DNA of 32,646 nt from Candidatus Latescibacter sp. (GTDB lineage Bacteria > Latescibacterota > Latescibacteria > Latescibacterales > Latescibacteraceae): positions 1 through 32,646 of the forward strand of contig JAUYCD010000022.1 in NCBI GenBank assembly GCA_030692375.1, in the 5' to 3' direction. This document shows positions 1 through 32,646 of this stretch, piece after piece (position 1 is the stretch's first letter; each line of letters starts with the position of its first letter). The notes below the pieces were generated by a model. The model did not search any database, was not told the origin of the DNA, and saw nothing but the letters and a program-made list of their open reading frames with translations. The position numbers and the translations under genes are program-made.

Positions 1-187
1 GTTAAGTCAATGCAATAAAGTTGGATTCATATTCCCCCCTTAACAAGGGGGGATGCCAAAGGCAGGGGGGATTTCTTTTTCCCGGCGAATAAAGATCCCC
101 CCGCCGCTTGAGCGGCGACCCCCTTTTTAAGGGGGGAAAAAGAAAAAGAAACTCCAGCACCAGACATTATCTGATTGACTTAACACT
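1..187. mobile_element. MITE-like terminal-inverted-repeat element, copy 1 (left edge cut by window)
   Basis: The stretch begins with GTTAAGTCAAT and ends (174-184) with ATTGACTTAAC, a perfect 11-bp terminal inverted repeat. The right end continues with CACT, matching AGTG before the left end of copy 2 at 26689-26875. The interior carries C-run/G-run inverted segments and a CGCCGC-TTGA-GCGGCG hairpin. No protein is encoded. Copy 2 is nearly identical over the whole length and lies in the same orientation, so both ends are defined by comparison. It sits just past the terminator of the envelope operon. A non-autonomous transposon is the simplest reading, and a large structured intergenic repeat is the alternative. 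Confidence 0.75.
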
Positions 188-234
188 AGTAAAATGAGAA
201 TGAAATGAACAATATAACAGTATTTACTTAAAAA

Positions 235-272
235 TAATAAAAAAGAGAGGGAAGTTTTTTACATCCCTCTCT
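235..272 (-). terminator. Rho-independent terminator of the envelope operon
   Basis: Read on the minus strand, AGAGAGGGA (272-264) pairs with TCCCTCTCT (252-244) around an 11-nt A-rich loop and runs into a T-rich tail. It lies 35 bp past the stop codon of the last gene of the block (307), as expected for the end of a long transcript. Confidence 0.85.
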
Positions 273-306
273 CAAGATGGAAAAAGCACTGTCCTTTTAT
301 TACGTG

Positions 307-1512
307 CTATTTCTGAGTCTGATCTACATAAACAGTAAAGTCAAGTGGATATAATACATTAACCGGAAGGGCGGGACCTTTTACGATGTTTGTGCCTTCA
401 AGCGGCATATTCTCGATTTTTTCGAATTTCAACGTCTTGATTACATCGAGAATGCAGTTCATGAAAGGTTCACTATTGATACCGGTCACCTCAACAACAT
501 TTTGTTTTGAAACAATTCCGCTGGGATCGATAGTGAACGAAACACCCATATGGCCCGGGCTTACCTGCCCCCTGCGGTATCTATCCAGGAAGCACTTTTC
601 CATCTGGGATACATTTGCTTCAAGCATCTGGTTAATAGCACGGTTATTTCGGGCTGTATCATTGGTACGGGCATTAACCAACTGAGACGGGTCGGTCACC
701 TTAACTCTGACTTTTTCCCGCTCCAATTCCGCCTGCCTCATTTCTCTCGTAACAGTCACCATATCAATCTTTCGATCGATATTGATGGAGATTGTTTTCG
801 AATCTGAAGGGCGATTAAATGCATCGAAGCGGTAAACAACATCATTCAGAACCAGTGTAGCCCTTTTTACTTCCGGCCGCAACGGGTCAAAGGTTATCAA
901 ACCAGTGTAGCTGTCCCCGCGGAAGATTTCCCCCTCAAGTCCGAAGCTTTTGCCACGCACCATTCCGAGGCGCATCTCGTAGCGGTAGAATTCATTCCCG
1001 GACTGACCAAGCAACGTTCGATAATAATCCTCAAAACTCTTTCCGAATTTTGCAGAAGCGATATTTACCGTATATGCGTGGTACGTTTCACCGGTATCGG
1101 TAATGAGAACCGCATTGGTCGGATCCAGCCGCATCTTTGGAAAAGTTCTGTTGATCAAGGTCACGCTAAACACTGTAAATCGATTCGGTGTGTATCCAAC
1201 ATTAGGTTCAATCCAGTTTCCATAGGTATATGGATTTGTTGAATACTCCCCATTCCTCGATTCATCAGGGAAAAGGGCGTTCAATTCTGCTTCTTTCACG
1301 TATCTCACCACAACGCTTGAACCGCCCAGATCATAAATAAGTGCTCCTGTATCCTTATCCAGAGATTTTAAAGGATCTTTTTCCTCAAGATTGGGTACCA
1401 GATAAGAACTATATCTGATTTCAGGAGGATACAGGAAACAATTAGCCAGCACAAGCAGCGGTAAAACAAAGATACTGGAAATGATTATTTTCTTTCTTAC
1501 ACGTAAGGACAT
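307..1512 (-). CDS. TonB-like protein with AgmX/PglI-type C-terminal domain
   Basis: This 401-residue envelope protein has an N-terminal hydrophobic segment (about residues 8-25) ending in LANC, a poor lipobox, so it may be a signal anchor rather than a lipoprotein. The C-terminal 100 residues match the AgmX/PglI C-terminal pattern: a paired-cysteine module with MEKCF and MNCILDV flanking VSFTIDPSGIV, related to the TonB C-terminal fold. Such domains usually reach across the periplasm and pass work from an ExbBD motor to an outer-membrane partner. The ATG at 1512 is chosen over the upstream GTG (1524) because AGAAGGTGG lies 8 nt before it. It is the last gene of the run ExbB-ExbD-ExbD-DUF4159 and is followed by a terminator. 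Its exact partner is not known. Confidence 0.7.
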   Translation of the reverse strand: MSLRVRKKIIISSIFVLPLLVLANCFLYPPEIRYSSYLVPNLEEKDPLKSLDKDTGALIYDLGGSSVVVRYVKEAELNALFPDESRNGEYSTNPYTYGNWIEPNVGYTPNRFTVFSVTLINRTFPKMRLDPTNAVLITDTGETYHAYTVNIASAKFGKSFEDYYRTLLGQSGNEFYRYEMRLGMVRGKSFGLEGEIFRGDSYTGLITFDPLRPEVKRATLVLNDVVYRFDAFNRPSDSKTISINIDRKIDMVTVTREMRQAELEREKVRVKVTDPSQLVNARTNDTARNNRAINQMLEANVSQMEKCFLDRYRRGQVSPGHMGVSFTIDPSGIVSKQNVVEVTGINSEPFMNCILDVIKTLKFEKIENMPLEGTNIVKGPALPVNVLYPLDFTVYVDQTQK

Positions 1513-1566
1513 TTCCAATTCCACCTTCTGTTTAACAGTTTATGGATTTTAGTCTTTTTCCACACA

Positions 1567-2817
1567 TTACTGGACAGCAGAGAAAATTTCCATCTTCTGC
1601 TGGGCGATGCCGCCGGCCTGGGTGAGGGCGAACACGATCATGTTCACTCCCATCTTGAGCTGCGGATCGTTATTGGTTACATCTTTCCATTTGAAGGCAT
1701 ACCCTTTGTCCGAGTAGATCGCCACCAGACGGTTGTCAATGGTGATCCCCTCCAGGTACAGCACCGGCTTGGACATGGTCATGCCGCGTGCCGTGTACCC
1801 CTGCAGGGCCGCTGAATCTGTGGTCACCATTTTATACATCTCAGATCCCTGGGGCGGACCGTCATTGAAATCGAAGAAACAATGGTATACCGGATGATCA
1901 TTGGGAATAGGCAGAAATATTGCATCGGCCCCCAACGAATCCCGCAGCATCTGACGAAGCGAGGCTTCCGCCTGTCCGAACTCATACCAAGGTTCTCCGT
2001 TGTCGATTACTGCAAAACCTCCCTTGCGCAGATAATCCCCGAAAATCTTCCGCTCGATCTCGGTCAGCTCAAATGCCTGATCGGCGATTATATACACAAA
2101 CGGCGTTTCGTAAATCTTCCGCGAATCCAGGAAGAGGTGGGCATCCACTTTGGCGTTGATATTGGTATGGCGGTTTACCGCCTCCACAAGCTGGATCACC
2201 GACCGCTTTAAAGTGTCGGGCGGCCTGAGCTGTGCGCCCCATGCCGTGCCGATATAGATAAAGCCTTTGATGTTCTGCTTGTTGTTCGGGTCCTGAATCA
2301 CCATCGCCTTGTACTGGCCGGTGTCCAGGTCATCGAGCGAGATCATCTCCTCCTTCATCGAAATCGTCTTCTCAGGCTCACGGGTAGCGGTCATCTGGAT
2401 GTTGAGTGCCTGGGGCACAAACACTTCCTGCCCCACATCCATCTTCATTTCCGTGGTGTAATCAAATGTCGCCACCGTCCCCATCAAATCCGTGGTCTGG
2501 ATGGACTTGGTCTGAATATCGGCGGTAGGCTTGCGCTGCTCGATCTCTCTTCTCTGCATTATACGCTGGGCCACCCGTTTCTTCTTGAATTCGAATGCTT
2601 TGGTCATGCGCGGACGACGGATCACCAACTCCATGGACGGCGGTTTCACCACCTTCACTTCCGTCTTCTTGAACATGAAAAACGAGGCGGATGCAGCAAA
2701 CATCGAGATCGACAAAAGAAGCCCTAAATAGAAAAGCCTCTGTGTCTCTTTCTCCAGTTTCTCCATGTCAATGACATCGGAGAATCCGGAAAATCGGGAT
2801 TTGAACTGCTCCTGCAT
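1567..2817 (-). CDS. Membrane-anchored DUF4159 protein with TonB-like N-terminus
   Basis: A cytoplasmic leader of about 27 residues is followed by one transmembrane helix (about 28-49). A basic, Pro/Arg/Gln-rich linker comes next (about 58-100, including MELVIRRPRM), and this layout is that of TonB. The C-terminal half (about 185-405) matches DUF4159, with the PFVYIIADQAFELTE and LRKGGFAVIDNG segments that place it in the glutamine-amidotransferase-like fold; no catalytic Cys-His-Glu set is evident. The periplasmic position of this domain is inferred from the single helix. ATG 2817 is preferred over TTG 2823 because AGGTG sits 7 nt upstream. It lies 34 bp after the second ExbD, so it is probably driven by that motor. 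Its biochemical role is unknown. Confidence 0.75.
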   Translation of the reverse strand: MQEQFKSRFSGFSDVIDMEKLEKETQRLFYLGLLLSISMFAASASFFMFKKTEVKVVKPPSMELVIRRPRMTKAFEFKKKRVAQRIMQRREIEQRKPTADIQTKSIQTTDLMGTVATFDYTTEMKMDVGQEVFVPQALNIQMTATREPEKTISMKEEMISLDDLDTGQYKAMVIQDPNNKQNIKGFIYIGTAWGAQLRPPDTLKRSVIQLVEAVNRHTNINAKVDAHLFLDSRKIYETPFVYIIADQAFELTEIERKIFGDYLRKGGFAVIDNGEPWYEFGQAEASLRQMLRDSLGADAIFLPIPNDHPVYHCFFDFNDGPPQGSEMYKMVTTDSAALQGYTARGMTMSKPVLYLEGITIDNRLVAIYSDKGYAFKWKDVTNNDPQLKMGVNMIVFALTQAGGIAQQKMEIFSAVQ

Positions 2818-2851
2818 TGCCAATCACCTGTCCTTAGGTTAAAAATTCTGG

Positions 2852-3316
2852 TTATTTCGTTTTCTTCGCTTTTGCCCTGTCAAATGCGGTTTCCTGTCCT
2901 GTATCCTTATCTACGCCTATATTCTCGGTTGATAAGGCAATAGTTTCTATTCCAACTGCTTTAGTCAGGCGCATCAATTTTAATACATCGCCGTGCTTGG
3001 CGGCTTTGTCAGCGCGGATGACAATCGACTTATCTCCTGTTTTCTGTTTTTCATTCAACAGAAAAGAGTCGAACGAATCAAAAGTCACAGGTTTCCCACC
3101 GATTTGGATTGTACCCTCAGCATCCAACTCCACAATAATCTGTTTTTTATCGAGCTTTGCAGGGTTATATGCGTCGGGTAATGTCATCTTGAGCTGAGCC
3201 GGATTCTTGAACACCGTGGTGATCATGAAAAAGATAAGCAGCAGAAACACGCAATCGATCATCGGTGTCATATCCATTGCCGGTCCTTCTCGTTCTTCAT
3301 CTTTTTTTCTTGACAT
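2852..3316 (-). CDS. ExbD/TolR-family biopolymer transport protein (second copy)
   Basis: The 154-residue protein has the standard ExbD plan: a short charged N-terminus, the motif MDMTPMIDCVFLLLIFFM with the proton-carrying aspartate at residue 21 inside the single transmembrane helix, then a periplasmic domain of about 110 residues. The C-terminus has a 20-residue charged extension beyond the usual fold. Together with ExbB it forms the inner-membrane motor that couples the proton gradient to a TonB-like protein. It follows the other ExbD by 26 bp, and GGAG is well placed before the ATG. Two unlike ExbDs beside one ExbB recall AglQ and AglS of the myxobacterial gliding motor; that comparison is inference. 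Confidence 0.9.
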   Translation of the reverse strand: MSRKKDEEREGPAMDMTPMIDCVFLLLIFFMITTVFKNPAQLKMTLPDAYNPAKLDKKQIIVELDAEGTIQIGGKPVTFDSFDSFLLNEKQKTGDKSIVIRADKAAKHGDVLKLMRLTKAVGIETIALSTENIGVDKDTGQETAFDRAKAKKTK

Positions 3317-3342
3317 CGAAATCTCCGCAAAAATGAACTAAA

Positions 3343-3780
3343 TCAATTCCCGGCGCCCCGGGCCTGCTGCTCGACTGCAAAGGCCATGCCTTCCACCCCC
3401 TGCCCTTTAGCCACATCCATGGCATATATTACTGCACCGTGAGGCGCCTGGGGATCGCCCTGGAAAATAACATTTTTATTGTTATTCTCTTCCATGGCTC
3501 CTTTTATGGCGCTGGCCAAAGCTTCAGCCGGTACAGGAGAACCCGCAACGGTGTATTGGCCTTCAGAGGAAATGGTTACATTGATATCTTTCTTTTTCTG
3601 CTGCTGTTCTTCCTGTTGATCTGCAGGGCCGGGCAAATCAACGACCAGGCCTCTAACATCGATGAATGTGGTTGTTATCATAAAGAATATCAGGAGAAGG
3701 AAAATGCAGTCGGTCATGGGCGTCATATCCATTGCCGCTTCTCCAATCTCTATTTCAGTTCCTTTTCTTTTAATAATCAT
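3343..3780 (-). CDS. ExbD/TolR-family biopolymer transport protein (first copy)
   Basis: This 145-residue ExbD has the motif AAMDMTPMTDCIFLLLIFFM. Asp24 lies in the membrane helix at the position essential for proton conduction in the family. A Gln/Lys-rich stretch (QQEEQQQKKK) separates the helix from the periplasmic domain. It lies 23 bp after exbB and shares only the helix motif closely with the second ExbD, so the two are old paralogues rather than a fresh duplication. The space before the ATG contains a run of eight G on the coding strand (3797-3790) in place of a normal ribosome binding site; a length change there could alter expression. Confidence 0.9.
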   Translation of the reverse strand: MIIKRKGTEIEIGEAAMDMTPMTDCIFLLLIFFMITTTFIDVRGLVVDLPGPADQQEEQQQKKKDINVTISSEGQYTVAGSPVPAEALASAIKGAMEENNNKNVIFQGDPQAPHGAVIYAMDVAKGQGVEGMAFAVEQQARGAGN

Positions 3781-3803
3781 AAATGATCGCCCCCCCCATA
3801 CAG

Positions 3804-4529
3804 TTATTTTACTTTCTCCAGTTGAGCAAGTAAAGTGTTGGCGAACGATACGGCATACAGTTCGATGCTGGCGCGCGATGAATCCGCCTTATTGGCCAGA
3901 TACCGATACATAACCACCGACGGAATAGCGATGAACAGACCGGTTGCGGTGGTGATCAGCGCCTCGGAAATACCTGCAGCCACCACTTTCGGATCGCCGG
4001 TACCGGACGCCGCAATGGAGTTGAACGCGGAAATCATTCCCGTAATGGTTCCCAAAAGTCCGAGAAGAGTGGAGATACTGCCGACCGTTGCCAGAGCGGG
4101 AAGGAATCTGCCTACATAACCTTTTACCGATTCATCAATGGTCACCAGCAATTCTTCACGGAATTCATTCAAATCACCTTGCTGTGTAAGGAATCTGGTA
4201 ACGGGATCAGACGCTTCTAACGAGGCGCCTATTGCCTTGCGACGTGCAGTAAGATCACGTTTTTCCGCAGCGAGAGTGTCGAATCTCTTGAGAAGACGTG
4301 CAAAAACATAATTCATGACACCCTTGCCTTTGGCAACTTTCTTTGCCGCAGCTTCCAAACCCCCTTTATCGAACTCCGATTCAAGGTCATTGAGTTGTTT
4401 TTCACAACTTCTTGGGCTGGGCAAGCGATGCAGGGTAATCGTTCTTTCAAACACCACAGCCAAACCCGTGAGAGCTGACGCCAGAAGAGGCCACATACAA
4501 ATGCCGCCGGCTTTGAAAATCTCGATCAT
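3804..4529 (-). CDS. ExbB/TolQ/MotA-family proton channel protein
   Basis: The 241-residue inner-membrane protein has a first helix near residues 8-28, a cytoplasmic stretch of about 100 residues, and two further helices (about 143-170 and 190-212). The pore-lining threonines of the family are visible in GLLGTITGMI and ALITTATGLFIAIP. It is the stator channel partner of the two ExbD proteins encoded directly after it. The start at 4529 is preceded by GGAGATGGAG. Its length is typical of ExbB/TolQ. It stands at the head of the energising half of the operon, 41 bp after the lipoprotein gene. Confidence 0.93.
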   Translation of the reverse strand: MIEIFKAGGICMWPLLASALTGLAVVFERTITLHRLPSPRSCEKQLNDLESEFDKGGLEAAAKKVAKGKGVMNYVFARLLKRFDTLAAEKRDLTARRKAIGASLEASDPVTRFLTQQGDLNEFREELLVTIDESVKGYVGRFLPALATVGSISTLLGLLGTITGMISAFNSIAASGTGDPKVVAAGISEALITTATGLFIAIPSVVMYRYLANKADSSRASIELYAVSFANTLLAQLEKVK

Positions 4530-4570
4530 GGTACTCCATCTCCTTTCAGTATTGTTTCCTTAACATTGTG

Positions 4571-5032
4571 TTATTTCCAATTGACGAGAGCGCTGTCCAC
4601 AACAGCTCTCGGGCCGATAAAATCAGTCAAGGTTTTGTTGTTATATAGAGCGGATACAGTAAAGTATACAACATGCAACAAGGTATCCGGAACAGTAGTA
4701 TATCCCATACTTTTCAATACCTTTGTGGTCTGTAATGTATAGGTAGTCTTCAAGCTGTTTGTATATTCGTCCCGTACCTTGCCGAGATCGAAAACGCTTG
4801 AATCGGACCAGGATACCAGATAATTTGTGACCGATGTCGTATCAGGCATACTCCATGTCAGCCGAATCGAATCAGTTTTTGCCACCGTGTTTTTGAAGAA
4901 TGAGGCTACAAGGTTCACCGGCCTTTTGGTTTGTTCAAATACACTGAAAGACGGCGCCACATTATCTTTGCTGCAACCGTAGGCTATTGTAATTATCAGC
5001 GCTGTTGCCAGGAAAAATACTATCCTTTTCAC
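4571..5032 (-). CDS. Small outer-envelope lipoprotein with Fn3-like domain
   Basis: The 153-residue protein starts with a signal peptide ending in AYGC, an acceptable lipobox (lipidated Cys at residue 20). The mature part has a beta-sandwich-like pattern typical of fibronectin type III folds: an N-terminal RPVNLVASF strand, IRLTWSMP, TNYLVSWSDS and VYFTVSALYN. The start is GTG at 5032 with AAGGAG nine bases upstream. It lies between the PGLGQ protein and ExbB, with gaps under 45 bp, so it is probably part of the same machine, perhaps a periplasm-facing adaptor. No specific family was recognised. Confidence 0.7.
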   Translation of the reverse strand: MKRIVFFLATALIITIAYGCSKDNVAPSFSVFEQTKRPVNLVASFFKNTVAKTDSIRLTWSMPDTTSVTNYLVSWSDSSVFDLGKVRDEYTNSLKTTYTLQTTKVLKSMGYTTVPDTLLHVVYFTVSALYNNKTLTDFIGPRAVVDSALVNWK

Positions 5033-5050
5033 TGAAATTATCTCCTTTTC

Positions 5051-5626
5051 CTAAAATCTTGTTGACACTAGTATGCCTGGTTTCCTGTCAACCAGAGCTG
5101 ATTCTACTATAATATTTTTCCGTATTTCAGCTTTTTTACTCTCATTTGAGGATGGAGTAAAGAATATTGCATCAAATAAATTATACGCATAAACAGCCGC
5201 TGCTACAATCAAAGCAGTATTTCTGGTCGAATTCAGATTATCAAGAGTATCGTTTTTACTCTTTAAATCTGTATACAGCTTTAAAGCGCCGCCCTTGCCG
5301 TCATAGCTTCCTCTCCTCGCAGTCGCCATACCGGAAAGAATGGAAATGTCTCTGTCATAGGTATCCAGATTGGTCTTATAGTTTTCATTGTTATTCACAA
5401 AAATAGCCAGTGACGTTACTCCAGCGAGGAAAAAAGTCACACCTTTGACTTTTTGTCCGACTGTCATTTGACCAAGACCGGGGAAAAGCATGGAAAGAAC
5501 CACTGCTTCTCGTTTCGATACCGTGGCGGCACGCACAAAGCTCTCTTCATTTTGTGCAAACGTAACTCCCAGAGTGCTAAAGAAAAGGAGTACAGACAAG
5601 CCGGTGATTGATGCTGCCTTTAACAT
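5051..5626 (-). CDS. Small membrane protein with PGLGQ motif (DUF5683-like)
   Basis: The 191-residue protein has a cleavable signal (LLFFSTLGVTFAQ) and then the segment SMLFPGLGQMTVGQKVKGV, which resembles the PGLGQ-turn motif of DUF5683-type membrane proteins. One hydrophobic helix follows directly (FFLAGVTSLAIFV), and a second lies near ALIVAAAVYAYNLFDAIF. The start at 5626 is set by GGGAGG just upstream; a longer frame reaching 5740 would overlap the end of the TPR gene and lacks a good start. Between the two helices lies a soluble, probably helical stretch of about 60 residues. Its function is unknown. Position between the TPR protein and the lipoprotein suggests an accessory of the complex. 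Confidence 0.7.
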   Translation of the reverse strand: MLKAASITGLSVLLFFSTLGVTFAQNEESFVRAATVSKREAVVLSMLFPGLGQMTVGQKVKGVTFFLAGVTSLAIFVNNNENYKTNLDTYDRDISILSGMATARRGSYDGKGGALKLYTDLKSKNDTLDNLNSTRNTALIVAAAVYAYNLFDAIFFTPSSNESKKAEIRKNIIVESALVDRKPGILVSTRF

Positions 5627-5657
5627 ACTCAATTTTGCCTCCCTCTTTATATCGAGT

Positions 5658-8600
5658 TTATAACTTGTTCGCAACGATATAATCTTTATGCGCCTTAGCA
5701 AATGTGAAAGCTTCCTGAGTAACAGCGCCGGTTGACTCAAATTTCTTCATAACCTTATCGAATGCGTCAGCAGCTTTCTGCCATTCACCCAATTCTTCGT
5801 AAGTTATCCCCACATTAGATAACGCACCGGTTTCACTCTCGGTTCCAGGATATTTCAAAATGACTGCCTCAAAACCTGTGGCAGCCTGACGGTACCAACC
5901 CATGACAGTAGCAGGATCCGCTTTCCCTTCACGAGCTTTTCCGAAAGGCTCATACGCTTTCTCATATTCAACGTATGCAACGGTCTCTTTAAGTTCATTT
6001 ATCGTATCCGGAATCTTCTTCGCGACATCAGATTCAGGGTATTTTTTAAGAACTTCCTGATAGGTATTCAATGCATCCTCATATTTTTGGGCATTGTAAT
6101 ACGAGTCGGCAATACTGAACAGAGACTGCGCAGCAAATCTACTTTTCGGGTACTTATCAACCATCTGCCGAAGGGTTGCCATGGCTTCATCTTCCCTCTG
6201 CAGGTCCAAAAGCGCCCAGGCTTTGGTGAAGAGCGCTTCTTCAGCCTTTTCATGATTAGGATACTTTGTTATTACGGCATTAAAACCATTTACCGATTCT
6301 GAGTAGTTTCCGAGATTGTAATTACAGTCAGAATAATAGTAGATTGCTTCAGCGGTAAATTCCGAATTCGGATATCTATCAGAAAATGATTTGAATGCGT
6401 TTAGAGCCTCGGGAAACCTGCGCCCGTTATAATAGCAGAATCCGAGATAATAATGGGCCATTTCGGTCATCGCCGTGTTCGGAAATGCTTTTATGTATTG
6501 ATTGAAATAATCTCCAGAAATATCGAGAGCATCTTTCTCTGTATTAAGTTTTGTTAGATACATCGCAGCGACTTTGATCAGCATATCGCTGGAATAAACT
6601 GAATTAGGAAACTTTTTATACCCATCACTATAGTATTCAACGGCTTTTTTGTAATCTGACTGATTCTCCGCAAAAATACCCAGGTAATAATAAGCTTCCT
6701 CTTTATAATAAAATTCAGAATTTTCCGGCTTTTTGCCTTCAGCAATGTCGGAGTTTATCATCATGGCGGCAAATTTTGTCAGATTGGCGTTGTCCTGCGC
6801 CTGAAAACTGATCTGCATGAGATTACGTAAAAAGCCCAGTTTTTCAACCGGATCCTGTGTAGAATTATACAGACCGAGATAGGTATCGATTGCCTGGGCG
6901 CTCTTTTGCTGTCTGACACTGATCATGGCCAAACGCATCTGGGCGTCCCGTTTGATTTTCGGATCTGTACTGTTCATCAATTCTTTCAAATCCGACTCAG
7001 CGCGGTTGTACTGACCCAAATCAATAAGTACCGTGGCACGATACACAGAAGTCTGTTCGCGAGTTTCCGGAACATTGAGATCGTACGACTTGTTATAATA
7101 GGTGAGGGCATCGTTAAGCTTTGTACTATCTTTTTGGGCTTCTGCAATGCTTCTGCATGCGCTTCCCATCATGATGTAAAACTGCGAAAGACGATAAACC
7201 CCGTCAACAGCGCCGGTATCTTCAACTGCGTATTTCATTGCATCCAGAGCTTCCTGGAATTTTGACTCTTTTATGAGGGTCTGTGCAGCAAAGAGACGGG
7301 CAGTGGTAAAGAGAGTTTTGTCCTTTCGCGAAACTTTCAAGAATGGATCAACCGCTTCGTTCTCTCTCCCGGCATCCTTATAACAGCGAGCCAACTGGAA
7401 CCAGGCATTATGAATATACTCATCTTTGGGAAATTCTTGAATAATTTTAGTGTAAAGCCCTATAGCTTCATCGAATTTCTTCATCTCCTGTAAGCCGACT
7501 GCCGTTTGATAATAACACCCCAGGCGGTAAGGCGTTTCAGGAAATTCCTTCATTAAAAGATTATACTCATCAATCGCTTTTTGGATGAATTCCGGTGTTC
7601 CGGTCTTTTGGTAGGCTAAGCCGAGGTTATAGTAGACGACCGCTTTCAAATCAGATTCAGGATAATCTTTCAATATTCGTTCATAGGTTTTAATGGATTG
7701 GGCGATACTATCCTGACCTAGCTGAGTTTCCTTTTTTCGCAACAATGTAGAGCCATTTTCATAAAATGAACGGGCTTGATAATAGAAAGCTTTATCAAGA
7801 TCAAATCCGGCTCGTAATGCAACATCGTTATAAATGTTGATGTAATTGGTGAACTCTGTCAGCGATTTATCAAAAATAAAATTGTCAAAATATCTTTTGG
7901 CTATTTCTACCTGCATCTTTGCCTGGAAAATCTTGTCATTCACTTCGTCAATGGCATCACGGTAAGCCTGGATGGATGATTCAAGATCACCTTTTGCGAA
8001 ATACATATCGGCAAGTCGTCTATAGGCTTCGGAGATAAGATTCTTATCAAACCTGAAAAGTACGGCAACACGTTTGTACGCTGCCTCAGCCTGTTTGAAA
8101 TCTCCGACCTCCGCATAACTGGCGCCAATTTTCAACTGAGCTTTAGCGGCAAGGTCAAGAGCTGTCTGGTCGGCCAGTCCGGCGAGTTTCTGGCGCTGGA
8201 TTTTTTGGATTTCCTGATCAGTCATCTCATTGATACGCATCTTGTCTACCAGCCGCTGGTAGTATGGAATGGCTTCGGCGAACTTTTTCTGATCAAAATA
8301 TGCCTCGCCTACCTGGAATAACGCGCGATCCGGAAGATTTCCGCTTGGGAAACGAGTCAACAGCCTGGTAAATGCATCAATGCTTTGATCATACTTTTTC
8401 GTGTCGTAGTATGCCCAGCCGATATTATACATGGCATTCAATACGTACGAGCTGTTTGGGTAATTCTGAATCAGCTTGTTCCCTTCCTGAATTACCCTTT
8501 CATGATCATTGATCAAGTACCATGTCTCAATAACACGGTTTTGTGACTGGGCGCGCAGTTCATCTACTTTAGACCTGTCCTGGGTTTTGGTAAAATAATC

Positions 8601-8972
8601 ACTTGCTTTCTGCACATATTCGAGCGCCAGTTTTTTTGCCTTCTCTTTATCACTGTCCGTTTTGGCAGTAGTTTCCGAACTTTTCTGGTCTTTTGCCATT
8701 TGAAAATACGAATTACCGGACTGGTACAGTGTGAGGTCCTTTATGGGACATCTCAAATTCCCATATTCGGCAATCACTTTTTCATCATCAAGAAAACGGC
8801 TCTGCATTTTGAAAACCTGATCATACTTTTCAAGAGACTGGTCATATGCTTTGGAAGCATAGAATTTTTGGGCAGCGGAAAATTCTGCCTGCATTTCATC
8901 AGGTGTCGGTACGCCGGACACAAAGTACGCCATACCAACAATCACAACTAAAAAGGCATACCCGATATTCAT
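5658..8972 (-). CDS. Giant periplasmic tetratricopeptide-repeat protein
   Basis: This 1104-residue protein has a signal sequence (VVIVGMAYFVSG, cleavage near residue 20) followed almost end to end by TPR units. Typical helix pairs include YNIGWAYYDTKKYDQSIDAF, YYNLGLAYQKTGTPEFIQKA and SIADSYYNAQKYEDALNTY, with the frequent YPNS/YPES turn of outer-membrane TPR proteins such as BamD/YbgF. A solenoid this long could span much of the periplasm and act as a scaffold. It is placed 37 bp after the large outer-membrane protein and before ExbBD. Long TPR proteins next to TolQR-like motors occur in the myxobacterial Glt gliding complex (for example GltD/GltE); this is an analogy, not an assignment. Confidence 0.88.
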   Translation of the reverse strand: MNIGYAFLVVIVGMAYFVSGVPTPDEMQAEFSAAQKFYASKAYDQSLEKYDQVFKMQSRFLDDEKVIAEYGNLRCPIKDLTLYQSGNSYFQMAKDQKSSETTAKTDSDKEKAKKLALEYVQKASDYFTKTQDRSKVDELRAQSQNRVIETWYLINDHERVIQEGNKLIQNYPNSSYVLNAMYNIGWAYYDTKKYDQSIDAFTRLLTRFPSGNLPDRALFQVGEAYFDQKKFAEAIPYYQRLVDKMRINEMTDQEIQKIQRQKLAGLADQTALDLAAKAQLKIGASYAEVGDFKQAEAAYKRVAVLFRFDKNLISEAYRRLADMYFAKGDLESSIQAYRDAIDEVNDKIFQAKMQVEIAKRYFDNFIFDKSLTEFTNYINIYNDVALRAGFDLDKAFYYQARSFYENGSTLLRKKETQLGQDSIAQSIKTYERILKDYPESDLKAVVYYNLGLAYQKTGTPEFIQKAIDEYNLLMKEFPETPYRLGCYYQTAVGLQEMKKFDEAIGLYTKIIQEFPKDEYIHNAWFQLARCYKDAGRENEAVDPFLKVSRKDKTLFTTARLFAAQTLIKESKFQEALDAMKYAVEDTGAVDGVYRLSQFYIMMGSACRSIAEAQKDSTKLNDALTYYNKSYDLNVPETREQTSVYRATVLIDLGQYNRAESDLKELMNSTDPKIKRDAQMRLAMISVRQQKSAQAIDTYLGLYNSTQDPVEKLGFLRNLMQISFQAQDNANLTKFAAMMINSDIAEGKKPENSEFYYKEEAYYYLGIFAENQSDYKKAVEYYSDGYKKFPNSVYSSDMLIKVAAMYLTKLNTEKDALDISGDYFNQYIKAFPNTAMTEMAHYYLGFCYYNGRRFPEALNAFKSFSDRYPNSEFTAEAIYYYSDCNYNLGNYSESVNGFNAVITKYPNHEKAEEALFTKAWALLDLQREDEAMATLRQMVDKYPKSRFAAQSLFSIADSYYNAQKYEDALNTYQEVLKKYPESDVAKKIPDTINELKETVAYVEYEKAYEPFGKAREGKADPATVMGWYRQAATGFEAVILKYPGTESETGALSNVGITYEELGEWQKAADAFDKVMKKFESTGAVTQEAFTFAKAHKDYIVANKL

Positions 8973-9009
8973 CTCTCATCACAACCTTTCGTGTTTTGAT
9001 AACGAATTT

Positions 9010-11994
9010 TTAATTTACCGGCTCCATTCCGACCACAAGACGGATGAAATAAAGACTGCGAGACTTGCTGAAAGTGCTGCGGGCTTCTCCCTTTAAATCC
9101 TGCCAATTTAACTGGTATCCCATATTTAAACTAAAATCATATCCATTATAGAAAGACCGGTTTGTCACCATAAACAGATAGTCTCTTGTATCATAATCGA
9201 GCTGCGGATTCACAAGGTTCCGCACTGTGCTGTTCAAACCGGGAAATCCCTGGGCGCCAGCTTTAAATGTCGTGCTGATCGTAAGAGGATATTCAACACG
9301 CAAAATAGGATAGAAATATTGTTCATGTAATGTCATTTCAATCCCATTGCCATTCGTATATTTACGGGCCATGAATTTTACCTGCGGCATTATCAGTAAA
9401 TTATGGAAATAATATCGATAATCCGCCTTCAGGATATGGTTCCAGTCAATGTTGTTATTCTTTTTCTGAACTGAAGTTGAATTTTGATGATTCAAGTCAT
9501 ACTTTGCCTTAATATCAATCGTTAAATTCGGAATCCTGAAAAGCTTCGTTTCAAAAAATGAGGTACTTACATAACTATCCCGGTACTCGAGAGGATCATA
9601 GTACTTGTTTGCAATTAAACCTTGATTAAGATAGAAAGGATCATACTGGTACATGAGAGAGTCCCGTAAAGTAGTCGTAAGACGTCGCTGAAATCTGAAG
9701 ACATCATCCTGGATAGTGTCTTGTACCTTTTTGAATTGGGTGCCAAAAGCTACGGTAGCAAAAAACGGGATAAACTTCGTATAATCGATTTTCCCATATT
9801 TAACATTATTAACACCGCCTCCGGCTATCTGTGAAAAATTAATGTAACCGGCGGTGAGTTTCAATCCCTGATCAGACCCATAAGAACCGAACCAGTGGTA
9901 ACCGCGCGAATCCTTATTGTAAGGATAATCGGGCTTATCATCATTTTCACGGTTATCGAGCACATGGTTATTGTTGAAATCATCGCCGTAATCATATTCA
10001 TCAGGGTCAGTATCATAAAGCAGGAACGGTTCCGCCCAATCAGGAATCAAATTTTCATTCTTATTGGTATCAGGCCGTCCATCACCATTTTTATCCAATC
10101 CCGGGAAAACACCGTTCATATCTCTTACTTGTGAAAAGAGATGGAAATCCGGGAACCGGTCTTTGTCATCATTGTCATCCACAGTATCAATAACCATGGT
10201 ATTGTTAAGATAGGAGGACGATACAGAAGGTGCGGATCCGCCTCCACGCCCCGAAGTATCTGCATAGAACTCCGTTGCCCATGCCGAAACGGGAATATTC
10301 TGCAACTCCTTATAAGCCGGATCAATATTCTCGAATGATGTCGTATAGTTCGGGTCAATATTAAAGTACTCGGTCCCGATGGTAAACTTGTTAAACTCCT
10401 TCTTAACATTGATATAATATGCTTCTGCGTCTTCATGGTATTTGGTGGCCAGATAGTGCGGATATTGGCGGAAATTAAAGTTTTTGTTAAATTCAGCCAC
10501 CAGATCAAATCCCTTTATCTGAGACTTCACTCTAATCCCCATGATCATATCAGCCATCTGAATACCGTATTTGAAAGAAACCCAGTTGATATTAGATAAA
10601 TCTTTAATATTACCGGAAGCCTCTTTCACCACAGTGAAATAACGCGCCATTTCGTTTCCATATGCTGATGCATCGATATTCTGGTATACCTCGGATATAC
10701 TTATTTTGTAATCATTCGCTACATTGGCTCTAAATTCCACGTTTTCCACCGGCACACTTGCCGCTTTGCCCGAACTATCTATGCCTTGCTTCTTAGGGAT
10801 TTGAAACCAGAAGAGCAGATAATCGTTTCCATTTACTTCATAATATTTATTCGGCGTTCCGGTATACGAGCTTATATCCGCAATGGGATCATTTAACGTT
10901 TTCCGCAACATGAGGTAATCCGCCGGTAAATTCGGATCTGCTGAAAGCCGCGACTTTGAGAATTTAAAATATTGCGGAATACGCTTCGGGTTAAGCATAT
11001 ATACATTTTCATAGAAGTCCAATGCCGGATTATCTACCTGCTTCCGAACATCATAAAAATCCTGCTGCCAATTTCCACGGGTAATACCTACCAATAAATC
11101 TTTCCTCGGCTGACCTTCGACAACCGGATAAATATCATAAAGACGAGGCCCATTGTCATTATCGAATCTGCTCCCATCTTCAACTTTCACCACGAGCATA
11201 CTTACCTGCTCGGGGAAATACTGCGCCTGTATGGGACGAGGCATGTTCCCGGTCACAGAATCACGGATATCGGAAAAAATGCTGTTTGCGCTGAACGTAC
11301 GTCCCTGGGTGCTATCGGATTTATAGGTGTTGACATAATTGGCTGCGACATTTATTATACCGAATTGCCTTTCAAAATGACCGCCGGTCAGATAAACCGG
11401 CAAGAGACGCATTCTGATTTTATTCTCAACATATTCCCTCGAAAACCACATGGGAATATCTGCCCGTGAAGCTACGAAGGTTAGATTGTTGTAGCCGAAA
11501 TTAGTATCCCACCTCAAGCCGTTCAATGCCGCCATATCAAGGGTTAACGGAGAAAAATACGCACGCACTTCGTTGCCAACTATCATACGGCTTGAAAAAT
11601 CCTTGGTGCTTTCATTTACCATAACAAGATTATTCAAGTACGCACGGTAATATTCACCTTCGTCTATCGGGTTAGTTTTGAAAATACTACTGAATGCAGC
11701 ATCAGCTTTGGTTGCCCGGGACTCACGCTTTTCTTCATTCCACTCAAAAATACGGAGCCCATCCATAACATAATTGCCGAATTCGTCATATTTTGGGTTT
11801 GCTGCTCTGTTTACGATGGACCGTCCATATTTGTTATAACCGGTTTTTCCGTAAAATTCCGATTCCATCCCAGTCCGAAACAACAACTGGCAATAACCCG
11901 AATCTGCAACGATCAACAACGCCGCGCCTGCCAAGAAAAGCACCCAGTTGTTTAACCATTTCCCTTTAGCCATTCTCTTTCCCCGTTTATACAT
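9010..11994 (-). CDS. Large outer-membrane beta-barrel protein with Asp-rich Ca-binding-like segment
   Basis: The 994-residue protein has a signal peptide (VLFLAGAALLIVADSGYCQ) and long stretches of alternating aromatic/polar strands, ending in SLYFIRLVVG as outer-membrane barrels do. Residues about 603-697 form a dense Asp/Asn region (DDNDDKDRFPD, LDKNGDGRPD, DFNNNHVLDNREND) resembling thrombospondin type-3 calcium repeats. The combination of barrel strands and an inserted D-x-D-x-DG region recalls SprA, the T9SS translocon, but this protein is less than half SprA's usual length and I do not claim homology. ATG 11973 (GGGGAAAGAG just upstream) is an alternative start. It is the first gene of the tight run reaching to 307. 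Confidence 0.75.
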   Translation of the reverse strand: MYKRGKRMAKGKWLNNWVLFLAGAALLIVADSGYCQLLFRTGMESEFYGKTGYNKYGRSIVNRAANPKYDEFGNYVMDGLRIFEWNEEKRESRATKADAAFSSIFKTNPIDEGEYYRAYLNNLVMVNESTKDFSSRMIVGNEVRAYFSPLTLDMAALNGLRWDTNFGYNNLTFVASRADIPMWFSREYVENKIRMRLLPVYLTGGHFERQFGIINVAANYVNTYKSDSTQGRTFSANSIFSDIRDSVTGNMPRPIQAQYFPEQVSMLVVKVEDGSRFDNDNGPRLYDIYPVVEGQPRKDLLVGITRGNWQQDFYDVRKQVDNPALDFYENVYMLNPKRIPQYFKFSKSRLSADPNLPADYLMLRKTLNDPIADISSYTGTPNKYYEVNGNDYLLFWFQIPKKQGIDSSGKAASVPVENVEFRANVANDYKISISEVYQNIDASAYGNEMARYFTVVKEASGNIKDLSNINWVSFKYGIQMADMIMGIRVKSQIKGFDLVAEFNKNFNFRQYPHYLATKYHEDAEAYYINVKKEFNKFTIGTEYFNIDPNYTTSFENIDPAYKELQNIPVSAWATEFYADTSGRGGGSAPSVSSSYLNNTMVIDTVDDNDDKDRFPDFHLFSQVRDMNGVFPGLDKNGDGRPDTNKNENLIPDWAEPFLLYDTDPDEYDYGDDFNNNHVLDNRENDDKPDYPYNKDSRGYHWFGSYGSDQGLKLTAGYINFSQIAGGGVNNVKYGKIDYTKFIPFFATVAFGTQFKKVQDTIQDDVFRFQRRLTTTLRDSLMYQYDPFYLNQGLIANKYYDPLEYRDSYVSTSFFETKLFRIPNLTIDIKAKYDLNHQNSTSVQKKNNNIDWNHILKADYRYYFHNLLIMPQVKFMARKYTNGNGIEMTLHEQYFYPILRVEYPLTISTTFKAGAQGFPGLNSTVRNLVNPQLDYDTRDYLFMVTNRSFYNGYDFSLNMGYQLNWQDLKGEARSTFSKSRSLYFIRLVVGMEPVN

Positions 11995-12410
11995 TATCTA
12001 ATCGCCTCTGATAAGAGAGTGATGAATTATTTGTCAAGGATATCGCTTCCAGGACAATTACCATGTATGTATTGATTTCCTACATCAATCATCACCAGAA
12101 GTTAATTTATTGATTTGACATCGTATCCCTTGAATCAGCCTTATGAGAGATGCAGAGAATGTAAATTTATCCCGTGAAACTGTCGATGGTTTTTGGGGAG
12201 AAACATTGTATTCTAAGTGAAACTCGCATCTCTCTCTCAAAATTCTTCGGCACTGTATTTATATCAATTGTATTCTGAATCACCCTTTCATCAGATACAA
12301 TAAAACGGAGCAAATACCATAATCACTATTTTAAAAATGTCAACTGTACCCTCATCAGCATGATTTTTTCAATCGTCAATCATTTTCAAACTTCAAGCTG
12401 ATGCATGGAA
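11995..12410. other. 416-bp gene-free stretch upstream of the envelope operon
   Basis: There is no open reading frame of note on either strand. The stretch separates the PorV-like gene from the large outer-membrane gene, both on the minus strand, and is AT-rich, so it probably holds the promoter of the nine-gene run. CATCAGC and GCTGATG arms near 12355-12400 could form a loose hairpin after the PorV-like gene, without a T-run. Confidence 0.5.
12316..12343 (-). promoter_or_regulatory. Possible sigma70-type promoter for the envelope operon
   Basis: On the minus strand TTGACA (12343-12338) is followed after 16 bp by TATGGT (12321-12316). The -35 is perfect and the -10 matches at four of six positions. 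It would give a leader of about 310 nt before the ATG at 11994, which is long, so another start nearer the gene is possible. Confidence 0.3.
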
Positions 12411-13373
12411 TCAGAAAGAAACCCCGAAAGAAACGTAATGCTTTCCATCAGTGTTTTTGAATTGAAATGGAATGTTATAGGCATAATTGAAAATTACCGA
12501 CCCGAAAACATACCCTAATCCCAGGTTGACATCGGTCTTTTCAGGACTGCCCTTGAAATCGCCGGTGTATATCGCGCCGGCACGGATTTTCAAATTAGAT
12601 CCGGTGATCCCTGATTCCGCTCCCACCCTGATAATTGTGTTTCCGCTGGCATGGGCGACATCACCTTCCACAATCAGCGACTCTTTCTGCATCATGAGAC
12701 CGATACCTGGCTCCACGGGCAGCTTGCCCCCTTCATCGCCGGACTCGGAAATATTGGGCATGATGGCATCCTTGACATACACTCCGGTGGTGAACGTTCC
12801 CAAACCGAATAATTCGCCCAGAGCATAGGTAGCGCTCAAATCCAGCGAAAAGGCGGTTTTAGAGATGTTTTCATCAGTTTTGCCGTTATAAACATCTCTT
12901 TGTCCTTCAAAAGACCAGCGCATGATTTTTACATTGCCGCCCAGGGCGAACTTGTCAGTCAGGGACAGGGCATAACCGCCGCTTATCACCATATCGCTGG
13001 CCACATCGATACCACCGTAGGAAACGCCAATTCCTAACCCGCTTCTTTTTCCCAACGGAGTGGCGAAATTAACCTGCGAAATGTTCAAACCGGAAACCGC
13101 AGCAACCGGAATGCCGTACGACAAACCAACCTGTCTTTTCTCCAATTTCGCCAGCCCGGCCGGATTGTACCAGTAGCTGGAAGCATCCCCCGCCGAAGTC
13201 AGAAACACTTCACCCATCCCCATCGGGCGAGCGCTCTTGCCGGCCGTGTCAAAAAAAGCGCCCTGCGCCAACTGCGCAGAAGACACCGCCATTACGGCAG
13301 CGAAAGCCAGAACATGATTCAGCTTACGTTTTTGACCCGTTTTCCGTAAATTCTTCCACATTTTACTTACCAT
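12411..13373 (-). CDS. PorV/PorQ-family outer-membrane protein
   Basis: The 320-residue protein has a basic N-terminus and signal peptide ending near AQGA, then the family signature: ARPMGMGEVFLTSAGDASS followed by YWYNPAGLA, as in PorV/PorQ and other FadL-like FCB barrels. The rest alternates strands and ends with HYVSFGVSF, with a terminal aromatic as needed for BAM insertion. PorV is the shuttle and attachment factor of type IX secretion, and related proteins accompany surface proteins in many FCB genomes. It is encoded 91 bp after a large exported protein with an FlgD/CHU-like C-terminus, a plausible client. Whether it is a true PorV or a paralogue cannot be decided here. Confidence 0.85.
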   Translation of the reverse strand: MVSKMWKNLRKTGQKRKLNHVLAFAAVMAVSSAQLAQGAFFDTAGKSARPMGMGEVFLTSAGDASSYWYNPAGLAKLEKRQVGLSYGIPVAAVSGLNISQVNFATPLGKRSGLGIGVSYGGIDVASDMVISGGYALSLTDKFALGGNVKIMRWSFEGQRDVYNGKTDENISKTAFSLDLSATYALGELFGLGTFTTGVYVKDAIMPNISESGDEGGKLPVEPGIGLMMQKESLIVEGDVAHASGNTIIRVGAESGITGSNLKIRAGAIYTGDFKGSPEKTDVNLGLGYVFGSVIFNYAYNIPFQFKNTDGKHYVSFGVSF

Positions 13374-13464
13374 ATCCTATTTACCCGTCCAATTTGTGCT
13401 GTTAAAATCGAGATTATGTAATATCAACTAGGATACTGTACACTATACAGCGGAGAACCTTTCA

Positions 13465-15735
13465 TTAATAAGCTACCGCCACAGTACCGGTTTTACCCTT
13501 ATCGCCTCCATCAGTTTTTGCGATAATTTGATAAATGTAAACTCCCGGCGGCACCAGTTTTCCATCCTTGTTTTTTCCATCCCAATATCCGGGAAGCTTT
13601 TTCGCATCAGCGGCTGATCCTGCCTTAAGACCAGTGGGGCCGTCCGGAATCCGGTAATTTCGAGCGGAGAGACGATTATTATACAACTCTCGGACTAAGG
13701 TACCCTCCGTGCTGTAAATCTTGATTAAAATGGGAGTAGGAATATCAACCTTCGTAAGCGTAAATTCAAAAACCGTGAAGTCGTTGACACCGTCACCATT
13801 AGGAGTGAACGCTTTCGGCAACGCTTTTACATCTGACAACATATCAGCCAAAACAGTATTGCTCTTGACCGTCCAACTCTCATCGGTATTTTCCCAGACA
13901 TTTATACCGCCTGCGCCGTCATTGGCCCGGGAATTATACACAAAAGATTCGAACTCATGCAGGTTCTTTAAAATACTGGTTTTTAAATATACCCGCAGAA
14001 TGTCGGGACTCTTGTTATCGGCATTAACCAGGGAATCTGCCAGAGTAATATAGAGACTGTCATTCGTGGAACTTGAGGTGAATTTGACAAGTTTCTTGGT
14101 CTCTGAACTGAATACCGAATCCACTTTTGAAAAATTCGGCACAGAGATAACAATTTTTTTGATATCCTGTTTGGGAGTTCCGGAAACAAGAGTATACTCA
14201 AGCTTGAATACGAAACTCGTATCCGCTCCCATGGGCACAGCTATCGGTGATATGGAGGCTCTGGCGGAAGCCAAAGGCTGATCTATCTGTGAATAGGTTA
14301 CCTTGAGGGATTTTAAAACAGGCGTTCTATCAACATTTCCGGTAGACAGTGTCACTCTGTATTTGAATTCAGTGGCCGGTTCAGGAGAATCGAATTTGAA
14401 ATTCGTCTCGGAATGGAAGGGACTCCAGTTACTCCAGGCAGAAGGTGTACCATCGGCAAGCCGGTATTTCGTCGCAGTCTGAACAACAATACCGGTTCCT
14501 TTCGGCAAATCACCCGTCCAGCTTATACTGGAAAAATTTTTCTGCGTATTGGGAGTACCGAAATTTATTGCAGGGGACTCGTACACGCCGCTATACGTGT
14601 AACCGGTACCGTACACCATCATCTCGCCGATATTCGGAGGATAGAGCCTCGACTCCGTGATAAAGTACCGTATATATCGTGTCATCTGCGCGGGGAAAGT
14701 AACCTCGGCATGTTCGAATCCGCCGTTATCCTTGTTGGTTACACCGGTATCATGGATGACTCCAACTTCTTCATAGCGGAAGTTGTCAAGAGATATTTGT
14801 GCGGAAAACCCTCTTACAGAATAACTCGGCCAGTTCTGGGGGTTGGTGTCTCCGGTGTAGAGAACCAGCTTATTAACACGGTAGAGTTGTACCAGGTCCA
14901 CCTGTTTGTATGTACCCAGAGGATCCATCACATAATTAAATCCTTGAGTCAGATCGCCGTCAACTAAGTTTTGCTCTTGAGCGGGTTTCTTGAGCGCGAT
15001 ATCTTCCCCATCGATCCTTCTGAGTTGAATGCCCCCATTCGTCGGAACGCCGGAATCAACGTCCCCGTTATAACCGGTAACAACCTCTACCTTATTGTCC
15101 GGCAGGTAGTTGATATTCCCGATATTACCGAGCATGACCCATTTGAAACCGAGTTTGGCGGCATCATCGAACAAGTTATAATCGAAGTTATACCAGTCAG
15201 TTCTCTTATAACTATTATTAAACGTGGTTTCGATGTCGCCTGAAAAATAATACCACCGCGCCGGGTACTCGACCATGGTCGGTACATTAGCCTTAATTAC
15301 CTGCTCCGCGCGTCTCTTCACAGTGGATGTCCCAAAACGGTCAGGGCCGGCTTCAATATCCACCATGAGCCCGTTTCCATTACCTTTACCGAAATTTTCC
15401 ACCTTTATCGCAATATAAAGTTCCGCGAAACTACCGGTAAGAGGATATGTCTCTACTGTCTGCCACTTGTCATCCGAGCCTATCTGTTTGCCGTTGATAT
15501 AAAGAGTATATTTATCCACGGCTGTAATGTGAACCTTAATATCGGTGTAAGGGGCATTCGGTCCCAACGTTTGCTTAGTATTGTTTCTACCAAAAAAGTA
15601 ATACACTGTGTTCGGCCATGTAGTCCATGTAGTATCTACAACCGCAACCTTAGCTGCAGATGGACTCGCAAATGAGAGAAGCGCGAGCCCGACCAGAAAC
15701 ACAATCATTGCACAGTATTTAATACATCTCCGCAA
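13465..15735 (-). CDS. Large secreted protein: discoidin-like domain plus FlgD/CHU-like C-terminal domain
   Basis: The 756-residue exported protein begins at TTG 15735, with GGAGG five bases before; the frame extends upstream to 15810 but only with non-signal residues. The signal peptide is MIVFLVGLALLSFASPSAA. An N-terminal beta domain (about 35-130) contains YTLYINGKQIG, as in glycosidase-associated sandwich domains. Residues about 240-377 resemble F5/8 type C (discoidin) modules, often carbohydrate-binding. Ig-like modules follow, and the last 119 residues carry AFTPNGDGVNDFT and PGVYIYQIIAKT, the FlgD-like/gliding C-terminal domain of FCB surface proteins. No catalytic motif was recognised. 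It is the first gene after the promoter at 15958-15986 and precedes the PorV-like gene. A sugar-binding adhesin or sensor is the likeliest role. Confidence 0.8.
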   Translation of the reverse strand: MRRCIKYCAMIVFLVGLALLSFASPSAAKVAVVDTTWTTWPNTVYYFFGRNNTKQTLGPNAPYTDIKVHITAVDKYTLYINGKQIGSDDKWQTVETYPLTGSFAELYIAIKVENFGKGNGNGLMVDIEAGPDRFGTSTVKRRAEQVIKANVPTMVEYPARWYYFSGDIETTFNNSYKRTDWYNFDYNLFDDAAKLGFKWVMLGNIGNINYLPDNKVEVVTGYNGDVDSGVPTNGGIQLRRIDGEDIALKKPAQEQNLVDGDLTQGFNYVMDPLGTYKQVDLVQLYRVNKLVLYTGDTNPQNWPSYSVRGFSAQISLDNFRYEEVGVIHDTGVTNKDNGGFEHAEVTFPAQMTRYIRYFITESRLYPPNIGEMMVYGTGYTYSGVYESPAINFGTPNTQKNFSSISWTGDLPKGTGIVVQTATKYRLADGTPSAWSNWSPFHSETNFKFDSPEPATEFKYRVTLSTGNVDRTPVLKSLKVTYSQIDQPLASARASISPIAVPMGADTSFVFKLEYTLVSGTPKQDIKKIVISVPNFSKVDSVFSSETKKLVKFTSSSTNDSLYITLADSLVNADNKSPDILRVYLKTSILKNLHEFESFVYNSRANDGAGGINVWENTDESWTVKSNTVLADMLSDVKALPKAFTPNGDGVNDFTVFEFTLTKVDIPTPILIKIYSTEGTLVRELYNNRLSARNYRIPDGPTGLKAGSAADAKKLPGYWDGKNKDGKLVPPGVYIYQIIAKTDGGDKGKTGTVAVAY

Positions 15736-15841
15736 TGTAACCTCCACACATATAACCGGAAAGGAAAGTATGCTCTCCGGGAGATGACAGTCTAATTCTC
15801 CCATTCTCATGGAGTATTATTACCGTTATGCCCTACAAGAA

Positions 15842-15891
15842 AAACCCAACAGGTTTGACTTTCACCTCCTTGACCAACCTGAAGGCTTCAT
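15842..15891 (-). promoter_or_regulatory. Candidate attenuator-like leader structure
   Basis: In the roughly 215-nt leader of the secreted-protein gene, CAGGTT (15881-15876) can pair with AACCTG (15855-15850). The overlapping AAACC (15856-15852) can instead pair with GGGTTT (15847-15842), which is followed by a short T-rich tract. The two pairings exclude each other. The loop of the first holds a perfect Shine-Dalgarno-like AAGGAGGTGA (15873-15864) with no normal start codon behind it. This is seen in sequence; a regulatory role is inference. Confidence 0.3.
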
Positions 15892-15957
15892 GTAAACTTT
15901 TATAATGATTAAAATTAATCAGTATTTTAAAATTTATCCTAAACGCATGATGAACCA

Positions 15958-15986
15958 ATGATAAACACTATAAAGAAGCTTGTCAA
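15958..15986 (-). promoter_or_regulatory. Sigma70-type promoter for the secreted-protein/PorV genes
   Basis: On the minus strand TTGACA (15986-15981) lies exactly 17 bp before TATCAT (15963-15958). The -35 is perfect, the -10 is close to consensus and the spacing is ideal. Transcription would begin near 15950 and give a leader of about 215 nt before the TTG start at 15735. Confidence 0.65.
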
Positions 15987-16335
15987 GCGTAAAAAACACA
16001 AGTCATAATCTATTTAAAAAAAATTTTCTTAAACATAACATTCAGACCTAATGTAGAGCCGCTTTTAAAAAAAAACAAGCGAAAAATCATGATTATTTTC
16101 AATTTCTATTCTAAAAAAAAAAAAATTTCGTAAATAACCTTTTATTATAGGCCTTCCGCTTCCTCACAGGGACAGTTGCGTTTGATCAGCCAGGGCGAAT
16201 CCCCCATAGCGCAGGGCATGTTTTCTGTGTATATTTATCAAAATCGGCGCTTTTCTGTTTTTATTTTCCTCACGCGGCTGCGCCGCTCTCTGGACTCTGG
16301 CAAGCATTTTCAGAGTATCATTTCCAGGAGCTGAA

Positions 16336-17154
16336 ATGAGAGAAAAAGAAAAAAAGAATCTCACTGTGCTTGCGGCAGCGGCGCACCCTGATGATATTGA
16401 GTTCATGATGGCGGGAACTCTCCTGCTCCTGAAAAAGGCCGGTGCGAAAATCCACTTTTTTACCCTGGCCAACGGTTCGTGCGGAACCGATGAATATTCC
16501 AGAGAAGAAATCATTCTTATGCGCAGTGAGGAAGCTCAAGCATCCGCCCGTGAAGCCGGGGCGCACCTGTTCCCTCCCCTTGTGGATGACATCCAGATTT
16601 TCTACGAACCTTTCCTTCTCGCCAAAGTGGCAGCGGTAATCAGAGAATCCAAACCGGACATCCTGCTTGTCCCTTCACCCGACGATTACATGGAAGACCA
16701 CCAGAATGCATGCCGCCTGCTTGCAACGGCAGCGTTTGTCCGGGGAATGCCCAATTACCGAACCGATCCGCCCCTGCCCCCCTGGAACGGGGAAACAGTC
16801 CTCTACCATGCCATGCCGCACGGCCTTAGTGATTCTTTGAGAAGACAGGTTCGGCCGGGACAGTATGTAAACATCGGCTCCGTTCTCGAGCGAAAAAGGA
16901 AGATGCTTTCTCTCCATCGCACACAGAAAGAATGGCTCGACAAAAGCCAGGGAATCGATGCCTATCTCAGGCTCATGGAAACATTTTCACGGGAGGTCGG
17001 CGCCTTGTCGGGAAGGTTTGACTATGCGGAAGGTTTCCGGCGTCGCGCGCACTGGGGCTACGGTCCTCTCGATTACGACCCCCTGTCTCACCTGCTCGGT
17101 GATTTGTGCTGGACCGATCCGGATTATGAGAAATCCCTTCATTCTCTTTGGTAA
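16336..17154 (+). CDS. PIG-L/LmbE-family deacetylase
   Basis: This 272-residue cytoplasmic enzyme carries the AHPDDIE signature near the N-terminus (His17, Asp19, Asp20) and the second metal site PDDYMEDHQNA (His122). These are the zinc ligands and catalytic Asp of the family, which removes N-acetyl groups from sugar amides such as GlcNAc-inositol, GlcNAc-PI or diacetylchitobiose. The length is normal. AGGAG is placed five bases before the ATG. It precedes a Gfo/Idh/MocA oxidoreductase by 15 bp, a common pairing in sugar-catabolising uncultured lineages. The substrate cannot be told from sequence; an N-acetylated sugar derivative is likely. Confidence 0.9.
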   Translation: MREKEKKNLTVLAAAAHPDDIEFMMAGTLLLLKKAGAKIHFFTLANGSCGTDEYSREEIILMRSEEAQASAREAGAHLFPPLVDDIQIFYEPFLLAKVAAVIRESKPDILLVPSPDDYMEDHQNACRLLATAAFVRGMPNYRTDPPLPPWNGETVLYHAMPHGLSDSLRRQVRPGQYVNIGSVLERKRKMLSLHRTQKEWLDKSQGIDAYLRLMETFSREVGALSGRFDYAEGFRRRAHWGYGPLDYDPLSHLLGDLCWTDPDYEKSLHSLW

Positions 17155-17169
17155 CAAAAAGGAGCATGT

Positions 17170-18150
17170 ATGAAAACCGTGAAATGGGGCCTTATAGGCT
17201 GCGGCGACATCGCCCGGAAGCGTGTCGCTCCGGCATTGAGAGACCTGCCCCAGTGTGAACTTACCGCTGTCAGCCGCGCCCGGGCTGAGCTTGCCGAAGC
17301 CTTCGCCGTTGAATTCGGCGCCCGGAAATGGTACGCTACCTGGCAGGAACTCCTCCGGGATTCCGAGATTGAAGCAGTGTATATTGCCACGCCGGTGTAT
17401 CTGCACTGCGAACAGACAATCGCAGCGGCAGAATCGGGGAAACACGTTCTCTGTGAAAAACCGATGGCTCTCTCTTCAGTGGAATGCGACCGTATGATTG
17501 ACGCCTGCCGCGCGCACGGAGTGAAGCTTGGGATAGCTTACTACCGGCATTTTTACCCGGTTGTGGAAAGGATCAAGGAAATACTTCAGTCGAGGGAAAT
17601 CGGACAGTCTGTTTTATGCCAGATAAACGCCTTCGAGTACTACAATCCCGATCCCTCCGACCGAAGATACTGGTTTCTCAAAAAGCATCTCTCAGGCGGA
17701 GGTCCCATGTTCGATTTCGGCTGCCACCGTATCGAGGTGCTGCTGAACCTTTTCGGGCAGGCAGATTTCACAGCGGGTTTTATCAGCAGGGCGGCGTTCG
17801 TGAGGGAAGTAGAGGATACTGCGACTGCATTTCTCGGCTTTGCCGCCGGGACGCGGGCGGTTCTTACTGTTACCCATGCTTCCTTCGAGCATCAGGACAC
17901 CCTGGACATCTTCGGAACCGATGGCTCTCTGCACGTGCCTGTACTGAATAAGGGAACGATGGTGGTGAAAACCCGCGCAAAAGAGCGGACAGAGCAGCAT
18001 CCTGCTCATCCCAATGCCCACCTGCCGCTTGTCGCTGATTTTACTGAAGCAATCCTGGATGACCGGGAACCGGGAGTGGCAGGTTCTGTGGGAAAAGAAG
18101 TAAATCGTATACTTGAAAATATCTATAATGGATGGAAATTCATAGAGTAA
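17170..18150 (+). CDS. Gfo/Idh/MocA-family NAD(P)-dependent oxidoreductase
   Basis: The 326-residue cytoplasmic enzyme has an N-terminal Rossmann fold (WGLIGCGDIARKRVAPAL), the conserved CEKPMAL motif with catalytic Lys97, and a C-terminal alpha/beta domain containing GGGPMFDFGCHRIEVLLNLFG, whose His is in the usual second catalytic position. Members oxidise or reduce sugars, inositols and sugar acids with NAD(P). Its start has AAGGAG seven bases upstream. It is almost certainly cotranscribed with the PIG-L gene; together they could deacetylate and then oxidise an amino-sugar derivative. No terminator is evident just after it. The exact substrate is unknown. Confidence 0.92.
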   Translation: MKTVKWGLIGCGDIARKRVAPALRDLPQCELTAVSRARAELAEAFAVEFGARKWYATWQELLRDSEIEAVYIATPVYLHCEQTIAAAESGKHVLCEKPMALSSVECDRMIDACRAHGVKLGIAYYRHFYPVVERIKEILQSREIGQSVLCQINAFEYYNPDPSDRRYWFLKKHLSGGGPMFDFGCHRIEVLLNLFGQADFTAGFISRAAFVREVEDTATAFLGFAAGTRAVLTVTHASFEHQDTLDIFGTDGSLHVPVLNKGTMVVKTRAKERTEQHPAHPNAHLPLVADFTEAILDDREPGVAGSVGKEVNRILENIYNGWKFIE

Positions 18151-18363
18151 AAAAAAAGATTGATGATCCTTTAAAATCCATTGTCAGGAAAAGTCTTATG
18201 TAAAAAGTCGCTTTTTTCTCCAAACCCCCTTTTTATTTTTCACACATCCTGCTCCACACGGGGGAATGTAATACTATTGTATAAAAACCTCTTTTCTTTT
18301 ATTTATTTTTAATTCCTCCTCCCTATCACAATTTTTCACAATACCACCATTAGAAAAAGTAGA

Positions 18364-18429
18364 AAACTGTCCGCAACTGTCCGAATTCGTACACTTACTG
18401 TCCGTTATCGGACATAAAACGGACAGTTT
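18364..18429 (+). promoter_or_regulatory. Cluster of five phased TGTCCG/CGGACA operator sites
   Basis: TGTCCG occurs at 18368, 18378 and 18399 and its complement CGGACA at 18409 and 18420. Start-to-start distances are 10, 21, 10 and 11 bp, so all five lie on one face of the helix. Two 16-bp dyads are visible: TGTCCGAATTCGTACA (18378-18393, one mismatched pair) and TGTCCGTTATCGGACA (18399-18414, arms perfect). The whole is closed by a perfect 10-bp inverted repeat AAACTGTCCG / CGGACAGTTT. It lies about 65-125 bp before the sigma54 promoter, the usual place for an enhancer-binding activator. The binding protein is not in the window. Confidence 0.7.
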
Positions 18430-18488
18430 CAAATAGAAAATTTGGTGATAATATTCATAAGCGTATAGTAAACAATAACATAAGATTT

Positions 18489-18505
18489 CAGGCACACTTA
18501 TTGCT
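18489..18505 (+). promoter_or_regulatory. Sigma54 (RpoN) promoter
   Basis: CAGGCACACTTATTGCT has GG (18491-18492) and GC (18503-18504) separated by exactly 10 bp. It matches the RpoN consensus TGGCAC-N5-TTGC at nearly every position. Transcription would start near 18516, some 60 nt before the ATG at 18579. An activator cluster sits at the right distance upstream, which greatly strengthens the call. Confidence 0.8.
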
Positions 18506-18578
18506 AATTTAATATATAAAGCTCCATTGCCCGTTCACTAGGAGCGTTCATCCAACCATACCACCAAGAGAAGGCTGT

Positions 18579-19232
18579 ATGCAGAAGTCAGGAATCATTC
18601 TTGCCCTGTTATGCTTATGGAGCGCTGCGGAAGCATTATCCGGTGAGCTTCCCGCTCTCCTGCTCCAGGAAGGGAAGAATACCGTATCTATCGCTATTCT
18701 CAATCAGGGGGCGACCGACACCCGCCTGAAGGTGGAAGTGGACCAAAGCAAGCTCCCTTCCTGGCTGACAGTCCTGCCCGGAGCAGAAACAATCGCCGCG
18801 CCAAAAGGCCAAAAAAGCATTGAAAAACTTGCACTCACCCTCCAGGTGAAGGGTGCTCCGCCTGATGCGCAGGTACAGGTTCCCCTGACACTGAAGGACA
18901 GCGCCGGGGAACGTTGGAACTATACTCTCCTAGTTCATCTTGCCCCGCGCCCGACAGAGAATGCTCTCTATTCGAACGCTCCCAATCCTTTCAATCCCAC
19001 AACCTCTATCAGTTTTGCCCTGAAAGAAAACGGTCATGCCTCACTGACCATTTTCAATTCACTGGGGCAGAAAGTGCGCACCCTTTTAGACCGCCCTCAG
19101 AGCGCCGGGGTTCATACGGTTATGTGGGATAGCCGCGACGATGGCGGCAGGGCGGTATCGAGCGGAGTATATCTGTACAAACTCAAGGTGGGAAATTTCA
19201 CTCAAACCAGGAAAATGCTCTTGACGCAATAG
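18579..19232 (+). CDS. Secreted protein with T9SS-type C-terminal sorting domain (first gene of sigma54 unit)
   Basis: The 217-residue protein has a signal peptide (IILALLCLWSAAEALSG). An Ig-like middle domain follows, with LLLQEGKNTVSIAILNQG and SKLPSWLTV as in bacterial BACON/CARDB-like sandwiches. From residue 132 it carries a FlgD-like sorting domain: NAPNPFNPTTSISF, LTIFNSLGQKVRTLL, AGVHTVMWDSRDDGGR, SSGVYLYKLKVG and RKMLL. Such tails direct type IX-like export and surface attachment. No enzyme motif is present, so a structural or binding role is likely. It is preceded by AGAAGG and the sigma54 promoter and followed 13 bp later by the TPR gene. Confidence 0.88.
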   Translation: MQKSGIILALLCLWSAAEALSGELPALLLQEGKNTVSIAILNQGATDTRLKVEVDQSKLPSWLTVLPGAETIAAPKGQKSIEKLALTLQVKGAPPDAQVQVPLTLKDSAGERWNYTLLVHLAPRPTENALYSNAPNPFNPTTSISFALKENGHASLTIFNSLGQKVRTLLDRPQSAGVHTVMWDSRDDGGRAVSSGVYLYKLKVGNFTQTRKMLLTQ

Positions 19233-19245
19233 GGAGAATATAGTC

Positions 19246-19890
19246 ATGCACATTACAAAAAGATATACATGGATAGTATTCTGCGCCCTGGGGACACTCA
19301 TTCTCGGAATCGGGATACTAGCAACATCCGGCGAGAGCACGAAAGCAACAACCACTTCTCCGGATAACGAGATTGTTTTAACCATTGGAGAAATAGACCG
19401 TTCGGCATTGAATGAAGGCGACACCCTTCGGAAAGCTCACAAGTACAAAGAAGCTATCGTCGCTTATCAGAAGGTTCTGGATACCCAGGGAATAGCACAA
19501 TCGGTTCGTGCAGAGGCGGAATACGACATCGGGCTTTCTCATGCCTGGCTGGGTGAGTTCGATAAGGCGGGAATCATTTTTGCGGGTATGCTTACTACCT
19601 ATAAAGATGACCCCGATGCTATCGGGTATACGCAGTTCTGCCTGGCCTGGCTTGAGGTGCAAAAGGGAAAATACCGGGATGCGATAACGAGGCTGGAAGG
19701 TTCTCTGGTAAAAGCTAACATCACAGATCAGGAATTGGCGGCGCAAACGCAGTTAATGATTGGTAGAACTTATCTTCTATTTCTCAACAATCCTGTAAAT
19801 GCTCAGTTGGCCTTCAAGAAAGTAAGAGACAAGTATCCTGATACTAGAGCCGCAAAGCATCCTTATGTTAAACCACTTGATGAAAATTAA
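19246..19890 (+). CDS. Membrane-anchored or exported TPR protein
   Basis: The 214-residue protein has a basic start and one hydrophobic segment (about 8-26, VFCALGTLILGIGILA) that could be a signal peptide or anchor. Helical TPR-like repeats follow: DTLRKAHKYKEAIVAYQKVL, EAEYDIGLSHAWLGEFDKAG, FCLAWLEVQKGKYRDAITRL and IGRTYLLFLNNPVNAQLAF. These form protein-protein contact surfaces, most likely in the periplasm. It sits between the sorting-domain gene and the transglutaminase-like gene in the same transcription unit and may hold or chaperone those products. No sorting domain is present, so it probably stays in the cell envelope. Confidence 0.8.
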   Translation: MHITKRYTWIVFCALGTLILGIGILATSGESTKATTTSPDNEIVLTIGEIDRSALNEGDTLRKAHKYKEAIVAYQKVLDTQGIAQSVRAEAEYDIGLSHAWLGEFDKAGIIFAGMLTTYKDDPDAIGYTQFCLAWLEVQKGKYRDAITRLEGSLVKANITDQELAAQTQLMIGRTYLLFLNNPVNAQLAFKKVRDKYPDTRAAKHPYVKPLDEN

Positions 19891-19920
19891 ACATATCGCA
19901 ATCTAATGAGGAGCTTAATA

Positions 19921-21099
19921 ATGAGAATATTATCTTATACTTTTATTTTTTTGGGAATTCTTTTATTAATTCCTTTAACAGGTTTTGCTTGGGATTATCC
20001 ATTAAGTCTTGATATAACAAAAGTCAGCTTCAATTATACAGGAAATGGAGTAGCGATAACTTTGCGCAAAAATAATGGGGAAAATATCATATCTGCTCCC
20101 GAATGGTATGCTAATCCTGGCGGTGAGATATTAAGAAATGATCATTTCGCTTTTATTAAAGGCGATGTACCAGCGGGAGTTAAAGCATCATTCGCTAGTT
20201 CAAATCCTGATCCCACGGAAAGTGTGGAAATCGCAGTTGACACATGTTCTGCAACTTCCGGAGACGGATTTGAAAATTATACCGGATGGAGCCTGAATAA
20301 CGGAACTATTACCTTTCCTTCAGGCCCCCTGGAAACTGAAGGCACATTTAACACTCACAACGGAACTTCAGTAAAAAGCAGTGTTGGAAAGTGCAGAACA
20401 AAGTTTCTCTGGAAGATTGTGAAAGTCAATGGAACAGCGTATAGTCAAGATATTGGGTATACTATCCATGATTATTATACTCTACTATCTTCGCCAAGTT
20501 CTTTTGCATATTATACGTATAATGAGACAGGTATTCCCTGGACAGATGCTCTTGATCTTGCATGCGGGTGGGCTTCCGGACAGACCACAAGAGAAGGATG
20601 CATCCCGCTTTTGACTGATAGTTTATACAATTATTCCAAAATTAAGTATATTGATCAAAACAAAGGATATTTTGCACCTTATGATACAAACATTTTATAT
20701 TTTAAGGTTTTATTAGATTCTCTCGATAATCAAAATGAAACCAAACTGGATTGTTATGCCTTATCAAGCTTCCTCAATGTTCTATCCTATTCTATAGGTT
20801 TCCCGTTTTATAATAATGCAACAATCAAATTGACTCCAAGTTCAAGTATCATTACTAACTCTATTCGTCCGGCGCATTGGACATATGATGAAACATTTAC
20901 TTGGGGAGCTCATCAAATTATCTCATTCATTGACAGCTATTATAGCGAATATGTGGCAGACCCATCAGCCAAAGTATATCAGAATGGGTCGCTGATATTA
21001 GCAAAAGGCGATATAACATATAATACTTATCTCCCTTTGCTTACTTCTAGTTCAGTTACAAAAGGATCAAGAGCTCAAACTTATATTTATCATCCATAA
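19921..21099 (+). CDS. Exported transglutaminase-like (papain-fold) protein
   Basis: The 392-residue protein has a signal peptide (FIFLGILLLIPLTGFA). After an N-terminal beta region of about 180 residues comes a segment like the transglutaminase core: PWTDALDLACGWASGQT, then LDCYALSSFLNVLSYSIGFP with Cys278, then GAHQIISF with His331, and Asp347 in VADPSA. Cys, His and Asp have the order and spacing (His to Asp 16 residues) of the catalytic triad. The role could be peptidase, protein cross-linking or a peptidoglycan-related reaction. ATG 19921 is chosen because GAGGAG lies seven bases before it. The gene is markedly more AT-rich than its neighbours (11 G/C in the first 60 bases), suggesting separate origin. 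The family call is by motif only. Confidence 0.6.
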   Translation: MRILSYTFIFLGILLLIPLTGFAWDYPLSLDITKVSFNYTGNGVAITLRKNNGENIISAPEWYANPGGEILRNDHFAFIKGDVPAGVKASFASSNPDPTESVEIAVDTCSATSGDGFENYTGWSLNNGTITFPSGPLETEGTFNTHNGTSVKSSVGKCRTKFLWKIVKVNGTAYSQDIGYTIHDYYTLLSSPSSFAYYTYNETGIPWTDALDLACGWASGQTTREGCIPLLTDSLYNYSKIKYIDQNKGYFAPYDTNILYFKVLLDSLDNQNETKLDCYALSSFLNVLSYSIGFPFYNNATIKLTPSSSIITNSIRPAHWTYDETFTWGAHQIISFIDSYYSEYVADPSAKVYQNGSLILAKGDITYNTYLPLLTSSSVTKGSRAQTYIYHP

Positions 21100-21125
21100 A
21101 AATATTTTAACTTGGAGGATATACG

Positions 21126-21977
21126 ATGAAAAAATCAAAAATTTTATGTATAGCTTTGATATATGCTATTTCCTGGCTTATTTCTACTTCGAGTTTCAGC
21201 CAGGAATATTATGTCAAAGGAAAGTATCGACTAATCCGCTCAAATACAGAAGTATCTCTTGTGGCCGGTGTGAATGTTCTGGCTCTCGTCCAGAAATATG
21301 CGAACGACTTCGCAGCAAATTTAGTTGCTTCTCAGCAAAACTCGGTTGTGGAATATGGTCTATACCGAAAAAGCGATCAACAAGGAATTTCTATGATGAT
21401 CGGATTGCACTCTAGTGTGCGCGAGGCTGAGGAATCGATGCTCGATGCCCTGAATTACCAGATCAATATTATCATGGAGGAATCCCCACAGTATAAAATC
21501 GGCGAATCTGCCTGGTCCCGTCCTTCTAAGTATCAACCAGGATTCGCATTTATACGAAAGAATGCAGTTGTTTATCTACATTCAAGTTACCCCTCCACGA
21601 ATGTGGATATTATTGGCCTGGCGCGGGCTATAGATCAAGACCTTGTAAATGGCGCGCCATATGTAACGATCCTTGACCAAATTGCCCCACCTGTCATTCA
21701 TTCAGTTGACCTTTCCAAGCCTGTCTTAAGTGAAGGCGAACGGAGTTCGCTAACTATAAACGCTAGTGATCCAAATGGTCGTCGCATTATCCTTTACGGT
21801 AATTCACTTAAAGGTTTCGGAGGTGTTGAAAATGAAAGCATAATACCTTGGAACGATCTCCGTGTCATCCAGCTATTACATGATGAACAATTAACAGGTA
21901 CGCACACAATTAAATGTTGGGTAGTAAATGAAGATAATCTCTTTTCACAAGTCAAAGAGGTTCAGGTAACTTTTTAG
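21126..21977 (+). CDS. Exported two-domain protein, probably 5' part of a frameshifted sorting-domain gene
   Basis: The 283-residue frame begins after a strong GGAGG site. It has a signal peptide ending in SSFSQ. An N-terminal alpha/beta domain (about 30-190; YGLYRKSDQQGISMMIGLH, WSRPSKYQPGFAFIRKNAV) resembles small domains of unknown function that report on DUF6599-like exported proteins. Then comes an Ig-like domain (about 195-283; PPVIHSVDLSKPVLSEGE, HTIKCWVVNEDNLFSQVKEV). It stops at TAG 21975 inside a run of five T. The next frame continues at once into a sorting domain, so the intact product would be about 390 residues. The Ig-like domain before a sorting tail is the normal architecture. 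Function unknown. Confidence 0.75.
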   Translation: MKKSKILCIALIYAISWLISTSSFSQEYYVKGKYRLIRSNTEVSLVAGVNVLALVQKYANDFAANLVASQQNSVVEYGLYRKSDQQGISMMIGLHSSVREAEESMLDALNYQINIIMEESPQYKIGESAWSRPSKYQPGFAFIRKNAVVYLHSSYPSTNVDIIGLARAIDQDLVNGAPYVTILDQIAPPVIHSVDLSKPVLSEGERSSLTINASDPNGRRIILYGNSLKGFGGVENESIIPWNDLRVIQLLHDEQLTGTHTIKCWVVNEDNLFSQVKEVQVTF

Positions 21978-21988
21978 CTCCCTCCGCG

Positions 21989-22300
21989 GTGAATGATGAA
22001 GACGCCGCCGCGGAGGTACCCAATGTCTTCACCCTATTCCAGAACACGCCGAACCCGTTCAACCCGGCGACCACGATTAGCTATAACCTCAGGAAATCTT
22101 CGCTAATAAGCCTGAAGGTGTACGATCTGCTCGGACGGGAGGTGACTACCCTTGCGGAGGGAGATACGCCCGCTGGCCAGCACCGAGTGGTGTGGAACGG
22201 CTCGGACTACAGCAGAAAGCAGGTTTCTTCGGGAGTATACTTCTATCGGCTTATTGCCGGGGGAAGAGAGGAAACGAGGAAGATGCTGCTGGCTCGTTAG
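21989..22300 (+). CDS. T9SS-type sorting domain separated from the preceding gene by a -1 frameshift
   Basis: This frame encodes a complete FlgD-like sorting domain: QNTPNPFNPATTISYNL, LKVYDLLGREVTTLAEG, AGQHRVVWNGSDYS, SSGVYFYRLIAGG and RKMLL. It has no signal peptide of its own and no ribosome binding site before the nominal GTG at 21989. The frame stays open upstream through 21971, directly overlapping the stop of the preceding gene, so a one-base change in TTTTT joins the two. The base composition switches to GC-rich exactly at the junction. Treat it as the 3' part of 21126-21977 unless reads confirm the stop. The domain call is firm; the status as a separate gene is doubtful. Confidence 0.75.
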   Translation: MNDEDAAAEVPNVFTLFQNTPNPFNPATTISYNLRKSSLISLKVYDLLGREVTTLAEGDTPAGQHRVVWNGSDYSRKQVSSGVYFYRLIAGGREETRKMLLAR

Positions 22301-22320
22301 AAAGTGTTTTGTGTATTGAA

Positions 22321-22345
22321 AAGGCGGCTTTCGGGCCGCCTTTTT
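22321..22345 (+). terminator. Rho-independent terminator of the sigma54 unit
   Basis: AAGGCGGC and GCCGCCTT form a perfect GC-rich stem with a short TTTCGG loop, followed by TTTTT. It lies 20 bp after the last stop codon on the plus strand and closes the unit begun at 18491. Confidence 0.93.
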
Positions 22346-22351
22346 AATCTA

Positions 22352-22378
22352 CTTGTAAATCTTGTTAATCCTGTCTGA
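22352..22378. repeat. 9-bp spacer repeat (CTTGTAAAT type), copy near the sigma54-unit terminator
   Basis: CTTGTAAAT is followed by CTTGTTAAT and CCTGTCTGA, a degenerate three-unit 9-bp series. A matching series (AATCTTGTA, AATCTTGTA, AATCCTGTC) lies at 23346-23372, so the two copies flank the subunit D gene. Confidence 0.55.
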
Positions 22379-22400
22379 TTTTTCTTTTTGTTTTTCTTTC

Positions 22401-22427
22401 TTTGCGAACTTTGCGAACTTTGCGAGA
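22401..22427. repeat. Three 9-bp tandem units of TTTGCGAAC
   Basis: TTTGCGAAC, TTTGCGAAC and TTTGCGAGA follow each other without gaps in the spacer between the terminator and the subunit D stop codon. This is a low-complexity spacer repeat with no coding role. Confidence 0.6.
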
Positions 22428-22459
22428 AACGGTTTTATCGTTCCCGCGAAGCGGCAACA
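22427..22459. repeat. Stand-alone copy of the palindrome-loop insertion sequence
   Basis: AAACGGTTTTATCGTTCCC followed by GCGAAGCGGCAACA matches the segment found inside the expanded palindromes at 29557-29605 (opposite orientation) and 32537-32606. Here the outer GCCGAA/TTCGGC arms are missing or decayed. Confidence 0.6.
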
Positions 22460-22477
22460 GTATTTCAAAGTTTCTTA

Positions 22478-23107
22478 TTAATTTGAATCCGACATCTGCA
22501 GCATGTCTTTTATTTTCATGAGCCTCGCCCGGTCGGAGCGGTCGTTCTCATCGAGCTTGCTGGAGATCGCTTTTACTGTTTTCTGAATGCTTGGTATGAG
22601 GACATATTCGAGCGCGTTCACCCTTCGACGGGTTTTTTCTATCTCTTCGGCCATGCGGAGCAGGGCATCCTCGAGGGCTGCCAGTTTGAGAAGAACGGGG
22701 AAAATATCGCGCAGGGATTCGCTGGCGCGGTCAAAATCGGTATTGGTAGCCACGGTGCTGTAGGAACTCCGGATGGTAAACCCTTTCAGATTCAATTCCG
22801 GCACCGAAATGCTCATGACATTCCGCATGACCACTTCTACATCGATACTGGCCTCGAATTCATCCAAAGCCTCTGCGACCGCCTTCTCTCCTGAAGTAGC
22901 GCTGGCCAGAATGAAAAGACGCAAGGTTCCCGGAAGCTCCTGATCCACACGGCTCCTGAGCTGACCGTACTCCGCCACCAGCGGCATGAATATCTGAATG
23001 AGCCCCTCCAGCTTGTCTTTCAGAAGCTTATGGCCTCTCCGGGCCAGAACCAGGCGTTTGCGGAGACGGAGAAGAGCCATTCGGGTCGGGTTTACTTTTA
23101 TCCGCAT
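22478..23107 (-). CDS. atpD: V-type ATP synthase subunit D (central rotor stalk)
   Basis: The 209-residue protein begins with the family hallmark KVNPTRMALLRLRKRL and has long antiparallel helices at both ends (EYGQLRSRVDQELPG; EKTRRRVNALEYVLIP), the coiled coil that turns inside the A3B3 head. The middle is the beta-hairpin part with VPELNLKGFTIRSS. Length is normal. It is the last gene of the ATPase operon but is separated from subunit B by 272 bp of repeats, where the other cytosolic subunits overlap or nearly touch. Its ribosome binding site (AGCGAG) is weak, so its translation relative to the rest may be low or depend on the spacer. Confidence 0.95.
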   Translation of the reverse strand: MRIKVNPTRMALLRLRKRLVLARRGHKLLKDKLEGLIQIFMPLVAEYGQLRSRVDQELPGTLRLFILASATSGEKAVAEALDEFEASIDVEVVMRNVMSISVPELNLKGFTIRSSYSTVATNTDFDRASESLRDIFPVLLKLAALEDALLRMAEEIEKTRRRVNALEYVLIPSIQKTVKAISSKLDENDRSDRARLMKIKDMLQMSDSN

Positions 23108-23155
23108 GAACGCTCGCTTTTTAAAAGACAGAATTCAGAAGACCGAAGACATTAG

Positions 23156-23176
23156 ATCCTGAAACGAGTTCAGGAT
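23156..23176. repeat. Palindromic repeat, family P2
   Basis: ATCCTGAAACGAGTTCAGGAT is a near-perfect 21-bp palindrome. Other copies lie at 26904-26924, 29528-29546 and 32617-32637 with a decayed one at 32265-32287. Several share a flanking TAG on one side. Confidence 0.85.
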
Positions 23177-23186
23177 ACAACGGACT

Positions 23187-23294
23187 CTTCGACAGGCTCA
23201 GAGCCCGCTGAGCCGGGCATTGAGCCGGGCACTGAGCCGGGCATTGAGCCGGGCATTGAGCCGGGCACTGAGCCGGGCACTGAGCTTGTCGAAG
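23187..23294. repeat. 12-bp tandem array inside an inverted repeat
   Basis: Six units of TGAGCCGGGCAT or TGAGCCGGGCAC run head to tail from 23209 to 23280. They are bounded by CTTCGACAGGCTCAG (23187-23201) and CTGAGCTTGTCGAAG (23280-23294), which are inverted copies with one mismatch. The array therefore appears to be an expansion of the loop side of a common CTTCGACA...TGTCGAAG palindrome. It lies between subunits B and D of the ATPase. The minus-strand frame across it (repeating Ala-Gln-Cys-Pro) is not a gene. Confidence 0.85.
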
Positions 23295-23304
23295 TGCACG
23301 TGTC

Positions 23305-23325
23305 ATGCCGAACTTGTTTCGGCAT
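23305..23325. repeat. Palindromic repeat, family P1
   Basis: ATGCCGAACTTGTTTCGGCAT is a 21-bp imperfect palindrome. Further copies are at 29633-29653, and loop-expanded versions at 29557-29605 and 32537-32606. Confidence 0.85.
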
Positions 23326-23345
23326 CTATCAAGTAAGTCTTTTCG

Positions 23346-23372
23346 AATCTTGTAAATCTTGTAAATCCTGTC
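23346..23372. repeat. 9-bp spacer repeat (AATCTTGTA type)
   Basis: AATCTTGTA is repeated twice and followed by the variant AATCCTGTC, directly before the subunit B stop codon. It is the partner of the series at 22352-22378 on the other side of subunit D. Confidence 0.55.
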
Positions 23373-23379
23373 AAAGTTT

Positions 23380-24797
<1,418 letters not shown>

Positions 24798-24804
<7 letters not shown>

Positions 24805-26579
24805 ATTGTATTTTTCTCCATAAGCAGGGCTTTGAATTCCTCATCCATCTGCTGTTTAAGCTGGTCAAACGATTCCAGCCTGTCCTCCTCTATCAGCTTG
24901 GCGCGGGCGATATGCTCCCTTACGGGCAGATTCAGTAATCCCTCCAGGTTTGCCCCGTGGGAAAGCGCATCGTTGGCGAGATGATAGAAATCAATAATAA
25001 TATTCAGAAGGAGCGACTGCTTTTTCACAGAAGAGTATGTATCGATGTCGTCAAAAGCGTTCTGATGGAGGAAATCCTCACGGATCATGCGGGCGGCTTC
25101 GAGGAGCAGCCTGTCTGTGGGTGAAAGCGAATCCATGCCGACCAGCCGTACCAGCTCCTGCAGCTCGGCCTCACGTTTCAAAAGACTCATTGATTCCCGC
25201 CGGTTTTTTGACCAGGACGGGGAGACGTTTTTCTCTGCCCAGCGGTCCACCACATCCTGGTAGAGGGTATAGCTGGTCAGCCAGTTAATGGCCGGGAAAT
25301 GCCGCTGGAATGCAAGCTGGTCATCCAGTCCCCAGAAAACCTTCGTGACACGGAGGGTTCCCTGCACCACGGGGTCGGCAAGGTCGCCGCCCGGAGGCGA
25401 TACAGCGCCAATGATGCTGATGCTGGCCTTCCTCTTATCCTTTCCCTGGCAGATGACCAGTCCCGCCCGTTCGTAAAAAGCGGCGAGACGGCTTGCCAGA
25501 TAGGCGGGATACCCTTCCTCGCCCGGCATCTCTTCGAGACGGCCGGACATTTCGCGCATTGCCTCCGCCCAGCGGCTGGTGGAATCGGCCATGAGAGCCA
25601 CATCATACCCCATGTCACGATAATATTCAGCTATGGTTATTCCGGTGAATACCGAAGCCTCACGGGCCGCCACCGGCATATTGGAGGTGTTGGCTACCAG
25701 CACGGTGCGCTCCATGAGGGGTTTTCCGCTCTTGGGATCCTTGAGGTGCGGGAATTCGAGCAGCACATCTGTCATCTCGTTCCCGCGCTCGCCGCAGCCG
25801 ACGAAAATGACGATGTCCGCATCAGCCCATTTTGCAAGCTGGTGCTGCACCACGGTCTTCCCGCTGCCAAACGGTCCGGGAACGCATCCCGTGCCGCCTT
25901 TGGTCATGGGGAAGAACATGTCGATAACCCGCTGCCCGGTGATGAGCGGGATCATGGGGGCAAGCTTCTTGTCCCTTGGCCGCGGAGAACGCACCGGCCA
26001 GGTCTGCATGAGCCTGGCTTCAAACGCTCCCGCTTCAGTATCTATGACCGCAACCGTTTCTTCCACGGTAAATTCGCCGCCCCGGATGGATTTGACGGCG
26101 CCGTTCACCCCGGGGGGTACCATGACCCGGTGCTCGATCAGCTCCGTTTCCTGCACCGTGCCGAGTATATCGCCCGGCCCCACTTTTTCACCGGCCCTGG
26201 CCGTAGGTACAAACTCCCATTTCTTCTTCCGGTCGAGAGCGGGGCTTTCCGCGCCGCGCTCCACAAAATCGCCGTACCGCCGATAAAGAATATCGAGGGG
26301 GCGCTGGACGCCGTCATAAATAGAGCGCAGAAGCCCCGGTCCCAGATCCACACTCAGCGGATTACCGGTGGGAACCACCGGCTCCCCGGGAGCTATTCCC
26401 TCGGTTTCCTCGTATACCTGTATCGAATAACGGTCGCCCCGGATCTCGATGATCTCACCGAAAAGACCGAGTTTGCCGACCTTGGCCATCTCGTACATCT
26501 TCGAGCCTTTCAGTCCCCGCGCCACCACCAGGGGTCCGCTCACCTTTACTACTGTTCCCTCTGATCGTTCGTTGACCAT
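24798..26579 (-). CDS. atpA: V-type ATP synthase subunit A (catalytic)
   Basis: The 593-residue catalytic subunit carries the Walker A motif GPFGSGKT (about 235-242), the A-type bulge region between barrel and P-loop ([20 protein letters not shown]) and the Walker B-like [17 protein letters not shown]. It hydrolyses or makes ATP in the V1 head. The ATG at 26579 is used because GGAAG lies upstream and the family starts just before [13 protein letters not shown]; an upstream extension to 26630 adds 17 unrelated residues. It is the first gene after a 345-bp gap holding a transposon-like element, so it may need its own promoter or read-through from subunit F. Confidence 0.97.
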
Positions 26580-26688
26580 ACTTCCAGTCCTTCCGTAACC
26601 TGTATATTCATTAATTATATATGACGACACTTTTTAATTTAGATTTGTGGTTAGAGATGCTGAAGCCATGTTTTTGCGTTGCAAAAGC

Positions 26689-26875
26689 AGTGTTAAGTCA
26701 ATGCAATAAAGTTGGATTCATATTCCCCCCTTAACAAGGGGGGATGCCAAAGGCAGGGGGGATTTCTTCGTCCCAGCGAATAAAGATCCCCCCGCCGCTT
26801 GAGCGGCGACCCCCTTTTTAAGGGGGTTAAAAAAAGAAACTCCAGCACCAGACATTATCTAATTGACATTACACT
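26689..26875. mobile_element. MITE-like terminal-inverted-repeat element, copy 2 (complete)
   Basis: The copy starts AGTGTTAAGTCAAT (26689) and ends ATTGACATTACACT (26875), inverted repeats with two mismatches, 187 bp in all. It matches copy 1 (1-187) nearly throughout, including the C-run/G-run arms and the CGCCGC-TTGA-GCGGCG hairpin. Differences cluster in an A-rich stretch and at the right end. It lies between subunits F and A of the ATPase. No clear target duplication is seen; both copies are followed by AG. Confidence 0.8.
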
Positions 26876-26890
26876 AGGGAATCCATTCGG

Positions 26891-26924
26891 CATGACATAT
26901 GTCATCCTGAACTCGTTTCAGGAT
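26891..26924. repeat. Composite palindrome (ATGACATATGTCAT plus P2) touching the subunit F stop codon
   Basis: CATGACATATGTCATCC is a perfect 14-bp palindrome core (ATGACATATGTCAT) joined to P2 (26904-26924). On the minus strand P2 is preceded by TAG, and this TAG is the stop codon of subunit F. A matching composite with ATGACACGTGTCAT lies at 32604-32637. Confidence 0.8.
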
Positions 26925-27275
26925 CTATTTTCTTCCGGCGGCCTGATCCGTCGAATCCTTTCTTCCCAGCAGATCCACACCCAGTGAACGCGCCACCAGC
27001 GCTCGTATCTGCGCAAGCCTCAGCCCCGGTTCAGTATTGATCGTCGGAATGGGAAGGAGAATATTCATTTTGTTCTCTCGAAATTGCTCGATCTCATGGG
27101 TACAGGTATTCACCAGGTCTTCGCTCATCATGAGCATTACCGGTTCGGTCGAATTTTTGAAACGTTCCAGAGCCGCGCCGACCTGACTTTCATCACGGAT
27201 TTCCAAAAGCTCGGCGCCAACAGCCCGGAACGGCAGGATATCGGAGCGGCGGCCAAGAACGAATACTTTAGGCAT
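26925..27275 (-). CDS. atpF: V-type ATP synthase subunit F
   Basis: The 116-residue protein has the small Rossmann-like fold of subunit F: KVFVLGRRSDILPFRAVGAE, then a helix and PVMLMMSEDLVN, and a C-terminal helix beginning PGLRLAQIRALVARSLG. It joins the rotor stalk with subunit D and modulates activity. It overlaps subunit C by 8 bp, with AAGGAG before the ATG. The last residues (STDQAAGRK) and the stop codon abut a palindromic repeat, so the natural C-terminus may have been replaced when the repeat arrived. Confidence 0.9.
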   Translation of the reverse strand: MPKVFVLGRRSDILPFRAVGAELLEIRDESQVGAALERFKNSTEPVMLMMSEDLVNTCTHEIEQFRENKMNILLPIPTINTEPGLRLAQIRALVARSLGVDLLGRKDSTDQAAGRK

Positions 27276-28278
27276 ACTCTCTCCTTAGTCTTTCGGCCAC
27301 GATCCGTGGGTCTACCCCGCTGACTGCGGTGGAAAGCGCAAGCCGGAGGTTTTCCTGCTCGACATGAAAAGCGATTACATATCCCAAAACCTTTTCCGGC
27401 CCGTAGGACACCATCCGGCACTGAAGCGCCTCTTCGCGGATGGCCTCTCCGGCGACTGCATCAACATTCCGGCGAATCCGCTCATGTCCGGATTCCTTTA
27501 TAATAAGAAGCGCATGCTCGGAAACCCTGCCGTTAAGAGCGCCCGCCGGGTTGGATTCGGCCATGGCGGCAGTATCTTTTACCAGATCGCCGTTTATATC
27601 GGGGAGCACGAACCACCGCCGGATGACCTCGGACGATGTCCCGTTCCAGCGGCTTCGAAGCACAGCCGACCAGCACTGGAGCACTGCAATGTCGCGGAGC
27701 AGATGCGATACCAGTTCTTCCGCCGCTGAGCCCGCCTGGGAAAGCCTCAGAGTGCAAACCACTGAGTCAAGGAAAAGAGAACGCGCGACCGCATCGGCAA
27801 GCTGCGGCGCTTCACGGTCTCTCAGCATTGACCTATGCCGGAGGAGAGCCTCCTGTTCTTCCACAGTCAATGCAAGGGTGTCGAAGGCGGCGTCAATTTC
27901 CGGAAGAGAGGCCCCCCGCGCCACAGCGCGCAAAAAAATGCCGCGAAAAACCGGGTAACGGCTCAAAACATCGAAAAAGGATTTCAGCACATGCGGCGGC
28001 GAATTGCTGTATATATCGGAGATTACCGCCTCGCTGTACTTTTCAAGAACAGCATGGTAATTCCGAATTGCTTCATCGGTGGTGAAAACCGCACGGTAGG
28101 GTGTTTTGGCCAGAGCCGACCGTACCTCGGAAAGATCGTGCGCCTTCAGCAATCCCTCGAAGAAGCTGCGGCCAAGCAGGAGTGTTTCGAGTACGCTCAA
28201 CCGCCCGCTGATGTAACCCCACTCGGAACGGGGGACGCTTTTCGATGCTGAACCGGGCTGTGCAAAAGTTGCATTCAT
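27268..28278 (-). CDS. atpC: V-type ATP synthase subunit C
   Basis: The 336-residue helical protein shows the C/d-type pattern: WGYISGRLSVLETLLL near the N-terminus (Y-x-x-R motif for all three-lobed members), acidic and Leu-rich helices, and VLGYVIAFHVEQENLRLALS near the end, with the conserved glutamate-asparagine pair. It caps the proteolipid ring and links it to the rotor shaft. Sequence is divergent, as is usual for this subunit, but order (E-C-F) and length fit. It starts within an ATGA overlap with subunit E, implying coupled translation. Confidence 0.88.
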   Translation of the reverse strand: MNATFAQPGSASKSVPRSEWGYISGRLSVLETLLLGRSFFEGLLKAHDLSEVRSALAKTPYRAVFTTDEAIRNYHAVLEKYSEAVISDIYSNSPPHVLKSFFDVLSRYPVFRGIFLRAVARGASLPEIDAAFDTLALTVEEQEALLRHRSMLRDREAPQLADAVARSLFLDSVVCTLRLSQAGSAAEELVSHLLRDIAVLQCWSAVLRSRWNGTSSEVIRRWFVLPDINGDLVKDTAAMAESNPAGALNGRVSEHALLIIKESGHERIRRNVDAVAGEAIREEALQCRMVSYGPEKVLGYVIAFHVEQENLRLALSTAVSGVDPRIVAERLRREYA

Positions 28279-28865
28279 GATCCGAACAGTTCCCTGGCTA
28301 TATCGCCGGCAAGTGTTTCACGGAGTTCCTTCAGTTTGCTGTCAATAGTGGAATCCACGGAAAAATCCGCCCCTTCCACAACGAAACCTCCGTTTATCCG
28401 ACGGTCTGATACCACGGCGGTAAATTTTCCGTTCCGATGACGGACTGTATTGACTTCTTCAAGAAACGCGCCCGGTAAAAGTTCGGCGTCTCCGGGACTG
28501 ACCTTGAGCGTCCCGCCGACTTCAGCAGGGAGAACTTTAAGCCAGAAGGCTATCATCTCCAGATAGTCTTTTGACGGAAGAGAGCGTATTTTCTCCGCCG
28601 CCATCAAAAAGACTTCGTCAATCATCCTGTTTTTGGTATGCAGAACTTCCAATCTTCCTTCATGACGGGCGAGGCCTATCTGTCGGGCGGTTTCCGTATC
28701 TTCCGCGGCCTGTGCGCGCCGGATGTCATCCTCGAATGTCCGTGTGCATGTATCGCGGGATTGCTCCAGGAGCGCTTCTCTTTCTTCACGGGCTTTATCG
28801 AGAATGCGTCTGGCTTCAGTCTCAGCTTCGGCGAAAATGACGGCCTCTACTTTTTCGAAACTCAT
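28275..28865 (-). CDS. atpE: V-type ATP synthase subunit E (peripheral stalk)
   Basis: The 196-residue protein has a long N-terminal charged helix (about 1-85; ARRILDKAREEREALLEQ) and a C-terminal globular part with GGFVVEGADFSVDSTIDSKL, the family pattern that binds the top of subunit B. With the short G/H coiled-coil protein it forms the stator that resists rotation. AGGAAAGG lies just before the ATG. It is 24 bp after the proteolipid gene and overlaps subunit C by ATGA. Confidence 0.93.
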   Translation of the reverse strand: MSFEKVEAVIFAEAETEARRILDKAREEREALLEQSRDTCTRTFEDDIRRAQAAEDTETARQIGLARHEGRLEVLHTKNRMIDEVFLMAAEKIRSLPSKDYLEMIAFWLKVLPAEVGGTLKVSPGDAELLPGAFLEEVNTVRHRNGKFTAVVSDRRINGGFVVEGADFSVDSTIDSKLKELRETLAGDIARELFGS

Positions 28866-28889
28866 TTCTCTGACCTTTCCTGAGAAGGC

Positions 28890-29429
28890 TTACTGTAAGC
28901 CGGTCAGAGGGGCGGTGAGAGGCACGGTGAGCCAGGAGGTCATCAGAATTCCCACCAGAAGCGCCACTACCGCATAGGTTTCCACCAGAGCGGGGAAAAG
29001 AATGGCGCGCCCGCCTTCATCCGGTCTCTTCCCCACAAGATTGATCGATGCGGCTGAGGTCTGCCCCTGAGCAATGGCGCTCATCAATTCCACCATGCCG
29101 ACTCCGAGACCCACAAAAAGGAGGGCTACACCGATGGGGGGAGCAAGCTTTACCGCCTCATCGGCGGAAGTGAGAAGCCCGATCCTCAAAGCGATGAATA
29201 TCGAGCAGATGAAACCGTAGAACCCCTGAGTACCCGGAAGAGCCATCAGAACCAGCAGCTTTCCAAAGAGATCCGGCTTTTCCGAAAGGACTCCCGCCGC
29301 CTGTGTGCAGGCAATCCGGATTCCGATGGCGCTTCCGATGCATCCTAACCCGACCGCCATCATCGCTCCGAATACCGCCCAGCCTACGCCATTATGGATA
29401 AAGTAGGTATTTAAGACCTGATCCCACAT
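28890..29429 (-). CDS. atpK: V-type ATP synthase subunit K (four-helix proteolipid, predicted Na+-binding)
   Basis: The 179-residue protein has four membrane helices arranged as two related hairpins, the 16-kDa proteolipid form. Hairpin one contains LPGTQGFYGF (Leu64, Thr67, Gln68) where other types have an acid; hairpin two contains SAIAQGQTSAAS (Gln121) and ALVETYAVVALL (Glu150). These match in order and spacing the Na+ ligands known in Enterococcus hirae NtpK (Leu61, Thr64, Gln65, Gln110, Glu139). The ring turns as ions bind and leave Glu150. GGAGGAG precedes the ATG. Ion choice is inference from ligands. Confidence 0.95.
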   Translation of the reverse strand: MWDQVLNTYFIHNGVGWAVFGAMMAVGLGCIGSAIGIRIACTQAAGVLSEKPDLFGKLLVLMALPGTQGFYGFICSIFIALRIGLLTSADEAVKLAPPIGVALLFVGLGVGMVELMSAIAQGQTSAASINLVGKRPDEGGRAILFPALVETYAVVALLVGILMTSWLTVPLTAPLTGLQ

Positions 29430-29527
29430 TCTTTTACTCCTCCTTTTTTTACAGTAAGTAACGGGTGTATGTTTGAGAAACCTTATTTATCCAGGGTATT
29501 TGTATCAACTTCCGCTGCATATGCAGC

Positions 29528-29653
29528 TCCTGAAACGAGTTCAGGATGACATGGTCATGCCGAACTTGTTGCCGCTTAGCGGGAACGATGAAACCGTTTC
29601 GGCATCTAAACAGAATCAGGATGAAAGGTGTCATGCCGAACTCGTTTCGGCAT
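29528..29653. repeat. Cluster of palindromes: P2, loop-expanded P1 and simple P1
   Basis: In order: P2 (29528-29546, TCCTGAAACGAGTTCAGGA), an expanded P1 (29557-29605) with arms ATGCCGAA/TTCGGCAT and a loop carrying GTTGCCGCTTAGCGGGAACG, then a simple P1 (29633-29653, ATGCCGAACTCGTTTCGGCAT). They occupy most of the 273-bp gap between subunits K and I of the ATPase. Confidence 0.85.
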
Positions 29654-29702
29654 CTTTATTGCCCGGAGCGGCAAGTAAATCTGTCGTCCTGTACCACGCA
29701 GC

Positions 29703-31709
29703 CTATTTTTCGATCAACTCCATACGGCTGCTCTGAAATCCGAACGGACTGAAAGGAATCCCGCCGCCTTCGTAAAACCGTCCGAACCACTCCAGCAAAA
29801 TCAACCGTGCAGAATGGACAAACGCCGATAGAATGCTCATGACAAAATTGAATATGTGTCCGAAAATCACCATGCCGAAGAACAGAACCCACCCCACATA
29901 GGGCACCTCTTTCAGCATGCCCGCGATAATGTTGAACGACATTCCCACCACCGAGGTGGTCATTCCGAGAGCCATGAGACGGGAATAGCTGATGACATCC
30001 CCTATGAAAGCTGTGGTGCCGTAGGTTCCCATGATACCGTAGAGACTGATTACCCCTGTGATGTACCGCCCGATCAAACTTTTCTCATGACGCCCCTGTG
30101 TCAGTACAAGCCCGATTGCCGCGAGCAGGAAGAGCACCAAAACCGCTATTTTCGCTCCGCTCGGACCGTTCATAACCAGCAAAAGGGAGAGGGCAAGCAA
30201 GCTTCCCAGATACACCAGCCAGAAAATGCCGTCATACACTGCCGAGTGGAAGTCTCCCCGTCGAAAGTCACGGTAGAAACGGAGAAATATCCCGTAAAGC
30301 TGGTTAAAAATTCCGATTCCGATTGCGATACCAAGCGCAACCACCGGTTTTGCCATGGGATCGAGAAGGGTAAATTTTATCCTCAAAGTATCCACCGGAT
30401 TACCGGCGCCGAAATATGCGGAAAGGTCGGCTGCCCAGCTTCCCATGGCCACTCCGAAGATGATGGTGCTCACCCCGGCGTAGGTAAATAAACGGAAAAA
30501 TTCTACCAGTCCTTTCTGGCCGCGGAATCTCTTTTTCAGCCATGAGGCGAGAAAGAGCAGCATGATCCCATATAGCAGGTCGCCGTAACAGATGCCGAAG
30601 AAGATGAGGAATGTGAGAGTGAGGAAAGCAGTTGGGTCGATACTGCGATAGGTGGGCAATCCAAACATCTTTACCAGAAGACCCGCGGGACGGAAGAATT
30701 TGTTCCAGGTTACACTGACCGGGGGATCTTCATTCCCGGGAATCGGCTGAACCTCAAGCTCCGCCTCGGGGAAAAACTCCGCCATACGGGCCTGGAATCT
30801 TTCGCAATGACTTGCCCGCATGTATCCTCTGAGGGCAAAGACATGATCGGAGGACGCCATTCGATCCTGCTGGAGAATACGGTTCCGCTCGCTTTCCCAC
30901 CATCCGAGAGCAAGATCGGCTCTGGATGACCATTGCTTTGAAAGCTTTACCGCCTCGGCGCGGATTTTATCCTCATGTACTGTGGCCAGGGTTATGGACC
31001 TGTTGATTGACACCAACTCATGCTCGATGGTTCCCTCTACCGGCGGGAGAACATATTCATGGAGAGCATAATCGATGATTACCTCCCGGATCACATCCAT
31101 CCGGGACAAAGGCGCAGCTATGACATAGGTAACCGAATTACCGACACCGGCTACCAGTTCCACATGAATGTCCCCGCTAAGGCGAATGTCGTCGATAAAC
31201 GTTTTCTGGGTCGGCCCGGTCGCAGTCACCAGATGGAAGGAAAGGTGGCGCAGATTGCGCAGGTGATCTATTCTGACGGTAAGAAATTCAAGTTCGTAAA
31301 GGCGGTCCCGCTCTCCAAGAAGGCGGATTCGCTCTTCCTGAGCCTCTTCCAGGGCGCTTCTCAAACGATAACATTCGATGGCCAGGTTTTCAGGGTTGAC
31401 CTCCCTGACAGCCTCTTCTATCTCCTGATGAGTAGTGAGAATGCGAACCGGGAAAAGACCTTCCAGAAAATCGGATGCGGGTTTATGCATTTCACGAAGG
31501 AATTCAAGCGCTCCCTGCAGCCGGGATATCTGTACCTCAACCGGGGAAATGTCATCATCAGGAGAATGGAACCGCCGGGACCAGGCATCGTCAGCATTAA
31601 CAAATTCTTCCAGATGGATCTCACGCTCTTGATAAAGCCATGGAACAAACCGGTCGCGTGAAGCTGCAGGGACAAGAAGGACCACACTCTCCATCCTCTC
31701 AATACTCAT
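29703..31709 (-). CDS. atpI: V-type ATP synthase subunit I (a-type stator)
   Basis: The 668-residue protein has an N-terminal cytoplasmic half (about 1-360) with long coiled segments (LEFLREMHKP, RLRSALEEAQEERIRLLGER) and a C-terminal half of about seven or eight membrane helices, including PTAFLTLTFLIFFGICYGDLL-type and GVISLYGIMGTYG segments. This is the subunit that forms the two half-channels and holds the essential arginine facing the proteolipid. ATGA overlap with the G/H gene implies coupled translation. Length is typical. Confidence 0.95.
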   Translation of the reverse strand: MSIERMESVVLLVPAASRDRFVPWLYQEREIHLEEFVNADDAWSRRFHSPDDDISPVEVQISRLQGALEFLREMHKPASDFLEGLFPVRILTTHQEIEEAVREVNPENLAIECYRLRSALEEAQEERIRLLGERDRLYELEFLTVRIDHLRNLRHLSFHLVTATGPTQKTFIDDIRLSGDIHVELVAGVGNSVTYVIAAPLSRMDVIREVIIDYALHEYVLPPVEGTIEHELVSINRSITLATVHEDKIRAEAVKLSKQWSSRADLALGWWESERNRILQQDRMASSDHVFALRGYMRASHCERFQARMAEFFPEAELEVQPIPGNEDPPVSVTWNKFFRPAGLLVKMFGLPTYRSIDPTAFLTLTFLIFFGICYGDLLYGIMLLFLASWLKKRFRGQKGLVEFFRLFTYAGVSTIIFGVAMGSWAADLSAYFGAGNPVDTLRIKFTLLDPMAKPVVALGIAIGIGIFNQLYGIFLRFYRDFRRGDFHSAVYDGIFWLVYLGSLLALSLLLVMNGPSGAKIAVLVLFLLAAIGLVLTQGRHEKSLIGRYITGVISLYGIMGTYGTTAFIGDVISYSRLMALGMTTSVVGMSFNIIAGMLKEVPYVGWVLFFGMVIFGHIFNFVMSILSAFVHSARLILLEWFGRFYEGGGIPFSPFGFQSSRMELIEK

Positions 31710-32032
31710 TCCGAGCGTCCCCTCATCCCGGAAAGAACTATAAGCGCAGCCCGGTCCTTTTTCTCGGAAGAAATAGTTCTGATCCCCTCTACCTGATTGG
31801 CATACTCCTTTTTGACCTTATCTACTTCCTGGGTACGTTTTCGGGCGGCTTCTGCTGCAAGGAGTTTTACCCTCTCTGCTGTCTGGATTTCCAAACTCTG
31901 CTTTTGTTCCTCTGCCTCCCGAACTGCTTCGCTCTGTATCCTTACTGCCTCTTCTCCGGCCTGGACGCGGATAGACTCCGCCCGAACGTCCAGGTCGATG
32001 ATTCGTGAAATGATATTTTCCCCTGTTTGCAT
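31706..32032 (-). CDS. V-type ATP synthase subunit G/H (peripheral stalk coiled coil)
   Basis: The 108-residue protein is almost wholly a charged helix, rich in Glu, Ala, Arg and Gln with heptad spacing (about 10-85; QSEAVREAEEQKQSLEIQ), as in the small stator subunit that pairs with E. It opens the operon, as in Thermus and other bacteria (G-I-K/L-E-C-F-A-B-D). TTTGGAG sits eight bases before the ATG. Sequence alone is low in information; position makes the call firm. Naming varies (AtpH, NtpF), so no symbol is given. Confidence 0.88.
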   Translation of the reverse strand: MQTGENIISRIIDLDVRAESIRVQAGEEAVRIQSEAVREAEEQKQSLEIQTAERVKLLAAEAARKRTQEVDKVKKEYANQVEGIRTISSEKKDRAALIVLSGMRGRSE

Positions 32033-32050
32033 GCACTTGTCTCCAAAGGG

Positions 32051-32079
32051 GTTCCGGCACTGGCGCCGAACCGGCGCTG
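32051..32079 (-). promoter_or_regulatory. Overlapping alternative hairpins in the ATPase leader
   Basis: AGCGCCGG/CCGGCGCT-type arms (AGCGCCGGTTCGGCGCCA, 32078-32061) can form one GC-rich hairpin. GTTCGGCGCCAGTGCCGGAAC can form another using the same bases (32072-32051). They sit 20-45 nt before the ATG of the first gene and could influence its translation. Confidence 0.3.
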
Positions 32080-32536
32080 CAAAATATTAACTTTTATAAA
32101 CGATTGTGCGGTAAAGCGGTATCTTGTTTCTCTCCGCTCAAGTATATACATATTTCCGCATCAAAATAATCTTGAATAATACTATTTTGCCAATAAAAAA
32201 TCAAGAAAAAAAATACTCTTTCCCCTTTTTAATTTATTTTAAAAGGTATTTGTATTATCGTTGATACCCTTAAACAAGTTCAGGGTAACCATTAACATTA
32301 TTTTATCAGCGAATTGTTTCACGCCAACCTTATATCGGCATCTATCAGAAGAATCGTGTTATGCCGAATGGTTTACCTACTTTTATATAGCAAAAGTAGG
32401 AGCCGAAATTTTTTTATGATAAAACAATCGTCGATTTTTCATTGACAAGATTGGATTGAATATACAATATTGAAAATTATATTCTTGATAGAGATATACA
32501 TGACGACATATTTTATTGCGTTTCTTTTCAAAATAG

Positions 32537-32637
32537 ATGCCGAAACGGTTGCTAAAAGATGCGCTGCGCTTTCATCGTTCCCGCGAAGCGGCAACAAGTT
32601 CGGCATGACACGTGTCATCCTGAACTCGTTTCAGGAT
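32537..32637. repeat. Doubly expanded P1 palindrome followed by P2
   Basis: P1 arms ATGCCGAAAC and GTTCGGCAT (32537-32606) enclose the loop insertion TTCATCGTTCCCGCGAAGC plus a further 22 bp rich in GCGCTGCGC that the 29557 copy lacks. P2 follows (32617-32637), joined by the palindrome ATGACACGTGTCAT. Confidence 0.85.
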
Positions 32638-32646
32638 CTAAACACT

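Follow-up and report, generated by a model that had tools for sequence, protein, structure and literature searches.

The question raised by this locus is what a closely spaced group of TGTCCG/CGGACA hexamers does in front of an operon for surface proteins, and whether it serves this operon or a wider regulon. The window, i.e. the whole stretch of 32,646 nucleotides analysed, corresponds to contig C22 in the draft genome of Candidatus Latescibacter sp., which comprises 3.9 Mb in 273 contigs and is 97% complete. An earlier note, made from the letters of the window, had described the region as a sigma54 promoter with a helically phased five-site enhancer. As judged by sequence comparison, the region very probably serves one unit of a sigma54 regulon as its promoter and upstream activating sequence; from this we infer binding of an activator and activation of transcription. 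The elements concerned are as follows.

18364 to 18373, no strand assigned: left arm of the outer inverted repeat, AAACTGTCCG, holding an accessory half-site TGTCCG at 18368–18373 (from the sequence and the eight-locus comparison)
18378 to 18393, forward strand: dyad 1, TGTCCG-AATT-CGTACA, a predicted activator-dimer site
18399 to 18414, forward strand: dyad 2, TGTCCG-TTAT-CGGACA, a predicted activator-dimer site
18420 to 18429, reverse strand: right arm of the outer inverted repeat, CGGACAGTTT, with the promoter-proximal half-site CGGACA at 18420–18425
18490 to 18505, forward strand: sigma54 promoter AGGCACACTTATTGCT, with GG at 18491–18492, GC at 18503–18504 and a predicted transcript start near 18516

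The five exact hexamers were found as described, starting at 18368, 18378 and 18399 on the forward strand and at 18409 and 18420 on the reverse strand, at spacings of 10, 21, 10 and 11 bp, and so were the perfect 10-bp outer inverted repeat and the two 16-bp dyads, the second of which is exact and the first of which has one change. The changed half of dyad 1, CGTACA at 18388–18393, is a sixth half-site that completes this dyad. The half-site form in the genome is TGT(C/A)CG, and the array therefore reads > > < > < <. The description as a five-site enhancer holds for the sites themselves, but the array is better called two dyads plus accessory half-sites, with the sixth half-site added. The cluster is far beyond chance. 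Five hexamers fall within 55 bp in the array, whereas 1000 first-order Markov shuffles never gave more than three, and the two dyads are the only matches in the window to TGTCCG-N4-CGGACA with at most one mismatch (0.05 expected; two reached in no shuffle).

The spacing of the GG-N10-GC promoter is exact, as had been claimed. A single promoter match of such quality is not beyond chance alone, 0.78 being expected in the window; the match is significant because this element and its distance recur at each of the eight genomic loci where the array was found. These loci (on C22, C45, C83, C103, C105, C169, C217 and C9) were revealed by searching the genome for the dyad, as the earlier note had proposed. 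Each has a 37-bp double dyad, paired at a period of 21 bp, and the reversed-pattern control gave none. A GG-N10-GC promoter follows in all eight cases; the promoters resemble TGGCAC-N5-TTGC, agree at 10–12 of 12 scored positions and have 10 bases between the -24 GG and the -12 GC. The last half-site of the array and the -24 GG are separated by 65–67 bases at every locus, when TGGACA is counted as a half-site at C9. The accessory half-site at 18368 is unique to the window among the eight loci. The promoter-proximal half-site, which at C22 is followed by the -24 GG 65 bases further on, is common to C22, C83, C105 and C169, and at these four loci the array lies 11 bp, or one helical turn, further upstream. 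The array is thus moved upstream where a third half-site is added, and the distance to the promoter is held. The genome also includes rpoN, the presence of which the earlier note had left to be checked (C255, PF04552, E=1.4e-58).

Downstream of the promoter, the window encodes the following products.

18579 to 19232, forward strand: first gene of the operon, a 217-aa exported protein with a T9SS type A sorting tail / FlgD_ig fold (TIGR04183, 39.7 bits)
19246 to 19890, forward strand: 214-aa TPR protein with an N-terminal hydrophobic segment
19906 to 21099, forward strand: 397-aa protein, family unknown, with a signal-like N-terminus; C169 has a gene of like size at the same place
21126 to 21977, forward strand: 283-aa protein, family unknown, with a signal-like N-terminus
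21989 to 22300, forward strand: 103-aa ORF that is a T9SS-type sorting tail (TIGR04183, 40.5 bits)

Exported proteins with sorting tails had been predicted here, and their TIGR04183 scores exceed the cut-off of 23 bits; the sorting tails are therefore of the T9SS type. Such type A tails are found in six of the eight units, namely C22 (two ORFs), C83, C105, C169, C217 and C9; at C105 and C83 it is not the first gene but a later one that carries the tail. Reg_prop propellers are encoded at C103, C217 and C9, and a DUF4159 protein at C83. The unit at C45 encodes a carboxypeptidase-regulatory-like lipoprotein and has no sorting tail, and that at C103 is cut off by the contig end. Genome-wide, 91 ORFs have a T9SS-type tail above the cut-off, and a homologue of the SprA translocon is present on C185, scoring 670.6 bits over the joined frame against a cut-off of 200. 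In the regulon gene at C217 (L031, 4560–2386, reverse strand), codon 64 is an in-frame TAG that separates the signal peptide from the remainder of the propeller protein; this reflects a pseudogene, a sequencing error or recoding.

The layout is conserved in two relatives from sister genera of the same family, G002 and G003, where it precedes homologous genes. In G003, one 37-bp site with a promoter at the same distance lies before a Reg_prop homologue, and a promoter-anchored search gave three further sites with the second dyad changed to TGTCTC-N5-CGGACA. This 38-bp variant has 12 matches in G003 and four in G002 (reversed-pattern control, 0), bringing the totals to about 13 and about five sites, respectively. 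The -24 GG lies 64–68 bases downstream in 11 of the 16 variant sites and 77 bases downstream in one. The genes behind them encode Reg_prop, FG-GAP-like and DUF4159 proteins homologous to targets in the window's genome, and G002 further has a degenerate dyad pair before its DUF4159 orthologue. The earlier note had named the absence of rpoN and a lack of conservation among relatives as grounds against its reading; with rpoN present and the sites conserved in the sister genomes, both of these computable objections therefore fail. No convincing copy of the site was found in relatives outside the family, and no tandem-dyad site was detected in the family relative G001. Two matches were rejected: one on C69 of G002, with two mismatches, lies inside an ORF, and one in the phylum relative G062 does not belong to the regulon, being a 21-bp repeat that adjoins an activator gene of another HTH type, with its promoter 215 bp away.

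A scan of public genomes for TGTNCG-N4-CGNACA occurring twice at 21 bp gave at least 118 loci (L048–L165) versus an estimated 0.2 or so expected. The matches listed come from Bacteroidota, Pseudomonadota, Myxococcota, Thermodesulfobacteriota, Fidelibacterota and other phyla, and ABC-exporter genes often lie beside them: the neighbours encode MacB/FtsX permeases with LolD-like ATPases, HlyD adaptors and TolC-type channels, as well as a sigma54 activator of the response-regulator type. Among them, at least 43 sigma54-like promoters lie within 50–180 bp by a strict promoter score, as compared with 0.9 expected. Promoter distances for the matches listed cluster at 88–92, 98–103 and 107–112 (Rayleigh p about 5e-11 for a period of 10.5), in steps of about 10.5–11 bp, and are thus quantised by the helix. 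The tie of sigma54 enhancers to helical phase is usually said to be loose, and the cross-phylum operators provide a natural data set on how strictly such enhancers follow it.

The reading of the layout as a sigma54 activator system, made in the earlier note, is supported by rpoN, six activator genes, the seven further loci with a promoter and conservation in two relatives. In the proposed mechanism, a dimeric Fis-type enhancer-binding protein would bind the two TGT(C/A)CG-N4-CG(G/T)ACA dyads, which occupy one face of the DNA at an interval of two helical turns, and extra half-sites on that face would help binding at some loci. The bound activator would then assemble, reach the -24 GG through a short loop of fixed helical phase (65–67 bases) and remodel RpoN-RNA polymerase at GG-N10-GC. 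Eight units would be switched on in this way, and what they mostly encode is exported proteins that bear a T9SS-type sorting tail or have a propeller/adhesin-like fold.

It is highly improbable that the dyads are instead operators of a repressor or another regulator unrelated to sigma54, next to an incidental promoter match. One such match is indeed expected by chance in the window (0.78), but the distance is fixed at all eight loci and at most sister-genome sites, distances are helically quantised across phyla, and sigma54 activator genes lie at most 2.5 kb from the motif at 42 of the 118 outside loci listed. An origin of the arrays as copies of a duplicated or mobile segment that carries its own promoter, rather than as a selected regulon, was given a slightly smaller chance still. 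The operons at C22, C105 and C169 are clearly paralogous, with sequences alike up to the promoter; these loci are duplicates of one another and therefore not independent. Duplication is contradicted, however, by C45, C83, C103, C217 and C9, the flanks of which are unrelated and which have only the dyads and promoter in common, with different spacers and coding sequences, and by the sister genomes, which have their own site sets with a changed second dyad.

The search for NtrC-type regulators that the earlier note had suggested gave six full sigma54 activators (PF00158 plus PF02954), encoded on C103, C120, C148, C182, C233 and C48. The C103 protein has a GAF-GAF-PAS-AAA-HTH architecture with the GAFTGA loop and Walker motifs, and its gene shares a contig with one of the eight regulon sites. 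Its recognition helix, SRATLYRR, is a 75% match to those of motif-side activators elsewhere (among the matches listed), as compared with 25–38% for the other five. In a tree, the C103 family forms a clade separate from the motif-side response regulators among the matches listed. We rate the C103 GAF-GAF-PAS protein as the leading candidate activator on these sequence grounds, at slightly less than an even chance. Certainty that C103 is the regulator is reduced, since a dyad of another kind adjoins its gene: the sigma54 promoter next to C103-type genes of family f1 and several f8 genomes is preceded by TGTCTCA-N4/5-TGAGACA.

The chances are evenly balanced that the architecture is unchanged and the activator is one of the proteins encoded on C120, C148, C182, C233 and C48, or else a protein that the draft assembly lacks, this being 97% complete in 273 contigs. 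The dyad beside C103-type genes would then be the natural site of the C103 activator, and G001 has a C103 orthologue, yet no detected tandem dyads. Against this, the recognition helices of the other five differ strongly from those of motif-side activators among the matches listed, the sigma54 promoter beside the C48 hydrogenase cluster is without a tandem dyad, and the second dyad of the G002 and G003 variant sites usually carries a TGTCTC half-site, as does the dyad beside the C103-type gene. The occurrence of TGTCTC in both dyad types is a hint, though not proof, that one protein may read both.

The C48 promoter, TGGCACTATAATTGCT (L037, position 8239, reverse strand), is a good sigma54 promoter; its neighbours are hydrogenase-like genes and a histidine kinase/activator pair, and dyads are absent there.

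The nearest functional parallel to the regulon is the PEP-CTERM/PrsR system, in which sorting-tail genes are likewise under sigma54 with an upstream activator motif. In that PrsK/PrsR system, the genes are preceded by a sigma54 promoter and, upstream, by a 17-nt motif that may occur more than once; the spacer averages 62.8 nt (SD 10.6), and a Fis-type sigma54 activator was inferred (Haft et al. 2006, PMC1569441); RpoN-dependence has been shown for one gene (PMC9850573). In contrast, the tails in the window are T9SS-type (TIGR04183 / FlgD_ig), and no PEP-CTERM tail was matched among the window targets; the operator is a 21-bp-spaced TGTCCG-N4-CGGACA pair, whereas the PEP-CTERM motif ends in TTTACA; and the promoter distance varies by 3 bp, as compared with the SD of 10.6 there. 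None of the six activators passes the PrsR model TIGR02915 (at most 395 bits, cut-off 502.6). The regulon is not a member of the PEP-CTERM regulon because the tails differ and no activator passes this model. It would be the second case, besides PEP-CTERM, of sorting-tail proteins under sigma54. It also amounts to a first prediction, for an uncultured phylum, of a surface-protein regulon together with its operator, its promoter and candidate activators.

The double dyad with its 21-bp period, the promoter and the phasing are shared with MacB/HlyD/TolC exporter systems of Bacteroidota and Pseudomonadota. Activators on the exporter side have the recognition helix TRA(A/S)LYRR (among the matches listed), which is similar to SRATLYRR of C103, but are receiver-domain proteins, and they have exporters rather than surface proteins as targets. 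In the tree, the 34 motif-locus response regulators among the matches listed form one fully supported clade, with all six activators of the window's genome outside it. No response regulator of the MacB-associated clade was found among the six, and common descent with these regulators was rejected by the tree. Location of the motif next to exporter genes fits a 2025 survey in which the sigma54 targets of gamma-proteobacteria, Opitutia and Bacteroidia are enriched in the MacB-type permease COG0577 (PMC12316311). Regulation is likewise linked to type IX secretion in the PorX/PorY-SigP system of Porphyromonas gingivalis (PMC4800418, PMC8265659), but there an ECF sigma factor controls the T9SS machinery, whereas the regulon of the window has sigma54 and exported cargo.

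The switch in the window would work as an ordinary sigma54 enhancer. Like NifA/NtrC/GlrR-type enhancers, it combines a dyad upstream activating sequence, a GG-N10-GC promoter and an AAA+ activator, and its dyads fit TGT-N10-ACA, which we take to be the NifA-like outline. It differs in its half-site, in the obligatory tandem pair and in the fixed short distance. No description of this operator was found in the literature that links sigma-54 to MacB/HlyD or that deals with T9SS in Latescibacteria. A broader reading, which we regard as speculative and rather unlikely, is that unrelated activator lineages across many phyla adopted the tandem-dyad operator code independently for cell-envelope export, and that in this Latescibacterota lineage a GAF-domain activator, which also drives a structured small RNA beside its gene, took the code over for control of the T9SS surface proteome.

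A sigma54 promoter lies 165–208 nt downstream of the GAF-GAF-PAS activator gene on C103 (L028, about 205–347, reverse strand) and also at L169, L170 and L171, with the dyad TGTCTCA-N4/5-TGAGACA upstream. It is followed by a conserved hairpin RNA of 16 predicted pairs, six of which show a compensatory change (own genome and three family members), and then, as read from the sequence, by a terminator-like hairpin with a T-run. The hairpin RNA, for which a search of Rfam gave no match, looks like a candidate sigma54-dependent structured small RNA beside its activator. GlrR/QseF and GlmY are arranged in a like manner (PMC6075780, PMC8745638). In another, distant family of this phylum (L172, L173, L175–L178, L180 and L183), the sigma54 promoter that follows the orthologous activator gene instead precedes a gene for a small Cys/His-rich protein (containing GYCPRHYQQIRRHGRLTPERE).
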